Of a stretch of 64,000 nucleotides of DNA, positions 1 to 64,000 are shown one piece after another; position 1 is the stretch's first letter, and every line of letters starts with the position of its first letter. A program made the position numbers and the translations under genes. The stretch comes from Urechidicola croceus (lineage in GTDB: Bacteria; Bacteroidota; Bacteroidia; Flavobacteriales; Flavobacteriaceae). The stretch covers positions 3,307,501 through 3,371,500 of the forward strand of contig NZ_CP017478.1 of the NCBI RefSeq assembly GCF_001761325.1, in the 5' to 3' direction. The notes under the pieces were generated by a model, which was given only the letters and a program-made list of their open reading frames with translations, did not search any database and was not told the origin of the DNA.

Positions 1-1
1 A

Positions 2-1132
2 GGCGTTGTTGGTATTTTTGGTGCAAGTAATTTCCCTTTGGCTTTTTCAGTTGCTGGAGGAGATACAGCATCTGCATTGGCAAGTGGATGCCCAATAATT
101 GTTAAAGCACACCCGTCACATCCAGGAACTTGTGAATTGATTGCTATCGCAATTAATAGAGCAATAGAAAAATCAGGTATGCCAAATGGAGTTTTTTCTA
201 TGCTTCATGGCACCTCTGTTGATGTTGGTATGGGAATTGTAAAACATCCGTTGGTTAAAGCAATAGGTTTTACAGGCTCTTTTAAAGGTGGAAAATCACT
301 ATTTGATACTGCTAATAAACGTAAAGAGCCAATACCAGTTTATGCAGAAATGGGAAGTATTAATCCCGTTTTTATACTTTCCAATACTTTAAAAGAAAAT
401 CAAAATGAAATTGCCAAAGGTTTAGCCAATTCCGTAACTTTAGGTGTTGGACAATTTTGTACAAATCCAGGAATTGTATTTGTAAATAAAACTAAAGACT
501 ATTCAAAATTTATTGGTCATTTAGCGGTTAATATACAAGAAGTGGAAGCCAATACTATGCTGAATAGTGGTATAAAAAACGCTTATGAAAGTGGTGTCAA
601 TCATTTAAAAAGTAAGAATAAAGTAACTATTTTATCTCAGGGTAAAGAAAATGCTGAGGGTTATAGAGGTAGCGCATATCTTTTTGAAACAACAGCAAAA
701 AACTTCTTACGTAAAGATTATTTTGAAGAGGAAGTGTTTGGTCCATCAACAATTGCGATTATTGCAGATTCAAAATCAGAATTGATTGAATCGGCTAAAA
801 AGTTGAAAGGCCATTTAACGGCTTCAATATTTGGAACCGATAAAGATTTAAAAGATAATATTGAATTAATAAAAATATTAGAACAAAAAGTAGGAAGGTT
901 GATGATAAATAATTTCCCTACAGGTGTTGAGGTGTGTCATTCAATGGTTCATGGAGGTCCATTTCCTGCTACGACTGACAGTAGAACAACCTCAGTAGGA
1001 ACTGGTGCGATTACACGTTTTACAAGGCCATTTTGTTATCAGAATTTTCCCCAAGAATTATTGCCAGATGAATTGAAAGATTCCAACCCATTAAATATTT
1101 GGAGATTGGTAGATAATGAATTTAAAAAATAA
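2..1132 (+). CDS. NADP-type aldehyde dehydrogenase, C-terminal part (2,5-dioxovalerate dehydrogenase-like)
   Basis: The frame is open to the left edge, so the gene begins outside the window; about 376 codons of a protein usually near 525 residues are visible. The first visible residues (GVVGIFGASNFPLAFS) are the typical nucleotide-binding stretch of this aldehyde dehydrogenase branch. The catalytic cysteine lies in VGQFCTNPG and the general-base glutamate in YAEMGSINP; EEVFGPSTI follows near the C-terminus. The closest family I recognise is alpha-ketoglutaric semialdehyde (2,5-dioxovalerate) dehydrogenase, which oxidises the last intermediate of non-phosphorylative pentose and uronate breakdown to 2-oxoglutarate. 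The GH115 glucuronidase 76 bp downstream on the same strand fits sugar-acid use. Substrate is inferred from family resemblance only. Confidence 0.85.
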   Translation, partial: GVVGIFGASNFPLAFSVAGGDTASALASGCPIIVKAHPSHPGTCELIAIAINRAIEKSGMPNGVFSMLHGTSVDVGMGIVKHPLVKAIGFTGSFKGGKSLFDTANKRKEPIPVYAEMGSINPVFILSNTLKENQNEIAKGLANSVTLGVGQFCTNPGIVFVNKTKDYSKFIGHLAVNIQEVEANTMLNSGIKNAYESGVNHLKSKNKVTILSQGKENAEGYRGSAYLFETTAKNFLRKDYFEEEVFGPSTIAIIADSKSELIESAKKLKGHLTASIFGTDKDLKDNIELIKILEQKVGRLMINNFPTGVEVCHSMVHGGPFPATTDSRTTSVGTGAITRFTRPFCYQNFPQELLPDELKDSNPLNIWRLVDNEFKK

Positions 1133-1208
1133 AATAGAAATTTAAGATTGAAAATACACTCATTATTATTTGAATTGATGCAATCGTAATTAAAGAATTT
1201 ATAAAAAA

Positions 1209-4076
1209 ATGAAACAAACAAAATTAAGGTATGTATTTCTCTTTATTGGAATAGCACTAGGCTTCTGGCTTTATAAAAAAGTTGTAATTGATAAAAAAGA
1301 AACTACTACTCTTGTCTCGAGTGAATACGGATTTTCCTTATCTCGAAATGGGATTTCAACGCCAATTTATGTAAGCGATAATGACTATTCTGGTGTCTTA
1401 AAAATTGCCAAAATTTTTCAAGAAGATATTGAACGTGTTTCTGATGTTAAACCAGATTTAATAACCGATAAAGTTCCTTCAAATGGAACTGCAGTAATTG
1501 TTGGAACAATCGGTAAAAGTGAAATAATTGACAAACTTATTGCTGATGATAAAATTGATGTCTCTTCGATAAAAGGTAAATGGGAAACATTTTTAATAGA
1601 AACAGTGACTAATCCAATTGATGGAGTAGATGAAGCTCTAGTTATTGTCGGTAGTGATAAAAGAGGAACTATCTACGGCATGTTTGATATCTCAAGTGAC
1701 ATAGGTGTTTCTCCATGGTATTTTTGGGCTGATGTTCCTGTAAAGAAAAAAGAAAATGTGTATATCGCTCGTGGTAGCCATACAAAAGGAACTCCAAAAG
1801 TAAAATATCGTGGAATTTTTATAAACGATGAAGCTCCTGCCTTGTCAGGATGGGCATTTGAAAATTTTGGAGGATTTAATGCTAAGTTTTACGACCATGT
1901 TTTTGAATTGATTTTACGAATGAAAGGAAACTATTTATGGCCATCAATGTGGGGGAGAATGTTTTATGTAAATGATCCCCAAAATGCAGTTTTAGCAGAT
2001 GAATATGGAGTTGTAATGGGAACTTCTCACCACGAACCCTTAACGCGTGCACATGCTGAATGGCAACGTTTTGGTAAAGGAGAATGGAATTACAATACAA
2101 ATGCTGAAGGGTTAAAGAAGTTTTGGAAAGAAGGTATGGAACGTAGGGGAAATACCGAATCTATTATAACGGTAGGTATGCGTGGTGATGGTGACGAAGC
2201 GATGAGCGAAGGAACTGCTACTGAATTGTTAGAAACTATTGTCAATGATCAGCGTAAAATTATTGAAGAAGTTACAGGTAAACCCGCATCTGAAACACCT
2301 CAAATTTGGGCATTGTATAAAGAAGTTCAAGATTATTATGACAAAGGAATGAAAGTTCCTGACGATGTTATTTTACTATTATGTGATGACAATTGGGGAA
2401 ATCTTAGAAAATTACCTGAATTGGATGCAGAACCAAGAGAAGGAGGTTATGGTATTTATTATCATTTTGATTATGTTGGTGGTCCGCGAAATTATAAGTG
2501 GTTAAACACAACTCAAATTGAACGAACTTGGGAGCAAATGAATTTAGCATACGAACACGGTGCAGATAAATTATGGGTTGTGAATGTAGGTGATATAAAG
2601 CCAGTTGAATTCCCAATAGAGTTCTTTTTAGATTATGCTTGGGATCCTGAAAAATGGAATGCCAATAATCTTCCAGATTATTATACACAATGGGCCGAGA
2701 AAAATTTCGGAAGTCAGTTTGCAGAAGAAATTGCTTATTTGATGTCTAAATATACCAAATATAATGCAAGAAGAAAACCTGAAATGCTAGACCCAAGTAC
2801 GTATAGTTTGGTGAATTTTAATGAGGCAGATAGAGTAATTGAAGAATACAACGAATTAGTTATTAGAGCAGATAGTTTAAAATCGGAATTACCTGAAGAA
2901 TATCATGATGCTTTCTATCAATTAGTACAACACCCAATAGTTGCTTGTGCCAACTTAAATGAATTGTATGTTGCTGCAGCTAAGAACAAGTTATATGCAG
3001 AGCAAGGAAGAGCATCGACAAATAAATATGCGCAAAAAGTAAAAGATTTGTATTTGAAAGATTCTATGATTACGAAATTCTATCATGAAGAATTAGCAGG
3101 TGGAAAGTGGAACCATATGATGGCACAAACTCATATTGGTTATAAAATTTGGCAAGAACCAAGATTTAATTCTATGCCAGAAACTGTTGAGGTTGACTTA
3201 GATGATAGTTCAGACTTTGGTTTTGTAGTTGAAGGAAGTAATGTTACTTTTCCAAATGATTCAATAAAAGTGGCAAAACTACCAGAATTTGATAACATCA
3301 ATAAACAGAAATATTATATTAATACTTTTAATAGTATTAAATATTTAATAAAAGGAGATGCTGATTGGATTCAAATAGAAAAAGATGAAAAAGGTGAAAA
3401 AGGAAGAAATTTTATTTCAATTGATTGGTCTAAAATTTCGAAAAATAAAAATGAAACAACTATAAAAGTTGGAGGTATACCTGTTGAAATTACAGCAAAT
3501 AAACTAGACAATTCAGTCAAAGGTTTTGTTGAAAGTAACGGTTATATTTCAATAAGTGCAGAAAACTTTACCAAGAAGGTTGAACCAAAAAGTTTTCATT
3601 GGAAAGTGGTAAAGAATTTAGGAAAAACTGGTTCTTCAGTAATTTCGCTACCGATTAAAGAAGGGAGAGTAGCATTGAGTGAAAATTCACCTAAATTATC
3701 TTACAAGGTGCATTTCCAAAATAAAGGAAAAGTGAAAATTCATACTTATTTTGCGCCAACTATAAATTACTCAACACGAGAAGGAATGTATTTTGGTTTA
3801 TCATTTGATGATGAGAAACCAACTCAAGTAAATTATGATTCAGATCCTTGGATTTTTAATTATAATGGTAAAGTTCCAAGTAAATGGGGGCAAAATGTTG
3901 GAGATCATGTTAAAATAATAACAACAGAACTAGAAATTAGCGAGGCTGGAAATCACACTCTAAATTATTATAGAGTTGATGAAGGATTAGTATTACAAAA
4001 AATTATAATTGAAACTGGCGAGAGTGGAATTCCTGAAAGTTATTTAGGTCCACCAGAAAGCGCATATGCAGAATAA
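1209..4076 (+). CDS. Glycoside hydrolase family 115 (xylan alpha-1,2-glucuronidase)
   Basis: This 955-residue protein matches family GH115, which removes (4-O-methyl)-glucuronic acid from xylan side chains. Recognisable family stretches are YRGIFINDEAPALSGWAFENF near residue 200, LRMKGNYLWPSMW near 237 and GMRGDGDEAM near 323. The last ~180 residues form the usual GH115 C-terminal beta-rich domain starting around GYISISAENF. Residues 8-24 are a hydrophobic anchor without a clear cleavage site or lipobox, so the enzyme is probably exported and membrane-tethered. The gene follows a sugar-acid dehydrogenase in the same direction, and a GH10 xylanase lies 11 kb away. No SusC/SusD pair or regulator is adjacent. 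A perfect hairpin terminator starts at the stop codon. Confidence 0.93.
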   Translation: MKQTKLRYVFLFIGIALGFWLYKKVVIDKKETTTLVSSEYGFSLSRNGISTPIYVSDNDYSGVLKIAKIFQEDIERVSDVKPDLITDKVPSNGTAVIVGTIGKSEIIDKLIADDKIDVSSIKGKWETFLIETVTNPIDGVDEALVIVGSDKRGTIYGMFDISSDIGVSPWYFWADVPVKKKENVYIARGSHTKGTPKVKYRGIFINDEAPALSGWAFENFGGFNAKFYDHVFELILRMKGNYLWPSMWGRMFYVNDPQNAVLADEYGVVMGTSHHEPLTRAHAEWQRFGKGEWNYNTNAEGLKKFWKEGMERRGNTESIITVGMRGDGDEAMSEGTATELLETIVNDQRKIIEEVTGKPASETPQIWALYKEVQDYYDKGMKVPDDVILLLCDDNWGNLRKLPELDAEPREGGYGIYYHFDYVGGPRNYKWLNTTQIERTWEQMNLAYEHGADKLWVVNVGDIKPVEFPIEFFLDYAWDPEKWNANNLPDYYTQWAEKNFGSQFAEEIAYLMSKYTKYNARRKPEMLDPSTYSLVNFNEADRVIEEYNELVIRADSLKSELPEEYHDAFYQLVQHPIVACANLNELYVAAAKNKLYAEQGRASTNKYAQKVKDLYLKDSMITKFYHEELAGGKWNHMMAQTHIGYKIWQEPRFNSMPETVEVDLDDSSDFGFVVEGSNVTFPNDSIKVAKLPEFDNINKQKYYINTFNSIKYLIKGDADWIQIEKDEKGEKGRNFISIDWSKISKNKNETTIKVGGIPVEITANKLDNSVKGFVESNGYISISAENFTKKVEPKSFHWKVVKNLGKTGSSVISLPIKEGRVALSENSPKLSYKVHFQNKGKVKIHTYFAPTINYSTREGMYFGLSFDDEKPTQVNYDSDPWIFNYNGKVPSKWGQNVGDHVKIITTELEISEAGNHTLNYYRVDEGLVLQKIIIETGESGIPESYLGPPESAYAE

Positions 4077-4116
4077 AAGAAAGAGGATAAATTATAATTT
4101 ATCCTCTTTCTTTTTT
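4076..4116. terminator. Bidirectional hairpin terminator, overlapping the end of a reverse-strand gene
   Basis: A perfect 18-bp inverted repeat (arms 4076-4093 and 4096-4113) is followed by a T-run on the plus strand and by an A-run on the other side. It directly follows the GH115 stop codon. The left-hand arm also encodes the last residues and stop of the reverse-strand ribbon-helix-helix gene ending at 4092, so one sequence serves as coding DNA and as terminator. Confidence 0.85.
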
Positions 4117-4262
4117 GGTTCACGTTTGGCATCTTTTAGGCATTGATTTAGCATCCACTCAATTTGTCCATTGGTAGAACGAAACTCATCAGCAGCCCAT
4201 TTTTCAACTGCTTTGAGCATCTCTTCATTAATTCTTAATGCAAATGCTTTTTTCTTTGCCAT
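4092..4262 (-). CDS. Small ribbon-helix-helix (Arc-type) DNA-binding protein
   Basis: This 56-residue protein begins MAKKKAFALRINEEMLKAVE and continues with WAADEFRSTNGQIEWML, the usual pattern of Arc-family ribbon-helix-helix repressors: a short beta strand (KAFALRI) followed by two helices. The tail is lysine-rich (KREPKKKEDKL). It lies 9 bp downstream of a 54-residue DUF4177-like gene and, further upstream, an SPFH gene, all on the reverse strand. The spacing suggests co-transcription with the DUF4177 gene. Its DNA target is unknown; autoregulation of the small cluster is a plausible inference. The 3' end is embedded in a terminator stem. Confidence 0.8.
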   Translation of the reverse strand: MAKKKAFALRINEEMLKAVEKWAADEFRSTNGQIEWMLNQCLKDAKREPKKKEDKL

Positions 4263-4271
4263 TTATAAAAT

Positions 4272-4436
4272 TTATTCTTTTTTATCTCGTTCTAACACCG
4301 CTTTAATTACTGCTCTATGATTAAAAACATTGATAACTCTCCATCCAGTTTTTGCATAACTGTTGAGTAAATCTTCAAAGTCCTCATCTTTTTTAATAGG
4401 TGTTCCTTTTTGCCTTATTAGTTTGTATTCTTTCAT
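4272..4436 (-). CDS. DUF4177-like small protein
   Basis: This 54-residue protein starts MKEYKLIRQKGTPIKKDEDF and continues EDLLNSYAKTGWRVINVF, resembling DUF4177, whose members carry the pattern Y-K-(V/L) followed by L-N-x-Y-x-x-x-G-W-x-(V/L). No function is established for the family. It is predicted soluble and without a signal peptide. It precedes the ribbon-helix-helix gene by 9 bp and is separated by 235 bp from the SPFH gene upstream on the same strand. Confidence 0.7.
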   Translation of the reverse strand: MKEYKLIRQKGTPIKKDEDFEDLLNSYAKTGWRVINVFNHRAVIKAVLERDKKE

Positions 4437-4483
4437 TTTTAAATTGTTTTAAACAGGTTTTGGTTTATGGAAATTTTGAGATT

Positions 4484-4597
4484 TCAAAAATCAAAATAAG
4501 GATTCCAATTGTTTTTTGTGATTCCGTTTGTATTGACAGACAATATAGCTCCAATTGCCAATAGGACAAAATTAATATATTTGAATATGTACTTCAA
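4484..4597 (-). pseudogene. Possible decayed small membrane-protein gene
   Basis: On the reverse strand a 37-codon frame opening with TTG reads (L)KYIFKYINFVLLAIGAILSV, a convincing membrane helix, then stops at 4484. A neighbouring frame continues with another hydrophobic run (GILILIFEISKFP), so a two-helix protein broken by a frameshift is possible. There is no ATG in frame. The stretch lies in the 235-bp gap between the SPFH and DUF4177 genes. This is a low-confidence call; it may be chance in AT-rich sequence. Confidence 0.25.
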
Positions 4598-4671
4598 AAT
4601 AGAAAAATAATTTTGCAAACATTGAAAATGAATATAATAAGTAAAAAGATCATGTATTCTAAATATTTAAA

Positions 4672-5532
4672 TTAGTGACTGAGTGTCCCAGTATTTACAA
4701 CAGGAGTAGCTTCTTTATCTGAGCAAAGAATGACCATTAAGTTACTGACCATTGCCGCTTTACGTTCTTCATCTAAATCAACTATTTCTTTTTTATTTAA
4801 TTCTTCCAAAGCCATTTCTACCATACTTACAGCACCCTCAACAATTTTGTGTCTTGCAGCAACTATTGCTGTTGCTTGTTGCCTTTTTAGCATGGCATTT
4901 GCAATTTCTTGAGCGTATGCTAGATAACCAATTCTAGCCTCAAGAACTTCAATTCCAGCCATTGATAACCTTTCTGATAATTCTAGTTCTAATGCCTCAC
5001 TTACCTCATTAACACTTGCTCTAAGTGTAATATCTTCATCATGACCCTCATCTGCAAAATTATCATACGGATATAAACTAGCTAATTTTCGAACTGCAGC
5101 GTCAGATTGAACTCGTACAAAGTTTTCATAATTGTCAACATCAAATGCAGCTTTAAAAGTATCTTTTACTTTCCAAACAAGAATAGTGCTTATCATAATT
5201 GGGTTTCCCAATTTATCATTCACCTTTACTCTTTCACTATCAAAATTACTTGCACGTAAAGAAATACTTCTCTTTTTATACAAAGGATTTGCCCAATAGA
5301 AACCATTCTCTTTTACAGTTCCTATATATTTTCCGAAAAGGAGTAAGACTTTAGAAGTGTTAGGTGTTACAATAAAAAAACCTGGAATTATTGTAAATAA
5401 AAGAAAAATTGAAGGTATTATTAATTTAACGTTCTTAACAGCTATTCCAAAAAATAATGTAGCAATTAATAAAACTGCTAAGAGTAACATTATATATCCA
5501 TTTGATACTTTTATAGTTTTTTCTTCTTTCAT
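4672..5532 (-). CDS. SPFH / band 7 domain membrane protein
   Basis: This 286-residue protein has two hydrophobic segments at about residues 12-50 followed by an SPFH (stomatin/prohibitin/flotillin) domain, seen in VNDKLGNPIMISTILVWKVKD, FVRVQSDAAVRKLAS and LSMAGIEVLEARIGYLAYAQEIANAML. SPFH proteins oligomerise into membrane scaffolds that organise lipids or regulate membrane proteases. No NfeD-type partner, the usual companion of slipins, is adjacent. Instead two tiny genes (DUF4177-like and Arc-type) follow on the same strand. The start is the ATG just after a short AT-rich leader; the divergent nuclease gene begins 114 bp away. Confidence 0.9.
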   Translation of the reverse strand: MKEEKTIKVSNGYIMLLLAVLLIATLFFGIAVKNVKLIIPSIFLLFTIIPGFFIVTPNTSKVLLLFGKYIGTVKENGFYWANPLYKKRSISLRASNFDSERVKVNDKLGNPIMISTILVWKVKDTFKAAFDVDNYENFVRVQSDAAVRKLASLYPYDNFADEGHDEDITLRASVNEVSEALELELSERLSMAGIEVLEARIGYLAYAQEIANAMLKRQQATAIVAARHKIVEGAVSMVEMALEELNKKEIVDLDEERKAAMVSNLMVILCSDKEATPVVNTGTLSH

Positions 5533-5646
5533 GATAGTTAAATTTAATATGATATTAAAATGATATCACAAATATATCAATTATTATTTGTTAAATCCAA
5601 ATTTTTTATCAAAAATCTTTTTAACTTAGCCAAAATATTTATTAGA

Positions 5647-6426
5647 ATGAAAACAAAAATAATATACTTACTAATCGTCTTATTTACATTTTCTTATCAA
5701 GCAAATGCCTCTAAAAAATGGGGAGCAACAGGTCATAGAGTAGTTGGCGCAATTGCAGATAATCACTTAAAACCAAAGACAAAACGCAAACTTAAAAAGT
5801 TATTAAAAAGAAAGACTTTGGCTTTTGTCTCAACTTATGGTGATGAAATAAAGTCGGATAAAAGATATAATGAGTTTTATACATGGCACTATGTAAATTT
5901 CCCTTTGGATAGTGATTATGGAAGTTCAGAAAAAAATCCAAAAGGAGATATTATCTCAGGTATTGAGTATTGTAAAAATATTATAAAAGACAAGAATTCT
6001 TCAGACGATGATAAGGCTTTTTATTTGAAGTTATTAATTCACCTTGTTGGAGATTTACACCAACCGATGCATATAGGTAAAGCTGAAGATAGAGGAGGTA
6101 ATGATATAAAATTACAATGGTTTTATGAAGATACAAACTTACATAGGGTTTGGGACACTGAAATGATAGAAGAATTTGGAATGGGTTATCAAGAACTGGC
6201 TTCTAATGCTGATGTTTTAACAAAACAGCAGATTAAAGAAATTCAAAAAGGAACAACATTAGATTGGGTAAATGAGGTACGAGAATTGACTAAAGAAGTA
6301 TATGGAAGTTATGAAGAAGGTGAAAATTTGAGATATAGATATAATTATAGACATTTCAATACACTTCGTTCACAACTACAAATAGGAGGGATTCGACTTG
6401 CAAAAGTTTTGAATGATTTGTTTTAA
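5647..6426 (+). CDS. S1/P1-type zinc-dependent nuclease, secreted
   Basis: Starting at the ATG at 5647 gives 259 residues with a clean signal peptide (MKTKIIYLLIVLFTFSYQANA) and a mature N-terminus SKKWGATGHRVVGAIAD. In S1/P1 nucleases the tryptophan near the mature N-terminus and the histidine of GHR bind zinc. Further family marks are FYTWHYVNFP, LLIHLVGDLHQPMHIG and NLHRVWDTEMIE. The family degrades single-stranded DNA and RNA to 5'-nucleotides and is used outside the cytoplasm, probably for phosphate or nucleotide scavenging. An upstream in-frame start at 5560 would place 29 extra residues before the signal peptide and is not preferred. Confidence 0.92.
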   Translation: MKTKIIYLLIVLFTFSYQANASKKWGATGHRVVGAIADNHLKPKTKRKLKKLLKRKTLAFVSTYGDEIKSDKRYNEFYTWHYVNFPLDSDYGSSEKNPKGDIISGIEYCKNIIKDKNSSDDDKAFYLKLLIHLVGDLHQPMHIGKAEDRGGNDIKLQWFYEDTNLHRVWDTEMIEEFGMGYQELASNADVLTKQQIKEIQKGTTLDWVNEVRELTKEVYGSYEEGENLRYRYNYRHFNTLRSQLQIGGIRLAKVLNDLF

Positions 6427-6446
6427 ATAATCATTTTTAAATAATT

Positions 6447-6484
6447 AAAAGGCAAATTAAATTTATTTAATTTGCCTTTTTTTT
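6447..6484 (+). terminator. Hairpin terminator after the nuclease gene
   Basis: The arms ggcaaattaa (6451-6460) and ttaatttgcc (6467-6476 region) form a stem flanked by an A-run on the left and eight T residues on the right, as expected for intrinsic termination of the nuclease transcript. Confidence 0.8.
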
Positions 6485-6530
6485 GTACTTTTATTTTTTA
6501 TAATTATCTACTAATCAAAAACTTACATTT

Positions 6531-8246
6531 ATGAAAGTTCAACTTATTTATTTAGTAGGTTTATTGCTTTTTTTTATTTCTTGTAAAAAATCAGTTACTG
6601 CTAAAACTACTATTCCAGAAATTAATTATTCTTGCGTACCACAGATTACAGATGCCGAATGGTATGAAAGTGAAAATTTCGCACCATTATTTGATGGATT
6701 AGATGTTATTAATTATCCTATTACAACTCCAAGTCCGCTTGCTCAAAAATATTTTAATCAAGGATTAATTTGGGCATATGGTTTTAACCATGCTGAGGCT
6801 GCTCGTTCGTTTTATTACGCCACAAAGTTAGATCCTGATTGCGCTATGTGCTATTTTGGTTATGCTTATGTTTTAGGACCAAATTACAATGCAGGTATGG
6901 AAAACGATAATTATAAAAGAGCATACGAGGCAATACAAACTGCAAAGAAACTTTCTGAAAATAGTACCCAAAAAGAAAAAAGGTTTATAGATGCTATGGC
7001 TTTGAGATATGTCAAAGTGCCGCCACATGATAGAACTCAGTTGGATATTGAGTATTCAAATGCAATGAAAAAACTGTATAGAATGTATCCAAATGATGCC
7101 GAAATTGGCTCCTTGTATGCAGAATCAATTATGAATTTGCATAAATGGGATTTGTTTGATAAAGAAGGTGTTGCTAAGCCTTGGACACCTGAGATTACAA
7201 CATTACTTGAAAAACTTATTGCACAAAATCCGAAGCATCCAGGAGCACATCATTTTTATATTCACGCTGTTGAAATGTCTAACACACCTGAACGATCAAA
7301 TGCTTCTGCAAAGGTTTTTGATGATGGCTTGGTTCCAGGAGCAGGTCATTTATTACATATGCCATCTCATGTTTATATTAGAACAGGTGAATATCATAAA
7401 GGTACCTTGTCAAATATAGCAGCAGTGGAAGCAGATAGTACTTATGTGACCAAATGCCATGCTCAAGGTGCTTATCCATTAGGGTATTACCCTCATAACT
7501 ATCATTTTATGGCTGCCACAGCAACATTAGAAGGGAATTCAAAATGGGCTATGATTGGCGCTAATAAAGTATCCGAGCACGTACATCCTGAAATTATGAA
7601 ACAACCAGGATGGGGAACATTACAACATTACTACTTGATTCCATATTATGTTGGAGTAAAATTGGGTAAATGGGATAGTATTTTGAGTATGAATCTTAAA
7701 ACGTACGATTTGAAATATCCAAAAGCAATTACTAAATACGCTAGAGGAATGGCTTTTTTAAGAAATGGAAATGTCAATCAAGCTAAAATTGAATTAGCAC
7801 AATTGCAAATTATAGCAGAAGACGAAACTTTAAATGAAATTACTATTTGGGAGATAAATACAGTGTATCCATTGGTACAGATAGCGACTAGAATTTTAAA
7901 TGCTGAAATTTTGGCTTTTGAAGAAAAATATGAACAGAGTATTTATTTATTAAAAGAGGCTGTAGAGATAGAAGATTCATTAAATTATAATGAACCTCCT
8001 GATTGGTTTTTTTCAGTAAGACATCATTTAGGCGCTGTTCAAATCCAAGCAGAACAATACGAAAATGCCATCAAGACATATCAAGATGATTTAAAGCGTT
8101 TACCAAAAAATGGTTGGGCACAACATGGTTTGAAATTAGCGTATCAAAAATTAAATGACGCAGAGAATGTTGCGAAAGTTGAAAAAATGATAGAGAGTAG
8201 TTGGGCATATGCAGATATAGAACTTTCTACATCAGTTATAAAATAA
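6531..8246 (+). CDS. Tetratricopeptide-repeat lipoprotein
   Basis: This 571-residue protein has a lipoprotein signal (MKVQLIYLVGLLLFFIS, cysteine 18) and TPR-like helical repeats, clear at residues 74-110 (QGLIWAYGFNHAEAARSFYYATKLDPDCA) and in the C-terminal third (ENAIKTYQDDLKRLPKNGWAQHGLKLAY). The middle has histidine-containing stretches such as HHFYIHAVEMS and LHMPSHVYIR. Similar large TPR lipoproteins are common in Bacteroidota and lack an established role. It is flanked by terminators, so it is probably a single-gene transcript. Function is not inferred beyond protein-protein interaction on the periplasmic face of a membrane. Confidence 0.85.
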   Translation: MKVQLIYLVGLLLFFISCKKSVTAKTTIPEINYSCVPQITDAEWYESENFAPLFDGLDVINYPITTPSPLAQKYFNQGLIWAYGFNHAEAARSFYYATKLDPDCAMCYFGYAYVLGPNYNAGMENDNYKRAYEAIQTAKKLSENSTQKEKRFIDAMALRYVKVPPHDRTQLDIEYSNAMKKLYRMYPNDAEIGSLYAESIMNLHKWDLFDKEGVAKPWTPEITTLLEKLIAQNPKHPGAHHFYIHAVEMSNTPERSNASAKVFDDGLVPGAGHLLHMPSHVYIRTGEYHKGTLSNIAAVEADSTYVTKCHAQGAYPLGYYPHNYHFMAATATLEGNSKWAMIGANKVSEHVHPEIMKQPGWGTLQHYYLIPYYVGVKLGKWDSILSMNLKTYDLKYPKAITKYARGMAFLRNGNVNQAKIELAQLQIIAEDETLNEITIWEINTVYPLVQIATRILNAEILAFEEKYEQSIYLLKEAVEIEDSLNYNEPPDWFFSVRHHLGAVQIQAEQYENAIKTYQDDLKRLPKNGWAQHGLKLAYQKLNDAENVAKVEKMIESSWAYADIELSTSVIK

Positions 8247-8250
8247 AAAA

Positions 8251-8271
8251 GCTCCAAACATGGAGCATTTT
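8251..8271 (+). terminator. Short hairpin terminator
   Basis: GCTCCA (8251-8256) pairs with TGGAGC (8261-8266) across a four-base loop; an A-run precedes and TTTT follows. It sits directly after the TPR lipoprotein gene and faces the 3' end of the reverse-strand DUF6249 gene. Confidence 0.6.
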
Positions 8272-8290
8272 AGGTTAATTTATGTGTTTA

Positions 8291-8638
8291 TTATTCCTTG
8301 TCCAGTTTCTTAGTTAGGTAAAAACCTAAAACTAATGCCAATCCTGCAAAAGTAAATATGGATCCTGGAAATGCAATTTCAGCATCTAGACCATATATTT
8401 CATGCATTGTTCCACCTACAAAAATACCAACTCCAATGCCAGTAAGTAATAAGGCAAAGTTTAAAACAAATACCTTCCATCCCGGAGAGTTACTTTGCTT
8501 TCCTTTATTAAAAATTTCGGCTCCAACACCTTTTTCTATGAGTGCCATACGTTCTTTATTTCTTGTTGAAAAGAATAAATAAATGATTCCAAAGATTACT
8601 CCGAAAAATATTGGCATTATGATTAATTCTGAATGCAT
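8291..8638 (-). CDS. DUF6249-type small membrane protein
   Basis: This 115-residue protein has an N-terminal membrane helix (about 6-23), the characteristic stretch TRNKERMALIEKGVGAEIF, and two further helices (about 54-76 and 89-108). I recognise it as the DUF6249 family, which often neighbours ECF sigma factor genes in Bacteroidota. Here it is divergent from the sigma gene at 8783, and its upstream region carries the same TGTAACC-N17-GTC promoter pattern as that gene. The inference is that it belongs to the regulon of the neighbouring sigma factor. No catalytic motif is visible. Confidence 0.8.
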   Translation of the reverse strand: MHSELIIMPIFFGVIFGIIYLFFSTRNKERMALIEKGVGAEIFNKGKQSNSPGWKVFVLNFALLLTGIGVGIFVGGTMHEIYGLDAEIAFPGSIFTFAGLALVLGFYLTKKLDKE

Positions 8639-8681
8639 AATTATTTTGTTTTAAAAGATTAATTTTAATTCGTTTTACAAT

Positions 8682-8713
8682 GATATGACTTTAAGAACTT
8701 TGTATAGGTTACA
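8682..8713 (-). promoter_or_regulatory. ECF-type promoter driving the DUF6249 gene
   Basis: Reading the reverse strand, TGTAACC (8713-8707) is followed after exactly 17 nt by GTCATATC (8689-8682). This matches an ECF sigma -35/-10 layout and is nearly the same as the promoter of the divergent sigma gene. The start codon at 8638 leaves a leader of about 35-40 nt. Confidence 0.6.
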
Positions 8714-8746
8714 AAAAACAGCAAAAATATTTTTTATTCAAAAAAA

Positions 8747-8776
8747 TGTAACCTTTATTAAGAGTCACTAGTCTTA
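8747..8776 (+). promoter_or_regulatory. ECF-type promoter of the sigma gene (likely autoregulated)
   Basis: TGTAACC (8747-8753) is followed after exactly 17 nt by GTCTTA (8771-8776). The sigma gene's first ATG is at 8783, so transcription would start at or within a few bases of the start codon; either the mRNA is nearly leaderless or the true start is a later codon. Confidence 0.6.
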
Positions 8777-8782
8777 CTATAG

Positions 8783-9361
8783 ATGGCAACTAATAATGAT
8801 AGTTATTATATAGAACAAACTTTAAAAGGAAACACAAATTCCTTTAGTTTTTTGGTGGAAAAATACCAGAATATGGTGTTTGCTTTGTCGTTAAAAATGT
8901 TGAAACATAGAGAAGAGTCAGAAGAAGTTGCTCAAGATACATTTATCAAGGCCTATAAATCACTTTCTAAGTTTCAAGGGGACTCAAAATTTTCTACTTG
9001 GTTGTATAGAATAACATATAATACTTGTTTAGATAGGATAAAAAAGAATGTAAAGTATAATAGTTCTGTTGAAATAAATGAAATTACCATCAATGAAATA
9101 AAAGAGGTAGAAAATATATTTGAAGGAATTGAGCGAGAAGAAAGAAGCGAAATAGTTAAAAAATGTTTGGATTTATTGGCAGAAGAAGAACGTATTATCA
9201 TACATCTATTTTATTTTGAAGAACAAAATTTAAAAGAGATAAGTTCAATTACATCATTGACCGAAAGTAATATTAAAGTCAAATTGTTTAGAGCGCGTAA
9301 AAAATTATTTAGTATTTTTAAGAATTCCGTAGAACCCGAAATTTATAAAAGTTATGAGTAA
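8783..9361 (+). CDS. ECF-type RNA polymerase sigma factor
   Basis: This 192-residue protein shows region 2 (LVEKYQNMVFALSLKMLKHREESEEVAQDTFIKAYKSL, then FSTWLYRITYNTCLD) and region 4 (LLAEEERIIIHLFYFEEQNLKEISSITSLTESNIKVKLFRARKKL), separated by an acidic linker. That is the two-domain layout of extracytoplasmic-function sigma factors. It overlaps by 8 nt the next gene, which encodes a membrane protein in the position normally held by an anti-sigma factor. Its promoter and that of the divergent DUF6249 gene share the same pattern, suggesting autoregulation and a local regulon. The inducing signal is unknown. Confidence 0.93.
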   Translation: MATNNDSYYIEQTLKGNTNSFSFLVEKYQNMVFALSLKMLKHREESEEVAQDTFIKAYKSLSKFQGDSKFSTWLYRITYNTCLDRIKKNVKYNSSVEINEITINEIKEVENIFEGIEREERSEIVKKCLDLLAEEERIIIHLFYFEEQNLKEISSITSLTESNIKVKLFRARKKLFSIFKNSVEPEIYKSYE

Positions 9362-9767
9362 AAAATCAACGGATAAATTGGATGTTTTCACTCGAAAAAT
9401 AGTGAAAGAATTACCAGAAGAAAAAGTGTCATTATCATTTTCTAAAAATGTGATGGCAAGTATTAATGCTTTAGAAGTAAATGAAACCAAGGTGTATAAA
9501 CCATTGATTTCTAAAAAGGTATGGTTTGTAATAATTTCTTCATTTATAGGATTAATAATCTACGGTTGGAAACTTATTCCAGAAGATCAAGAGGGTTATC
9601 TTTCTGAAATGTCAAATATAAATATAGGTGATATTTTAAACTATTCGCCATTTGATTTAAATTTTAAAGTTTCAAATATTACAGTGTATAGTTTTGTGTT
9701 TTTAGCATTGATGATATCCATTCAGATTATTTATTTTAAACATCGAATTGATAAGCAATATGAATAA
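9354..9767 (+). CDS. Two-helix membrane protein coupled to the sigma factor (possible anti-sigma)
   Basis: This 137-residue protein starts inside the end of the sigma gene (ATG at 9354), so the two are translationally coupled. The N-terminal ~48 residues are soluble and helical (STDKLDVFTRKIVKELPEEKVS...), followed by membrane helices at about 53-69 and 107-124 and a short basic cytoplasmic tail. The layout of a short cytoplasmic domain plus membrane helix fits an anti-sigma factor, but I see no zinc-binding H-x3-C-x2-C motif and no clear family match. Function is inferred from position. A strong terminator follows. Confidence 0.75.
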   Translation: MSKKSTDKLDVFTRKIVKELPEEKVSLSFSKNVMASINALEVNETKVYKPLISKKVWFVIISSFIGLIIYGWKLIPEDQEGYLSEMSNINIGDILNYSPFDLNFKVSNITVYSFVFLALMISIQIIYFKHRIDKQYE

Positions 9768-9768
9768 T

Positions 9769-9797
9769 AAAAGCGACTGAATTTCAGTCGCTTTTTT
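9769..9797 (+). terminator. Strong hairpin terminator of the sigma operon
   Basis: AAGCGACTGA and TCAGTCGCTT pair as a 10-bp stem with a very short loop, preceded by A and followed by six T residues. It separates the sigma operon from the convergent DUF885 gene. Confidence 0.9.
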
Positions 9798-9830
9798 ACT
9801 TTTTGTTATTCCTCTTAAAACAGAAATCTA

Positions 9831-11609
9831 TTATTTATTTGCTGCAATCCAAGTATCAATTTTGTTTTCCAATAATTGTAATGGGATACAGCCAGTTTCT
9901 AATACTTGGTTGTGAAATTCTTTAATATCAAATTTATTTCCAAGTGCTTTTTCTGCTTTAGCACGTAACTCACGTATCTTTAACTGACCAATTTTGTATG
10001 ACAATGCTTGCCCGCCATTAGCCATGTAGCGTTCAATTTCACGTGTAATACTGTCTTCAGATTCCGCTTCGTTGTCCAGTGAATACTTAATTGCTTGCTC
10101 TCTTGACCATCCTTTAGAATGAATTCCTGTATCAACTACTAAGCGAACAGCACGGTGCATTTCCATACCCAACATTCCAAAATATTGGTAAGGATCGGTA
10201 TATAAACCTAATTCTTTTCCAAGAGATTCAGTATATAAAGCCCAACCTTCTCCATAAGCACTGTACCACAATGACTTTCTGAATTCTGGTAACGTTTCAC
10301 TTTCTTGTGTTAAAGAAATTTGATAGTGATGTCCTGGAATTGCTTCGTGTAAAAACAATGCTTCGTCTGCATACACATTATATTTTGCTGCGTCTGGAAT
10401 AGGAGCATAAAAAATTCCTGGTCTAGAACCATCTTTTGATCCTGGATTGTATTCAGCACTTGCCGACGCTTCTCTAAATGCTTCCGTACGACGAACTTCA
10501 AAAGGAGTTTTTGGTTTTATGTCAAATAATTTCTCAAGTTGAGGTTTCATTTTATCATGAATACCATTAAAGTTAGCAATAACTTCATCAGCATTTTTAT
10601 AAGGCATTAATTCTTTGTTGTTTCTTACAAAATCAAAGAAAGATTTTAAATCACCTTTATAGCCAACTTCTTCCTTCACTTTTTCCATTTCTGTACGAAT
10701 ACGAGCAACTTCACTTAATCCTAGTTGATGAATTTCATCTGCAGTCATATTAGTTGTTGTATACGTTTTTATTTGATGATTGTAATATGCTTCACCATTA
10801 GGAGTGTCAGCAATTCCACTAGTTTCTCTTCCTGCAGGTAAATATTCGTTTTTAAGGAAATCTGCCATTTTCTTGTAAGCCGGCATAATTTTATCTGAAA
10901 CCATTGCCATGTATGGATCCATAATGTTTTTTCTTTCTACAAATGATATTTCTTCGGGAATGTTTTTGGCAGGCGTAAAAAACAAGTGATCTGAAACTTC
11001 ACCTGTGGCTAATCCTTCAAATTGAGGAATTACTTTTTTAATCAATGATTTTGGTAAAACATGACCAACTTTAATTCCTTCTCTCATTTTTTCTTCAGCA
11101 GAATTAAGCCAAACTAAATATCCGTCAACACGTGTTAACCAGTTATTGTAATCTTCAACTGTTTTAAAAGGTTGTGCACTTGTACCACTTGCTAACTGAC
11201 CCATCATTAGGTTTACAGTCCACATTTGGTTAATAGGAGTGTAATCTTCAAAAGACAATGCTTTTAAGTTAATGTCACAATCCCAATTTAAAACTGCTTT
11301 ACTCAGTTTTTCAGTGTCTGACAACTCAACATCATTGATTTTAGCCAATGCATCTTTGGTTTTTGTGTAATATGCTTTTAATTCGGTATTAAATTCATCA
11401 GATAATACATTTGGAAATTGAGAATTATAACCTTCTAAACCTTCAAAAGTGGCATTTAAAGGAAAGTATTTGTAACTTTCATCATTGTAGTTACTTAATA
11501 ATTCTGCAAAAGCCTTGCTTGTAGGATTTACTTCAGCAATTGGAGCTTCTTTTTTACAGGATATCATTGATATCAGACAGATGAAACTGTATAAAAATAT
11601 TTTTTTCAT
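9831..11609 (-). CDS. DUF885 family lipoprotein (HExxPGHH metallopeptidase-like)
   Basis: Starting at 11609 gives 592 residues with a lipoprotein signal peptide (MKKIFLYSFICLISMIS, cysteine 18); the longer frame from 11633 would add eight residues before it. The family mark is LFLHEAIPGHHYQISL, a zinc-peptidase-like HExxPGHH motif, with EGWALYTESLG and EAESEDSITREIERYM further on. DUF885 proteins are probable carboxypeptidase-like metallopeptidases but are poorly characterised. It appears monocistronic and exported. Peptide substrates and location in a periplasmic leaflet are inferred. Confidence 0.88.
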   Translation of the reverse strand: MKKIFLYSFICLISMISCKKEAPIAEVNPTSKAFAELLSNYNDESYKYFPLNATFEGLEGYNSQFPNVLSDEFNTELKAYYTKTKDALAKINDVELSDTEKLSKAVLNWDCDINLKALSFEDYTPINQMWTVNLMMGQLASGTSAQPFKTVEDYNNWLTRVDGYLVWLNSAEEKMREGIKVGHVLPKSLIKKVIPQFEGLATGEVSDHLFFTPAKNIPEEISFVERKNIMDPYMAMVSDKIMPAYKKMADFLKNEYLPAGRETSGIADTPNGEAYYNHQIKTYTTTNMTADEIHQLGLSEVARIRTEMEKVKEEVGYKGDLKSFFDFVRNNKELMPYKNADEVIANFNGIHDKMKPQLEKLFDIKPKTPFEVRRTEAFREASASAEYNPGSKDGSRPGIFYAPIPDAAKYNVYADEALFLHEAIPGHHYQISLTQESETLPEFRKSLWYSAYGEGWALYTESLGKELGLYTDPYQYFGMLGMEMHRAVRLVVDTGIHSKGWSREQAIKYSLDNEAESEDSITREIERYMANGGQALSYKIGQLKIRELRAKAEKALGNKFDIKEFHNQVLETGCIPLQLLENKIDTWIAANK

Positions 11610-11853
11610 TTTGATGTATTTGAGTTTATACAAAAATAAGTTTTCTTATTGAATTGTTGATTTGATGTGTTGTTAAAATTCTAAGGTGCGTTTTTAAGTG
11701 TTACAATTATAGGTTTAGTGAATGTTTAAGTGCGTACAAGTACACGGCAAAATTTTCCGCTGGAAAAATCTTAAGTTATAAACATGTAAAAAACTTTGTG
11801 GATTGATCAAAAGTAAAACATTGAATATAAACAGTGTTGGTAACTGACTTTGT

Positions 11854-12279
11854 TTAATAAATTGCAAAAAGTGTTCCGATAATAAAACTAATAATGGCTT
11901 GCTTAATTGATAATTTTTTAGAACTAAAAGTGTCAGTATATGCGATAAATATTGCAGTTAATCCAAATATTAGAAAAATTATAGTTAGATATAAATCATA
12001 ATAACTATCAGATATTCCTAACCAATTGAAAAGGATTTCCTCAACTACAGAATGACCAAATAAAGCCAATGCTAGATTTGCTTTAGCAGGATTTATAAAA
12101 AGTAGAATGCCAGCAATTAAAAGAATTATTGAAACAATAACAGGAGAGAAACTCATTAAATATTCAATATCAAAATAACTTTCAAGCCTGTAAGTTAACT
12201 TTGAGTTGACAATAAAATTAATTGAATAAACTATCGAAAATATTGAAAATATTACTCCTATAATTTTGTTATATTTCAT
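11854..12279 (-). CDS. Orphan four-helix membrane protein
   Basis: This 141-residue protein is almost entirely hydrophobic, with helices at about 5-24, 41-63, 67-103 and 110-140. I recognise no family. It is isolated: 220 bp of non-coding DNA lie downstream, including an imperfect palindrome around 11730-11745 and a TTTTCC/GGAAAA inverted repeat at 11753-11767. Its upstream region carries an AACTTCGCT element also found upstream of two genes in the 51-54 kb region. An accessory, recently acquired gene is possible. Confidence 0.65.
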   Translation of the reverse strand: MKYNKIIGVIFSIFSIVYSINFIVNSKLTYRLESYFDIEYLMSFSPVIVSIILLIAGILLFINPAKANLALALFGHSVVEEILFNWLGISDSYYDLYLTIIFLIFGLTAIFIAYTDTFSSKKLSIKQAIISFIIGTLFAIY

Positions 12280-12340
12280 ATGATAAATTAGTTTTGTTTT
12301 TCAACTTTTCGGTGTGATAAAGTCTTTAATCTTATTGATT

Positions 12341-12369
12341 TATATGACGATAAGCGAAGTTACTTTTTT
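12341..12369 (-). promoter_or_regulatory. Shared upstream element, copy 1 (AACTTCGCT)
   Basis: On the reverse strand an A-run is followed by GTAACTTCGCTTATCG and TCATATA, 60-90 bp upstream of the orphan membrane gene. The same A-run plus (G)AACTTCGCT arrangement occurs at 51644-51674 and 54139-54165. It may be a promoter or regulator site; the function is unknown. Confidence 0.4.
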
Positions 12370-12409
12370 CATAATCAAGAAACAAACTAAATAAAAAGCT
12401 TATTTTTTA

Positions 12410-14029
12410 TCAATTCTTAATTATTATTTCATATGGTTCTTCACTTTCTTTCCAATCAATCAACGGAGATGGGTAAAAGTTTACTTTCATTCGATTTAAA
12501 AAAGGTTTTTGATGCGCCAATCGTATTTTATAATTTTCCCAATCTCGGTTCTCTTGTGTTGTCCAACTAAGTTCTGCATAGCCTATGGCTCTTGGAAATG
12601 CTAGATATTCTAACTCTTCAATATTGCTAATTGTTTCTGACCAAAGTGGTGCTTCAATTCCCAAAATGTTTTTTAGCGGCACACCTTCATAAGATTCTGG
12701 TGTCCAAATATAGGCTGTATCAGTTGGGATAAGTCCAGCCCAATTGAGCCCATGTTTAGATTGTGTATCATATTTCATGTCTAAATATGCTTTTTTGGCA
12801 GGAGACATAATAATTTTCATGTTTTTTTGTACTGCCTTTTGAGCATTTTCTTTACTACTCCAAAATTGAGAAATAGAAGTTGAGTCAACATCAGCAGAAG
12901 CAATTTCGTCCCATCCAATCATTATTTTTCCATGCTTTTGTACAATTTTTTCAACTTTATTTACAAAATAAATATAATCTTCCTTTTTAGTTGCATGACT
13001 TTCATCTCCTCCAATGTGAAAATAAGGTCCTGGAGATAGCGCAGCTATTTCACGAACTACATCATCAATTAAAGTATAAACAGTGTCTTTACGGGTATCA
13101 AATGTGCTAAAACCTACACGCATACCTTCATAAGGTTTTAGAGTCTTACCATTTCCATTTAAAATAGGGTAGGAAAGAGAAGCAGCATTGGTGTGTCCTG
13201 GCATATCAATTTCTGGTACAATCATGATATATTGCGATGCTGCATAATTTACGATATCAGTATATTCTTCTTGCGTATAAAAACCTCCAGACTCACCACC
13301 AACTTCAGTTTGTCCACCAATTTCGGTAAGTTTTGGCCAAGATTTAATTTCAATACGCCACCCTTGGTCATCAGAAAGGTGGAGGTGCAATGTATTGTAT
13401 TTATAGTATGCCAATAGATCGATGTATTTCTTTACATCTTTTACACTAAAAAAATGACGAGAAACATCGAGCATTGCTCCTCGATATTCAAATTGTGGTT
13501 TGTCAATAATTTGACCCGTAGCAATTGTCCATATTTTGTTTTCAGCTAGTGTATCATTACTGGTTTCAGGAATTAGTTGTCTAAAAGTCTGTATAGCTCT
13601 AAAAGCTCCTTGGGGAGTATTTGAAGTGATGATTACTGAATCTTGATTAATATTTAATTCGTAGGCTTCTAATCCATCCAAATGAGCATTTTTTGATTTA
13701 TTGATATAAATGATTGATTCTATATTTTCTATTTTATCTATATTAACAGGTAATTCTAAATTTGTCTTTGCTTTTATTTTTTCTGCCAGAAATAATCCTA
13801 TTTCTTCAAAATCAGCGGTATCTTTGGTGGTATAAATTGCTGTAAATTTATCTAATGCAAACCCTCCATTGGTTGAAACCATTTTTAAAGGTTTTGGGAT
13901 TAAGTTTTTTGTAGTTAAATCTGTTTTAGGAAAGTTGATTACTCTTTTTTGTTTTTTTTCTGCACACGAAATGAAAGTAGTAGCAAGTAATAAAATGATT
14001 AGAGTTTTAATAGTATAAGAACTTGTCAT
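12410..14029 (-). CDS. Glycoside hydrolase family 20 beta-N-acetylhexosaminidase, lipoprotein
   Basis: This 539-residue protein has a lipoprotein signal (cysteine 22 in TTFISCAEK), an N-terminal GH20b-type domain (about 40-175) and a GH20 catalytic barrel. The catalytic Asp-Glu pair is D342-E343 in FHIGGDESHAT. Other family marks are YRGAMLDVSRHFFSV, LHLHLSDDQGWRIEI and PEIDMPGHT. GH20 enzymes remove terminal GlcNAc or GalNAc from chitin fragments, peptidoglycan or glycans. It lies 47 bp downstream of the DUF418 gene on the same strand. The substrate cannot be fixed from sequence; chitooligosaccharide is the commonest in marine relatives. Confidence 0.94.
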   Translation of the reverse strand: MTSSYTIKTLIILLLATTFISCAEKKQKRVINFPKTDLTTKNLIPKPLKMVSTNGGFALDKFTAIYTTKDTADFEEIGLFLAEKIKAKTNLELPVNIDKIENIESIIYINKSKNAHLDGLEAYELNINQDSVIITSNTPQGAFRAIQTFRQLIPETSNDTLAENKIWTIATGQIIDKPQFEYRGAMLDVSRHFFSVKDVKKYIDLLAYYKYNTLHLHLSDDQGWRIEIKSWPKLTEIGGQTEVGGESGGFYTQEEYTDIVNYAASQYIMIVPEIDMPGHTNAASLSYPILNGNGKTLKPYEGMRVGFSTFDTRKDTVYTLIDDVVREIAALSPGPYFHIGGDESHATKKEDYIYFVNKVEKIVQKHGKIMIGWDEIASADVDSTSISQFWSSKENAQKAVQKNMKIIMSPAKKAYLDMKYDTQSKHGLNWAGLIPTDTAYIWTPESYEGVPLKNILGIEAPLWSETISNIEELEYLAFPRAIGYAELSWTTQENRDWENYKIRLAHQKPFLNRMKVNFYPSPLIDWKESEEPYEIIIKN

Positions 14030-14076
14030 AAGTTGTAGTTAATTATAGGTTACTCAAAGTTACTATTTTTTTTAAT

Positions 14077-15285
14077 TTAAAGTTTAAAAGGAAACTTTTT
14101 AAAATATGTTGCACTTCTCCAAAGCCATTCTAAAGGGCCATATCTATATTTTGAAAGCCACCAATTGCTAAAAATCATTTGCAGTACAATTAATAAAAGT
14201 CCAATAACAAAAGTATAGACATGTCTCAACTCACCAATAAATCCTAATCCCCAACCATATAAAATGAAAGTTCCAATGATACTTTGCAATATGTAATTGG
14301 TTAACGCCATTTTTCCATAAGGAGAAAACTTTGATAAGAATTTTTCACCTTTTGTTCTTAGAAATATTAGTAAAAAAGAAAGTATAATAATGAAAGTCAT
14401 AAATATATTGGCCAGATCATATGAAGTAAGAGCCAATAATGAAATCCAATTATCAAATTTTACTGCTGTTTGTCCATTGTTACTCATATTTATAAAAAGT
14501 CCGGCAGTAACACCCATACTAATTAAGAATAATACAATTGACCAGATTAAACCTTTGGTTATTTTTTTTCTATAGTTTTTAAAATTGTTAAAGAAGTCAA
14601 TTTTCCCAGCATATAATCCTAATAGAAAGAATGCAAAAGTTAAATAGCCTCTCCCAAAAACACCAAATTGAAAATCTAATTTCATTAAATGGCCTTGTGT
14701 GCTATTTATTTTAAAGACTTCGATGAGTGACCCATTTTTGAGCGTATTGAAGTATTCATTTATTTCAGGGCTGCTCCCCATCATTTCTATATTTGAAAAA
14801 ATGAATTTATCTCCGAAAAAAGCAAAATAAATATACCGACCTAAGCCTAAAAAGAAAACGATGGCTAATGAAAGAATTACTTTTTTATTTACTCTAAAAA
14901 ATGGAATTAGAAATATACCAATTAGTGCATATATGGTTAAAATATCACCACGATAAAATAGGTGGTGTATAGCGCCAATAACCAACAATAATAGAATTCT
15001 CCAAAGAAAGCGTAATTCAAATCTGTTGTTTCTTTTCGCTCCGTTATTCATTTGAATAAAGAAACTTACTCCAAATAAAAATGAAAAGAGTGCAAAAAAC
15101 TTCCCTTGAATAAATAGTGTGGTAAAACCTTGTACGATACCGTCGATAAGCCCTTGATTGGTTAGTTGCATACCTGTTTCAGGAGGAGGAGATGCAAGGT
15201 AGTTTTCGATCATATGCACTAAGACTATTCCTGCAAGAGAAAAACCTCTAAGCGCATCAATAACCTGAATTCTGTTATTTTGCAT
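14077..15285 (-). CDS. DUF418 / YeiB-type multi-pass membrane protein
   Basis: This 402-residue integral membrane protein starts RIQVIDALRGFSLAGIVLVHMIE, the DUF418/YeiB family opening also shared with acyltransferase-3-like proteins. About ten hydrophobic helices follow, and the C-terminal DUF418 part ends FSNWWLSKYRYGPLEWLWRSATYFK. The family is thought to be transport- or acyl-transfer-related but has no proven function. It lies between GH10 and GH20 genes on the same strand, so a link to glycan processing is possible but unproven. Confidence 0.88.
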   Translation of the reverse strand: MQNNRIQVIDALRGFSLAGIVLVHMIENYLASPPPETGMQLTNQGLIDGIVQGFTTLFIQGKFFALFSFLFGVSFFIQMNNGAKRNNRFELRFLWRILLLLVIGAIHHLFYRGDILTIYALIGIFLIPFFRVNKKVILSLAIVFFLGLGRYIYFAFFGDKFIFSNIEMMGSSPEINEYFNTLKNGSLIEVFKINSTQGHLMKLDFQFGVFGRGYLTFAFFLLGLYAGKIDFFNNFKNYRKKITKGLIWSIVLFLISMGVTAGLFINMSNNGQTAVKFDNWISLLALTSYDLANIFMTFIIILSFLLIFLRTKGEKFLSKFSPYGKMALTNYILQSIIGTFILYGWGLGFIGELRHVYTFVIGLLLIVLQMIFSNWWLSKYRYGPLEWLWRSATYFKKFPFKL

Positions 15286-15370
15286 TTGGATTTTTTTGAT
15301 TGGTTAGTAAGGTTTAGACGACTGATAATGAATTATGTAACAAGGTTTATGATAAAAATACTACCAAGAA

Positions 15371-16618
15371 TTAATTGAAAAACACTTCTTTAGAGCCTAT
15401 ATCTTTTTTTAAACTTATAATTTTAGTTTCTCCGTTACAGGTAATCTTGTAATCCCCATAAAAAGCTCGAACTTTTACTTTTCCTTTTTTACCAGAGTTT
15501 TCTTCAGTTTTAGTCCACCATTTATTGAAAACTAATTCTCTATATGCGTCAACTTGAGGTCTAGGTGTCCAATCTTTTTTCCACATTGCACAATGAGGTT
15601 GCCAATGTGAACCAGCCCAAAATCCCCACATTAAAATGGCTTCCACATTTGGGTGTGCAAAATAAATTGGGAATAATTTATTTAACTCATCAACTTGAAC
15701 CTGCTCATCTTCGTAGGCAAATAAAACTTCAGTAATTTTTATAGGCAAATCGAATTGTGCTAATTTGTCTAAGTTCCGTTGAACTTTTTCTGCTGGAGTA
15801 GTCATTGTTGTTCGCATTGATAAATGTCCTTGACATCCAATACCATCAATTGGAACTCCATTATCTAATAAGTTTTTTATTTGCTTTACATATGGACCTG
15901 CATTCCAACCTAAATCTAAAACGCCATAATCGTTTACGTATAATTTAGCTTCAGGATTGTTGGCCTTTACTATCCATGCCATTTCATTGATTACTCCAAA
16001 ACCTAGTTTTCTTCTGAAAAAATCTCCGTGTATCATTTCATTATTTAGGTCAAATTCATTTATTTTTCCTTTATAATGTGATGCTACACTTGTTCCTCTT
16101 TCTACAATGGCTTTTCTTAAATCAGCATTGTTTAATGGTTTTAACCAATCATTCATAAATTCATCTTTTGCCCAATATACACAATGGCCACGCATTGGAA
16201 TGTTACGCTCATTACACAATTCCCAAATTCTATCTGATATACTGTAATCTACTACGCCTTGTTTTTTTTCATTGTCATACCATTTTAAAGCATTTTCATG
16301 AACTGCGTAATTGAAGTTTTCTTCTAGAACTTCAAGGTATTTTTTTCGATCTTTTTCTGAAAAAGAATTTTTGGCAGATTCTGCTAATTCATTGGGAATT
16401 GCTGTTCCAAAAAGAAATTCATGTTTTGTTTGTTCAATTTTTATAGTTGTATTTTTTGGAGCATGAATAATTAAATTTCCCATTCTTACTTCAGCAATTC
16501 TCTTGTTAATTTGTTCTGAAGTAACTTTTTCTTCGGGAGATAAATCAAAAATATCGTCTTGGGCTATTGATGTAGAAATAATTAAGAAAATTAGTGAAGT
16601 AGTTAGAAATGATTTCAT
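15371..16618 (-). CDS. Glycoside hydrolase family 10 endo-1,4-beta-xylanase
   Basis: This 415-residue protein has a signal peptide (cleavage probably after residue 19) and a GH10 barrel. The acid/base glutamate is E194 in FDLNNEMIHG and the nucleophile is E297 in IKITEVLF. RGHCVYWAKDEF and IDGIGCQGHLS are further family signatures. After the barrel there is a short C-terminal region of ~50 residues rich in lysine and beta strands. The enzyme cleaves xylan backbones. It could supply substrate to the GH115 glucuronidase at 1.2 kb, although the two genes are 11 kb apart on opposite strands. Confidence 0.94.
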   Translation of the reverse strand: MKSFLTTSLIFLIISTSIAQDDIFDLSPEEKVTSEQINKRIAEVRMGNLIIHAPKNTTIKIEQTKHEFLFGTAIPNELAESAKNSFSEKDRKKYLEVLEENFNYAVHENALKWYDNEKKQGVVDYSISDRIWELCNERNIPMRGHCVYWAKDEFMNDWLKPLNNADLRKAIVERGTSVASHYKGKINEFDLNNEMIHGDFFRRKLGFGVINEMAWIVKANNPEAKLYVNDYGVLDLGWNAGPYVKQIKNLLDNGVPIDGIGCQGHLSMRTTMTTPAEKVQRNLDKLAQFDLPIKITEVLFAYEDEQVQVDELNKLFPIYFAHPNVEAILMWGFWAGSHWQPHCAMWKKDWTPRPQVDAYRELVFNKWWTKTEENSGKKGKVKVRAFYGDYKITCNGETKIISLKKDIGSKEVFFN

Positions 16619-16662
16619 TTTAATTATTTTTATGTTCCATAAAAATACTGATTAAAAAATAA

Positions 16663-16692
16663 AAGACCGTTTTATAATTATAAAACGGTCTT
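16663..16692. terminator. Perfect palindromic terminator after htpG
   Basis: A perfect 30-bp palindrome (arms AAGACCGTTTTATAA and its complement) lies between the htpG stop codon and the GH10 start. For the reverse-strand htpG transcript it forms a stem ending in a U-containing tract. Confidence 0.8.
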
Positions 16693-16714
16693 CTAAAATA
16701 AGATTTAAAAAAGT

Positions 16715-18604
16715 TTATTTAATCAATTCATAACTACGTTTGATAAATGCAGTTAACTCTTCACCATGTAATAGGTTTTGAGATAACTTAGCAAGGTCAA
16801 AAGTTTGCTTGATTAAACGTTCTTGTTTTTTAGCAGTTTTGGTATTTAATATCTCTCCAACCAAATCACTATTTGTGTTTACAACCAAATTATACATGTC
16901 TGGGAAATTACTCATTCCCATCATTCCACCACCACCAGATGCTTGCATTTCTTTCATTCGACGCATAAATTCTGGTTGTGTAATGATAAATGGATTTGCT
17001 TTTGAGTCCATCGCTTCTAACTGAATAGTATAAGTTTCCTTAGGGATATTAGTTTCTAAAACTGTTTTTAGTTTTTCTTTTTCATCATCTGATAACTTTG
17101 AGATTTTAGTATCTTCTTTTTTGATTAAATTATCAATATGATCAGCGTCAACACGAACAAAAGAAATATTTTCATTACTAGTTTCTAACTTTTGAATCAA
17201 GTGAGATACAATAGGCGAGTCTAATAATAATACTTCATACCCTTTATCTTTTGCATCTTGAATATAACTGTGTTGTGCTTTTTTGTCTGAAGCATATAAA
17301 ACAACTGTTTTATCATCTTTATCAGTTTGATTGTCTTTAATTTTTTCAATCAATTCATCCCAAATAAAGTACTCATCGTTTACGGTTGGATATAGGGCAA
17401 ATTTCTTTGCTTTATCAAAAAATTTCTCTTCTGACAACATACCATATTCAATAATTATTTTGATATCAGCCCATTTTTCTTCAAATGATTTTCTGTCATT
17501 GTTGAATAAACTAATTAGTTTGTCAGCAACTTTACGAGTGATGTAACTAGAGATTTTCTTTACTGCACCATCTGCTTGTAAATAACTACGAGAAACATTT
17601 AATGGAATATCTGGAGAATCAATAACTCCACGTAACATTTGTAAGAAATCTGGTACAATTCCTTCAACGTTATCAGTTACAAATACTTGGTTTTGATATA
17701 GTTGAATTCTATCTTTTTGAGGGTCTAAATTGTTTGTTAATTTTGGGAAATATAAGATTCCTGTTAAGTTGAACGGATAATCAACATTTAAGTGAATGTT
17801 GAATAAAGGTTCTTCGAATTGCATAGGATACAATTCACGATAGAATTTTTTATAATCTTCATCTTCTAATTCACTTGGTTGTTTTGTCCAAGCAGGATTT
17901 GGATTATTAATGATATCATCAACAGTAACAGTTTCTGCTTTAGCATCTTTATCTGCACCTTCGGGAAGTGGTAAAGTTTCTTCTTTTGTTCCAAATTTAA
18001 TTGGAATAGGCATAAACTTGTTATATTTTGTCAATAAACCTCTTATTTTACCTTCATCTAAAAACTCTTCAGAATCTTCAGCAATATGTAAAACGATTTC
18101 AGTACCTCTTTCAGTTCTCTCTGTTTCTTCTAACGTATATTGTGGACTTCCATCACATTCCCAACGAACAGCTTTAGCATCTTCTTTAAATGATTTTGTG
18201 AATATTTCAACACGTTCTGCCACCATAAAAGCAGAATAAAATCCAAGACCGAAATGACCAATAATTCCACTATCAGGAACTTTGTCTTTATATTTTTCTA
18301 CGAATTCTTCAGCTCCAGAAAAAGCGACTTGATTGATATATTTTTCAACTTCTTCAGAAGTCATACCAATACCTTGGTCAATAATTCTTATTTCTTTGTT
18401 GTCTTTATCAACTTTTATTTCAATCATTGGAGTTCCAATGTCTCCTTTGGCTTCACCAAGTGTTGATAAATGTTTTAACTTTAAAGTTGCATCAGTTGCA
18501 TTAGAAATTAATTCTCTTAAGAAAATTTCATGATCCGAATACAAGAATTTTTTAATTATAGGAAAAATATTTTCTGCTGTTACATTAATGTTTCCAGTTG
18601 CCAT
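16715..18604 (-). CDS. htpG: Hsp90-family molecular chaperone HtpG
   Basis: Starting at 18604 gives 629 residues beginning MATGNINVTAENIFPIIKKF, the usual length and start of HtpG; the frame from 18661 adds 19 atypical residues. The GHKL ATPase domain is seen in FLRELISNATDATLKLKHL, IRIIDQGIGMTSEEV and GLGFYSAFMV, the middle domain in YFPKLTNNLDPQKDRIQLYQNQVFV and LNVSRSYLQ, and the C-terminal dimerisation domain follows. HtpG refolds or holds client proteins in the cytosol with DnaK. Its upstream region shares a sigma-54-like promoter and a direct-repeat element with dnaK at the other end of the window. Confidence 0.97.
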   Translation of the reverse strand: MATGNINVTAENIFPIIKKFLYSDHEIFLRELISNATDATLKLKHLSTLGEAKGDIGTPMIEIKVDKDNKEIRIIDQGIGMTSEEVEKYINQVAFSGAEEFVEKYKDKVPDSGIIGHFGLGFYSAFMVAERVEIFTKSFKEDAKAVRWECDGSPQYTLEETERTERGTEIVLHIAEDSEEFLDEGKIRGLLTKYNKFMPIPIKFGTKEETLPLPEGADKDAKAETVTVDDIINNPNPAWTKQPSELEDEDYKKFYRELYPMQFEEPLFNIHLNVDYPFNLTGILYFPKLTNNLDPQKDRIQLYQNQVFVTDNVEGIVPDFLQMLRGVIDSPDIPLNVSRSYLQADGAVKKISSYITRKVADKLISLFNNDRKSFEEKWADIKIIIEYGMLSEEKFFDKAKKFALYPTVNDEYFIWDELIEKIKDNQTDKDDKTVVLYASDKKAQHSYIQDAKDKGYEVLLLDSPIVSHLIQKLETSNENISFVRVDADHIDNLIKKEDTKISKLSDDEKEKLKTVLETNIPKETYTIQLEAMDSKANPFIITQPEFMRRMKEMQASGGGGMMGMSNFPDMYNLVVNTNSDLVGEILNTKTAKKQERLIKQTFDLAKLSQNLLHGEELTAFIKRSYELIK

Positions 18605-18644
18605 AATACTTTTTGATTTTATAAATTTTATATGATTGTTATTA

Positions 18645-18686
18645 GTCAAAAAAAATACCAAAAATACAATTGTGACAAGATGACAG
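18645..18686 (-). promoter_or_regulatory. Sigma-54-like promoter plus TGTCA-N3-TGTCA element of htpG
   Basis: On the reverse strand CTGTCATCTTGTCA (18686-18673) is followed after exactly 12 nt by TGGTAT-N5-TTGAC (18660-18645). The same elements with the same 12-nt spacing stand before dnaK. The -24/-12 geometry (GG, 10 nt, GA) resembles sigma-54 promoters. The htpG start codon is about 41 nt downstream. Confidence 0.65.
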
Positions 18687-18767
18687 AGATTATTATATAA
18701 TACTATTCATAGCATAACAAATATTAATTTATTAATTTTGTGTTTCAATTAATGATAATATAACAAT

Positions 18768-19775
18768 ATGTACAATTCGAAAATAACTGGAATGGGCTAT
18801 TTCGTTCCTGATAATATAGTAACGAATGATGATTTATCCAAAATGATGGATACAAATGATGCTTGGATACAGGAGAGAACCGGAATAAAAGAAAGAAGAT
18901 GGATTAAAGAGGGTAGTGGAGAAACTTCGGCTTCAATGGGAGCAAAAGCTGCAAAAATAGCTATTGAAAGAGCAGGATTAACTAAAGATGATATAGATTT
19001 TATAGTTTTTGCAACTTTAAGCCCTGATATGTATTTTCCTGGATGTGGGGTGCAAGTTCAAGATATACTTGATATGCCAACTATAGGAGCTTTAGATGTA
19101 CGTAATCAATGTTCAGGTTTTATATATTCACTTTCTGTTGCAGATCAATTCATTAAAACAGGAATGTATAAAAATGTTTTAGTTATAGGATCTGAATTTC
19201 ATTCTGGAGGTTTAGATAAGACTACTAGAGGAAGAAGTGTTTCAGTAATTTTTGGTGATGGTGCAGGTGCTGCAGTTTTATCACGAACTGAAGATAATAC
19301 TAAAGGAATATTATCTTCACATTTACATTCTGAAGGTAAACATGCAAGAGAATTAGTTGTGGAAGGACCTAGTATTGCACATTGGGTTCCTGAGATATTA
19401 GAAGCTAATGATCCTAATGATACATCATATTATCCTTATATGAATGGTCAATTTGTTTTTAAAAATGCTGTAGTACGCTTTTCTGAAGCAATTATTGAAG
19501 GTTTAAAGGCAAACAATGTTGAAGCCTCAGATATTGATATGTTAATTCCGCATCAAGCGAATTTAAGAATAGCTCAATTTATTCAAAAGAAATTTGGATT
19601 GTCAGATGATCAAGTTTATAATAATATTATGAATTATGGAAATACTACTGCTGCGTCAATAATTATTGCATTAACCGAAGCATGGGAAAAAGGTAAAATA
19701 AAAGACAATGATTTAGTTGTACTTGCAGCTTTTGGAAGTGGATTTACTTGGGGGAGTGTTATAATGCGTTGGTAA
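18768..19775 (+). CDS. fabH: 3-oxoacyl-ACP synthase III
   Basis: This 335-residue protein has the KAS III catalytic triad: C115 (NQCSGF), H262 (PHQANLRI) and N292 (NYGNTTAAS). It starts MYNSKITGMGYFVPDNIVTN. KAS III condenses acetyl-CoA (or a branched acyl-CoA) with malonyl-ACP to begin fatty-acid synthesis. No other fab genes are adjacent. The sequence falls in the subgroup of stand-alone FabH-like synthases, so priming of a secondary lipid rather than bulk fatty acid synthesis is possible. It diverges from htpG and is closed by a strong terminator. Confidence 0.9.
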   Translation: MYNSKITGMGYFVPDNIVTNDDLSKMMDTNDAWIQERTGIKERRWIKEGSGETSASMGAKAAKIAIERAGLTKDDIDFIVFATLSPDMYFPGCGVQVQDILDMPTIGALDVRNQCSGFIYSLSVADQFIKTGMYKNVLVIGSEFHSGGLDKTTRGRSVSVIFGDGAGAAVLSRTEDNTKGILSSHLHSEGKHARELVVEGPSIAHWVPEILEANDPNDTSYYPYMNGQFVFKNAVVRFSEAIIEGLKANNVEASDIDMLIPHQANLRIAQFIQKKFGLSDDQVYNNIMNYGNTTAASIIIALTEAWEKGKIKDNDLVVLAAFGSGFTWGSVIMRW

Positions 19776-19796
19776 TAGAGTCATTAATAATAATTT

Positions 19797-19830
19797 AAAA
19801 ATCCATCTGATTTCTCAGATGGATTTTTTT
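19797..19830 (+). terminator. Hairpin terminator after fabH (hairpin A of repeat unit 1)
   Basis: AAATCCATCTGA and TCAGATGGATTT pair as a long perfect stem followed by eight T residues. A degraded copy of the same hairpin occurs 397 bp downstream at 20194-20227, marking the start of a second repeat unit. Confidence 0.92.
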
Positions 19831-19974
19831 TAATTCAAATAATTTAAAGCTCCCCACATCCTTAAACTATTTTATGTTATTTAGTAATTTCCGGATTACT
19901 CAATAAATAACAACTCAAAGATATTTATGATTAATATCAAACACAATACCCAATAACAATGATTTTATTATATC

Positions 19975-19989
19975 ACGGAAAACCGTTAG
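19975..19989 (+). repeat. ACGGAAAACCGTTAG element, copy 1
   Basis: The core ACGG-AAAA-CCGT is an inverted repeat within a 15-bp element identical in three places (19975, 20371, 20554). The flanking 35 bp upstream is nearly identical in copies 1 and 2. It may be an operator or a small RNA stem; function unknown. Confidence 0.75.
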
Positions 19990-20017
19990 ACTTAAATAAA
20001 ATGTTAAAAAAAAGAAA

Positions 20018-20041
20018 AACCTTCAAGAAAACTTGAAGGTT
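20018..20041 (+). terminator. Terminator-like hairpin B1 inside the repeat region
   Basis: AACCTTCAAG and CTTGAAGGTT form a perfect 10-bp stem with an AAAA loop. A purine-rich tract precedes and ATTAT follows, so termination strength is uncertain. No annotated gene lies between this hairpin and the fabH terminator. Confidence 0.6.
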
Positions 20042-20370
20042 ATTATCAAATAATTTAAAGAACCCCAAATACTCTAAATTATTCGATTAATTTATTATAT
20101 GCTTGATTATCAATTAAATGATTGGATAAATGTACATTATTTTTTTGAATTATACAAATACAAAATTAAAATAATAAAATTTATATAACAGCAAAAATCC
20201 ATCTACTTAAAGCAAATAGATTTTTGATTTTTTAAAACACTTTAAAGCTCCCCACTTCTTTAATTTATTTTAAATAATTTAGAATCATTTTTTGATAACT
20301 AAATCATATATCAAATTTACGAATGAAATACATAGTACACAATACCCAATATCAATGATTTTAATATATC

Positions 20371-20385
20371 ACGGAAAACCGTTAG
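20371..20385 (+). repeat. ACGGAAAACCGTTAG element, copy 2
   Basis: Identical to copy 1 and 396 bp from it. It is preceded by AATACCCAATATCAATGA, which differs from copy 1 at a single base over that stretch. Confidence 0.75.
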
Positions 20386-20416
20386 ATTTTAGATTAAAAC
20401 TAAATTGAAAAAAGAA

Positions 20417-20444
20417 AACCTTCAAGTTGCCTTGAAGGTTTTTT
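20417..20444 (+). terminator. Terminator hairpin B2 inside the repeat region
   Basis: AACCTTCAAG and CTTGAAGGTT form a 10-bp stem with a TTGC loop, followed by TTTT, the expected form of a plus-strand intrinsic terminator. Nothing coding lies upstream for more than 600 bp on that strand. Confidence 0.7.
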
Positions 20445-20553
20445 ATCAAATAATTTAAAGAACCCCAAACACTCCAAATTATTTAATTGATAGTCAAATA
20501 TAATTAATTATATAATACCCTACTAAATTAAAAGACTAAAAAATGTAAATATC

Positions 20554-20568
20554 ACGGAAAACCGTTAG
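20554..20568 (+). repeat. ACGGAAAACCGTTAG element, copy 3
   Basis: Identical core 183 bp after copy 2, with only ATATC kept upstream. It lies 85 bp from the stop codon of the convergent TonB-type gene. Confidence 0.7.
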
Positions 20569-20593
20569 TAAACATAAAGTTTATATAAATACG

Positions 20594-20630
20594 AAAAGAG
20601 GCTTTATTTAAAATGAAATAAAACCTCTTC
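20594..20630 (-). terminator. Terminator of the TonB-type receptor gene
   Basis: On the reverse strand GAAGAGGTTTTATTT pairs with AAATAAAGCCTCTTTTC, followed by a T-containing tract. It lies 24 bp beyond the stop codon of the receptor gene. Confidence 0.75.
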
Positions 20631-20653
20631 AACCAACTTAAAAATAACTAATT

Positions 20654-23047
20654 TTATAAGAATCCACCGCTACCTTGTGATTCGTTGTTATCTCTGCTTT
20701 TTCTTCTTCTTGCTTTGTTCTCTCCTCCTCCAAAACGATACATGAAACCTAAGTAGGCAGTTCTACTTTCCCAATTAAATTGACCGTTTGATGGATATGG
20801 GTTTTCAGATTTAAACTTAAATCTCATACCTTTAAAAATATCATTAACTCTAAAACTTACAGTTCCTTTACCTTTTAGTACGTTTAAACTTGCACCAGCA
20901 TTTACCATAGTCATAGGGTCAGTTTCAAATTGAATACTTCTTCCACCACCTCGGTACATTGCAAATAATTGAAATCTTAAATTTTTGGATGCTGTAAAAC
21001 TATTACTTATTCTTGCATTAAAAGCATTGTTGGTTACTTCTAATTGATTGTCATTTGCAATTCCAGATTCCTTTTGAACATATAAATCAGCACTTGCATT
21101 TGCTCTCCACCATTTTGCAATTTTATAATTAACCGAAGCTTCAAGTCCATAGCGGTTATTACTATCTGTGTTGGTGTATGATAGAAGTACTTTATCTTCG
21201 TCAATTGGATCGATGTTTAAAATACGTGTAATATTGTCATTTACTTTTCTGTAAAAAGTACCAAATGTTACAGACCCATTGTTAATTTGTCTAGTGTAGT
21301 TGAATTCATAAGAATTAGTAAACTGTGGTTCTAAATCAGGATTACCAACCGAGGTGATTCTCGGAGTACTCCATTCTCTAATTGGGTTTATTTGTCCTAA
21401 TGAAGGTCTGTCTACTCTACGACTGTAACTCACTTGGAATTGATTTTTTTCACTAGGATTGTAGGTGATAAAAGTTGATGGGTAGATTGAAAATATTTCA
21501 TCAGTAACATTTTGAGTTTCATTTCCTTTAATAAATGTTCCGTCTATTTCATATTGCTCAAGTCTTGCACCGACTTGAATAGTAACTTTTTCAAACTTGT
21601 GACCATAAGTCGCATAAGCAGAATAAATGTTTCTATCATATGTAAAATTAGTAAGAGGAGTAGTTCTTATTGTTCCATCGGGCGCAAATTCTAATTGGTC
21701 AGTATTATTTCTATTGTCAGATGTATTCGTTCTTACCTCTAGACCTAATTCTAGTTTACCTTTTTCAGATATAGGATTAGTATAATCAAGGTTGTAAAGT
21801 TGATTTTCACGTGTGTTATTTATATCTGCAATATAATTATTGAAGCCATCAGTAAGATTTAAAATATCACTATTTTCTGCACTTTCTGGACTGTCTGATT
21901 TTGAATAGTTTGCTTCAAACTCTAAATTATGTCCTTCTTTTTCAAACTCGATTTTATAATTTGCGTTGTATGTTTCATTATCACTTTTAGAATCTTGAAT
22001 ATTGAATGCATCTATTACAGGCATTCCATTATCACTAATTTTAGTTGTTCCTTGAGAATAATTATCATATCTATTTTGGATTGTATATAGCGATAAAGTA
22101 TTTTTTTCATTAAGATAAATATCTGCCCCAAATTTTAGTAAGTGTGACGAGTTGTCGCTATCAAATTCAAATAAGGAGTTAGAATTATTATCCGACCTAT
22201 TAACAAAACCATAGTTGTCATTTTTACCAGTATTGTAACCGTAGTTTGTAAAGAAATTTACTTTTCCAGTTTTATAATTCATATCTAAAGAGCCGTTAAA
22301 ACGAGTGTTTACCCCTCTAGTCACACCAAGATTTACACTTCCGTTAAAACCTTGATTGGCATTTTTATGAAGAATGATATTTATCATTCCACTCATTCCT
22401 TCTGGATTGTATTTGGCAGATGGATTTGTAATTAATTCAACTTGTTTTATTGAAGTTGAAGGAATCTGTTTTAATAATTGAGCAGCACTTATATTTGTAG
22501 GTTTTCCATCAACAAGTACTCTCACATTTTCATTTCCTCTTAAACTGATATTTCCAGTTTGAGAATCAACATTAACAGAAGGTACATTGTTTAATAATTC
22601 AGAAGCTGTAGTTCCTGCAGATGTTAAATCTTTACCAACATTTATTACCTTTCTATCAATTCTTTGTTCAATGGTTGAGGTTTCGGCAATTACAGTAACC
22701 TCGTCTAGTTGAGCAGCATCAATAACCAAAGCAACAGTACCTAAATTATGGTTTGCTGTTTCTTTTGTAAAGTTTACTTTTCTTGATTCCGTTTTATATC
22801 CTATAAATTGAATTTCGATTATATTTTCTCCTGCAGGAATTTTTTCAATGGTAAATAAGCCATTGTCATTAGTAATACCTCCAGTCAAAATTTCATTTTT
22901 AGCGTCTTTGACTACAATATTTACATACGGTAGTTCTTCTTGTGTCGTTGCATCTATTATTTTTCCAGATATAGATCCAATTTGTGGTACTTGAGCATAG
23001 GTAATCATGCTTACAAAAAGCATAAGAATGCTTAATAGGTTTTTCAT
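20654..23047 (-). CDS. TonB-dependent-receptor-like outer membrane beta-barrel protein
   Basis: This 797-residue protein has a signal peptide (MKNLLSILMLFVSMITYAQ), a carboxypeptidase-like regulatory domain (about 23-105), a plug domain (VINVGKDLTSAGTTASELLNNVPSVNVD, VRVLVDGKPTNISA, VELITNPSAKYNPEGMSGMINI) and an outer membrane beta-barrel. It ends in a glycine- and arginine-rich tail (GGGENKARRRKSRDNNESQGSGG). This is the CarboxypepD_reg/OMP_b-brl_3 type common in Bacteroidota, without a SusD partner. The substrate is unknown; siderophore, metal or peptide uptake are possible. It has an ECF-like promoter and a strong terminator. Confidence 0.9.
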   Translation of the reverse strand: MKNLLSILMLFVSMITYAQVPQIGSISGKIIDATTQEELPYVNIVVKDAKNEILTGGITNDNGLFTIEKIPAGENIIEIQFIGYKTESRKVNFTKETANHNLGTVALVIDAAQLDEVTVIAETSTIEQRIDRKVINVGKDLTSAGTTASELLNNVPSVNVDSQTGNISLRGNENVRVLVDGKPTNISAAQLLKQIPSTSIKQVELITNPSAKYNPEGMSGMINIILHKNANQGFNGSVNLGVTRGVNTRFNGSLDMNYKTGKVNFFTNYGYNTGKNDNYGFVNRSDNNSNSLFEFDSDNSSHLLKFGADIYLNEKNTLSLYTIQNRYDNYSQGTTKISDNGMPVIDAFNIQDSKSDNETYNANYKIEFEKEGHNLEFEANYSKSDSPESAENSDILNLTDGFNNYIADINNTRENQLYNLDYTNPISEKGKLELGLEVRTNTSDNRNNTDQLEFAPDGTIRTTPLTNFTYDRNIYSAYATYGHKFEKVTIQVGARLEQYEIDGTFIKGNETQNVTDEIFSIYPSTFITYNPSEKNQFQVSYSRRVDRPSLGQINPIREWSTPRITSVGNPDLEPQFTNSYEFNYTRQINNGSVTFGTFYRKVNDNITRILNIDPIDEDKVLLSYTNTDSNNRYGLEASVNYKIAKWWRANASADLYVQKESGIANDNQLEVTNNAFNARISNSFTASKNLRFQLFAMYRGGGRSIQFETDPMTMVNAGASLNVLKGKGTVSFRVNDIFKGMRFKFKSENPYPSNGQFNWESRTAYLGFMYRFGGGENKARRRKSRDNNESQGSGGFL

Positions 23048-23079
23048 GTTAGTTTATTTTGGTTTCAATTGTATGGTTA

Positions 23080-23108
23080 TATGACGATGCAGTTTTTAAA
23101 GTGTTACT
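23080..23108 (-). promoter_or_regulatory. ECF-like promoter of the TonB-type receptor gene
   Basis: On the reverse strand AGTAAC (23108-23103) is followed after 16 nt by CGTCATA (23086-23080), 33 bp before the start codon. The layout resembles the TGTAAC-N17-GTCNTA promoters at 8.7 kb. The match is suggestive only. Confidence 0.4.
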
Positions 23109-23177
23109 ATTTATAACAGCACTTTAACATAGCTTTAACAAAACAATAGCGAATGGTGTAAGTTATTGATAATGAGT

Positions 23178-24095
23178 CTAATTAACCTCTATTATCTTTC
23201 CTTCAATTGCAAGAGTGGTTTTGGGAAATATTTGTTGAGCTTCTGACTGAAAGTCATTTAGGTTGTTGTATCGACCAGAATAGTGACCAATAATTAATTC
23301 AGATACATCAGCAAGTTTAGCAATTTTTGCAGCTTGTTCGGCAGTACTATGTTTGGTAGTTATTGCTAAATCTTCTCGATCCTTTAAAAATGTTGCTTCG
23401 TGGTATAATAAATCTACATTTTTTATAGTTGGAACTATATCTGGTTTAAAGGTAGTATCACTACAAAATGCATAACTTAAAGGCCGAGGTGGAGGTAATG
23501 TTAATTCTTTATTAGGTAAAATTTTGCCATTATTTAGTTTAAAGTCTCGACCGTTTTTTAGGTTTTGATAATCACAAATCTCAATTTCTGAAAATTTACT
23601 TATGGCTTTCATATTTAGTTTTCGTTCTCCAATTTTTTCTCGAAAAAGAAATCCGTTTGTATAAATTCGATGGTCAAGTGGAATTGTAAACACTTCAACT
23701 TTTTTATCTTCAAAAATTAATTCACTTTTATTTGATTCTAATTCATGAAATATAATTGGATAACTAGTATAAGAATTAGATAATCTTAATTGAGTAGTTA
23801 TCAATTCTTTTATTCCTTTTGGCCCATAAATGTGTAATTCCATTTCGTGATTGAGCAATCGAAAAGTTGAAACAAGTCCAATAAGTCCAAATACATGGTC
23901 ACCATGTAGATGAGATATAAAAATACGTTTAATTTTTGAAAATTTTGCTTTGTATTTACGCAATTGTACTTGGGTTCCTTCTCCACAATCAATTAAAAAT
24001 AAATGATTTTTTATTTCTAATAATTGAGCAGTTGGATGTGCTGAGATTCTTGGTGTGGCACTATGGCAACCTAAAATAGTGAGTTTTAAACTCAT
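23178..24095 (-). CDS. rnz: Ribonuclease Z
   Basis: This 305-residue metallo-beta-lactamase-fold protein carries the zinc motif HLHGDH in IFISHLHGDHVFGLIGL, SYAFCSDTTF, LYHEATFL and the HST motif in TKHSTAEQA. The length fits the short bacterial RNase Z that trims tRNA 3' ends. Its start codon overlaps the stop of the upstream T9SS mini-protein gene (ATGA, 4 nt). It is the last gene of a reverse-strand operon that begins with pyrR. Confidence 0.95.
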   Translation of the reverse strand: MSLKLTILGCHSATPRISAHPTAQLLEIKNHLFLIDCGEGTQVQLRKYKAKFSKIKRIFISHLHGDHVFGLIGLVSTFRLLNHEMELHIYGPKGIKELITTQLRLSNSYTSYPIIFHELESNKSELIFEDKKVEVFTIPLDHRIYTNGFLFREKIGERKLNMKAISKFSEIEICDYQNLKNGRDFKLNNGKILPNKELTLPPPRPLSYAFCSDTTFKPDIVPTIKNVDLLYHEATFLKDREDLAITTKHSTAEQAAKIAKLADVSELIIGHYSGRYNNLNDFQSEAQQIFPKTTLAIEGKIIEVN

Positions 24096-24448
24096 TTAAT
24101 CACCAATCTTTTAGAAACGATTTCTGAACCTGTTTGAATTGAATAAATATACATACCCGATTCAAAATTGTTTTTGTAAAATTGGATTGCATTGTAGCCA
24201 ACTTTAGTTTTGATTTCTGCTTTATATATAGTTTTTCCTAATAAATTTTTGATAGTCAATATAGCACTTTGACTTTTATTTGTCGAGAAAGAAATTCGAG
24301 TATCAGCAATAAAAGGATTAGGAAATGCAGTAAGGTTGTTTATACTATTAACTTCTGAATTAATTGCAATTTCTTCTTTTTGATTTTGCTGTGCAAAAAC
24401 AAATGAAGAGGTTAGTAAAAGTAATATCAAAAGTATTTTTTTCATCAA
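24092..24448 (-). CDS. Mini-protein made of a signal peptide plus a T9SS type A sorting domain
   Basis: This 118-residue protein has a signal peptide (KKILLILLLLTSSFVFAQ), a linker of about 20 residues and then a complete type IX secretion type A C-terminal domain: the start LTAFPNPFIADTRISFS, the middle AILTIKNLLGKTIYKAEI and the end GMYIYSIQTGSEIVSKRLVIK. No cargo domain exists between signal and sorting domain. T9SS substrates cross the outer membrane and are usually attached to the surface by this domain. The gene lies between a STAS-like gene (13-bp gap) and rnz (4-nt overlap), so it is translationally coupled in a housekeeping operon. Confidence 0.85.
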   Translation of the reverse strand: MMKKILLILLLLTSSFVFAQQNQKEEIAINSEVNSINNLTAFPNPFIADTRISFSTNKSQSAILTIKNLLGKTIYKAEIKTKVGYNAIQFYKNNFESGMYIYSIQTGSEIVSKRLVIK

Positions 24449-24461
24449 TACGCTTGGTGTT

Positions 24462-24797
24462 TTAAAAATCCATTAAATCTCTTTCAATAGCTTCCATTTC
24501 AAGAATATCAATAGCTTCAACTAATGTTGGTACAATATTTATTTCGTCAGGAATTTCATCAATGTTTACATTTTTTGAAATTATAACAAACGATTTGTTA
24601 TTTTTTCGAAAATTTGATGCCACTAACAAAAATAGTAGAAATTCTTTAACTTCAGTGTTAAAATTTTCAGAAAAATCAATTACAATATGTTCATTTTCAA
24701 ATGAATTTAATTTATTGTTGAATTGATTAAAGAATTCTTCCACTGATTGTACTTTAGGAGTAATCAGTGTATAATTAGTTTTTTTTTCAATTTGCAT
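24462..24797 (-). CDS. STAS-like small protein
   Basis: Starting at 24797, one base after the pyrB stop codon, gives 111 residues. The alternation of strand and helix (ENEHIVIDFSENF, LLFLLVASNFRKNNKSFVIISK) resembles a STAS or anti-sigma-antagonist fold. The C-terminus is acidic (AIDILEMEAIERDLMDF). Such proteins occur next to rnz in Flavobacteriia and are sometimes mislabelled ribonuclease Z. No phosphorylatable serine could be assigned. Function unknown. Confidence 0.75.
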   Translation of the reverse strand: MQIEKKTNYTLITPKVQSVEEFFNQFNNKLNSFENEHIVIDFSENFNTEVKEFLLFLLVASNFRKNNKSFVIISKNVNIDEIPDEINIVPTLVEAIDILEMEAIERDLMDF

Positions 24798-24798
24798 T

Positions 24799-25731
24799 TT
24801 AGTTTCTTTTAATCTGCTCTGCCAATAAGTATATAATTGCCATTCGAATAGCAACACCGTTTTCTACTTGGTTCAAGATAATAGATTGATCAGCATCTGC
24901 AACATCACTAGTAATCTCAACACCACGGTTTATTGGTCCTGGATGCATTATTACAATTTTCTTGCCAATTGAGTCTAAGATTTGTTTATTAATACCAAAA
25001 AGTTGAGTGTATTCACGAATTGAAGGGAAATATTTGATATCCATTCGTTCATGTTGTACGCGAAGTACATTTGCAACATCACACCATTCAAGTGCTTTTT
25101 TTAAGTTGGTTTCAATATCAATTCCAAGACTTTTAATATGTTTTGGGATAAGTGTTGTTGGTCCACATACTTTAACTACGGCACCTTGTAGTTTTAAGGC
25201 AAAAATATTTGATAGTGCAACTCTTGAATGTAATATATCACCTATAATAACTACTTTTTTACCTTTTACGCTACCTAGTTTTTCTCTAATTGAGTAGGAG
25301 TCAAGTAGTGCTTGAGTAGGATGCTCATGAGTTCCGTCTCCTGCATTTATGATTTTAGCATCTACATGTTGAGATAAAAAAACTCCTGCACCAACATTTG
25401 GATGTCTCATCACAACTATATCCACCTTCATTGAAAGGATATTATTTACAGTATCAATAAGTGTTTCTCCTTTTTTTACTGATGATTGCCCTGCTGAAAA
25501 ATTAATGATATCAGCAGATAATCTTTTTTCGGCTAATTCAAACGAAAGTTTAGTTCGCGTACTATTTTCAAAAAACAAATTTGCTATTGTAATATCTCTA
25601 AGAGAAGGTACTTTCTTAATCGGACGATTAATTACTTCTTTAAAATGATCGGCAGTTTGAAAAATAATATCAATATCATTTTTATTAAGATATTTAATTC
25701 CAAGTAAATGTTCAACACTTAACTTACTCAT
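24799..25731 (-). CDS. pyrB: Aspartate carbamoyltransferase catalytic subunit
   Basis: This 310-residue protein has the carbamoyl-phosphate motif FENSTRTKLSFE, MRHPNVGAG, GDGTHEHPTQALLD and the C-terminal MHPGPINRGVEI. It catalyses the first committed step of pyrimidine synthesis. It is separated by one base from pyrR upstream and one base from the STAS-like gene downstream. No pyrI regulatory subunit is adjacent. Confidence 0.97.
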   Translation of the reverse strand: MSKLSVEHLLGIKYLNKNDIDIIFQTADHFKEVINRPIKKVPSLRDITIANLFFENSTRTKLSFELAEKRLSADIINFSAGQSSVKKGETLIDTVNNILSMKVDIVVMRHPNVGAGVFLSQHVDAKIINAGDGTHEHPTQALLDSYSIREKLGSVKGKKVVIIGDILHSRVALSNIFALKLQGAVVKVCGPTTLIPKHIKSLGIDIETNLKKALEWCDVANVLRVQHERMDIKYFPSIREYTQLFGINKQILDSIGKKIVIMHPGPINRGVEITSDVADADQSIILNQVENGVAIRMAIIYLLAEQIKRN

Positions 25732-25732
25732 T

Positions 25733-26275
25733 CTAATTGTTTTTTATTAAGTAGATGGCGTCTTTTCCATCTTGTTCTTTCCATTGAACAATTACTTTCT
25801 CATTATTTATGGCATCAACTTTTCTTCCTTTATAATCTGGTTGAATCGGCAAATCTCGACTGAATCGTCTATCAATAAGTACTAAGAGTTCTATTTTTTT
25901 TGGTCTTCCAAAAGATTGAATAGCCGATAATGCAGCACGAATACTTCTTCCAGAATAAAGAACGTCGTCAATAAAAACAACATTTTTTTCTTCGACTATA
26001 AAATCAATATTTGTTTTGTTAGCTTCTAGTGGTGCATCTCTTCTTCTAAAATCATCACGGTAAAAAGTAATATCTAAAGTTCCAGATTTAATATCATTGA
26101 CCTTATAATCTTCTTTAAGAATTTTTGTCAATCTATCTGCAAGAAAAACACCTCTAGGTTGTAAGCCGATTATTACTGTATTGGAAAAATCATTGTGATT
26201 TTCGATCAACTGACAGGCTAATCGGTGCAATATAATGTGTATTTCTGTAGAGTTAAGTAAAGTTTTTCGACTCAT
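25733..26275 (-). CDS. pyrR: PyrR: pyrimidine regulator / uracil phosphoribosyltransferase
   Basis: Starting at 26275 gives 180 residues (MSRKTLLNSTEIHIILHRLACQ), the normal PyrR length; the frame from 26314 adds 13 unusual residues. The PRPP-binding loop is VVFIDDVLYSGRSIRAAL, and QPRGVFLADRL, TLDITFYRDD and LLVLIDRRFSRDLPI are family stretches. In Firmicutes PyrR binds pyr mRNA and controls attenuation. Here it heads the operon with pyrB. A CCAAAC/GTTTGG hairpin lies just upstream of the start, which may be relevant to its control. Confidence 0.93.
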   Translation of the reverse strand: MSRKTLLNSTEIHIILHRLACQLIENHNDFSNTVIIGLQPRGVFLADRLTKILKEDYKVNDIKSGTLDITFYRDDFRRRDAPLEANKTNIDFIVEEKNVVFIDDVLYSGRSIRAALSAIQSFGRPKKIELLVLIDRRFSRDLPIQPDYKGRKVDAINNEKVIVQWKEQDGKDAIYLIKNN

Positions 26276-26284
26276 AAGTTGTTG

Positions 26285-26311
26285 CCAAACGCTGTTTGGA
26301 GTACAAATATA
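26285..26311 (-). promoter_or_regulatory. Possible pyrR promoter (-7 element) and adjoining hairpin
   Basis: On the reverse strand TATATTTG (26311-26304) matches the Bacteroidota -7 consensus TANNTTTG; the nearest upstream TTG is 26 nt away, slightly beyond the usual 17-23. Immediately after it CCAAAC-AGC-GTTTGG (26299-26285) is a perfect 6-bp inverted repeat ending about 10 nt before the start codon. Confidence 0.35.
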
Positions 26312-26405
26312 CATATTGTTAATTAAATTGTTAAAAACAAATAGACAATTTTATTAAATCTGACTAATCTTGCACTAATTTTAAAATGTAAGTGAATCGA
26401 CGTTT

Positions 26406-27803
26406 ATGAAGCAAAACTCTAATCACCATAATAAAGTGTCTCTTTCGAAATTTGAATCAATGTTAAAGACTAATAATGTCTACTTTTTTGATTCTACAGA
26501 ATTTGAAGAAATTATTCATCATTATCTTGATGTTGGAAGACAATCCTTAGCAAATAAAGCAATTAAATTAGGTTTAGAACAACATCCAACTTCAGTAAAT
26601 TTAAAATTACTGAAAGCAGAGTTATTTATCTATGAAGATAAATTAGATCTAGCGGATAAAATTCTAAACGATTTACATGCTATAGAACCTACCAATGAAG
26701 AAATTTATATTCAAAAAGCCAATATACTTTCTAAAAGAGATGAGCATCAAAAAGCAATTGATACACTAAAAATAGCTTTAGCTTATACTGATGATAGTGC
26801 TGATGTTTTGGCAATGATAGGAATGGAGTATTTGTATCTTGATAATTTCGATGATGCACGTTTAAATTTTGCTCAATGCTTAGATGTTGATTATGAAGAT
26901 TATTCATCTTTATATAATGTTATTTATTGTTTTGATATGCAGAATCAGCATGTTGAAGCCGTAGAATACCTGATTAAGTATATTGACAACGAACCATTTT
27001 CAGAAGTTGCATGGCATCAGTTAGGTAGGCAACACTTCATTTTAAAGCAATACGAAGAAGCACTTAGAGCATTTGATTATTCAGTAGTTATAGATGAATT
27101 TTTTGTTGGGGCTTACCTTGAAAAGGCAAAAACTTTGGAAAAATTGAAACGATATGAAGAGGCCATTGAAAATTATTTAGTTACAATTGAATTAGATGAC
27201 CCAACTGCTTTTGCATATTATCGTACAGGAGAATGTTATAAAAAATTAGAGAATAAAGAACTAGCACTTAAATACTATAAAAAAACTGTAAAAGAGGATC
27301 CTCTATTAGATAAAGGATGGATTTCTTTAGCAAATTTATATTGTAGTGAAAAAAATTATCAAAAAGCACTTTATTATATAAATAAAGCACTTTCTATTGA
27401 TGAGTCCAATACAATGTATTGGAGAATGTTTGCTGAAATTAATTTGAAATTAAATTTTTTTGAGGAAGTTTCTTCTGCATTTTACAAATGTTTAGAATTT
27501 GGTGATACTAATCTTGATATTTACATTGGTCTTTCAGATGTATTGAATTTTATTGGTGAGTTTGAAGAAGCTGCAAAAATTTTAATTAGAGGTTCAAGAG
27601 AATATCCTGAACATGCAGAAATTGAGTACAGACTTGGTTGTTTGTATATTATTCTTGGTGACGATGAATTAGGATTAAAATATATTAAAAATGGTTTATC
27701 TACTGATTTTGATTATCACAAAATTTTTCAAGAATTATTTCCAGCAGTTTTTGAACTAGATATTGTCAATCATTTAATTGCAGAATTTCAACGCTCTAAG
27801 TAG
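26406..27803 (+). CDS. Tetratricopeptide-repeat protein, cytoplasmic
   Basis: This 465-residue protein has no signal peptide and consists of about ten TPR units, for example VAWHQLGRQHFILKQYEEAL, GAYLEKAKTLEKLKRYEEAI, AFAYYRTGECYKKLENKELAL and GWISLANLYCSEKNYQKAL. TPR arrays mediate protein interactions. It diverges from pyrR and precedes the DUF368 pair by 104 bp. No enzymatic domain is visible. Confidence 0.9.
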   Translation: MKQNSNHHNKVSLSKFESMLKTNNVYFFDSTEFEEIIHHYLDVGRQSLANKAIKLGLEQHPTSVNLKLLKAELFIYEDKLDLADKILNDLHAIEPTNEEIYIQKANILSKRDEHQKAIDTLKIALAYTDDSADVLAMIGMEYLYLDNFDDARLNFAQCLDVDYEDYSSLYNVIYCFDMQNQHVEAVEYLIKYIDNEPFSEVAWHQLGRQHFILKQYEEALRAFDYSVVIDEFFVGAYLEKAKTLEKLKRYEEAIENYLVTIELDDPTAFAYYRTGECYKKLENKELALKYYKKTVKEDPLLDKGWISLANLYCSEKNYQKALYYINKALSIDESNTMYWRMFAEINLKLNFFEEVSSAFYKCLEFGDTNLDIYIGLSDVLNFIGEFEEAAKILIRGSREYPEHAEIEYRLGCLYIILGDDELGLKYIKNGLSTDFDYHKIFQELFPAVFELDIVNHLIAEFQRSK

Positions 27804-27881
27804 AAATTGATATATTTTTATTCAATTATTTCCATTTTTTTTACTTAAAAACTAAACCAAGTAGGTCATAAGAAAATGTTA

Positions 27882-27910
27882 CATTTGTCAAAACAACAAT
27901 TTGACAAATG
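27882..27910 (+). promoter_or_regulatory. Perfect inverted repeat spanning a -7-like element and the start codon of the first DUF368 gene
   Basis: CATTTGTCAAA (27882-27892) and TTTGACAAATG (27900-27910) are exact reverse complements separated by 7 nt. The final ATG (27908-27910) is the start codon. The left arm overlaps TACATTTG (27880-27887), a Bacteroidota -7-like sequence without a good -33 partner. It could be an operator or an mRNA hairpin hiding the start codon. Confidence 0.6.
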
Positions 27911-28834
27911 AAAAACAGGACGCTTTTTGACTATATTATTATTTCATTGAAAGGAATTGCTATGGGTGCTGCAGACGTTGTACCTGGAGTTTCTGGAGGT
28001 ACAATTGCATTTATTTCAGGTATTTATGAAGAATTGCTTACTTCTATTAGTTCAATTAATTTTAATACATTAAAACTTTTAAAAACTGATGGAATTAAAG
28101 CAGTTTGGAAACAAATTAATGGAAACTTTTTATTCTCATTATTACTAGGAATAGGAATTAGTGTTGCTTCTCTTGCTAAATTAATTTCTTGGTTATTAGA
28201 AAATAAACCTGTGTTATTATGGTCATTCTTTTTTGGTTTGGTTTTAGCAAGTATTTTATTTATTGGAAAACAAATTTCAAAATGGAATATTTCTACAGTT
28301 TTAGTTCTAGTAGTCGGAGCAATTTTAGCCTATTGGATTACGACATTGCAACCTCTTATAACTGAAGGAACTTCACCATTTTTCTTATTTTTGGCTGGTG
28401 CATTGGCGATATGTGCAATGATTTTACCAGGTATTTCGGGAGCATTTATATTGGTTTTATTAGGTGCTTATAAGCCTGTATTAGAAGCAGTTCATAATAG
28501 GGATTTCAAATTAATTGCCATCATTGGAGTAGGAGCAGTAGTTGGACTTCTTACATTTTCTAGAATATTAAAATGGTTGTTTAATCATTATAAAGATTTG
28601 ACTTTAGCAGTCTTAACAGGATTTGTTTTAGGATCATTAAATAAAATTTGGCCTTGGAAAGAAGTACTCAAATCTAAAATTATTGAAGGCAAAACAATCA
28701 TTATTAATGAACAAAGTGTATCGCCATATTCATTTAAAGGAGATCCTGAATTATTATTTGCAATTTTATTATCATTGGCAGGTTTTTTTACTATAATTCT
28801 TTTGGAAAAAATTGCAATAAAGAATGAGTCGTAA
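27908..28834 (+). CDS. DUF368 (PopT-type) polyprenyl-phosphate translocase, first copy
   Basis: This 308-residue membrane protein has the DUF368 signatures GIAMGAADVVPGVSGGTIAFISG and CAMILPGISGAFILVLLG, an inverted pair of re-entrant PGxSG motifs, with about eight membrane helices. DUF368 (PopT) and DedA (UptA) families have been shown to recycle undecaprenyl phosphate across the membrane for cell-wall and surface-polymer synthesis. The stop overlaps the next gene by 11 nt. An inverted repeat covers its start codon. Confidence 0.88.
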   Translation: MKNRTLFDYIIISLKGIAMGAADVVPGVSGGTIAFISGIYEELLTSISSINFNTLKLLKTDGIKAVWKQINGNFLFSLLLGIGISVASLAKLISWLLENKPVLLWSFFFGLVLASILFIGKQISKWNISTVLVLVVGAILAYWITTLQPLITEGTSPFFLFLAGALAICAMILPGISGAFILVLLGAYKPVLEAVHNRDFKLIAIIGVGAVVGLLTFSRILKWLFNHYKDLTLAVLTGFVLGSLNKIWPWKEVLKSKIIEGKTIIINEQSVSPYSFKGDPELLFAILLSLAGFFTIILLEKIAIKNES

Positions 28835-29846
28835 ACGTAGTTTTATTGATAAGGTTTTTCTTTTTTTTAAAGGCCTATCTATGGGTGCCGCAAATAAAGT
28901 TCCTGGTGTCTCTGGAGGAACTGTAGCATTTGTACTCGATTTTTATGAAGAGTTAATTTATTCTTTTCAAAAAATTAATCTTAAGGCATTTAAATTGCTA
29001 TTTAATGGTAGATTTAAATCATTTTTTCAATATACCAATGCTTCATTCCTTCTAACAGTTATGGGAGGAAGTATGTTTAGTTATTTCAGTGTTTCAATAC
29101 TGTTAGATTATCTAATAAGAAATTATGAATTATATGTTTGGAGTGCATTTTTTGGAATGATTCTAGGCTCTGTTTATTATATAGCAAAAGGCTTTAATTG
29201 GTCAAAAAAAAATATTCTAGCAACAATTGTAGGAGTTACAATAGGAGTTTCCATTAGTTTATTAAATCCAGCAAAAGAAAACAGTAATTTGTGGTTTGTA
29301 TTTTTTTGTGGTATGGTGGGAGTTTCAGGAATGACATTACCAGGACTATCAGGGTCATTTATTCTTATTTTAATGGGGAATTATGTGTTGCTTTTAGTAG
29401 ATTCTGTAACGATGTTGTATAAAACTATTACTGATATATTTTCAGGGAATTGGGATTTTTTAAAAGATAGTGCACGTATAAAATACTTAAAGATAATTGC
29501 TACATTTACTGCAGGATCGGCATTTGGACTGGTGGTAACTTCGCATATATTGGGTTATGTACTTAAAAGGTGGAATCAGATAGTTACTGCTATAATTATT
29601 GGATTTATAACAGGCTCACTAGGAATTGTTTGGCCTTGGAAAAAGGAAATTTATAAGCGAGAGAATGGACAATTGTTACATGATTTTAATGGAGATAAAA
29701 TTATTGAAAATTATGAACGTTTTGTTCCAGACATCTCGGCTGTTCAAACTTGGATAGCAGCTGTTTTTATATTAATAGGATTTGGTTTATTGTTATTGCT
29801 TGATGTATATGCCAAAAGAAATAAAAAATTAAATAATGAAGCATAA
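28824..29846 (+). CDS. DUF368 (PopT-type) polyprenyl-phosphate translocase, second copy
   Basis: This 340-residue paralogue of the preceding gene has GLSMGAANKVPGVSGGTVAFVLD and SGMTLPGLSGSFILILMG and similar helices. In the first motif the usual aspartate (GAADVVPG) is replaced by asparagine (GAANKVPG), a difference that might change carrier specificity. It overlaps the first copy by 11 nt and aroE by 11 nt, so the three genes are translationally coupled. Two unlike copies in tandem suggest either a heteromer or distinct lipid substrates. Confidence 0.87.
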   Translation: MSRKRSFIDKVFLFFKGLSMGAANKVPGVSGGTVAFVLDFYEELIYSFQKINLKAFKLLFNGRFKSFFQYTNASFLLTVMGGSMFSYFSVSILLDYLIRNYELYVWSAFFGMILGSVYYIAKGFNWSKKNILATIVGVTIGVSISLLNPAKENSNLWFVFFCGMVGVSGMTLPGLSGSFILILMGNYVLLLVDSVTMLYKTITDIFSGNWDFLKDSARIKYLKIIATFTAGSAFGLVVTSHILGYVLKRWNQIVTAIIIGFITGSLGIVWPWKKEIYKRENGQLLHDFNGDKIIENYERFVPDISAVQTWIAAVFILIGFGLLLLLDVYAKRNKKLNNEA

Positions 29847-30588
29847 AACAAAATTTGGTTTGATTGGAAAAAACATTTCTTATTCATTTTCAAAAGGATA
29901 TTTTCTTGAAAAGTTTAAAAATCTAAATTTACATTCACTTACTTATCGTAATTTTGATATTCCTGAAATAGAAGAATTTCCATTTTTAATTTATCATAAA
30001 GAAGAAGAGTTTAGAGGCTTTAATGTTACAATACCCTACAAGGAATCTATTATGAGGTATTTAAGCGAAATTGATTCTGATGCACAAAAAATAGGTGCCG
30101 TAAATACAATTAAGGTTACTGAAGATAACCAATTGATAGGGTATAATACTGATATTTATGGTTTTGAAAATTCATTAAAACCACTATTAAAATCTAATCA
30201 CCGTAAAGCGCTAATTCTTGGTACTGGTGGTGCTTCAAAAGCAATAGCATTTGTATTAGAAAAATTAAATATTGAATATGTTTTCGTTTCTAGATCACTA
30301 AAATCAGAGAATATTATTTCATATGAGAACCTGAATAAGGAGATAATTGCAAATCATCAATTAATAATTAATTGTACACCGTTAGGTACATACCCAAATA
30401 TTGAAGATTGCCCAAATATTCCATATAAGTTTTTAACTGACAAACATTTTTTATATGATTTGATTTATAACCCACCTGAAAGCACCTTCTTAAAACAAGG
30501 TAAACAGCATGGAGCAATAATTAAAAATGGTTTGCAAATGCTTGAATTACAGGCGGAAAAATCATGGGAAATATGGAATGAAAAATAA
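29836..30588 (+). CDS. aroE: Shikimate dehydrogenase
   Basis: This 250-residue protein starts KFGLIGKNISYSFSKGYF (shikimate-binding S-x-S) and contains GFNVTIPYKESIMRYL (catalytic lysine), IGAVNTIKV, the nucleotide-binding GTGGASKAIAFVL and NGLQMLELQAEKSWEIW. It reduces 3-dehydroshikimate in aromatic amino-acid synthesis. Its start overlaps the second DUF368 gene, an arrangement with no obvious metabolic logic. Confidence 0.95.
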   Translation: MKHKTKFGLIGKNISYSFSKGYFLEKFKNLNLHSLTYRNFDIPEIEEFPFLIYHKEEEFRGFNVTIPYKESIMRYLSEIDSDAQKIGAVNTIKVTEDNQLIGYNTDIYGFENSLKPLLKSNHRKALILGTGGASKAIAFVLEKLNIEYVFVSRSLKSENIISYENLNKEIIANHQLIINCTPLGTYPNIEDCPNIPYKFLTDKHFLYDLIYNPPESTFLKQGKQHGAIIKNGLQMLELQAEKSWEIWNEK

Positions 30589-30749
30589 AACTTCCATGTT
30601 ATATTCATGTTAAAATAATTTTAATCTGAAATCTGACGCAACTTTTTGACTAGATTTGTATCTAATTAGAAAGTTATTGGCACTTTTAGTGTAAGTTAAC
30701 TTTAACTTGATGGACTAATTCAAAACTGACCCTTAAAACATTACAGAAA

Positions 30750-32666
30750 ATGTTAGATACTAAAAATGAAAATCTTCCAGAGGTTGATGGAGATGTAAAA
30801 CAGGTAAATTCAGATGGTGGATCTGAACTTGAAAATCAAAAAAAAGTACCAACTGTAAAATCAACTGATGCAGTTAAAACAGAAGAAGAGGTAGTTGAAG
30901 AAATTGATAATGAAATTGCTGAATCTTCTGAAAAGGATGAGCATGCTCATAATAATGAAATGCCTAATTATGATAGTATGTCATTAGATTCTCTTGTTGA
31001 AGAGTTTCAAAAACTTCTAAAAGAACATCCTGTTCAAAAAATCAATAATGATGTTAATGCCATTAAGAATTCTTTTAATACACAATTTTCAAAATTATTA
31101 GCTGAAAAGAAAGCTGCTTTTTTAGCAGAAGGAGGAGAAAGTATTGATTTTAATTATTCCAATCCATTAAAAACTCAATTTAATAGTTTAAATAGCGAAT
31201 TTAGAGAAAAGCGAACTGCCTATTATAAGAATTTAGAGTCTGAATTAAGTAATAATTTAGATTTGAGATTGAATGTTATTGAGCAATTGAAAAGTTTAAT
31301 TGAAGATGCAGATGCAAAGACGATGTATAATCAATTTCGAGAATTACAAGATCGTTGGAAAAAAATTGGACCTGTAGCAAGAGAAAAATACAATGATACT
31401 TGGAGAACATATCATCACCACGTTGAGCGTTTTTATGATTTATTGCATTTAAGCAATGATTTGCGTGATTTAGACTTTAAGCACAATCTTGATGAAAAGT
31501 TAAAGTTAGTTGCTCGTGCTGAAGAACTTGCAAAGAGTGATGATATTAACTATGCTTTTAAAAAATTACAGGAATTACACAAAATGTGGAAAGAAGATGT
31601 TGGTCCTGTTGCGCGAGAAGTTCGTGAAGATGTTTGGAAGAAATTTAGTGCAGCTACAAAATTGATACACGATAAAAGACACGAAAATTTTAAAAATTTA
31701 AAAGGGAAATACGAGGAAAATATAGAGAAAAAACTTAACATTATTGAAAAAATAAATAACGTTGATATTTCTAATAACTCAAAACATAGTGATTGGCAGC
31801 AAAGTATAAAAATAGTTGAAAGTTTAAGAGATCAATTTTTTAAAGTTGGTAATGTACCTAAATCTGAAAGTGAAACTATTTGGACAAAATTTAAGGAAGC
31901 AACACGAAAATTTAATCGCGAAAAGAATAGTTTTTATAAGAATGTAAAAAATGTTCAACAAGAAAATCTTAATAAAAAGATGAAACTTATTGAGCAAGCA
32001 GAATCATTGAAAGATAGTGAAGATTGGGATTCTGTTACTGATGTGATGAAAAAGATTCAATCAGATTGGAAAAAAATTGGTCATGTGCCTAGAAAATATT
32101 CTGATAAGATTTGGAATCAATTTAAGAGTGCTTGTAATCATTATTTTGATAGATTACATGAAAATCAGAATTCTGGTAGTAAAGAAGAGCAAGCTTCATA
32201 CGAAAAGAAAAAAGCACTGTTGGAAACTATTATTAAACAATCTGAAACCTCGAAATTAAGTTTAGATACAGTGAAAGATTATATTGAGAATTGGAGAGAA
32301 TTGGGTAAAGTTCCATACAGTTCACGTAATATTGAATCAAAATTCACCCAAGTAATTGATAAACTTTTTTCTAAATTATCAATTGATGATAAAGATAAAG
32401 AAATGATCAAGTTTGAAAATCAAATGGAAGGCTTGCTATCTCAAAATAATTTAAGAAAGTTAGATAGTGAGCAAATATTTATTAGAAAAAAAATTGATGA
32501 ATCAGTTCGAGAAATTCAACAATTAGAAACTAATATTAGTTTTATATCAAACGTAGATGTGAATAACCCACTATTAAAAAATGTTTTAAATAGTATTAAT
32601 ACCCACAAAGAAAACCTTGAAATATTAAAATCTAAATTAAATTACTTAAGTCAGTTAGATTATTAA
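30750..32666 (+). CDS. DUF349 repeat protein
   Basis: This 638-residue, highly charged helical protein has five or more DUF349 units, marked by the recurring pattern W-K-x-(I/V)-G-x-V-(A/P)-R, as in DRWKKIGPVAREKYNDTWR, KMWKEDVGPVAREVREDVWK, DQFFKVGNVPKSESETIWTK, SDWKKIGHVPRKYSDKIWNQ and WRELGKVPYSSRNIESKF. The first ~75 residues are acidic and low-complexity. DUF349 proteins are cytosolic; an Escherichia coli homologue (YicI-unrelated, of uncertain role) gives no firm function. A bidirectional terminator follows. Confidence 0.9.
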   Translation: MLDTKNENLPEVDGDVKQVNSDGGSELENQKKVPTVKSTDAVKTEEEVVEEIDNEIAESSEKDEHAHNNEMPNYDSMSLDSLVEEFQKLLKEHPVQKINNDVNAIKNSFNTQFSKLLAEKKAAFLAEGGESIDFNYSNPLKTQFNSLNSEFREKRTAYYKNLESELSNNLDLRLNVIEQLKSLIEDADAKTMYNQFRELQDRWKKIGPVAREKYNDTWRTYHHHVERFYDLLHLSNDLRDLDFKHNLDEKLKLVARAEELAKSDDINYAFKKLQELHKMWKEDVGPVAREVREDVWKKFSAATKLIHDKRHENFKNLKGKYEENIEKKLNIIEKINNVDISNNSKHSDWQQSIKIVESLRDQFFKVGNVPKSESETIWTKFKEATRKFNREKNSFYKNVKNVQQENLNKKMKLIEQAESLKDSEDWDSVTDVMKKIQSDWKKIGHVPRKYSDKIWNQFKSACNHYFDRLHENQNSGSKEEQASYEKKKALLETIIKQSETSKLSLDTVKDYIENWRELGKVPYSSRNIESKFTQVIDKLFSKLSIDDKDKEMIKFENQMEGLLSQNNLRKLDSEQIFIRKKIDESVREIQQLETNISFISNVDVNNPLLKNVLNSINTHKENLEILKSKLNYLSQLDY

Positions 32667-32680
32667 TTTGATGGTAAAAT

Positions 32681-32712
32681 AAAAAAGGGCTCAATTAATT
32701 GAGCCCTTTTTT
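32681..32712. terminator. Bidirectional terminator, perfect 32-bp palindrome
   Basis: AAAAAAGGGCTCAATT and its exact complement form a perfect stem with T-runs on both outgoing sides. It separates the DUF349 gene from the convergent YceI-like gene. Confidence 0.95.
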
Positions 32713-32731
32713 ATTTTATATAATTTCACAA

Positions 32732-33352
32732 CTATTCAACTTTTAAATAAGTTGCAACATCAATTTTAACTTCGCTCCATGTTTTACTTACCCCATCAGC
32801 ACCTTTGTGTAGGTCAAAACACACTTTATTTAAACTTTCAATAGCACTTTGCCCTTTCCAATTGTCTAAATTCATAACACCTTCAATAGTCACTAATTGT
32901 CCACTAATAATATAATTGATAGGAAATGTATTTGAAATACCATTCATGGTTAAAGAAACTGATCCTTCATTGTCTGAATTGGTAGTTATTGTACCTTTGA
33001 GTAATTCAGTATTATCCATAACTCCAAAAAAGAATTGTTTAAGTTTATTATCTCTATCGTCATTATTACTCCAAATACTGCTAACAGGAATTGAAAATTC
33101 TACTCCATTTAATGCTTCTTTTGCACTTGATGCAGTTTTAATTTCTTTTATGTTAACTTTGGTAAATTCTCCTTTAACAGCAACTTTATCAGTTGTTTTG
33201 TAGGCGGTCCAGCCTATTTTAGTTGTTAATGGTTCAAGTGAATATACTTTTGCTGAACTATTGCTTGAAGCTCCTTTTTTAGAATCTGTTTTACAAGATA
33301 TTGTAACTAAACTCAATAAAAAGATGAATGATAATAACAGTGCTTTTTTCAT
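32732..33352 (-). CDS. YceI-like lipid-binding lipoprotein
   Basis: This 206-residue protein has a lipoprotein signal (cysteine 20 in LVTISCKTD). It continues with beta-rich stretches such as TKIGWTAYKTTDKVAVKGEFTKV and NGVEFSIPVSSIWSNNDDRDNKLKQFFFG, recognisable as the YceI family, a lipocalin-like barrel that binds isoprenoid or fatty-acyl lipids. It is the last gene in a reverse-strand run of phospholipid genes (cdsA, psd, acyl-CoA-binding protein), consistent with a lipid-handling role in the periplasm. Confidence 0.85.
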   Translation of the reverse strand: MKKALLLSFIFLLSLVTISCKTDSKKGASSNSSAKVYSLEPLTTKIGWTAYKTTDKVAVKGEFTKVNIKEIKTASSAKEALNGVEFSIPVSSIWSNNDDRDNKLKQFFFGVMDNTELLKGTITTNSDNEGSVSLTMNGISNTFPINYIISGQLVTIEGVMNLDNWKGQSAIESLNKVCFDLHKGADGVSKTWSEVKIDVATYLKVE

Positions 33353-33363
33353 TTTAAAATAAA

Positions 33364-33639
33364 TTAATTAGAAGTATTAGGTTTTAAATATTTGTTCACT
33401 AATTTGATATAATGTTTTTTAGCTTCTTCTTCTGATAAGTGATTAAGTTGAAACCAAGCATTAAGTTTAAAGGCATTTCTTAATTCAATTCCACCAGATG
33501 GTTGTTCATAATCATTTCCTCTAGTTGCTTGCTTATAGTAAGCGTAAAACTGCAACATTATATCTGGCGGAAGTTTTTCCGTAGTTTCAGAAGCCATTTT
33601 ATAAGCTTCTTCAAACTTGGTGTTTAAGTCTTTTTTCAT
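33364..33639 (-). CDS. Acyl-CoA-binding protein
   Basis: This 91-residue protein has the whole four-helix ACBP fold in one domain: FEEAYKMASETTEKLPPDIMLQFYAYYKQATRGND, then FKLNAWFQLNHLSEEEAKKHYIKLVNKYL. The YAYYKQAT stretch contains the tyrosine and lysine residues that bind acyl-CoA in this family. ACBP buffers and delivers long-chain acyl-CoA in the cytosol. ACBP genes are uncommon in bacteria apart from groups such as this one. It sits between psd and a YceI-like gene. Confidence 0.93.
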   Translation of the reverse strand: MKKDLNTKFEEAYKMASETTEKLPPDIMLQFYAYYKQATRGNDYEQPSGGIELRNAFKLNAWFQLNHLSEEEAKKHYIKLVNKYLKPNTSN

Positions 33640-33675
33640 CAGAAAATTAAACTATTCAAAGTTAACAAAAAGAAA

Positions 33676-34326
33676 TTATAAAGTAGCAATAACTTGTTGC
33701 CCACCTTTAACTTTTTGATTAAGAGTTACATTTATTTTAGCATTTAGCGGTAAAAAGACATCTACTCGAGAGCCAAATTTTATAAATCCTGCATCGCTAC
33801 CTTGAGTAGTTTTGTCATTAACCTTAGCATAATTTACTATACGTTTGGCTAGAGCACCAGCAATTTGGCGGTATAAAATTTTACCAACAGTATTATTTTC
33901 AACAACAATAGTAGTGCGTTCATTGTCGGTTGAAGCCTTTGGATGCCATGCTACAAGATATTTACCAGGATGGTATTTACTAAAAAGCACATTACCACTT
34001 ATTGGATATCTTGTTACATGAACATTTAATGGAGACATAAAAATTGAAACTTGAATTCGTTTATCATTAAAATATTCTGATTCTGTTACTTCTTCAATTA
34101 CTACAACTTTTCCATCTACAGGAGCAACAATATGATTGTCATTCAGGTTAGTTTTTCTTACTGGATTTCGAAAAAATTGTAAAATTAAGATATAGAATCC
34201 GATAGAAATTATTGAAATTAATATTCTAATCCACTCACTATCTATAAATTTATCAGCAAGTAATATTATTACTAATAAAATGAGTGATGAGATTAAAATT
34301 ATTTTATGACCTTCTTTATGAAACAT
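33676..34326 (-). CDS. psd: Phosphatidylserine decarboxylase family protein
   Basis: This 216-residue protein has two N-terminal membrane helices (about 10-49) followed by VAPVDGKVVVIEEV, FMSPLNVHVTRYPISG, and the self-cleavage region GFIKFGSRVDVFLP, where the serine of FGS becomes the pyruvoyl group. The short form is typical of Bacteroidota. It makes phosphatidylethanolamine. It follows cdsA with a 3-bp gap. Confidence 0.93.
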   Translation of the reverse strand: MFHKEGHKIILISSLILLVIILLADKFIDSEWIRILISIISIGFYILILQFFRNPVRKTNLNDNHIVAPVDGKVVVIEEVTESEYFNDKRIQVSIFMSPLNVHVTRYPISGNVLFSKYHPGKYLVAWHPKASTDNERTTIVVENNTVGKILYRQIAGALAKRIVNYAKVNDKTTQGSDAGFIKFGSRVDVFLPLNAKINVTLNQKVKGGQQVIATL

Positions 34327-34329
34327 AAT

Positions 34330-35142
34330 TTAGACTATTTGTAAATATATAAATATGAATGGGGCTGCAAAGATAACACTATCAAACCGATCTAAAAAAC
34401 CGCCGTGTCCAGGAATCAAATTACTACTATCTTTAATTCCAGCTTGTCTTTTAAACATAGATTCGATTAAATCTCCTAGAACTCCAAAAACACTTACAAG
34501 TCCAGCAATAACAATCCATTGAGTTAAAGATAAATCCGTAAAATATTGCGCCATAAAATAACTAGCTGTGAAACATGCAATCATACCTCCAAAAAAACCT
34601 TCAACTGTCTTGTTAGGAGAAATTCTTTCTAATAATTTAATTTTACCGAAATTTTTACCAACTAAGTAAGCAAAAGTATCATTACACCAAATAAGAATAA
34701 ATACACCTAAAATTGCTGTTCTAGCATAATTTATGTCATTGTTTAAAAAAGGGATCTGGGCCATTAAAACAAATGGGATTACAATATAAACTATAGATAA
34801 GAATATCTTTCCTAAATGACTTACTATTTCTTCCTTTTTAGCAAATAATATCCAAGCAAATGAACTGAAAATAGTTAGAAATAAAATTACTCCAACATAT
34901 TCAAAGATAACTCTAGAGGGTACATCTTCAACATTTAAAATGTTTCCAAAGATAAATGATAGAAACCCTATAAGATATGGGAAAACACTCTTTAATTTAA
35001 TCATTCTAGTAAATTCAAATAAACAAAACATCATCACGATAAAGAATAAACTTAAAAAAGTGATTTTGCTAAAAAGAATTGAAAATACTAATATTGATAC
35101 ATATGCTGTACCTGAAATTAAACGCGTTAAAAAGTTATTCAT
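34330..35142 (-). CDS. cdsA: Phosphatidate cytidylyltransferase
   Basis: This 270-residue protein has about eight membrane helices and the C-terminal CdsA signature (VSVFGVLGDLIESMFKRQAGIKDSS, then PGHGGFLDRFDSVIFAAP). It makes CDP-diacylglycerol, the precursor of all phospholipid headgroups. One base separates it from the upstream LUD gene and three from psd, so the three form a tight operon. Confidence 0.96.
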   Translation of the reverse strand: MNNFLTRLISGTAYVSILVFSILFSKITFLSLFFIVMMFCLFEFTRMIKLKSVFPYLIGFLSFIFGNILNVEDVPSRVIFEYVGVILFLTIFSSFAWILFAKKEEIVSHLGKIFLSIVYIVIPFVLMAQIPFLNNDINYARTAILGVFILIWCNDTFAYLVGKNFGKIKLLERISPNKTVEGFFGGMIACFTASYFMAQYFTDLSLTQWIVIAGLVSVFGVLGDLIESMFKRQAGIKDSSNLIPGHGGFLDRFDSVIFAAPFIFIYLQIV

Positions 35143-35143
35143 T

Positions 35144-35731
35144 CTATAAATCTTCTAAAAGTAACAAATATAAGTTTTTTGAATTGTTACTTCCATAATT
35201 TAGAAAATTATCATCTGAATAATTTATACCGTAGTTTTTTACTGGACTAATATTTGTAGGTAAATTGTTTGAGTATTTAACTTTTATTCCTGTTAAACTT
35301 TCTCCCATATTTTTAACTATCTGACTTGTTGTGGCAAAAACAATGAAGTCATTTGTTAATGTTGACAGCCTTTTATCTTCAATTTGGTTTGAAGAAAAAA
35401 GAATACTTCCATTTTCAGAAATTAAAAATTCACAACTTGTGAAAATAGGGTTGTTACCGTCAAGTTTTCTGTAGGTTTTAACTTTGCTTGTGCTTAAATA
35501 TTTTAAAATATTTGTGTCTTTACATGTTAAAGTATTCCAATCATTTTCTTCTAGAATATTTATGATATTTGCGGTTACATCATCTTTCTTAAGACAATAC
35601 AAGAATTTACCACCCCGTTCTATAAAATTATGGACAAAAGAATCGTCTAATGATAATGAAACGGGTTGTTTTTTTAGTTCTTCATTTTTAGTATCTTCCG
35701 AACTTTTGAATATTTTTTTTAAAAAATTCAT
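35144..35731 (-). CDS. LUD domain protein
   Basis: This 195-residue protein has a charged N-terminus and a core resembling the LUD (lactate utilisation) domain: FLISENGSILFSSNQIED, NDFIVFATTSQIVKNMGESLTGIKVKYSNNLPTNISPVKNY. The family includes LutC-like proteins, but no iron-sulfur LutA or LutB partner is present. It sits between ftsH and cdsA as in many Flavobacteriia; its role there is unknown. Confidence 0.8.
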   Translation of the reverse strand: MNFLKKIFKSSEDTKNEELKKQPVSLSLDDSFVHNFIERGGKFLYCLKKDDVTANIINILEENDWNTLTCKDTNILKYLSTSKVKTYRKLDGNNPIFTSCEFLISENGSILFSSNQIEDKRLSTLTNDFIVFATTSQIVKNMGESLTGIKVKYSNNLPTNISPVKNYGINYSDDNFLNYGSNNSKNLYLLLLEDL

Positions 35732-35771
35732 TTTAGTTTTGAGGATTTACTTTTGACAATAGTTTATGTTT

Positions 35772-37760
35772 TTAGTTAATCTCAGAGTTAGTATTAAGGT
35801 CTTCAGTAACTTTTTTAGTTTTTGTTGGAATAACTTCCTCTTTTATAAACGGTCTTTTTCCAAAAATAGTCTCTAAATTGGCCTTAAAAATCACTTCTTT
35901 TTCTAATAAAAGTTCTGCTAATTCTGTTAATTGATCTTTATGCTCATTTAATATATCAATTGCTCTTTGGTATTGACTTTCAATAATAATTGAGATTTCT
36001 TGATCAATTAGTTTTGCAGTTTCTTCACTATATGGTTTTGAAAAGTTATAATCACTTTGTCCAGATGAATCGTAATAAGTTAAATTTCCTACTTTTTCAT
36101 TTAAACCATATACAGTTACCATTGCTCTCGCTTGACGAGTAACTTTTTCTAAATCATTTAATGCTCCTGTTGATATTTTATTAAATATGATTTTTTCAGC
36201 AGCTCTACCTGCAAGTGTAGCACACATTTCATCAAGCATTTGCTCAGTACGAACTATCATTCTTTCTTCTGGTAAATACCAAGCTGCACCCAAAGATTGC
36301 CCTCTTGGTACAATTGTAACTTTTACCAATGGTGCTGCATGTTCTAAAAACCAACTTGCAGTTGCATGTCCTGCTTCATGAAAAGCAATGGTTTTCTTTT
36401 CGCCAGGAGTGATAATTTTATTTTTCTTTTCTAACCCTCCAACAATTCTATCAACTGCATCTAGAAAATCTTGATGACCAACTGCTTTTTTACTATTACG
36501 AGCAGCAATTAAGGCAGCCTCATTACATAGGTTTGCAATATCAGCACCAGAAAAACCAGGTGTTTGTTGAGCTAAAAATTCTAAATCTACATCTTTATCT
36601 AATTTTAAAGGCTTAATATGTACTTCAAAAATTTCTTTACGCTCATTTAAATCAGGTAGATCAACGTATATTTGACGGTCAAAACGACCTGCTCTCATTA
36701 ATGCTTTGTCAAGCACATCGGCTCTGTTTGTTGCAGCCAATACAATCACATTAACATCAGTACCAAAACCATCCATCTCTGTCAATAGCTGGTTTAGAGT
36801 ATTTTCACGTTCATCATTTCCACCAGTCATGCTGTTTTTACCTCTTGCTCTACCAATAGCATCAATTTCATCAATAAAAATAATTGATGGAGATTTTTGC
36901 GCAGCTTGTTTAAATAAATCTCTTACTCTTGATGCACCAACACCTACAAACATTTCAACAAAATCTGAACCTGATAATGAGAAAAAAGGTACTCCTGCTT
37001 CTCCTGCAACTGCTTTGGCTAGTAGCGTTTTACCTGTTCCTGGAGGTCCTACTAATAATGCCCCTTTAGGTATTTTACCTCCTAAAGAAGTATATTTTTC
37101 TGGGCTTTTTAAGAAATCAACAATTTCTTGAACTTCTTCCTTTGCTCCTTCTAATCCTGCAACATCTTTAAATGAAGTTTTAACTTTTTGATCTTTGTCA
37201 AATAATTTAGCTTTAGATTTTCCAATACTAAAGATTTGTCCACCACCACCAGATGCACCACCTCCAGACATTCTTCTCATGAAAAATATCCAAAGTCCTA
37301 TCAGTAAAATAAATGGTAACCATCCGATGAGTTCCCCTAAAATATTTGTTTGACGAGAATTTCCTTTATCAAAATCTAGGTTAAGAGTTGATTTTTTTGA
37401 ATTTAATTCATTTTCGAAATTTTGTAAATCTCCAAAATCATATACATAATGCGGAGCATTTGCATCTTTTAATAATGAAGGCTTAGAAACATCTTTGTAT
37501 TTTTCTTTTTGTTGAAGTGCTTCTTTTTTGATTGTAATATGTGCAACATCTTCATTGACAATATTTATTTTTTCAATATCGTTGTCAGCAAGCATTGCGT
37601 TAAAATCATTTTCTGATAAATCATCAGAAATGTTGCTCACACCTCTCATTAATTGGAAACCAATTAAAAGCGCAAATATGATTGCGTATATCCAATAAAA
37701 ACTAAATTTTGGTAATTTATTTGGTTCTTTTTGATCTTTTTTATTTGTCTTGTTACTCAT
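35772..37760 (-). CDS. ftsH: ATP-dependent zinc metalloprotease FtsH
   Basis: This 662-residue protein has membrane helices at about 22-38 and 144-160 around a periplasmic loop. It then has Walker A (GPPGTGKT, 238-245), Walker B (IIFIDEID, 293-300), the AAA second region of homology (ATNRADVLDKALMRAGRFDRQI) and the zinc motif HEAGH (461-465). FtsH degrades misfolded membrane proteins and regulators. A glycine-rich segment follows the second helix. It is 31 bp downstream of rsfS. Confidence 0.98.
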   Translation of the reverse strand: MSNKTNKKDQKEPNKLPKFSFYWIYAIIFALLIGFQLMRGVSNISDDLSENDFNAMLADNDIEKINIVNEDVAHITIKKEALQQKEKYKDVSKPSLLKDANAPHYVYDFGDLQNFENELNSKKSTLNLDFDKGNSRQTNILGELIGWLPFILLIGLWIFFMRRMSGGGASGGGGQIFSIGKSKAKLFDKDQKVKTSFKDVAGLEGAKEEVQEIVDFLKSPEKYTSLGGKIPKGALLVGPPGTGKTLLAKAVAGEAGVPFFSLSGSDFVEMFVGVGASRVRDLFKQAAQKSPSIIFIDEIDAIGRARGKNSMTGGNDERENTLNQLLTEMDGFGTDVNVIVLAATNRADVLDKALMRAGRFDRQIYVDLPDLNERKEIFEVHIKPLKLDKDVDLEFLAQQTPGFSGADIANLCNEAALIAARNSKKAVGHQDFLDAVDRIVGGLEKKNKIITPGEKKTIAFHEAGHATASWFLEHAAPLVKVTIVPRGQSLGAAWYLPEERMIVRTEQMLDEMCATLAGRAAEKIIFNKISTGALNDLEKVTRQARAMVTVYGLNEKVGNLTYYDSSGQSDYNFSKPYSEETAKLIDQEISIIIESQYQRAIDILNEHKDQLTELAELLLEKEVIFKANLETIFGKRPFIKEEVIPTKTKKVTEDLNTNSEIN

Positions 37761-37791
37761 CTATAAATTTTGAATAGGGATAAAATTATTT

Positions 37792-38163
37792 TTAATTGGC
37801 TGTAGAAATTGATGTGATTTTTGCATCACCCCAAAGGCTTTCAATGTCATAAAATTCGCGAACATGTTTTTGGAAGATATGAACAACAACATTTACATAA
37901 TCCATTAAAACCCATTCAGCATTTCCTTCACCTTCAACATGCCAAGGCTTATCTTTAAGTTCTTTACTTACTATTTTTTGAACGGACTGTGAAATAGCAT
38001 TTACTTGAGTATTAGAATTCCCAGTGCTTATTACGAAGTAGTCGGTAACTGTATTTTCAATATCTCTTAAGTCAAATAACTGAATATCATTACCTTTTAC
38101 TTCTTCTATGCCCTTGATAATTGCAGTTATCAATTCATCTGTACTCGCTTTTTTCTTTGTCAT
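37792..38163 (-). CDS. rsfS: Ribosomal silencing factor RsfS
   Basis: This 123-residue protein has the DUF143/RsfS core: VTDYFVISTGNSNTQVNAIS, WHVEGEGNAEWVLMDYVNVVVHIFQKHVREFYDIESLWGDA. RsfS binds ribosomal protein L14 (uL14) and blocks subunit joining when nutrients are scarce. It begins the reverse-strand ftsH operon and has a good Bacteroidota promoter upstream, divergent from birA. Confidence 0.95.
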   Translation of the reverse strand: MTKKKASTDELITAIIKGIEEVKGNDIQLFDLRDIENTVTDYFVISTGNSNTQVNAISQSVQKIVSKELKDKPWHVEGEGNAEWVLMDYVNVVVHIFQKHVREFYDIESLWGDAKITSISTAN

Positions 38164-38184
38164 TAAAAATTATTTAGTTTTGTA

Positions 38185-38217
38185 CAAAGTTATTATTTTT
38201 TTATGGTTATTGACCAA
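38185..38217 (-). promoter_or_regulatory. Bacteroidota housekeeping promoter of rsfS
   Basis: On the reverse strand TTG (38217-38215) is followed after 22 nt by TAACTTTG (38192-38185), within the known flavobacterial TTG-N17-23-TANNTTTG consensus. It ends 22 nt before the rsfS start codon. Confidence 0.6.
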
Positions 38218-38247
38218 TAAAAATAATGATTGTAATATAATGTTTTT

Positions 38248-38982
38248 ATGAAGATAATCAAACTTGATGCCACTGAATCAACAAATACATTTTTAAGAGA
38301 ATTATGTCATGTTGATGCTATTGATAATTTTACTGTTGTAACTGCTAAGAAACAAACAAATGGAAGAGGGCAGATGGAATCTTCATGGTCATCGAATAGT
38401 GGTGAAAACCTTACATTTAGTGTGTTAGTGAAGTTTTTGGATATAGAATTAGTAGATCAATTTTATATTAGCAAGGCTGTTGCGTTGTCAATTTCTGATG
38501 TTTTAACAAGTAAATTAACTACTAAAGTTTTGGTTAAATGGCCTAACGACATTCTGGCAGAACACAAAAAAATATGTGGTGTTTTGATTGAAAATTCGGT
38601 CAAAAAGGCAAGAATTAACCATTCAATTATTGGGGTGGGATTAAATGTTAACCAAGTTGTGTTTGAAAACTTACCAAATGCAACATCTATGAAATTGATT
38701 TCAAAAGAGAAATACGATTTAGATAAACTATTAAGGCAAATTGTTGAAATATTAAAAAAATATATTGAAATAATCAACCAGAAGGATTTTCATTTAATTG
38801 ACAAGTTGTATTTAGATAGATTGTATAAGTTTAATACTCCAGCAATGTATAAGGATGTAATTTCTGGAGAATTGTTTATGGGTAAATTAGTAGATGTTAC
38901 AAAAGAAGGTTTGCTTAAAATTGAATTAGAAAATGAAAAAACGCATAAATTCAATTTAAAAGAAATTGAGTTTATGCGTTGA
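38248..38982 (+). CDS. birA: Biotin--[acetyl-CoA-carboxylase] ligase
   Basis: This 244-residue protein has DATESTNTFLRE, TAKKQTNGRGQMESSWSSNSGENLTFSV (the biotinyl-AMP-binding GRGxxxxxW motif) and VKWPNDILAEHKKICGVLIEN. There is no N-terminal helix-turn-helix, so it is the monofunctional ligase rather than a repressor. The last ~14 codons form a near-perfect 17-bp stem (38941-38979) that probably helps terminate transcription. Confidence 0.95.
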   Translation: MKIIKLDATESTNTFLRELCHVDAIDNFTVVTAKKQTNGRGQMESSWSSNSGENLTFSVLVKFLDIELVDQFYISKAVALSISDVLTSKLTTKVLVKWPNDILAEHKKICGVLIENSVKKARINHSIIGVGLNVNQVVFENLPNATSMKLISKEKYDLDKLLRQIVEILKKYIEIINQKDFHLIDKLYLDRLYKFNTPAMYKDVISGELFMGKLVDVTKEGLLKIELENEKTHKFNLKEIEFMR

Positions 38983-39006
38983 TATACAAAAGAACTAACT
39001 TGTTTA

Positions 39007-39396
39007 TTAAAGTTTAGATATATTTTGTGAAAGTGTATCAATAAATTTTTGCAATGGACTTTTAATCATCATTGCCATCATAGGGTTAAAATCTCCTTCA
39101 AAAAGCATTTGTGCATCTGCAGTATCTTCGGAAGATTCAATAATATTAGCAGTTAAAGTAAAAGGCAATTTACTACTTGCTGCACCTAAAATAACTTTGT
39201 CAAATTCTACTTTTTCTTTTAAAACCAATCTTATTTCTGGCATACCTTTTAATCCGAAAATAAATGATTCTCCATCTACTTCAAATTTTTGAATATTTTC
39301 AGGCATTAATTGTTCGTAATTTTCAAGTTTTGTTAAGAATTCAAATAATTCTTTTTGAGATTTTTTTACTGATATTTTATTAGATTCTAAGTTCAT
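39007..39396 (-). CDS. SRPBCC (START-like) family protein
   Basis: This 129-residue protein begins MNLESNKISVKKSQKELFEFLTKLENYEQLMPENIQKF and fits the SRPBCC/START-like fold, a hydrophobic-ligand-binding cup. The C-terminal helix is MMIKSPLQKFIDTLSQNISKL. Its place between birA and pyrE is conserved in Flavobacteriia. No ligand can be assigned. Confidence 0.82.
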   Translation of the reverse strand: MNLESNKISVKKSQKELFEFLTKLENYEQLMPENIQKFEVDGESFIFGLKGMPEIRLVLKEKVEFDKVILGAASSKLPFTLTANIIESSEDTADAQMLFEGDFNPMMAMMIKSPLQKFIDTLSQNISKL

Positions 39397-39471
39397 TATT
39401 TTGTGTTAATTGTTATAATTTAATTTGCTATAGATAAAGCAATTAATGTACCAAATATTTGAAGTAAAAAA

Positions 39472-40113
39472 TTACTGATTCCAGGTACTTGGATTGTTTC
39501 GCCAATCGTTTAGTGTAACTAATTCTTTTTCTGAAATATAACTAGTATCAACAGCTTGTTCTAATAAAGCATCATAATTACTCAAGGTAGTTAATTCTAG
39601 ATTGGCATCTTCAAAGTTTTTATCAGCAAGTTCAAAACCGTAAGAAAAAATCGCAATCATTCCTTTAACAGTAGCATTAGCCTCTTTTAATGCTTTGACG
39701 GCATTTAAACTACTTTTTCCGGTACTGATAAGATCTTCGATAACAACTACATTTGAGCCGCTTTCAAGCATTCCTTCAACTTGATTTTGCCTTCCATGTT
39801 TTTTAGCTTCAGGTCTAACATAAACAAATGGAATTCCTAATTCTTCTGCAACTAATACTCCAATTGCTATTGCACCAGTAGCAACACCAGCAATTACATC
39901 AACTTTACCATATTTATCTTCTACAATTTTTGATAATTCTTGCCTTAAGTATGTTCTAATTGTTGGAAATGAGAGTGTTGTTCTATTATCACAATAAATT
40001 GGAGACTTCCAACCTGAAGCCCAAGTAAACGGATCGCTTGGTTGTAATTTTATTGCTTTAATTTTAAGCAATAGTTCAGCAGTTTTTTTTGCAGTATCTT
40101 TGTTCAAATTCAT
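39472..40113 (-). CDS. pyrE: Orotate phosphoribosyltransferase
   Basis: Starting at 40113 gives 213 residues (MNLNKDTAKKTAELLLKIKA); the frame from 40140 adds nine unlikely residues. Marks are FTWASGWKSPIYCDNR, VRPEAKKHGRQNQVEG and the PRPP loop VVVIEDLISTGKSSL. It converts orotate to OMP. Its start codon faces that of the NUDIX gene with only 7 bp between them, and its promoter lies inside the NUDIX coding region. Confidence 0.95.
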   Translation of the reverse strand: MNLNKDTAKKTAELLLKIKAIKLQPSDPFTWASGWKSPIYCDNRTTLSFPTIRTYLRQELSKIVEDKYGKVDVIAGVATGAIAIGVLVAEELGIPFVYVRPEAKKHGRQNQVEGMLESGSNVVVIEDLISTGKSSLNAVKALKEANATVKGMIAIFSYGFELADKNFEDANLELTTLSNYDALLEQAVDTSYISEKELVTLNDWRNNPSTWNQ

Positions 40114-40117
40114 AGAG

Positions 40118-40151
40118 CAAATGTACACAATTTTTATCAACGAAATCCCAA
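40118..40151 (-). promoter_or_regulatory. pyrE promoter inside the NUDIX gene
   Basis: On the reverse strand TTG (40151-40149) is followed after 23 nt by TACATTTG (40125-40118), which overlaps the NUDIX start codon at 40121. The pyrE ATG is only 5 nt beyond the -7 element, so its mRNA would be leaderless or nearly so. Confidence 0.55.
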
Positions 40152-40714
40152 TTTATTTAACAGATAATTTAGAAAATGAATCAAAAAACCATTTCTTTCA
40201 TAAAGATAATGTTACAATTGAATTTGTTTTAAGTCAAACTAAATCAGGTGTTTGCAGCGAGTTGTATTTGTATCATTCTGATTTAAAACAACTTTGGACT
40301 GAATTTAAATGGTATTTTAGAGTTGTAAAAGCAGCTGGAGGTCTAGTAAAAAATATAAAAGGAGAAACACTTTTCATTTACCGTCAAGATAAGTGGGATT
40401 TACCTAAAGGAAAAATAGAAAAAGGTGAGTCTAAAAAAGTTGCAGCCATTCGTGAAGTTCAAGAAGAATGCGGTATTGGAAAAGTTGTCATAAAGAAAAA
40501 ACTACCTAAAACATATCATGTTTTTAATTATAAAGGGAGGGAAGTTTTAAAAATCACACATTGGTATTTAATGAAAACCGAATATAAAGGTGAATTAGTT
40601 CCGCAAGTTGAAGAAGGAATTACAGATGTGGTATTTAAAAATTCAGAGGAAACTAAAAAAGCACTTGAAAACACCTATGAAAATATTCGTATAACACTTC
40701 AAAATATTGAATAA
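40121..40714 (+). CDS. NUDIX hydrolase
   Basis: Starting at 40121 gives 197 residues (MYTIFINEIPIYLTDNLE). The NUDIX box is complete: GKIEKGESKKVAAIREVQEECGI (G-x5-E-x7-R-E-U-x-E-E-x-G-U). The N-terminal ~65 residues form an extra domain usual in the flavobacterial version. NUDIX enzymes cleave nucleoside diphosphates linked to other groups; the substrate is unknown. It is divergent from pyrE. TATCTTTG at 40095-40102 could be its -7 element. Confidence 0.92.
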   Translation: MYTIFINEIPIYLTDNLENESKNHFFHKDNVTIEFVLSQTKSGVCSELYLYHSDLKQLWTEFKWYFRVVKAAGGLVKNIKGETLFIYRQDKWDLPKGKIEKGESKKVAAIREVQEECGIGKVVIKKKLPKTYHVFNYKGREVLKITHWYLMKTEYKGELVPQVEEGITDVVFKNSEETKKALENTYENIRITLQNIE

Positions 40715-40767
40715 ACTTAAGTCCTTAATTTTTAAAATAGTACTTTTGCCGCTTGAAAAATTTTATC

Positions 40768-42429
40768 ATGACAGAATTTATTAGAAAAATAGTTCCTAAT
40801 TCAAAAGATGACATATTAGCAGGAATAACTGTTTCATTAGCAATGATTCCAGAAGTTGTTGCGTTTGCATTCGTTGCTCAGATTGACCCTTTAGTTGCGC
40901 TTTCAGGAGCCTTTATTATAGGTCTTATTACGGCTATTTTTGGAGGTCGTCCAGGATTAATATCCGGTGCAGCAGGAGCAGTTGCTGTTATTTTTGTTCA
41001 TATGATTTCTGAAGGGCATTCAAAAGGAATGTTGTTTGATGTTCCTATTGAAAATATGGGATATTTTTATTTACTAGGAGCGGTAATTTTAATGGGGCTT
41101 ATTCAAATTCTAGCAGGAGTATTTAAATTAGGTCGTTTTGTACGTTTAATTCCTCATCCTGTAATGATGGGATTTGTAAATGGATTGGCAATTGTAATTT
41201 TCTTGGCACAGGTAAGAATGTTTTCACATAAAAAATTAGAAGTTACAGCAGAAGGAGTAAAAAAATACATCAATATTCCAATGGAAGGTATAGAACTATA
41301 TACAATGATTGGATTGGTATTATTAACTATGGGAATTATATGGTTGCTACCAAAATTAACTACTAAAATTCCTGCAGCATTAACTGCTATTTTAGTAACA
41401 ACTGGTGTTGTTGTTTTTGGCGGCTTGGATGTAAGTACAGTAGGTTCATATATTATAGAGGGTGGAGGAACTGGTTTAAAAGGAGAGTTTCCAACTCCAA
41501 ATACTGAACTATGGCAAAACTTACCTTTCAATTTAGATACACTTAAATTTATATTGCCATATGCATTTCTAGCAGCCTCAGTAGGATTAATAGAATCATT
41601 AATGACCATGAATTTGGTTGATGAATTAACTGAAACTAGAGGAAATGGTAATAGAGAGTGTGTTGCACAAGGTGCAGGAAATATTTTAAGTGGATTGTTT
41701 GGTGGAACTGGTGGATGTGGAATGATTGGTCAAACAGTCATTAATATCAATGCAGGTGGACGTGGAAGATTGTCTGGAATTATGATGGCATTGACATTAC
41801 TGACTTTTATACTTTTTACAGATAAATATATAGAGCAAGTTCCTATTGCTGCTTTAGTTGGAGTAATGTTTATGATGGTTATAGAAACTTTTGCTTGGTC
41901 GAGTTTCCGAATTTTAAGAAAAATACCAAAAGCTGATGCTTTTGTGTTAATTGTTGTTTCTGCAGTAACTGTATTCTTTGATTTAGCAATTGCTGTATTT
42001 GTTGGAGTTATTATTTCAGCACTAGTATTTGCTTGGGAAAATGCGACTAAAATTCGTGCAAGAAAGAGGATGAAAGAAGATGGAACAAAAATTTATGAAA
42101 TTTGGGGACCACTATTCTTTGGATCAATATCAGCATTTAATGAAAAGTTTGATGTTAAAAACGATCCTGAAAATGTAGAAATTGATTTTGTGGAATCACG
42201 AATTAGTGATCATTCAGCGTTAGAAGCGATTTTCACATTAGTAAATAAATATGAAGCAGAAGGAAAAACAATTAAACTAAAACACTTGAGTGAAGAGTGT
42301 AAAGAGTTGTTGTACAAAGCAAGTCCAAAATTTCATGAAGTAATTGTTGAAGATATTGATGATCCAAGATATCACTTGGCTGCAAATCCAGAAAATTTTC
42401 CAAAGTCACTTTCGGAATATAAATTATAA
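40768..42429 (+). CDS. SulP family anion transporter with STAS domain
   Basis: Starting at 40768 gives 553 residues. The SulP core is seen in DDILAGITVSLAMIPEVVAFAFVAQIDPLVALSGAFIIGLI and GGRPGLISGAAGAVAVIFV. There are about 11-12 helices, and a C-terminal STAS domain lies at about 455-540 (NVEIDFVESRISDHSALEAIFTLVNKYEAEGKTIKLKHLSEEC). The family moves sulfate, bicarbonate or carboxylates with sodium or protons. With no partner gene the anion is undetermined. Confidence 0.93.
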   Translation: MTEFIRKIVPNSKDDILAGITVSLAMIPEVVAFAFVAQIDPLVALSGAFIIGLITAIFGGRPGLISGAAGAVAVIFVHMISEGHSKGMLFDVPIENMGYFYLLGAVILMGLIQILAGVFKLGRFVRLIPHPVMMGFVNGLAIVIFLAQVRMFSHKKLEVTAEGVKKYINIPMEGIELYTMIGLVLLTMGIIWLLPKLTTKIPAALTAILVTTGVVVFGGLDVSTVGSYIIEGGGTGLKGEFPTPNTELWQNLPFNLDTLKFILPYAFLAASVGLIESLMTMNLVDELTETRGNGNRECVAQGAGNILSGLFGGTGGCGMIGQTVININAGGRGRLSGIMMALTLLTFILFTDKYIEQVPIAALVGVMFMMVIETFAWSSFRILRKIPKADAFVLIVVSAVTVFFDLAIAVFVGVIISALVFAWENATKIRARKRMKEDGTKIYEIWGPLFFGSISAFNEKFDVKNDPENVEIDFVESRISDHSALEAIFTLVNKYEAEGKTIKLKHLSEECKELLYKASPKFHEVIVEDIDDPRYHLAANPENFPKSLSEYKL

Positions 42430-42435
42430 TAAAAA

Positions 42436-42459
42436 GGGTCGCATATTGCGACCTTTTTT
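42436..42459. terminator. Bidirectional hairpin terminator
   Basis: GGTCGCA (42437-42443) pairs with TGCGACC (42447-42453) across TAT, flanked by an A-run and a T-run. It closes the SulP gene and faces the end of the molybdenum-cofactor gene. Confidence 0.9.
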
Positions 42460-42462
42460 AGT

Positions 42463-43098
42463 TTACTTAATTTTTTCATCTAAAAAATCTAACCAATCTT
42501 TTTCGTAATTTAAGTTTTTAAGAATTGAGTTGTCATTTACTTTTACAATTGAAATTTTGTCTGATTTCAGATTCTTTATCTGATAATCTAATCTTGAGTT
42601 TTTATCTGAAGGATTTAAAGTTATGAATTTACTCCAAAAATCTGATTTTAATTTAATTGGGTGTCCATTTTTGTTCTCATAACTTGGAATGATAACTATA
42701 TTGTCTGTATCAATTATTTTATTTAATTCAATAGGATTTAATAGGGGTGTATCAATAGGATTGATAATAATTGAGTCAGTTTTATCAATTTTTTTTAAAA
42801 CTGAAAGTAATGTTGAGAAGGAGCCTAGTTCTGGATTTTGATTAATAACAATTTTTATGTTTAGTTTATGGTATTTTATAAAGTCAAAAACGGCATCTTT
42901 AAACCAATGAATAGCCTCAAAATAATTTTTATAGTTGTATCCTAAACCTACATATATTGTTGAAATAGTTGATTTTGAAATACGATGAAGTTGTTCAAGA
43001 ATCCAGAACGTATCATTATATTTCAGCAATCCTTTATCTGTACCCATTCTTTCAGATTTTCCGCCAGCCAAAAGAATAAATACAGTATTATTTTTCAT
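42463..43098 (-). CDS. MobA-like molybdopterin nucleotidyltransferase
   Basis: This 211-residue protein starts NTVFILLAGGKSERMGTDKGLLKYN, the nucleotide-binding signature of MobA/MocA enzymes, with IDTPLLNPIELNKII further on. Next to a xanthine-oxidase-family enzyme it probably attaches CMP (MocA-type) to molybdopterin, since that family uses the cytosine dinucleotide form; this is inferred from context. Its start overlaps xdhC by 11 nt. Confidence 0.85.
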   Translation of the reverse strand: MKNNTVFILLAGGKSERMGTDKGLLKYNDTFWILEQLHRISKSTISTIYVGLGYNYKNYFEAIHWFKDAVFDFIKYHKLNIKIVINQNPELGSFSTLLSVLKKIDKTDSIIINPIDTPLLNPIELNKIIDTDNIVIIPSYENKNGHPIKLKSDFWSKFITLNPSDKNSRLDYQIKNLKSDKISIVKVNDNSILKNLNYEKDWLDFLDEKIK

Positions 43099-43849
43099 AA
43101 TGCACTTTTAATAATTCAGCAGCAACACTTATAGCAATTTCGTTTGGAGTTATTCCTCCAATATCTAAACCAACAGGGCAATGTACTGGCGAAATTCCAG
43201 CCTCAAAATTCAATTCTTTTTTCAACATATTGTTGAACTTAATTTTTTTAGTTTTACTACCAATCAATCCAATATATTTTGTCTTAGAATGTAATGCTAA
43301 AGCAGTTATTTCAAAGTCTAATTTATGATCGTGAGTCATTATTAAGATATAGCAGTTGTTACTCCAATTTATGTATTGTTTGTATAAATCAAAATCAATA
43401 TCAGAATAGGTTATGTTATCGTTTATTTTAATCGATTTATGCCAATTTTCTCTAGTATCTAAAAGTGTGATTTCAAAAGGAGTATCTTTTAGAATATTAC
43501 ACAATTCAATACCAATATGACCTGCGCCAAAAAGATAGAGTTGAGGAGATTGATTCATAGGTTCAATTATTAATTCTACTTTTCCGCCACAACATTGTTC
43601 AAATTCTGGTCCTAAAGTATATGTAAGTTCTTTTATTTTATTCTCTTTAATAGAAAGTATTGCATCATCAATAACCTTAAATTCTAGTTTGCCACCACCA
43701 ATAGTCCCAAAAATTTCTTTTTGTTCGGTTACAATCATACGTGCTGCTATTTTACATGGAGTTGATCCCAGACATTTTGTAACAGTAACCAATGCAACAG
43801 GCTGATTTTTATCTTTAAAATCCTGAAGTAGTTGTATCCAATTTTGCAT
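43088..43849 (-). CDS. XdhC-family molybdenum cofactor maturation protein
   Basis: This 253-residue protein has the N-terminal XdhC domain (PVALVTVTKCLGSTPCKIAARMIV, GTIGGGKLEFKVI) and the C-terminal Rossmann-like domain (LYLFGAGHIGIELCNIL, YILIMTHDHKLD, YIGLIGSKTKK, HCPVGLDIGG). XdhC inserts the sulfurated molybdenum cofactor into xanthine-oxidase-family enzymes. It follows the large subunit gene by 7 bp. Confidence 0.93.
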   Translation of the reverse strand: MQNWIQLLQDFKDKNQPVALVTVTKCLGSTPCKIAARMIVTEQKEIFGTIGGGKLEFKVIDDAILSIKENKIKELTYTLGPEFEQCCGGKVELIIEPMNQSPQLYLFGAGHIGIELCNILKDTPFEITLLDTRENWHKSIKINDNITYSDIDFDLYKQYINWSNNCYILIMTHDHKLDFEITALALHSKTKYIGLIGSKTKKIKFNNMLKKELNFEAGISPVHCPVGLDIGGITPNEIAISVAAELLKVHYEK

Positions 43850-43856
43850 AAAAATA

Positions 43857-46025
43857 TTAAACTAAACCATATTCAGATAATGGCAAATTGTAATATCTCT
43901 TTCCAGTTGCTTTGAAAATGGCATTTACAATAGCAGGAGCAATAACTGGAACTCCAGGCTCACCAACTCCAGTAGGATCTTCAGTGCTTTCTACTATTTC
44001 AACATGTACATTTGGTGACTCAGGCATTCTTACCATTTGATAATCGTGATAATTGCTTTGTTCAATTGTACCATCTTTGGCAGTTATTTTCCCATAGTAG
44101 GCTAATGACATTCCAAATACAGCGGCACCTTCCATTTGAGATTTTACTGTATCACGATTAATAACGGTACCACAATCTATTACCGAATGTACATTGTGAA
44201 CTTTTAATTTATCATTAATAACAGAAACTTCTACAACCGATGCAACATAAGAAAAGAAACTATAATGTACAGCCAAACCTTGTGCATGGCCTTCAGGAAG
44301 TGATTTTCCCCAATCAGCATTTTTTGCGGCTATTTTCAATACATTTTTCAGTCTTGCAGTATTGTATTTAATGGGGTTTTCTGTTTCTTCAATTCTATCA
44401 TTTCCAATTAGATTTAATCTAAATTCTAACGGATCGACATTTGCTTCGTGTGCCAATTCATCTGCAAAAACATTTATTGAAAATCCATGAGGAATATTGA
44501 TTACTGAACGTAACCAACCAATTCTAACATGTGCTGGAGATTTACCAATTTCAAATTGCATATTTGGAATATCAAATGGAACTCCAGATGCACTTGATGC
44601 TTCCCAGCCTTGGGCTTCATCAGTTCCAGGTTGAAAGGTTGACATAATTGATGGAAGTGCAAACCTGTGTAGCCATCCTGTTACTTTTCCATTTTTATCT
44701 AGCGATGCTTTCATGTATTGAGCAGAAGTTGTGTGATAATAACTATGTTGTATATCATCTTCTCTTGTCCAAACTACTTGAGCTGGAGCATTTATTGCTT
44801 TTGAAACTGCAACAGCTTCAACAATATAATCTGGTTTTGATTTTCTTCCAAAACCACCACCTAAAAACGTTATATTAATAGTTACTTTATCTTCTGTTGT
44901 TTCAAGAAAATCAGTAACTTCTTTTCTACTACTTTGGGGTGCTTGTGTTGGAGCCCATACTTCGCAAGTATCTCCCTGAACCCAAGCAACAGCATTTGGA
45001 ACTTCCATAGGAGCGTGAACTAAATGTGGTGCTTGAAATGTACTTTCAATTATTTTATCTGCATTCCTAAATGCAGTATTTATGTTACCAACTTCTTTGT
45101 CAACTTTCCCTTTTTTATGAACATTTGCAGTAATCTCTTTCATGTACTTTTCTGAATCATAGACTTGATTATCGCCATAATTCCATTCAACTTTTAAGGC
45201 TTCTTTTCCTTTGAAAGCCGCCCAAGTATTTGATGCAACGACTGCAACTCCACCAAGTGGGCCAAAAGGCTTTTCAATTCGAGGAATTTCAATAACATCT
45301 ATAACTCCACTTACCTTTAATGTTTCAGTTTTATCAAAAGATTTTACAGTTCCAAAAGTAACAGGACAGCGTTTTATTGCTACAAATTTCATATTTGGAA
45401 TTCTCTTGTCTAAACCAAATACTGCACTTCCGTTTGCATAGTTATCGATATCAATACTTGGTAAAGTTTTACCAATATATTTAAAGTCTTTTGGTGATTT
45501 GAACTTCACATCTGTTGGAACTTCTAGTGTTTTAGCAGTTTCAACTAAATCTCCAAAAGGTAATTTTTTACCACTTGAATGAATTACGTAATGGTTTTCT
45601 GCAGTAATTTCCGATTCAGGTACTTTCCAAATGATTGCAGCTGCCGAAATCAACATCGATTTGGTCATTGCACCCATTTTACGCATGTTATCATAGAGAT
45701 AGCGAATACTTCTTGAACCATCAGTGTTTTGATCACCATATTTGGCATCACCAGTTCCTTGTTTTATAATTACTTTACTCCAATCTGCATCCATTTCATC
45801 AGCAATAACTGAAGTTAAAGAAGTTCTTACTCCATTTCCCATTTCCGATCTTGAAGCAACTAATATTAAACTTCCATCAGAATTTAATTGCACAAATAAA
45901 TTTGGATTGAATTCTACTAAATTTTCTACTTTTTTATCCCCAAAAACTGAAGAGTTACATCCTAATACTAAACCACCAGAAGCCAAACCAACACCTTTGA
46001 TAAAACTTCTTCTACTGATATTCAT
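43857..46025 (-). CDS. Molybdopterin-binding subunit of a periplasmic xanthine-oxidase-family dehydrogenase
   Basis: Starting at 46025 gives 722 residues with a twin-arginine signal (SRRSFIKGVGLASGG). The aldehyde oxidase/xanthine dehydrogenase domains follow: NLFVQLNSDGSLILVASRSEMGNGVRTSL, FLGGGFGRKSKPDYIVEAV and a C-terminal EPGVPVIAPAIVNAIFKATG that carries the conserved catalytic glutamate. This is the IorB/CoxL-like two-subunit type with a duplicated N-terminal domain. It oxidises aldehydes or N-heterocycles in the periplasm; the substrate is unknown. It follows the iron-sulfur subunit gene closely. Confidence 0.93.
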   Translation of the reverse strand: MNISRRSFIKGVGLASGGLVLGCNSSVFGDKKVENLVEFNPNLFVQLNSDGSLILVASRSEMGNGVRTSLTSVIADEMDADWSKVIIKQGTGDAKYGDQNTDGSRSIRYLYDNMRKMGAMTKSMLISAAAIIWKVPESEITAENHYVIHSSGKKLPFGDLVETAKTLEVPTDVKFKSPKDFKYIGKTLPSIDIDNYANGSAVFGLDKRIPNMKFVAIKRCPVTFGTVKSFDKTETLKVSGVIDVIEIPRIEKPFGPLGGVAVVASNTWAAFKGKEALKVEWNYGDNQVYDSEKYMKEITANVHKKGKVDKEVGNINTAFRNADKIIESTFQAPHLVHAPMEVPNAVAWVQGDTCEVWAPTQAPQSSRKEVTDFLETTEDKVTINITFLGGGFGRKSKPDYIVEAVAVSKAINAPAQVVWTREDDIQHSYYHTTSAQYMKASLDKNGKVTGWLHRFALPSIMSTFQPGTDEAQGWEASSASGVPFDIPNMQFEIGKSPAHVRIGWLRSVINIPHGFSINVFADELAHEANVDPLEFRLNLIGNDRIEETENPIKYNTARLKNVLKIAAKNADWGKSLPEGHAQGLAVHYSFFSYVASVVEVSVINDKLKVHNVHSVIDCGTVINRDTVKSQMEGAAVFGMSLAYYGKITAKDGTIEQSNYHDYQMVRMPESPNVHVEIVESTEDPTGVGEPGVPVIAPAIVNAIFKATGKRYYNLPLSEYGLV

Positions 46026-46044
46026 TATTGTTCCCATAACTCTA

Positions 46045-46494
46045 TTATTTATTTTCTACAGTAAGGTTAATAGCATTTTTTATTCGTTGATAGGTACCAC
46101 ATCTACAAATGTTTCTCGACATGGCATTGTCAATATCTTCATCTGTTGGATTTGGATTTGAATTGAGTAGAGCAGTTGCTGTAATCAATTGTCCAGGTTG
46201 ACAAAAACCACATTGGGGAACATTTAATTCAGCCCATGATTTTTGAAGGTTTTGTAAGTTTTTACTTTCGCCTTCAATTGTAATAATTTTTTTTCCTTCA
46301 GCATTAGAAATTGGAAGTTGACAAGAATTGATTGCGTTTCCATCCATTAATACCATACATGCGCCGCATAATCCTTTTCCACAACCGTATTTTGTTCCTG
46401 TATATCCTATTATATCTCTTATTGCCCAAAGTAGAGGCATATCTTGAGAAGCATCAATTGTGTGTTTCTCTCCATTAATGTGAAGTGTTACCAT
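46045..46494 (-). CDS. (2Fe-2S) subunit of the xanthine-oxidase-family dehydrogenase
   Basis: This 149-residue protein has two [2Fe-2S] clusters: the plant-ferredoxin type (C38, C43, C46, C58 in YGCGKGLCGACMVLMDG...SC) and the second type (C95, C98, C130, C132 in QCGFCQPG and CRCGTYQRI). It passes electrons from the molybdenum subunit. It lacks its own signal peptide, so it is probably exported bound to the twin-arginine-bearing large subunit. It is the first gene of the operon. Confidence 0.96.
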   Translation of the reverse strand: MVTLHINGEKHTIDASQDMPLLWAIRDIIGYTGTKYGCGKGLCGACMVLMDGNAINSCQLPISNAEGKKIITIEGESKNLQNLQKSWAELNVPQCGFCQPGQLITATALLNSNPNPTDEDIDNAMSRNICRCGTYQRIKNAINLTVENK

Positions 46495-46608
46495 AATAAA
46501 GTCGTTAGTAGTTTAGATGTACCAATTTACATATTTTTAAAGAAAAATGGTTGTGATTTTTTTTCTTTAACAATATTTTAAGAGAATGAGAATAGTGTTT
46601 TTAATTAT

Positions 46609-47799
46609 TTAATAATCAATAGTTTGATCTTTTTGTTTCCACCATCTTCTTTTTGTTGATTGATTGGTATTCAATAAAAATGGCTCACCAATTTTTGGAG
46701 TTAGCACTTGTAAATCAAGTTCGTTGGCCTTTATTGTTAGTCGTTCAATTGGTTCTGTCCAAGAATGCATAGATAGTTTAAATGCTCCCCAATGAATAGG
46801 CATTATTTTTTTTGCTTTAATATCTATTCCTGCTTGTGCTGTTTCCTCAGGAAACATATGAATATCAGGCCAAAGGGTGTTGTATTGACCACATTCCATC
46901 ATGGCAAAATCAAATGGTCCATATTTATTTCCTATCTCTTTAAAATGCTTGTCATAACCACTATCACCACTAAAGAAAATATTTTCTGTTTCAGACTGAA
47001 TTACCCAAGAACTCCAAAGAGTACTTTGTCTATTTGAGAATTTTCTACCAGAAAAATGTCTCGCAGGTGTGCAAACAAATTTTAAATCATCAAAACTTGT
47101 TTCTTGCCACCAATCTAATTCAATAATATTTTCTCTTAAAACTCCCCATGCTTCTAAATGTATACCTACACCTAATGGAGTGTAAAATTTACCTACTTTA
47201 TCTTTCAAAACTAATATGGATTTATAGTCTAAGTGATCGTAATGATCGTGTGAAATAAGTACAGCATCAATTTTTGGTAGTTGTTGTATTTCAATAGGTA
47301 ACTTTGAACTAAAACGTTTGCTTCCCAACATAGAATGTGGAGCAGGAACATCACTAAACATTGGGTCTATCAAAATGTTTTTATGATTCATCTGAACTAA
47401 AAATGTTGAATGTCCAAACCATAAAAATCGTGTGGGACTTGCATAATTGGCAATGTTGGATGAATCTATTTTAGGAACTAAGATATCTTGTTTAGGACGA
47501 CCATTTTCAACTTTTTCAAATAAGAATTTTCGAGCCAATGATAAAGTTTCTAAAAAACTCATGTCCATATTCACACGGTTAGTGTTTACAAATATTCCAT
47601 TATCAAATTGAATAGATTCAGTATATAAAGATTGTCTTTCTTTAGAAATATCACCACCAAATGACGGATAATAATTTATAAATAAGATAACAGATATAAT
47701 AAATATGACAATAATTGCTATTATTGATAATACCATTTTCTTTAAAAATTTTAATAGTTTTTTCAATGTGAAATGAAATTTACTTTTCAAAATAAACAA
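46609..47799 (-). CDS. MBL-fold metallo-hydrolase (UlaG / NAPE-PLD-like), membrane-anchored
   Basis: This 396-residue protein has an N-terminal membrane helix (about 22-45) and a metallo-beta-lactamase domain: WFGHSTFLVQMNHKNILIDPMFS, the zinc motif SHDHYDHLD, FSGDSGYDKHF, and MPIHWGAFKL. The pattern is that of the N-acylphosphatidylethanolamine phospholipase D-like branch. An alternative start at 47736 would begin right before the helix. Its substrate is not known. It stands alone between the molybdenum operon and coaD. Confidence 0.88.
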   Translation of the reverse strand: MFILKSKFHFTLKKLLKFLKKMVLSIIAIIVIFIISVILFINYYPSFGGDISKERQSLYTESIQFDNGIFVNTNRVNMDMSFLETLSLARKFLFEKVENGRPKQDILVPKIDSSNIANYASPTRFLWFGHSTFLVQMNHKNILIDPMFSDVPAPHSMLGSKRFSSKLPIEIQQLPKIDAVLISHDHYDHLDYKSILVLKDKVGKFYTPLGVGIHLEAWGVLRENIIELDWWQETSFDDLKFVCTPARHFSGRKFSNRQSTLWSSWVIQSETENIFFSGDSGYDKHFKEIGNKYGPFDFAMMECGQYNTLWPDIHMFPEETAQAGIDIKAKKIMPIHWGAFKLSMHSWTEPIERLTIKANELDLQVLTPKIGEPFLLNTNQSTKRRWWKQKDQTIDY

Positions 47800-47854
47800 A
47801 ACGAAGTTGTAAAAATTGAATAGTTAATAATAGATTGTATTGCGAACTTAAAGT

Positions 47855-48313
47855 TTACTTATTAACCTCAACACTTTTAGGCACTAAAAGATTGTATTCT
47901 CCATTGTTTCTAATAACGTCTCGAACTATACTTGAACTGATATAAGATGTTCTAGCAGCTGTCAATAAGAAAACAGTTTCAATTTTAGAAAGTTTTCTAT
48001 TGGTATGAGCAATTGCTTTTTCAAATTCAAAATCTGCTGGATTACGTAATCCACGAAGAATAAAATGGGCGTTAATTTCTTTACAGAAATCTACTGTTAA
48101 TCCTTTATATGTAACTACTTTTATTTTTGGTTCATCTTTAAAAGATTCTTCAATAAATTTTTTACGCTCTTCTAACGAAAACATGTATTTTTTTTCTGAA
48201 TTAATTCCGATAGCAATTACTAATTCATCAAAAAGTTTCACGCCTCTTTTAATGATATCATAATGTCCTAAAGTAATTGGGTCAAATGATCCCGGAAAAA
48301 TTGCTCTTCTCAT
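47855..48313 (-). CDS. coaD: Pantetheine-phosphate adenylyltransferase
   Basis: This 152-residue protein has FPGSFDPITLGHYDII (T-x-G-H nucleotidyltransferase motif), LRGLRNPADFEFEKAIAHTNRKL and SYISSSIVRDVIRNNG. It makes dephospho-CoA. It lies 11 bp downstream of ddl on the same strand. Confidence 0.97.
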   Translation of the reverse strand: MRRAIFPGSFDPITLGHYDIIKRGVKLFDELVIAIGINSEKKYMFSLEERKKFIEESFKDEPKIKVVTYKGLTVDFCKEINAHFILRGLRNPADFEFEKAIAHTNRKLSKIETVFLLTAARTSYISSSIVRDVIRNNGEYNLLVPKSVEVNK

Positions 48314-48324
48314 AATTATATGTT

Positions 48325-49299
48325 TTAATTATTCAACGCCATTTCTATTGCGTTTCCAAATAAATCTTCTAAAGATATTCCTGCTATTTCTGCTTGTTGT
48401 GGAATCAAACTCGCTTTTGTCATTCCAGGAACTGTATTCATTTCCAATATATGTGGTTCTCCATCAATCAGAATATATTCACTTCGTGAAAAACCAGTCA
48501 TTTGTAAAACTTCATAGACTCTTTTGGCTACTTCATTTACTCTTTTTTCTTCTGTTTTTGATAATTGTGCAGGAGTTATTTCTTGAGATTTCCCCAAATA
48601 TTTGGCTTCATAATCAAAGAAATCATTTTCTGAAACAATCTCTGTAATTGGTAAGACTATTATTTTTCCTTTATAATTTATGACTCCAACTGAAACTTCT
48701 GTACCATCTAAAAAAGATTCAATAATTATTTCATCATCTTCTTTGAATGCCACTTCAATTCCGTGTTTTAAATCTTCTTTTTTATGAACTTTAGTAATTC
48801 CAAAACTACTGCCTGCTTTATTGGCTTTTACAAAACAAGGCAAACCAACTTTTTCTATAATTTTATTTTCATCAACAGTATCTCCAAGATTCAAATAATA
48901 TGAATTAGCCATTTTAATTCCGTAAGGTTTTAAAACACTTAAGCAATCACGTTTATTAAAAGTGAGTGCCATTTGATAAGAAGGAGCAGAGGTGTGTGGG
49001 ATATTTAATAACTCAAAATATGCCAATAATTTCCCGTCTTCTCCAGGCGTTCCATGAATAGCATTGAACACACAATCAAACTTAATTTTTTCTTCATTTA
49101 CTACAACTGAAAAATCATGTCGGTTTACTGGATATTCAATTTCATTTTGAACTAAAACCCATTTGTCTTTAAAAATATGAATTGGAAAAACGTTGTATTT
49201 TTTTTTATTTAGATTTTCACAAACTACGTTTCCGCTTTTTAAAGAAATTTTATATTCTGATGAGTATCCGCCCATCACAACGGCAATATTTTTGGTCAT
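48325..49299 (-). CDS. ddl: D-alanine--D-alanine ligase
   Basis: This 324-residue ATP-grasp protein has VVMGGYSSEYKISLKSG, FNAIHGTPGEDGKL, LPCFVKANKAGSSFGITKV, IIIESFLDGTEVSVGV and ILEMNTVPGMTKASLIPQQA. It makes the D-Ala-D-Ala dipeptide of peptidoglycan. It diverges from the PASTA gene. Confidence 0.97.
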   Translation of the reverse strand: MTKNIAVVMGGYSSEYKISLKSGNVVCENLNKKKYNVFPIHIFKDKWVLVQNEIEYPVNRHDFSVVVNEEKIKFDCVFNAIHGTPGEDGKLLAYFELLNIPHTSAPSYQMALTFNKRDCLSVLKPYGIKMANSYYLNLGDTVDENKIIEKVGLPCFVKANKAGSSFGITKVHKKEDLKHGIEVAFKEDDEIIIESFLDGTEVSVGVINYKGKIIVLPITEIVSENDFFDYEAKYLGKSQEITPAQLSKTEEKRVNEVAKRVYEVLQMTGFSRSEYILIDGEPHILEMNTVPGMTKASLIPQQAEIAGISLEDLFGNAIEMALNN

Positions 49300-49390
49300 A
49301 AAAAAGTACTAATTGTAAAAACAAATTTATCAAATATAATTTAATACCATACTATTACGTTTTATATCTTTGTTGAAACCTTAAAATGAT

Positions 49391-49948
49391 ATGAGTTTAT
49401 TAAATTTTGTAAAAAGCAAAAGCTTTTTGAAGCAGTTAATTTTTGCTGTTATTGGTCTTGTTGTATTTCTTTTTATATTGATTAAATGGTTGAATATCAG
49501 TACAAATCACAATCAAAAAATTCAAGTTCCAGACTTGGCAAAAATGTCTATTTCTGAAGTTGAAAACACATTGAAAGATCTTGATTTAAGGTTGAAAATT
49601 ATAGATTCTTCAAACTATAATCCAGATTATCCGCCGCGTTCAGTGATTGAGCAAAATCCTGAGGCTGGTGATTTTGTAAAAGAAAACAGACAAATTTATT
49701 TAAAGGTCAATAGACCTACGTATAAAGACATTAATATTCCAAATGTATTAAAACTGTCTCGTAGAAATGCCGAAACTACATTAAAAGCGGTAGGTTTTAG
49801 AGTAGGGAAAAACCCTAAATATGTTCCAGATATTGCTAGAAATGTTGTTCGTGGTTTGTATCATAATGGTAAAGAAATTAAAGTTGGTGAACAATTGCCT
49901 AAAAATTCGGTAATTGATTTGAAATTGGGTGACGGTAAAGGAAAATAG
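49391..49948 (+). CDS. PASTA-domain membrane protein
   Basis: This 185-residue protein has one membrane helix (about 15-35) and then two PASTA domains (QKIQVPDLAKMSISEVENTLKDLDLRL...; INIPNVLKLSRRNAETTLKAVGFRVG...), with a partial third. PASTA domains bind peptidoglycan fragments and are usually attached to kinases or penicillin-binding proteins; here no such domain exists. Its stop is followed at once by the RluD gene start. It is divergent from ddl. Confidence 0.92.
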   Translation: MSLLNFVKSKSFLKQLIFAVIGLVVFLFILIKWLNISTNHNQKIQVPDLAKMSISEVENTLKDLDLRLKIIDSSNYNPDYPPRSVIEQNPEAGDFVKENRQIYLKVNRPTYKDINIPNVLKLSRRNAETTLKAVGFRVGKNPKYVPDIARNVVRGLYHNGKEIKVGEQLPKNSVIDLKLGDGKGK

Positions 49949-50974
49949 ATGGCAATTGTTGAAGAAATAGATCAAGAAGAATTATATGAACATTTTAGAT
50001 ATGTTGCTCATGCAGGTCAAGAACCTTTGCGTGTTGACAAATTTCTAATGAATTTTGTTGAAAATGCAACTCGAAATAAAATTCAACAAGCTGCCAAAGC
50101 AGGAAATGTGTTGGTAAACGATATTCCTGTAAAGTCAAATTATAAGGTGAAAGGTAATGATGTTGTTCGTGTTGTATTGGCACATCCACCACATGAAAAT
50201 TTATTAGTTGCTGAAGATTTACCTATTGATATTGTTTATGAAGACGATGAAGTAATTGTTGTAAATAAAACTCCAGGAATGGTAGTTCATCCAGGACATG
50301 GGAATTATACAGGAACTTTGGTAAATGGTTTGATTCATCATATAGAAAATTTACCTAACAATAGTAGCGATCGTCCAGGATTGGTTCATCGTATTGATAA
50401 AGATACAAGTGGATTGTTGGTGGTTGCCAAGACAGAATATGCAATGGCACATTTGTCAAAGCAGTTTTTTGATCGTACTACTGAGCGTAGATATGTTGCA
50501 ATAGTTTGGGGAAATATTGAAGAAGAAGAAGGGACTGTGGAAGGTAATATTGGACGAAGTTTTAAAAATAGATTGCAAATGGATGTTTTTCCTGAAGGTG
50601 ATTTTGGAAAACATGCTGTAACACATTATAAAGTGTTGGAACGCTTTAGTTATGTGACTCTAGTTGAATGTAAGTTAGAAACAGGGCGTACTCATCAAAT
50701 TAGAGCACATATGAAACACATTGGACATACTTTATTCAATGACGAACGCTACGGAGGTGACCAAGTATTAAAAGGAACAACATTTACAAAATACAAGCAA
50801 TTTGTAGATAATTGTTTCAAAGCCTTACCAAGACAAGCACTACATGCCAAAACTCTGGGGTTTACACACCCAACTACTGGTAAATTCTTACAATTTGATT
50901 CTGAAATTCCTGAAGATATGCAATTGTGCCTTGAAAAATGGCGTAACTATACGGTGAATCAAAAGGAGGAATAG
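49949..50974 (+). CDS. rluD: RluD-type 23S rRNA pseudouridine synthase
   Basis: This 341-residue protein has an N-terminal S4 domain (LRVDKFLMNFVENATRNKIQQAAKAGNVLVN) and the RluA/RluD catalytic motif RPGLVHRIDKDTSGLLVVAK with D150. LETGRTHQIRAHMKHIGHTLFND follows. Modification of helix 69 of 23S rRNA is the expected role. It starts one base after the PASTA gene stop. Confidence 0.93.
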   Translation: MAIVEEIDQEELYEHFRYVAHAGQEPLRVDKFLMNFVENATRNKIQQAAKAGNVLVNDIPVKSNYKVKGNDVVRVVLAHPPHENLLVAEDLPIDIVYEDDEVIVVNKTPGMVVHPGHGNYTGTLVNGLIHHIENLPNNSSDRPGLVHRIDKDTSGLLVVAKTEYAMAHLSKQFFDRTTERRYVAIVWGNIEEEEGTVEGNIGRSFKNRLQMDVFPEGDFGKHAVTHYKVLERFSYVTLVECKLETGRTHQIRAHMKHIGHTLFNDERYGGDQVLKGTTFTKYKQFVDNCFKALPRQALHAKTLGFTHPTTGKFLQFDSEIPEDMQLCLEKWRNYTVNQKEE

Positions 50975-51054
50975 GATTTTTAAGTTTCGCTATCGGTTCG
51001 GCTATGGTTTCGTTGCGGAATCGTCCACAAAGACTATTCCTAGAAACACTAACC

Positions 51055-51100
51055 ATCATTGCAAGATAAGAATTTCCGATTAGGAAATTCCGCCGCAATG
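51055..51100. repeat. Nested palindromic element in the gap after rluD
   Basis: CATTGC (51057-51062) and GCAATG (51095-51100) enclose a perfect 8-bp inverted repeat GAATTTCC/GGAAATTC (51070-51090, 5-nt loop). The gap 50975-51124 is visibly richer in G and C than the flanking genes. From memory, related palindromes are scattered in flavobacterial intergenic regions; I cannot confirm this here. Confidence 0.6.
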
Positions 51101-51124
51101 AATTATAGCCATTGTTGTAAGTAG

Positions 51125-51574
51125 TTATTTTTTAAACTTAAGAATTACAATTCCAACAACCCCAAGAAATAGGACTATAAAAATCCAATTACCTTTTACC
51201 CAAGCGGATTTACCATAAACGGTTTTTTCGTCCATAATTATTTCCATTGGGTTTTCTCTTGAGCCTTGGGAATTAAGACGAATATCCAAATATTTGCCAA
51301 CCGATGAGGGGTTTTGAAAATCCGACCAGTATTTTTTAAACTTATTAGTCAACATATATTTCCGTTCCAGTCGATCACTAGTCACAATCACTAGTCGCTG
51401 CCTATCCACATATCTCCCATATTTTCGCCGAACTTTGTAGTTTTCCACATACGACTCACTAAGCGTTCCAGATTCAACAATATGGTTGTCACTGAAGATT
51501 AGATTTGGAATAAAATAATAGAAAAAAAGGCCGATACCAGCGACAGAAGCTACCCAAAATCTAAAATCTCTCAT
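51125..51574 (-). CDS. Orphan two-helix membrane protein, possibly acquired
   Basis: This 149-residue protein has membrane helices at about 8-26 and 128-146 around a basic soluble domain with RRKYGRYVDRQRLVIVTSDRLERKYML. I recognise no family with confidence; a DUF3592-like fold is one possibility. By eye its GC content is clearly higher than that of neighbouring genes. It is isolated, with palindromic DNA downstream and an inverted repeat plus the shared AACTTCGCT element upstream. This suggests an exchangeable accessory gene. Confidence 0.65.
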   Translation of the reverse strand: MRDFRFWVASVAGIGLFFYYFIPNLIFSDNHIVESGTLSESYVENYKVRRKYGRYVDRQRLVIVTSDRLERKYMLTNKFKKYWSDFQNPSSVGKYLDIRLNSQGSRENPMEIIMDEKTVYGKSAWVKGNWIFIVLFLGVVGIVILKFKK

Positions 51575-51608
51575 TTATAATTACTCACAATTGTTAGGAT
51601 ATGGTATT

Positions 51609-51624
51609 GTTTCAATACTGAAAC
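51609..51624. promoter_or_regulatory. Inverted repeat GTTTCA-N4-TGAAAC upstream of the orphan gene
   Basis: A perfect 6-bp inverted repeat with an ATAC centre, 35 bp before the orphan gene's start codon. It could be an operator for a dimeric regulator. Confidence 0.35.
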
Positions 51625-51643
51625 AAGTTCAGCACAAGTAAAC

Positions 51644-51674
51644 TATATCGTCCGATAGCGAAGTTCGTTTTTTT
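51644..51674 (-). promoter_or_regulatory. Shared upstream element, copy 2 (AACTTCGCT)
   Basis: On the reverse strand an A-run is followed by CGAACTTCGCTATCGG and ATATA, upstream of the orphan gene that starts at 51574. It resembles the elements at 12341-12369 and 54139-54165. Confidence 0.4.
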
Positions 51675-51711
51675 AAAATTAAGAAACAAATTAATTGTAA
51701 GTCTCTTTCAT

Positions 51712-54096
51712 TTATCTTCTTCTACCAGAATATGTCATTGCTTCACCTTTACCAAAACCATAACTAATTCCGAAAGTAATAAAACGCCCTCGAAGACTAT
51801 AATCATACGTTTCAAAAGTTGGTTGGTTTACAAATCGTTCTTGTATTCTTGAGGCAAATACATCTCTAATACCCAAATTTGCAACTATTTTTCCTTTAAA
51901 TATTTTTTTACGTATTCCTAAATCCAAAAAAGCAAATCCACTTTGTTCACCTTGTACGGTTTCAAATCCTGATTGATAGTTTCCATTTAATTCTAGGTCT
52001 ATATCTGCTGGTAAACCTATTTTTGAACCTAATCTCGTAGACCATTGGCTACCTGTAAAATCAAAAACTTGACCTTCAAAAGTTCCTTTTCTATCAAAAT
52101 AATTGAAGTTAAAATCACTTGTCAGTGTCAACCAATTTACTGGACTATATTTTCCGTTGGTTTCAAAACCAATAGTTGAGTTTGTACCAATATTTTCTGG
52201 TGTGCTAAAAGTTACATTGTCTTCAAAAGTAGAAACACGTTCAACAACATCGGTTGTGTATCTATGGTATAGACTAGAACTTAAAGAAGCTTTACCAATT
52301 TTATAAATACTCGTCAATTCATACGAATGTGTAAATTCTGGTTGTAAATTAGGATTACCAGCCCAAATATTAAAATTATTTCGAATATTAAAAAATGGAT
52401 TTAAATCCCATAATCTTGGTCTAAAAATACGCTTTGAATAACCTGCTTGAAGTGAGAAATTTTCACCCAATTTGTATGAACTATGCACTGTAGGAAATAC
52501 ATTGGTAAAGTTTTGTGAGTTATCTTCGTTTGTATTCGTAAGTAAAGTATTAAGGTCTGTATTCTCTACTCGTAAACCTAATTTTAAACCCCAAGTATCA
52601 TTTTCATATGCACCTGTAGCATAAATTCCCAATACTTTTTGAACCCACTCAAAGTTATTGGTAAGATCTTCATTTGTTACGTACTCATCATTTATAAAAT
52701 CTTGTACTTCAAAATCGTTGCCAACATCATTAATAACATATTGTGCTCCAATTTCTATGTTATATTGCTCAGTTATTGGATTTACATAATCTGCCTTAAA
52801 AGTATAATCTGCCTGTAGAAAATCTGTAGCGGTTCGTTGATTGCTATCAACATTTTCACCTTCAATTGTTGTATCAGTAAATAAAGATGATTGGTCTTTG
52901 CCAAAAAATGAACCTAAAGCACTTAATTGAAAAGTATGGTCTTCGTTGTCTTGAAAAGTTTTTTTCCAGTTAAACTCATATTGCCATTTAGGATTAGTGG
53001 CTTCAGTGGTTTCATTTCTTGTCCAACGAGAAATTAAATTATCTCCTTCAAAAAAACTAAAATTGGTTTCAGAAGGTTGGTCTTCTATTTCATAAGCAAA
53101 GTTTCCTGAAAGTGTAAACACGTTGTATTCGTTTAGGTGATAATCTGTACCAAGTGTGATGTTGAAAAAAGTTTCATTTCTGAATTCTTCTCCATTACTA
53201 AAAACTGTTTCGCCGTTTGTAAGGTTACGGTTAATAGCTTCTCTGTCTCTTGGTAAAGAACGATAACCAGCACCGAATTGTGAAAATAAATTGAATTTTT
53301 CTGTTCTACGGTTTATACTACCACCAATACTATGATTGTCTGGAATTCCTGTATTTGCAGAAATGGAACCATTCCAACCTTGTTTTTCTTCCTTTTTTAA
53401 AATAATATTTAAAATACCAGAAGTTCCTGATGCTTCATACTTAGCAGACGGATTGGTAATTACCTCAATACTTTCTATCATATCTGCTGTGATAGTACCA
53501 AGTGCATTGCTAGATTGATCTGCTAGTACCGAAGGTTTACCATTGATTAGTATTTGTACACCACCACTTCCACGCAAAGATACTTCTCCTTCAATATTTA
53601 CATTTACAGAAGGTACATTGTTTAAGACTTCGAGGGCACTAACTCCTGTGCTACTTATATCTTTACCTACATTAAAAACACGTTTATCTAGTTTAAAAAC
53701 GGTTTTAGAAACTTCACCAACTATAACAACTTCATCTAAAGCCAGATTATCTGGTGATAGTTGAATTGTTCCTAAATCTAAATTGTTATTTAAAACATTT
53801 AAAAAAGAAATTTCTTTTATAGTTTTTGTTTGGTATCCCATAAAACTAATTTCAAAATAAATATTAGTATTGGCAGTGGCTGTATTAAACCTACCATTAT
53901 CGTCTGTTGTAGTTCCAGAAATAATTTCATCAGTTTCTGAATTATAAGCAACTACTGTAGCGTATGGGATAGGTTGCGCAGTTTCTTCTTCAACCAAAGT
54001 TCCAAAAATATTAATGCTTTGTTTTTGTGCAAAGACAAAATTACTTGTAAAAATTAATAGTAAAATTGAAATTGTATGCTGTATGTATATTTTCAT
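51712..54096 (-). CDS. TonB-dependent-receptor-like outer membrane beta-barrel protein (second)
   Basis: This 794-residue protein has a signal peptide ending FVFAQ and a carboxypeptidase-like domain (INIFGTLVEEETAQPIPYATVVAYN). The plug domain shows FNVGKDISSTGVSALEVLNNVPSVNV, VQILINGKPSVLAD and EVITNPSAKYEASGTSGILNI, and a beta-barrel ending RFITFGISYGFGKG follows. It is the same architecture as the protein at 20.7-23.0 kb but only distantly alike. There is no SusD partner. A sigma-factor cluster lies upstream. The substrate is unknown. Confidence 0.9.
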   Translation of the reverse strand: MKIYIQHTISILLLIFTSNFVFAQKQSINIFGTLVEEETAQPIPYATVVAYNSETDEIISGTTTDDNGRFNTATANTNIYFEISFMGYQTKTIKEISFLNVLNNNLDLGTIQLSPDNLALDEVVIVGEVSKTVFKLDKRVFNVGKDISSTGVSALEVLNNVPSVNVNIEGEVSLRGSGGVQILINGKPSVLADQSSNALGTITADMIESIEVITNPSAKYEASGTSGILNIILKKEEKQGWNGSISANTGIPDNHSIGGSINRRTEKFNLFSQFGAGYRSLPRDREAINRNLTNGETVFSNGEEFRNETFFNITLGTDYHLNEYNVFTLSGNFAYEIEDQPSETNFSFFEGDNLISRWTRNETTEATNPKWQYEFNWKKTFQDNEDHTFQLSALGSFFGKDQSSLFTDTTIEGENVDSNQRTATDFLQADYTFKADYVNPITEQYNIEIGAQYVINDVGNDFEVQDFINDEYVTNEDLTNNFEWVQKVLGIYATGAYENDTWGLKLGLRVENTDLNTLLTNTNEDNSQNFTNVFPTVHSSYKLGENFSLQAGYSKRIFRPRLWDLNPFFNIRNNFNIWAGNPNLQPEFTHSYELTSIYKIGKASLSSSLYHRYTTDVVERVSTFEDNVTFSTPENIGTNSTIGFETNGKYSPVNWLTLTSDFNFNYFDRKGTFEGQVFDFTGSQWSTRLGSKIGLPADIDLELNGNYQSGFETVQGEQSGFAFLDLGIRKKIFKGKIVANLGIRDVFASRIQERFVNQPTFETYDYSLRGRFITFGISYGFGKGEAMTYSGRRR

Positions 54097-54138
54097 ATTT
54101 TTTTATGTAAAACGATGACGTTAGTTACTAAAACAATT

Positions 54139-54165
54139 TATATATACAGCGAAGTTCACTTTTTT
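54139..54165 (-). promoter_or_regulatory. Shared upstream element, copy 3 (AACTTCGCT)
   Basis: On the reverse strand an A-run, GTGAACTTCGCTGTATATA and TAAA lie 45-70 bp before the start of the second TonB-type gene. They align with the elements at 12341-12369 and 51644-51674. Confidence 0.4.
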
Positions 54166-54191
54166 AAATTAAAATAAAAGTTAAATTATTG

Positions 54192-54409
54192 TTAATCTGG
54201 TAATACATCACAATAAAAGCCTTTTGTTTTAATTAGTTCAATTACTACATTTTCATTTAAGTTATCAGTTGCTTTAATTCTTAGAACATTGTCAATATCT
54301 TCTTGATCAATAGTCCAATACAAAATACTTTTATGATTGTTAAAAATAGATTTTACAGCGTTTAACTTTTTTTTGTTTTGATATCTGTTTTGAAAATTAA
54401 TAAATTCAT
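54192..54409 (-). pseudogene. HMA-like (heavy-metal-associated fold) small protein, frameshifted in an A8 tract
   Basis: From the ATG at 54409 the reverse strand reads MNLLIFKTDIKTKK and then stops. One base difference in a run of eight A (54367-54374) opens a second frame that continues LNAVKSIFNNHKSILYWTID and QEDIDNVLRIKATDN to GFYCDVLPD and a stop at 54192. The joined ~72-residue protein matches a flavobacterial HMA-like family without the CxxC metal site. It follows a sigma factor and a membrane protein on the same strand. It may be a true pseudogene, a sequencing error in the homopolymer, or expressed by slippage. Confidence 0.7.
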
Positions 54410-54437
54410 GGTCAATTAATTTATTATGTTTATATTT

Positions 54438-54827
54438 TTAGTTGTTGTTTTGTGTGTTTTTACTTTCAGTATATTCTTCAAAAGCCTGTTCTCCTTTTTC
54501 TTTCCAAAATTTGTCATAATGTTTCCATTTTGAAAAATCTTTTTTTGAACCATTACAAGATGAATCAGCATCTTTAGAGTCATTATTCTTACAACCTCCT
54601 CCGAAACTTCCAAGAAGTATTTTGGACAAAGCAAATATTCCAACAGCTTGCCAATATGTAATAGTTGTTAATCCAAATAAATCAGGCATAAGCCAGTTCC
54701 AAAGCCACATGATTACAAAGCCGAGTAAAATTGCTAGTCCAACGACTCCGAGTATTATTAATAGAACCCATCCAGTAATTTCTCCTGGAGTTTTACTTCT
54801 CATTTTATGTTTAAAAGAATGTGTCAT
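54438..54827 (-). CDS. Membrane protein linked to the sigma factor
   Basis: This 129-residue protein begins MTHSFKHKMRSKTPGEITGW and has helices at about 17-41 and 54-76. The stretch MPDLFGLTTITYWQAVGIFALSKILLG recurs in proteins next to ECF sigma genes in Bacteroidota and some Proteobacteria. A hydrophilic C-terminus with two cysteines (GGCKNNDSKDADSSCNG) follows. It starts 13 bp after the sigma gene. A role as sensor or anti-sigma factor is plausible but unproven. Confidence 0.82.
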   Translation of the reverse strand: MTHSFKHKMRSKTPGEITGWVLLIILGVVGLAILLGFVIMWLWNWLMPDLFGLTTITYWQAVGIFALSKILLGSFGGGCKNNDSKDADSSCNGSKKDFSKWKHYDKFWKEKGEQAFEEYTESKNTQNNN

Positions 54828-54840
54828 TTTTGATGTAATT

Positions 54841-55383
54841 TTAATTTATAATTTCTTTTTTTGTTTCTAACTTTTTGTGCAATAATGAAATTGCTCTATG
54901 CCTTCGAGACATCAGAGTTCCTTCAGGAATTCCTGTTTCAAATGATATTTCTTTATAAGTATATCCTTCAAAATCAAATGCGATAATGATATTTCGATAA
55001 TCAGGTTTTAAATTCATGATATTTTTTTTTAACTCATCTTTCATTTGCTCTGAGTATATATTGTCAGATGTATCATATAATAATTCTGTAAATTCAATAA
55101 GTCTGGCTTCTTTCACATCGTCCGAATTAATAGGTTGTTGATTTGATCTCAACACATCTACTATCTTGTTTCTAAGTGACCGATATACAAATCCTGCAAC
55201 ATTGTTAATAGGTGTGTATATACTAGCTCTAGAAAATAAATTTAAAGCGACATCTTGAATTATATCTTCTGCATCACGGTTTACACTACTTTTAATTCTT
55301 GAATTAACATAAGATTTAAGCGAGTTGTATTCCTTTCCAAAAAAATCGTTTAACTTTTTATTATTTTCTGATTCTGATGTCAT
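54841..55383 (-). CDS. ECF-type RNA polymerase sigma factor (second)
   Basis: This 180-residue protein has region 2 (DAEDIIQDVALNLFSRASIYTPINNVAGFVYRSLRNKIVDVLR) and region 4 (LKPDYRNIIIAFDFEGYTYKEISFETGIPEGTLMSRRHRAISLLHKKL). It heads a reverse-strand cluster with a membrane protein and a broken HMA-like gene, and the second TonB-type gene lies beyond. An ECF-like promoter with a different -35 from the first sigma gene stands upstream. Confidence 0.93.
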   Translation of the reverse strand: MTSESENNKKLNDFFGKEYNSLKSYVNSRIKSSVNRDAEDIIQDVALNLFSRASIYTPINNVAGFVYRSLRNKIVDVLRSNQQPINSDDVKEARLIEFTELLYDTSDNIYSEQMKDELKKNIMNLKPDYRNIIIAFDFEGYTYKEISFETGIPEGTLMSRRHRAISLLHKKLETKKEIIN

Positions 55384-55416
55384 TTAAAAGCCTATTTAAG
55401 CAGGTCTTCATTTATA

Positions 55417-55443
55417 AAGACGTAAGTTTTTAAATCCATTGCA
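55417..55443 (-). promoter_or_regulatory. ECF-like promoter of the second sigma gene
   Basis: On the reverse strand TGCAAT (55443-55438) is followed after 15 nt by CGTCTT (55422-55417), about 34 bp before the start codon. CGTC at -10 is typical for ECF sigma factors. Autoregulation is inferred. Confidence 0.45.
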
Positions 55444-55646
55444 TTTTTTTTGAATTAATTTTTAATAAAAATCAAATATGGAGGAGGGATTATAATAAAA
55501 ACGAATGTGTAATCAGTATTACTGAAGCAAGTTCGTTTTTTTTATAATTTATAAACAAACGGCATAAATTTCACTTATTTTGAAATAAAACTATAGTATA
55601 GAAAAATTGATTTACGAAAAGGAATTTAACGTAAATTTACTTCACG

Positions 55647-56303
55647 ATGAAAATACAAGTACTCATATTATATACAACGTCATTAGAAAAACAGTATCAC
55701 TTTTATACAAAAACTATAGGCTTAAAAAGTAGCCATAAAAATGATACAAGTTTTGCTGTACATGTTGGTTCTTCAATTCTCGAATTTAGAAAGAGTAATG
55801 AGTCAAAACCCTATCATTTTGCTTTTAATATACCTTCAAATAAAGTAGAAGAAGCATATCAATGGTTGAATAGTAAAGTAACTATTTTGCCTTTTGAAGA
55901 AAAAGATATAATTGATTTTCCAAATTGGAATGCTAAAGCGTTTTATTTTTATGATAAAGATAATAACATTGTTGAGTTCATATCTAGAAAAAATTTAAAT
56001 CAAAAAAGTAACACCATTTTTTCATCAAACTCAATCATTAATATTAGCGAAATGGGAATTGGAACGTCAAATATTAAACAAATTTACAATGCAATCAATG
56101 AATTAAACCCAATTGAAATTTTTGATGGAAATTTTGAGCGTTTTTGTGCAATTGGAAATGAAGAGGGATTATTTATATTGGTAAATAAAAATATTAAGAA
56201 TTGGTTTCCTACAGATGATGATGTTTATGAATCCGATTTTAAAATAATTGGAGATTATAATTTTGAGTATCGCAACGGTAAAATAATTAACTTTGAAAAA
56301 TAA
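55647..56303 (+). CDS. VOC (glyoxalase/bleomycin-resistance) family protein
   Basis: This 218-residue protein begins MKIQVLILYTTSLEKQYHFYTKTIGLKS, the usual VOC opening, and has FYFYDKDNNIVEFISRKN at the end of the first module. The second half (MGIGTSNIKQIYNAINEL...) is a degenerate module. The family covers dioxygenases, isomerases and resistance proteins; the activity cannot be assigned. It is followed after 9 bp by yaaA. Confidence 0.85.
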   Translation: MKIQVLILYTTSLEKQYHFYTKTIGLKSSHKNDTSFAVHVGSSILEFRKSNESKPYHFAFNIPSNKVEEAYQWLNSKVTILPFEEKDIIDFPNWNAKAFYFYDKDNNIVEFISRKNLNQKSNTIFSSNSIINISEMGIGTSNIKQIYNAINELNPIEIFDGNFERFCAIGNEEGLFILVNKNIKNWFPTDDDVYESDFKIIGDYNFEYRNGKIINFEK

Positions 56304-56312
56304 ACAGATTAT

Positions 56313-57071
56313 ATGAAAATAGTAGTATCACCAGCAAAATCACTTGATTTTGAAACAAAAGTTCCAACAACATTACATACACAAGGAGTTTTCTTAAAAG
56401 AAGCCGAAAAGTTAAATTCAGTGTTGAAAAAGAAATCAGTAAAATCGTTATCAAAGTTGATGAGTATTTCTGAAAATTTAGGGCGATTAAATTTTGATCG
56501 AAATCAAGAATGGAATTTGCCTTTTGATTTAGACAATGCAAGACAAGCAGTGTATGCTTTTAAAGGTGATGTATATATCGGGTTAGATGCTTATACAATT
56601 CCCCAAGAAAAAATAGGGCAATTACAAGATAAGTTACGTATTTTATCAGGTCAATATGGTTTGTTGAAGCCTTTAGATTTAATACAGCCATATCGTTTGG
56701 AAATGGGAACTAAATTAAAAGTGGGTCGAAAAGATAATTTATATCAATATTGGGGTAGTTCTGTAACTGATGCTTTGAATAATGAATTAAAAGACGATGA
56801 TTTTTTGGTAAACTTGGCGAGTAATGAATACTTTAAAGTGATTAAACCAAAAGAATTGAAAGTACCAATAATAACGCCTGTTTTTAAAGATTATAAAGAA
56901 GGAAAGTTGAAAATGATTAGTTTTTTCGCTAAAAAAGCAAGAGGAATGATGGTGCGTTATATTATTGATAATAATATTAATACTGTTGAAGATTTAAAAG
57001 GATTTAATTACGATGGTTATGGCTTTGATAGTAATTTATCCACAGAAACAGAATTAGTTTTTACTCGATAA
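56313..57071 (+). CDS. yaaA: Peroxide stress protein YaaA
   Basis: This 252-residue protein starts MKIVVSPAKSLDFETKVPT and contains FKGDVYIGLDAYTI, LRILSGQYGLLKPLDLIQPYRLEMG, and FFAKKARGMMVRYII, all YaaA (DUF328) marks. YaaA lowers free iron and protects DNA during peroxide stress. It lies between the VOC and MOSC genes with 9-bp gaps, so the three probably share a transcript. Confidence 0.95.
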   Translation: MKIVVSPAKSLDFETKVPTTLHTQGVFLKEAEKLNSVLKKKSVKSLSKLMSISENLGRLNFDRNQEWNLPFDLDNARQAVYAFKGDVYIGLDAYTIPQEKIGQLQDKLRILSGQYGLLKPLDLIQPYRLEMGTKLKVGRKDNLYQYWGSSVTDALNNELKDDDFLVNLASNEYFKVIKPKELKVPIITPVFKDYKEGKLKMISFFAKKARGMMVRYIIDNNINTVEDLKGFNYDGYGFDSNLSTETELVFTR

Positions 57072-57080
57072 ACTATATTT

Positions 57081-57638
57081 ATGAAACACCTAACTACAGA
57101 ACAATTAAAAAGTGGATTAAGTCACATACAAAACTCCCCAAAAGATGATGGAGTTGTAGAGTTAATTGTTTGTCGACCTGAAGAAAACCAGAGAGAAGTA
57201 CTCGCTCAAGGTGTTTTAGATTTAGAAGTTGGATTAGTTGGTGATAATTGGAAAACAAGAGGAAGCTCAAGAACAACGGATGGATTCGGGCATCCACATA
57301 TGCAATTAAATATAATGAATTCTAGGGCAATACAACTTATTGCACAAGAAAAGAATCGTTGGAAATTGGCAGGAGATCAATTGTTTGTAGACTTAGATTT
57401 AAGTGCCGAAAATTTACCAATAGGAACCAAGTTGTCAATTGGAACTGCAATAATTCAAATCACAGAAATACCACACTTAGGGTGTAAAAAATTTGTGGAA
57501 AGATTTGGGTTGGATGCTATGAAATTTGTTAATTCAACTATTGGTAAGTCTTTGAATTTAAGAGGTGTTAATGCAAAAGTTATTAAGCAAGGAATTATAA
57601 CTATTGGCGATAAAATTAGGAAAACACTCAGTAATTAA
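57081..57638 (+). CDS. MOSC domain protein
   Basis: This 185-residue protein has a MOSC core: GDNWKTRGSSRTTDGFGHPHMQLNIMN, AGDQLFVDLDLSAENLPIGTKLSIGTAIIQITEIPHLGCKKFVERFG (with the conserved cysteine) and LNLRGVNAKVIKQG. MOSC domains handle sulfur or molybdenum-cofactor-linked transfers. It ends the VOC-yaaA-MOSC run. The specific substrate is unknown. Confidence 0.9.
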   Translation: MKHLTTEQLKSGLSHIQNSPKDDGVVELIVCRPEENQREVLAQGVLDLEVGLVGDNWKTRGSSRTTDGFGHPHMQLNIMNSRAIQLIAQEKNRWKLAGDQLFVDLDLSAENLPIGTKLSIGTAIIQITEIPHLGCKKFVERFGLDAMKFVNSTIGKSLNLRGVNAKVIKQGIITIGDKIRKTLSN

Positions 57639-57690
57639 CTTTTTTGAAAAAAAAAAATATTTTTATTTTTTGTATTGATTTTTTATATAT

Positions 57691-57936
57691 GTTTGTCTCG
57701 TTATTTTTGATTAACATTGAAAAATTTAAATTTTTTCGGTCACGACTTTTTTAATAAGAAGTTTTTAAGTTATGACGTGTTTAAGAAGCACAACGAAAAA
57801 TTAAGACAAACGATAACTTCTATCGACTACATGATTCAAATTTGCTTGCCATTTCCGGCAACGAATAATCAAGCGTGTTATTTAGTATTACGAGTTTAGA
57901 TGATTATAAAACATAATTATCGGCATTTCTATGCTG
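57691..57936 (+). promoter_or_regulatory. Structured leader region before the polyamine operon
   Basis: The 335-bp gap 57639-57973 has no recognisable gene but several stems: GTTTGTCT (57691-57698) with AGACAAAC (57804-57811); nested within, a 10-bp stem with one mismatch (57739-57748 with 57767-57776); TTGCC/GGCAA (57846-57850/57857-57861), which excludes GCTTG/CAAGC (57844-57848/57870-57874); and CGGCAT/ATGCTG (57921-57936) followed by a T-rich tract. A 60-codon frame (57717-57899, TTG start) overlaps it. A regulatory leader or attenuator is the likely meaning. Whether the left outer arm is transcribed is unclear. Confidence 0.5.
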
Positions 57937-57973
57937 TGTTTTAATTGATTTTTATAATAACTAATAATTTAAA

Positions 57974-59374
57974 ATGAATACTAAATATATTGATTTAATA
58001 AATCAAACATTTGATTTCCCACAAGAAGAATTTAAAGTAGATTCTAAAAATACATTGCATTTTCATGGTATTGATATGATGGAAATGGCAGAAAAATTCG
58101 GTACACCGTTAAAATTTACTTATTTACCTAAAATTAGTCAAAACATTCAAAATGCTAAAGAAATGTTTAGCAGAATGATGAAAAAGCACAAATATAAAGG
58201 GCAATATCATTATTGCTATTGTACCAAAAGTTCGCATTTTAAACACGTGCTAGATGAGGCATTAAAAAACGATATTCACATTGAAACTTCATCAGCATTT
58301 GACATTAATATTGTTGAAAATTTAAAAGCAGAAGGTAAAGTTACTGATAATACTTATGTGTTATGTAACGGTTTTAAGCGCGAGGAGTATATTCAAAATA
58401 TTCAACGATTAATTAATAAAGGACACAAAAATTGTATCCCAATTATTGATAACTATGAAGAATTAAACTTGTTATCTGATGGGGTTGAATACCCATTACA
58501 TGTCGGAATTCGTATAGCATCAGAAGAAGAGCCTAAATTTGAATTTTATACTTCAAGGTTAGGAATTGGATACAAAAATATTGTTAATTTTTACAAGAAA
58601 GAAATTCATCATAATGAAAATGTAAACCTAAAAATGTTGCACTTTTTTATCAATACAGGTATTAAAGACAACGCCTATTATTGGAACGAGTTGAACAAAT
58701 GTTTAAAGGTGTATATTGACTTAAAGAAAATTTGCCCAACATTAGATAGTTTAAATATTGGAGGAGGATTTCCAATAAAAAATTCTTTAGGTTTTGAGTA
58801 TGATTATGAATATATGATTGATGAAATAATCAACCAAATAAAAGAAGCTTGTGATGAAGCTTATATTGAGGTTCCACATATTTTTACAGAATTTGGGAGT
58901 TATACAGTTGGTGAAAGTGGAGGAGCAGTATATAAGGTATTGTATCAAAAAAAGCAAAATGATAGAGAGCGTTGGAATATGATTAACTCATCATTTATTA
59001 CAACACTTCCAGATAGTTGGGCAATAAACAAGCGTTTTATATTGTTACCAATTAATCGATGGAATGATTCTTATGAGCGAGTACTTTTAGGAGGGTTGAC
59101 ATGTGATAGTGATGATTATTACAATTCAGAACAGCATATGAATGCAATTTATTTACCAACATATAAAGAAGAAAAACCGCTGTATTTAGGGTTTTTTAAT
59201 ACAGGAGCATATCAAGAATCAATAGGAGGTTACGGAGGATTACAGCATTGTTTAATTCCGCAACCAAAACATATAATAATTAATAAAAACGAAAAAGGAG
59301 AATTAGAGTACAAGTTGTTTAGAGAAAAACAAACAGCAAGTGATTTCTTAAAAATTTTAGGTTATGAAAACTAA
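57974..59374 (+). CDS. speA: Biosynthetic arginine decarboxylase (fold-type III PLP)
   Basis: This 466-residue protein is a short SpeA-like decarboxylase. K85 in YCYCTKSSHFKHVLDEAL is the probable PLP lysine. SLNIGGGFPIKNSLGFEYDYEYM and IFTEFGSYTVGESGGAVYKVLYQK are barrel motifs, and LLGGLTCDSDDYYN and FFNTGAYQESIGGYGGL form the C-terminal active-site half. It makes agmatine from arginine. It overlaps speB by 11 nt and is preceded by a long structured leader. Confidence 0.92.
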   Translation: MNTKYIDLINQTFDFPQEEFKVDSKNTLHFHGIDMMEMAEKFGTPLKFTYLPKISQNIQNAKEMFSRMMKKHKYKGQYHYCYCTKSSHFKHVLDEALKNDIHIETSSAFDINIVENLKAEGKVTDNTYVLCNGFKREEYIQNIQRLINKGHKNCIPIIDNYEELNLLSDGVEYPLHVGIRIASEEEPKFEFYTSRLGIGYKNIVNFYKKEIHHNENVNLKMLHFFINTGIKDNAYYWNELNKCLKVYIDLKKICPTLDSLNIGGGFPIKNSLGFEYDYEYMIDEIINQIKEACDEAYIEVPHIFTEFGSYTVGESGGAVYKVLYQKKQNDRERWNMINSSFITTLPDSWAINKRFILLPINRWNDSYERVLLGGLTCDSDDYYNSEQHMNAIYLPTYKEEKPLYLGFFNTGAYQESIGGYGGLQHCLIPQPKHIIINKNEKGELEYKLFREKQTASDFLKILGYEN

Positions 59375-60302
59375 AACTTACGCAGGTATACCTGAACAGT
59401 TCAGTAAAGTTGAAACATCAAAAGTGGTGTTAATTCCAGTTCCATATGATGGAACTAGTACATGGCAAAAAGGTGCAGACAAAGGGCCAGAAGCATTTTT
59501 AGAAGCATCAGAAAACATGGAGTTATATGATATAGAAACAGACTCTGAAGTATATAAAAATGGAATTTATTTGGCTGATGCTGTTACTGAAGACGATTCA
59601 CCTAAATCAATGGTTGAAGAAGTTCATAAAGTTACAAAGTCTTATATCCGTAAAAATAAATTTGTAACAGTTTTTGGAGGTGAACATTCAATTTCAATAG
59701 GAACAATTAGAGCATTTAATGAGTGTTTTGATAATTTAACTGTAGTTCAAATTGATGCTCATGCCGATTTGCGTAAGGAATATGATGGGTCAGTGTATAA
59801 CCATGCTTGTGCTTTATATGAGGCTAGTCAAACAACTAATTTGATTCAAATTGGTATACGAAGTATGGATAAAATTGAAAAAACAATTATGGATGAGGAC
59901 AAAACGTTCTTCGCTCATGAAATGGCAACTGATGATTATTGGATGGAAAACGCTATTGATTTAATGACGGAAAATGTTTTTTTGACAATTGATTTAGATG
60001 CGTTTGACCCATCAATAATGCCATCAACAGGAACACCTGAGCCAGGAGGGATGTTTTGGTATGAAACATTAGATTTCCTTAAACAAGTATTTGAGCAAAA
60101 AAATGTTGTAGGTTTTGATATTGTAGAATTATGCCCAAACAAACATGATAAATCATCAGACTTTTTAGCAGCAAAATTATATTATAAAATGTTAAGTTTT
60201 AAGTTTCAAAATTCTGAAGAAGATGATTACGAAACTGAGGAAGGCTACGAAGAACCCTCTAAAAAACCATCAAAATTTAACGATGAATATTATGACATTT
60301 AA
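59364..60302 (+). CDS. speB: Agmatinase
   Basis: This 312-residue ureohydrolase has all binuclear manganese motifs: GGEHSISIG, QIDAHADLRKEYDG and TIDLDAFDPSIMPSTGTPEPGG. It turns agmatine into putrescine and urea. The last ~30 residues are acidic and then basic (SEEDDYETEEGYEEPSKKPSKF), beyond the usual family end. It is coupled to speA by overlap. Confidence 0.96.
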   Translation: MKTKTYAGIPEQFSKVETSKVVLIPVPYDGTSTWQKGADKGPEAFLEASENMELYDIETDSEVYKNGIYLADAVTEDDSPKSMVEEVHKVTKSYIRKNKFVTVFGGEHSISIGTIRAFNECFDNLTVVQIDAHADLRKEYDGSVYNHACALYEASQTTNLIQIGIRSMDKIEKTIMDEDKTFFAHEMATDDYWMENAIDLMTENVFLTIDLDAFDPSIMPSTGTPEPGGMFWYETLDFLKQVFEQKNVVGFDIVELCPNKHDKSSDFLAAKLYYKMLSFKFQNSEEDDYETEEGYEEPSKKPSKFNDEYYDI

Positions 60303-60334
60303 TTTATTAGCACAAAAAAATATATTTAAAAAAA

Positions 60335-61303
60335 ATGAGTAAACCAATATCAGAGTTTATCGAAAAGTATTTTTTACACTTTAATGCTGCAGCAATTGTT
60401 GATGCTGCTAAAGAGTATGAAAATCAATTAGCCAATGGTTCTAAAATGTTAGTTTCCTTAGCAGGAGCAATGAGCACAGCAGAAATTGGCAAAATATTTG
60501 CCGAAATGATTCGACAAGGAAAAGTTGATATTATTTCTTGTACAGGAGCCAATCTTGAAGAAGATGTCATGAATTTAGTGGCACATTCTCATTATAAAAG
60601 AGTTCCAAACTATCGTGATTTAACACCTCAAGATGAATGGGATCTATTATTAAAAGGGTTAAATAGAGTTACTGATACTTGTATTCCTGAAGAAGAAGCA
60701 TTTCGTCGTTTACAAAGGCATGTATTCAAAATTTGGAAAGATGCAGAAGAGAATGATGAACGATTGTTTCCGCATGAATTTATGTACAAGTTATTATTGT
60801 CTGGAGTTTTAGAAGAATACTATGAAATAGACCCGAAAAATAGTTGGATGTTGGCAGCTGCTGAAGCAAATTTACCAATAGTTGTTCCAGGATGGGAAGA
60901 TAGTACAATGGGAAATATTTTTGCTTCATATGTTGTAAAAGGAGAATTGAAAGCAAGTACCATGAAATCTGGAATCGAATATATGACGTTCTTGGCAGAT
61001 TGGTATACTGATAATTCAGAAAATGGAATTGGATTTTTCCAAATTGGTGGAGGAATTGCAGGAGATTTTCCAATTTGTGTAGTACCAATGTTATATCAAG
61101 ACTTAGAGCGAGAAGAAACACCTTTTTGGAGTTATTTTTGTCAAATATCTGACTCGACTACAAGTTACGGCTCTTATTCAGGTGCAGTACCAAATGAAAA
61201 AATTACTTGGGGTAAACTAGATATTGAAACTCCAAAGTTTATAATTGAATCAGATGCAACAATAGTTGCGCCATTAATTTTTGCATATTTATTAGAAATG
61301 TAG
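60335..61303 (+). CDS. Deoxyhypusine synthase homologue (probable homospermidine-type synthase)
   Basis: This 322-residue protein belongs to the deoxyhypusine synthase family: SLAGAMSTAEIGKIFAEMIRQGKVDIISCTGANLEEDV, FFQIGGGIAGDFPICVVPM and SYSGAVPNEKITWGKLDIE, whose lysine (about 294) matches the catalytic lysine of the eukaryotic enzyme. Bacteria lack eIF5A, so such homologues are thought to transfer aminobutyl groups between polyamines (for example homospermidine synthesis). Its place after speA and speB supports a polyamine role. Confidence 0.9.
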   Translation: MSKPISEFIEKYFLHFNAAAIVDAAKEYENQLANGSKMLVSLAGAMSTAEIGKIFAEMIRQGKVDIISCTGANLEEDVMNLVAHSHYKRVPNYRDLTPQDEWDLLLKGLNRVTDTCIPEEEAFRRLQRHVFKIWKDAEENDERLFPHEFMYKLLLSGVLEEYYEIDPKNSWMLAAAEANLPIVVPGWEDSTMGNIFASYVVKGELKASTMKSGIEYMTFLADWYTDNSENGIGFFQIGGGIAGDFPICVVPMLYQDLEREETPFWSYFCQISDSTTSYGSYSGAVPNEKITWGKLDIETPKFIIESDATIVAPLIFAYLLEM

Positions 61304-61306
61304 GTT

Positions 61307-61624
61307 ATGAAAAGAGTAATTGTAGATTATAGTAAATTAACAAATGAGATATTAGATCTTTTGGTTGATAAATTTCCTGACGGATATGATTATCACGATA
61401 TAATTTCTTTTAAAAATATGAAAGGAGAAATAGTTGAAGCAGTTGAAGTTAAAACAGAAGATACTATATACCTAGTGAAAGTTAGTTCTAAACTCGAAAG
61501 ATCAATGGAACATCATGACTCTGAAGAAGATGACGAAGATGATGATGATTTTGATGATAACAATGATGATTTTGATACAGATTTAGATAATTTATCTGAT
61601 GAGGAAATAGATGATGAAGATTAA
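61307..61624 (+). CDS. Small protein with a very acidic C-terminal tail
   Basis: This 105-residue protein has a ~65-residue folded part (MKRVIVDYSKLTNEILDLLVDKFPDGYDYHDII, GEIVEAVEVKTEDTIYLVKV) and then a tail made almost only of aspartate, glutamate and asparagine. It starts 3 bp after the deoxyhypusine synthase-like gene and is followed by a strong terminator, so it belongs to the polyamine operon. I know no function. An acidic tail could bind polyamines or basic proteins; this is speculation. Confidence 0.82.
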   Translation: MKRVIVDYSKLTNEILDLLVDKFPDGYDYHDIISFKNMKGEIVEAVEVKTEDTIYLVKVSSKLERSMEHHDSEEDDEDDDDFDDNNDDFDTDLDNLSDEEIDDED

Positions 61625-61631
61625 ATAAATT

Positions 61632-61658
61632 AAAAAGCCTGCAATTTGCAGGCTTTTT
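61632..61658. terminator. Bidirectional terminator closing the polyamine operon
   Basis: AAAAAGCCTGCAA and TTGCAGGCTTTTT form a perfect stem with T-runs on both outgoing sides. It separates the polyamine operon from the convergent DUF2853 gene. Confidence 0.95.
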
Positions 61659-61680
61659 AATTTATTGATAAAATATTATT

Positions 61681-62019
61681 TTACTTATAAACAGATTCTT
61701 TTCCAAATTCAACAGCCAATAAGTAATAGAAAATAGCTCTGTACTTATTTCTATTCGATTTCCCCATTTTTTCAACTACTTTTTCAATTGCAGCATCAAG
61801 TTTTGGTCCATCACTTAAACCTAATTTTTTCATTAAGAAGTTTTTCTTAACAGTTGCTAATTCTTTTTCATCAGAACCAGATACAGTTTCAGCATCTTTT
61901 TTATAAATAGAAGGACCCAGACCTTTAGTGACAGCAGCTAATAAATCTGCATCATATTTTAATCCTAATTTGTCCATAGAACCTTTATATAGGTCTAATT
62001 TTTCATCAAATTTACTCAT
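61681..62019 (-). CDS. DUF2853 family protein
   Basis: This 112-residue helical protein (MSKFDEKLDLYKGSMDKLGLKYDADLLAAVTKGLG, GKSNRNKYRAIFYYLLAVEFGKESVYK) matches DUF2853, a small cytosolic family with a known fold but no known function. It diverges from dnaK. Confidence 0.9.
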   Translation of the reverse strand: MSKFDEKLDLYKGSMDKLGLKYDADLLAAVTKGLGPSIYKKDAETVSGSDEKELATVKKNFLMKKLGLSDGPKLDAAIEKVVEKMGKSNRNKYRAIFYYLLAVEFGKESVYK

Positions 62020-62153
62020 TGGAATATAGTTTTAGTTATTAAATTCTTTCTCAGTGTTTCCAAATATAGCAAATTAATTTAAGTTTTGAAATTAATTTTT
62101 AGGTCCTTTTTAACGAATGTAATGACAATTAAAAAATTAATCAATGCTAAAAA

Positions 62154-62195
62154 CTGTCATCCTGTCATAAAAAAAGTAATGGCATAATGATTGAC
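62154..62195 (+). promoter_or_regulatory. Sigma-54-like promoter plus TGTCA-N3-TGTCA element of dnaK
   Basis: CTGTCATCCTGTCA (62154-62167) stands 12 nt upstream of TGGCAT-N5-TTGAC (62180-62195), the same arrangement as before htpG. The -24/-12 geometry fits sigma-54, except that the -12 dinucleotide is GA instead of GC. The start codon lies 55 bp further on. No CIRCE repeat is visible. Confidence 0.65.
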
Positions 62196-62250
62196 TTGTA
62201 TAAATCAGTTAAAAAAAGCAATTAATACAATATAATATAAAATTTAGATT

Positions 62251-64000
62251 ATGAGTAAAATTATAGGAATCGATTTAGGAACAACCAACTCTTGTGTTTC
62301 TGTAATGGAAGGGAATGAACCAGTTGTAATCCCTAACGCAGAAGGAAAGAGAACTACACCTTCTATTGTAGCTTTCATTGAAGGTGGAGATAGAAAAGTA
62401 GGAGATCCAGCAAAACGTCAAGCAGTAACAAACCCATTGAATACCGTTTATTCAATTAAACGTTTTATGGGAAATAAATTTTCTGAATGTGCTAAAGAAA
62501 TTAAGCGTGTACCTTATAAAGTAGTAAAAGGAGATAACGATACTCCAAGAGTTGATATTGATGGTCGTTTATATACACCACAAGAAATATCAGCAATGGT
62601 ATTACAAAAAATGAAAAAGACTGCCGAAGACTATTTAGGACATGAAGTTACTGAAGCAGTTGTAACTGTACCAGCATATTTTAATGATGCACAGCGTCAA
62701 GCAACAAAAGAAGCAGGTGAAATAGCAGGTTTAAAAATTAGTAGAATTATTAATGAGCCTACAGCTGCAGCATTGGCTTATGGAATGGATAAAAAGAGCG
62801 AAGATCAAAAAATTGCAGTATTTGATTTTGGAGGTGGAACTCATGATGTATCTATCTTAGAATTGGGTGATGGTGTTTTTGAAGTTTTATCTACAGATGG
62901 TGATACTCACTTAGGAGGAGATGATGTTGATGAAAAAATAATCAACTGGTTAGCAGATGAATTTAATTCTGAAGAAGGAATTGATTTAAGAAAAGATCCA
63001 ATGGCACTTCAACGTTTAAAAGAAGCAGCTGAAAAAGCAAAAATTGAATTATCATCTTCTGCACAAACAGAAATTAACTTGCCTTATGTAACAGCTACAG
63101 CTAGTGGACCAAAACACTTGGTAAGAACACTTTCTAGATCAAAATTTGAACAATTAATTGACGATTTAGTAAAAAGAACTATTGAACCATGTCAAACTGC
63201 ACTTAAAAATGCAGGCTTATCTACTAAAGATATTGATGAAGTTATTTTAGTTGGAGGATCGACACGTATTCCAGCTGTACAAGAAGCTGTTGAAAAATTC
63301 TTTGGAAAAAAACCATCAAAAGGAGTAAATCCTGATGAAGTAGTTGCAGTAGGTGCAGCAATTCAAGGAGGAGTTTTAACAGGAGATGTAAAAGATGTAT
63401 TGTTACTTGATGTAACTCCATTATCTCTAGGAATTGAAACTATGGGTAATGTAATGACAAAATTGATTGAAGCTAATACAACGATTCCTACAAAGAAATC
63501 ACAAGTATTCTCAACTGCAGCAGATAACCAACCTTCAGTAGAAATTCATGTTTTACAAGGAGAAAGAGCAATGGCTGCAGATAATAAAACAATTGGACGT
63601 TTTCATTTAGACGGAATTCCTCCAGCACAAAGAGGAGTACCTCAAATTGAAGTAACTTTTGATATTGATGCAAATGGTATTATCAATGTTTCTGCTAAAG
63701 ATAAAGGAACAGGTAAAGAACATAACATTCGTATTGAAGCATCTTCTGGTTTGACTGATGAAGAAATCCAAAAAATGAAACAAGAAGCAGAAGCAAATGC
63801 TGATGCAGATAAAATAGCAAAAGAAACTGCTGAAAAAATCAATGGTGCAGATTCAATGATTTTTCAAACGGAAAAGCAATTGAAAGAATTTGGTGATAAA
63901 TTATCTGCGGATAAAAAAGATCCAATTGAAGCAGCATTGACTGAATTAAAAGCAGCTCATGAATCTAAAGACCTTGCACAAATTGATACTGCAATGGAAA
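62251..64000 (+). CDS. dnaK: Chaperone DnaK (5' part, cut by the window edge)
   Basis: The frame starts [21 protein letters not shown] and stays open to the window end (583 codons of about 635). The ATPase domain is seen in [58 protein letters not shown] and [14 protein letters not shown]; the interdomain linker [18 protein letters not shown] and the peptide-binding domain follow. DnaK is the central Hsp70 chaperone. The phosphate-2 loop reads GGGTHDVS, where the commonest form is GGGTFD(V/I)S. No grpE or dnaJ is visible in the window. Confidence 0.97.

Follow-up and report, generated by a model that had tools for sequence, protein, structure and literature searches.

Several redundant small RNAs (sRNAs) that are switched on by one response regulator are known from Vibrio, where Qrr1-4 are controlled by LuxO, a sigma-54 activator. 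The GacS/GacA-RsmY/RsmZ system of Pseudomonas, in the description given in PMC4353343, combines a LuxR/GerE-type regulator with a palindromic upstream activating sequence and short structured sRNAs with G-rich loops (RsmY and RsmZ are 118 and 133 nt long), and it is in these respects that the locus presented here resembles it. Within the Bacteroidota, FopS and GibS of Bacteroides thetaiotaomicron are described as multicopy paralogous sRNAs with sigma-A type promoters, like ours, which act at the translation starts of exported-protein mRNAs, GibS having an additional motif in its promoter, for an unknown factor (PMC11697453). Rfp18 of Flavobacterium psychrophilum, which belongs to the same family as the genome studied here, is likewise described as a structured sRNA, with predicted trans targets among exported proteins (PMC9723704). 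Bacteroidota mRNAs mostly lack Shine-Dalgarno sequences according to PMC6847099, and post-transcriptional control in this group has been little explored. Among the matches listed for open-licence PMC full texts, no description of the array or of the regulator discussed below was recognised.

The window (the whole stretch of DNA that was analysed, 64,000 nucleotides) contains an 878-bp gap between fabH, which ends at 19775 on the plus strand, and a convergent TonB-dependent receptor gene on the minus strand (20654-23047). No listed ORF of at least 60 amino acids lies in the gap, which holds a 61-nt repeat family in four copies, a 90-nt pair with 79% identity at a distance of 396 bp, and a 20-nt block, ATATCACGGAAAACCGTTAG, that occurs three times with 0 mismatches. 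The gene borders and non-coding repeats reported in the preliminary description were thus borne out, the repeats being clearly above chance: ATCACGGAAAACCGTTA gave 3 matches against 0.17 expected (at most 3 mismatches) and TTTAAAGnnCCCCA 4 matches against 0.47 expected (at most 1 mismatch). The comparison with Rfam that had been proposed at the same time assigned the repeats to no family, as Rfam 15, including Flavo-1, gave 0 matches at the gathering threshold in the window and 11 related loci; the gap contained 10 sub-threshold matches, the best with an E-value of 0.03.

The gap appears to be an array of four sRNA genes on the minus strand, transcribed in the order B2, A2, B1, A1. Each predicted gene comprises a Bacteroidota-type (sigma-A-type) promoter, a UGGGG-loop hairpin and a Rho-independent terminator. 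Our main reading, to which we assign a probability of roughly 0.7 on the basis of sequence comparison, is that such a four-gene array exists and that part of it is activated by a NarL/LuxR-type response regulator via a palindrome. The features are as follows.

20595..20630, minus: terminator of the receptor gene, outside the array (terminator call)
20552..20567, no strand: palindrome TCACGGAAAACCGTTA upstream of B2, presumed response-regulator site; perfect match, centre at -57.5 from TATATTTG
20495..20502, minus: -7 box of B2, TATATTTG, no TTG at -23 (promoter match)
20407..20490, minus: predicted sRNA B2, 84 nt; fold -27.6 kcal/mol, z -5.7
20487-20445, minus: G-loop hairpin of B2, loop UGUUUGGGGUU
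20442-20415, minus: terminator of B2
20369..20384, no strand: palindrome upstream of A2; perfect match at the fixed box distance
20312..20342, minus: promoter of A2, TTG-N20-TAAATTTG (promoter match)
20190..20307, minus: predicted sRNA A2, 118 nt, with 5' hairpin; fold -29.4 kcal/mol, z -4.7
20274-20231, minus: G-loop hairpin of A2 with interior loops, loop AAGUGGGGAG
20226-20192, minus: terminator of A2
20127..20157, minus: promoter of B1, TTG-N20-TACATTTA, no palindrome upstream (promoter match)
20008..20122, minus: predicted sRNA B1, 115 nt; fold -28.6 kcal/mol, z -4.9
20087-20045, minus: G-loop hairpin of B1, loop UAUUUGGGGUU
20041-20018, minus: terminator of B1
19973..19988, no strand: palindrome upstream of A1; perfect match at the fixed box distance
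19916..19946, minus: promoter of A1, TTG-N20-TATCTTTG (promoter match)
19797..19911, minus: predicted sRNA A1, 115 nt; fold -33.2 kcal/mol, z -6.2
19911-19876, minus: 5' hairpin of A1
19872-19837, minus: G-loop hairpin of A1, loop AUGUGGGGAG
19828-19797, minus, also plus: terminator of A1

The RNA lengths were set by placing TAnnTTTG at -12 to -5, as in the sigma-A consensus of Flavobacterium psychrophilum (PMC9723704). The preliminary description had proposed a duplicated locus for short non-coding RNAs, and this proposal is sustained by folding, arm-swap covariation, conservation beside fabH, promoters and terminators, apart from the strand, which had been taken to be plus and is minus in our reading. 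Its hairpins had been regarded as plus-strand terminators, but of the six terminator-like sites in the gap (0.4 expected) five were called on the minus strand, among them the one at 20630-20595 behind the receptor gene, and the hairpin at 19797-19828 alone is a candidate on the plus strand as well. Likewise, no promoter had been thought necessary here, whereas minus-strand matches to TTG-N20-TAnnTTTR precede A1, A2 and B1, and B2 shows TATATTTG but lacks the TTG. Taken by itself, that promoter pattern turns up in the window about as often as chance predicts (10 matches against 7.5 expected), as do the promoters called by a sigma-70 scan, made for another promoter type (9 against 9.6). The apparent fragment of a third unit corresponds to the palindrome in front of B2, the first unit on the minus strand, and the plus-strand motifs CTCCCCAC and CCCCAAA are indeed present, but as the complements of minus-strand hairpin loops.

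All four predicted RNAs fold better than expected (z-scores -4.7 to -6.2), and none of them was matched by any of 200 shuffles. The loops are constant, being either UUUGGGGUU (B-type) or GUGGGGA (A-type), while the stem sequences drift with retention of pairing; the A-type RNAs have in addition a 5' hairpin, starting from the first base that follows the predicted start in A1 and from the second in A2. When the stem arms of 10 hairpins were swapped, the mean stem score fell from 9.8 to 5.6 and 9 of the 90 swaps reached 9.8, as did 0 of 5000 derangements of the arms, in a test that is biased in favour of pairing because L319, L314 and L290 were spotted partly via their stems. These 10 were taken from 17 tabulated hairpins, with the near copies B2, A2, p1, p2, G002_1, G001_1 and G010_1 omitted and G007 not entered; A2 has the weakest simple stem (score 6) and folds well with interior loops.

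Three of the four sRNA genes (B2, A2 and A1) are preceded by a palindrome, TCACGG-AAAA-CCGTTA, which we presume to be the site of the regulator (TCACGGAAAACCGTGA). The perfect form, TNACGGNNNNCCGTNA, occurs six times in the genome of 3,426,122 bp, always with a spacer of AAAA or TTTT. Three of these sites are in the gap and one lies before paired copies of the unit at 1991.5-1991.9 kb, so four precede predicted sRNAs; of the other two, one (1515024) precedes a response-regulator gene and one (1935305) an RHS/HNH operon. If one mismatch is tolerated, the pattern is no more frequent in the genome than its reversed control (20 against 36). In 13 other genomes taken together, which were picked mostly for carrying the regulator or the site, TNACGGWWWWCCGTNA had 53 matches and its reversed control 6. 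At the RHS site (L178, 1933.0-1945.0 kb) the perfect palindrome stands 84 bp upstream of the RHS-repeat / DUF6443-HNH / DUF4262 operon; at 1948.0 kb (L176) a gene that looks similar has a one-mismatch palindrome in front of it.

In the window, all three palindrome centres are located exactly at -57.5 from a -7 box on the minus strand, and on the plus strand no TAnnTTTG follows any of the three within 120 bp (the chance at a random position being 0.004 per site); this geometry sets the predicted direction of transcription as minus. In 11 of the 14 tabulated sRNA loci the centre, measured from the T of TAnnTTTG, lies between -54.5 and -57.5, the exceptions being B1, which has no site, and the loci of G003 and G013. 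The same range was found for 10 of 13 tabulated regulator promoters, with G003, G005 and G015 failing and G016 submitted to the script and not matched by it. A TTG at -23 is present in 9 of those 11 sRNA loci (absent in B2 and G010_1), where for the two-box loci G002_1 and G007_1 the box with TTG at -23 was used. Further copies of the palindrome occur at -31.5 and about -80. Other genomes are less regular, as box and TTG were both at the expected place in 6 of 19 site regions from six genomes. The fixed distance suggests that the palindrome is an activator site. A perfect palindrome is lacking at B1 and at the copies p2, L319, L314, L290 and L328 elsewhere in the genome, which implies that part of the sRNA family answers to something else.

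The regulator gene (1514303-1514965) encodes a NarL/LuxR-type protein with a Response_reg receiver and a GerE domain, both above cut-off. It stands in the order rho, DUF4293, palindromes, regulator, a 92-aa protein and two TPR-HisKA_3-HATPase kinases, where the gene named rho is presumed to be such from its sequence. Since the pattern before the three sRNA genes also precedes this gene, the regulator probably switches on the sRNAs. The palindrome is found before the regulator gene in most genus members and also in G166, G273 and G388, which belong to other genera; in G005, G015 and G059 different palindromes were recognised by eye at this position. At 1e-65, 29 of 397 family genomes have a match to the regulator. 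It was not detected at 1e-40 in G004, G012 and G013 (82%, 92% and 78% complete), in G011 the match ends at residue 130 within a longer fused ORF, and in G006 the gene is full of stops. In G007 (L233) and G008 (L229) palindromes also precede a second pair of kinase and regulator genes, the start region of which carries CCCCACA, complementary to the A-type loop.

Units of this kind are found beside fabH in congeners and are hence conserved outside the strain. Of the 14 genus genomes, 12 yielded fabH (it was not found in the incomplete G005 and G008), and eight of these 12 have a UGGGG hairpin beside it: four hairpins in G000, two each in G002 and G007, and one each in G001, G003, G009, G010 and G013. 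In G003 and G013 the hairpin is kept, with an imperfect palindrome only and no TAnnTTTG box at this place. In the gap of G010, the promoter region contains a second TGGGG match. The hairpin is absent beside fabH in G004, G011 and G012 (gaps of 241, 67 and 68 bp), and in G006 the region is recognisable as an sRNA unit of which the G-run has gone. Across the gap from fabH stands the receptor gene in G000, G002, G003 and G009-G013 and the RNase Z gene in G001, G004 and G007. An exact 22-mer comprising B loop and stem was recovered from 5 records of 84,980 species, namely four congeners and one Ruminococcaceae MAG.

Unit and regulator tend to be kept or lost together. Among 12 judged genus members, seven have both, four have neither intact (G004, G006, G011 and G012), one has a unit without a detected regulator (G013) and none has the regulator without the unit; in other words, no intact regulator was found in five members, and in four of these the unit is absent or degenerate (Fisher, one-sided, 0.010, a value that ignores shared descent, and G004, G011 and G012 may represent one event). 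Outside the genus, G015 and G016 possess the regulator and have no unit beside fabH. In G016, two tandem units were found elsewhere (L034), on one strand, with TATATTTG or TATCTTTG, the hairpin AAACATT(UGUGGGG)AAUGUUU and a terminator; the palindrome upstream of the first unit has one mismatch and is about 100 bp from the box, which is not the usual distance. A covariance model of eight B-type copies (R1) gave E-values below 1e-10 only in G000, G001, G002, G007 and G010 among 60 relatives, and only in G000 and G002 among 397 family genomes, a sample that holds few genus members. Weaker R1 matches elsewhere were taken as chance similarities of AT-rich, terminator-like sequence, and R1 reveals no wider family.

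Judged from sequence alone, the genome contains several paralogous candidates, four in the gap, two at 1991.5-1991.9 kb and more elsewhere, and the array has the combination of promoter, hairpin and terminator that marks a multicopy family of trans-acting sRNAs. Candidate RNAs with a UUUGGGG loop were observed at L319 (2411.8-2412.0 kb), L314 (2109.6-2109.8 kb), L290 and L328 of the same genome, two of these loci having tandem copies about 180-200 bp apart.

As to mechanism, the palindrome would be bound by the NarL/LuxR-type regulator of this two-component system, whose own promoter contains the site too, and the phosphorylated regulator would activate B2, A2 and A1, its own operon and a few other genes. 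The sRNAs may then act in trans, the exposed UUUGGGGUU or GUGGGGA loop pairing with AACCCCAAA or UCCCCAC near translation starts, and the several copies would provide dose and redundancy. Action through base pairing is the weaker step, for which we see about even odds. The A-loop complement KTCCCCAC was found 48 times in the genome against 18 for the reversed control, 27 of the 48 being antisense in coding genes, and for the B-loop complement the counts were 50 against 43, which is no enrichment. From -45 to +25 around start codons, eight complements lie in the sense and one in the antisense orientation (counted over 48 A-type and 47 of the 50 B-type matches, as two within the array and one duplicate context were excluded), and four of the eight sense matches belong to proteins that look exported by eye. 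Around 15 intergenic CCCCAC places the mean stem was 3.7 against 2.9 for shuffled flanks, with 6 of 2000 shuffles as good, in a post hoc test in which most hairpins are equally readable as G-loops on the opposite strand. A loop-to-loop network, in which regulator-activated sRNAs with two kinds of UGGGG loop would meet CCCC-motif RNAs as targets or sponges, is a speculative extension that we consider doubtful. If the loops do pair with C-rich starts, they would illustrate target choice by sRNAs in mRNAs that offer no Shine-Dalgarno sequence to be covered. An sRNA array linked through one operator to an identified response regulator is open to testing from end to end.

Several C-rich loci were recorded besides. 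At about 1277.2 kb on the plus strand (L267/L302) there is a candidate structured, terminated non-coding RNA in which UUCCCCACA is complementary to the A-type loop and AACCCCAAA to the B-type loop; it is a possible sponge or target. In G166 (L222, 1487.9-1490.9 kb) the palindrome and a promoter with GGGTATTG and TACATTTG precede a short stretch of non-coding DNA that contains ACCCC and a hairpin with the loop CUUCCCCCAAA, ends near a convergent gene and is C-rich instead of G-rich. Clusters of TCCCCAC, some of them within small hairpins, occur in long intergenic stretches at 663.4-665.2 kb (L284), 2978.8-2979.4 kb before lpdA (L283), 795.0 kb (L285) and 1596.2 and 1597.9 kb (L271).

Other explanations of the locus can be conceived. 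If the repeats were terminators for the plus strand, together with degenerate duplicates behind fabH, and held no RNA genes, the hairpin at 19797-19828 would indeed make a good terminator for fabH, but the remaining three unit terminators qualify on the minus strand only, as do the promoter boxes at fixed distance, and loops and pairing are conserved in congeners; this reading, which we rejected on terminator strand and promoter geometry, has very little probability left. A conserved short peptide is even harder to credit: some B copies can be read as TTG-GGG-TTC-TTT-AAA-TTA-TTT, yet G002_2 and p2 run into a stop or shift immediately, so that the frame is not kept among the copies, and the stem arms change together rather than at third codon positions.

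Two further alternatives retain the minus-strand sRNAs. The palindrome could be bound by another factor, or be a mere promoter-proximal DNA element, with the regulator simply sharing it. Its presence before genes outside the operon and the retention of the unit in G013, the 78% complete genome without a detected regulator, fit such a view, which nevertheless strikes us as improbable given that the palindrome recurs before the regulator in the genus and in three genomes of other genera and that unit and regulator share the same fate in 11 of the 12 judged members. Alternatively, the RNAs could be activated by the regulator and serve as decoys for a protein that binds the UGGGG loop, like RsmY/Z for RsmA. 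That the loop is the most constant part while the stems vary, that several copies suit titration and that B-loop complements lack enrichment all agree with a decoy, and we regard it as rather unlikely: the B-type loop has no GGA, and the sense bias at start codons fits pairing better, small as the numbers are. A decoy for CsrA in particular was rejected, as CsrA/RsmA was above cut-off in 0 of 40 relatives (with one sub-threshold match, in G051), the control search being positive in 3 of 14 reference genomes.

The preferred reading, an sRNA array partly activated by the NarL/LuxR-type regulator, can now be set against the known systems. In contrast to Qrr/LuxO, it involves a regulator of the NarL/LuxR type and sigma-A promoters. 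It would work like Gac/RsmYZ but fails three tested Gac/Rsm features, namely the site, the GGA loops and CsrA. The Pseudomonas upstream activating sequence, as given in PMC4353343, is TGTAAGCATTCTCTTACA, of the TGTAAG..CTTACA type, whereas here the palindrome is TCACGG-N4-CCGTGA; GGA is repeated there, while here the loops have UGGGG, with no GGA in the B loop UGUUUGGGGUU and one in the A loop (GGGGA). A further difference is that the regulator here has a site in its own promoter. Compared by description, FopS/GibS comprise fourteen scattered members (PMC11697453) and Rfp18 is a single gene (PMC9723704), whereas our locus is a tandem array with a candidate activator; going by these descriptions, FopS/GibS and Rfp18 are its nearest counterparts by lineage.
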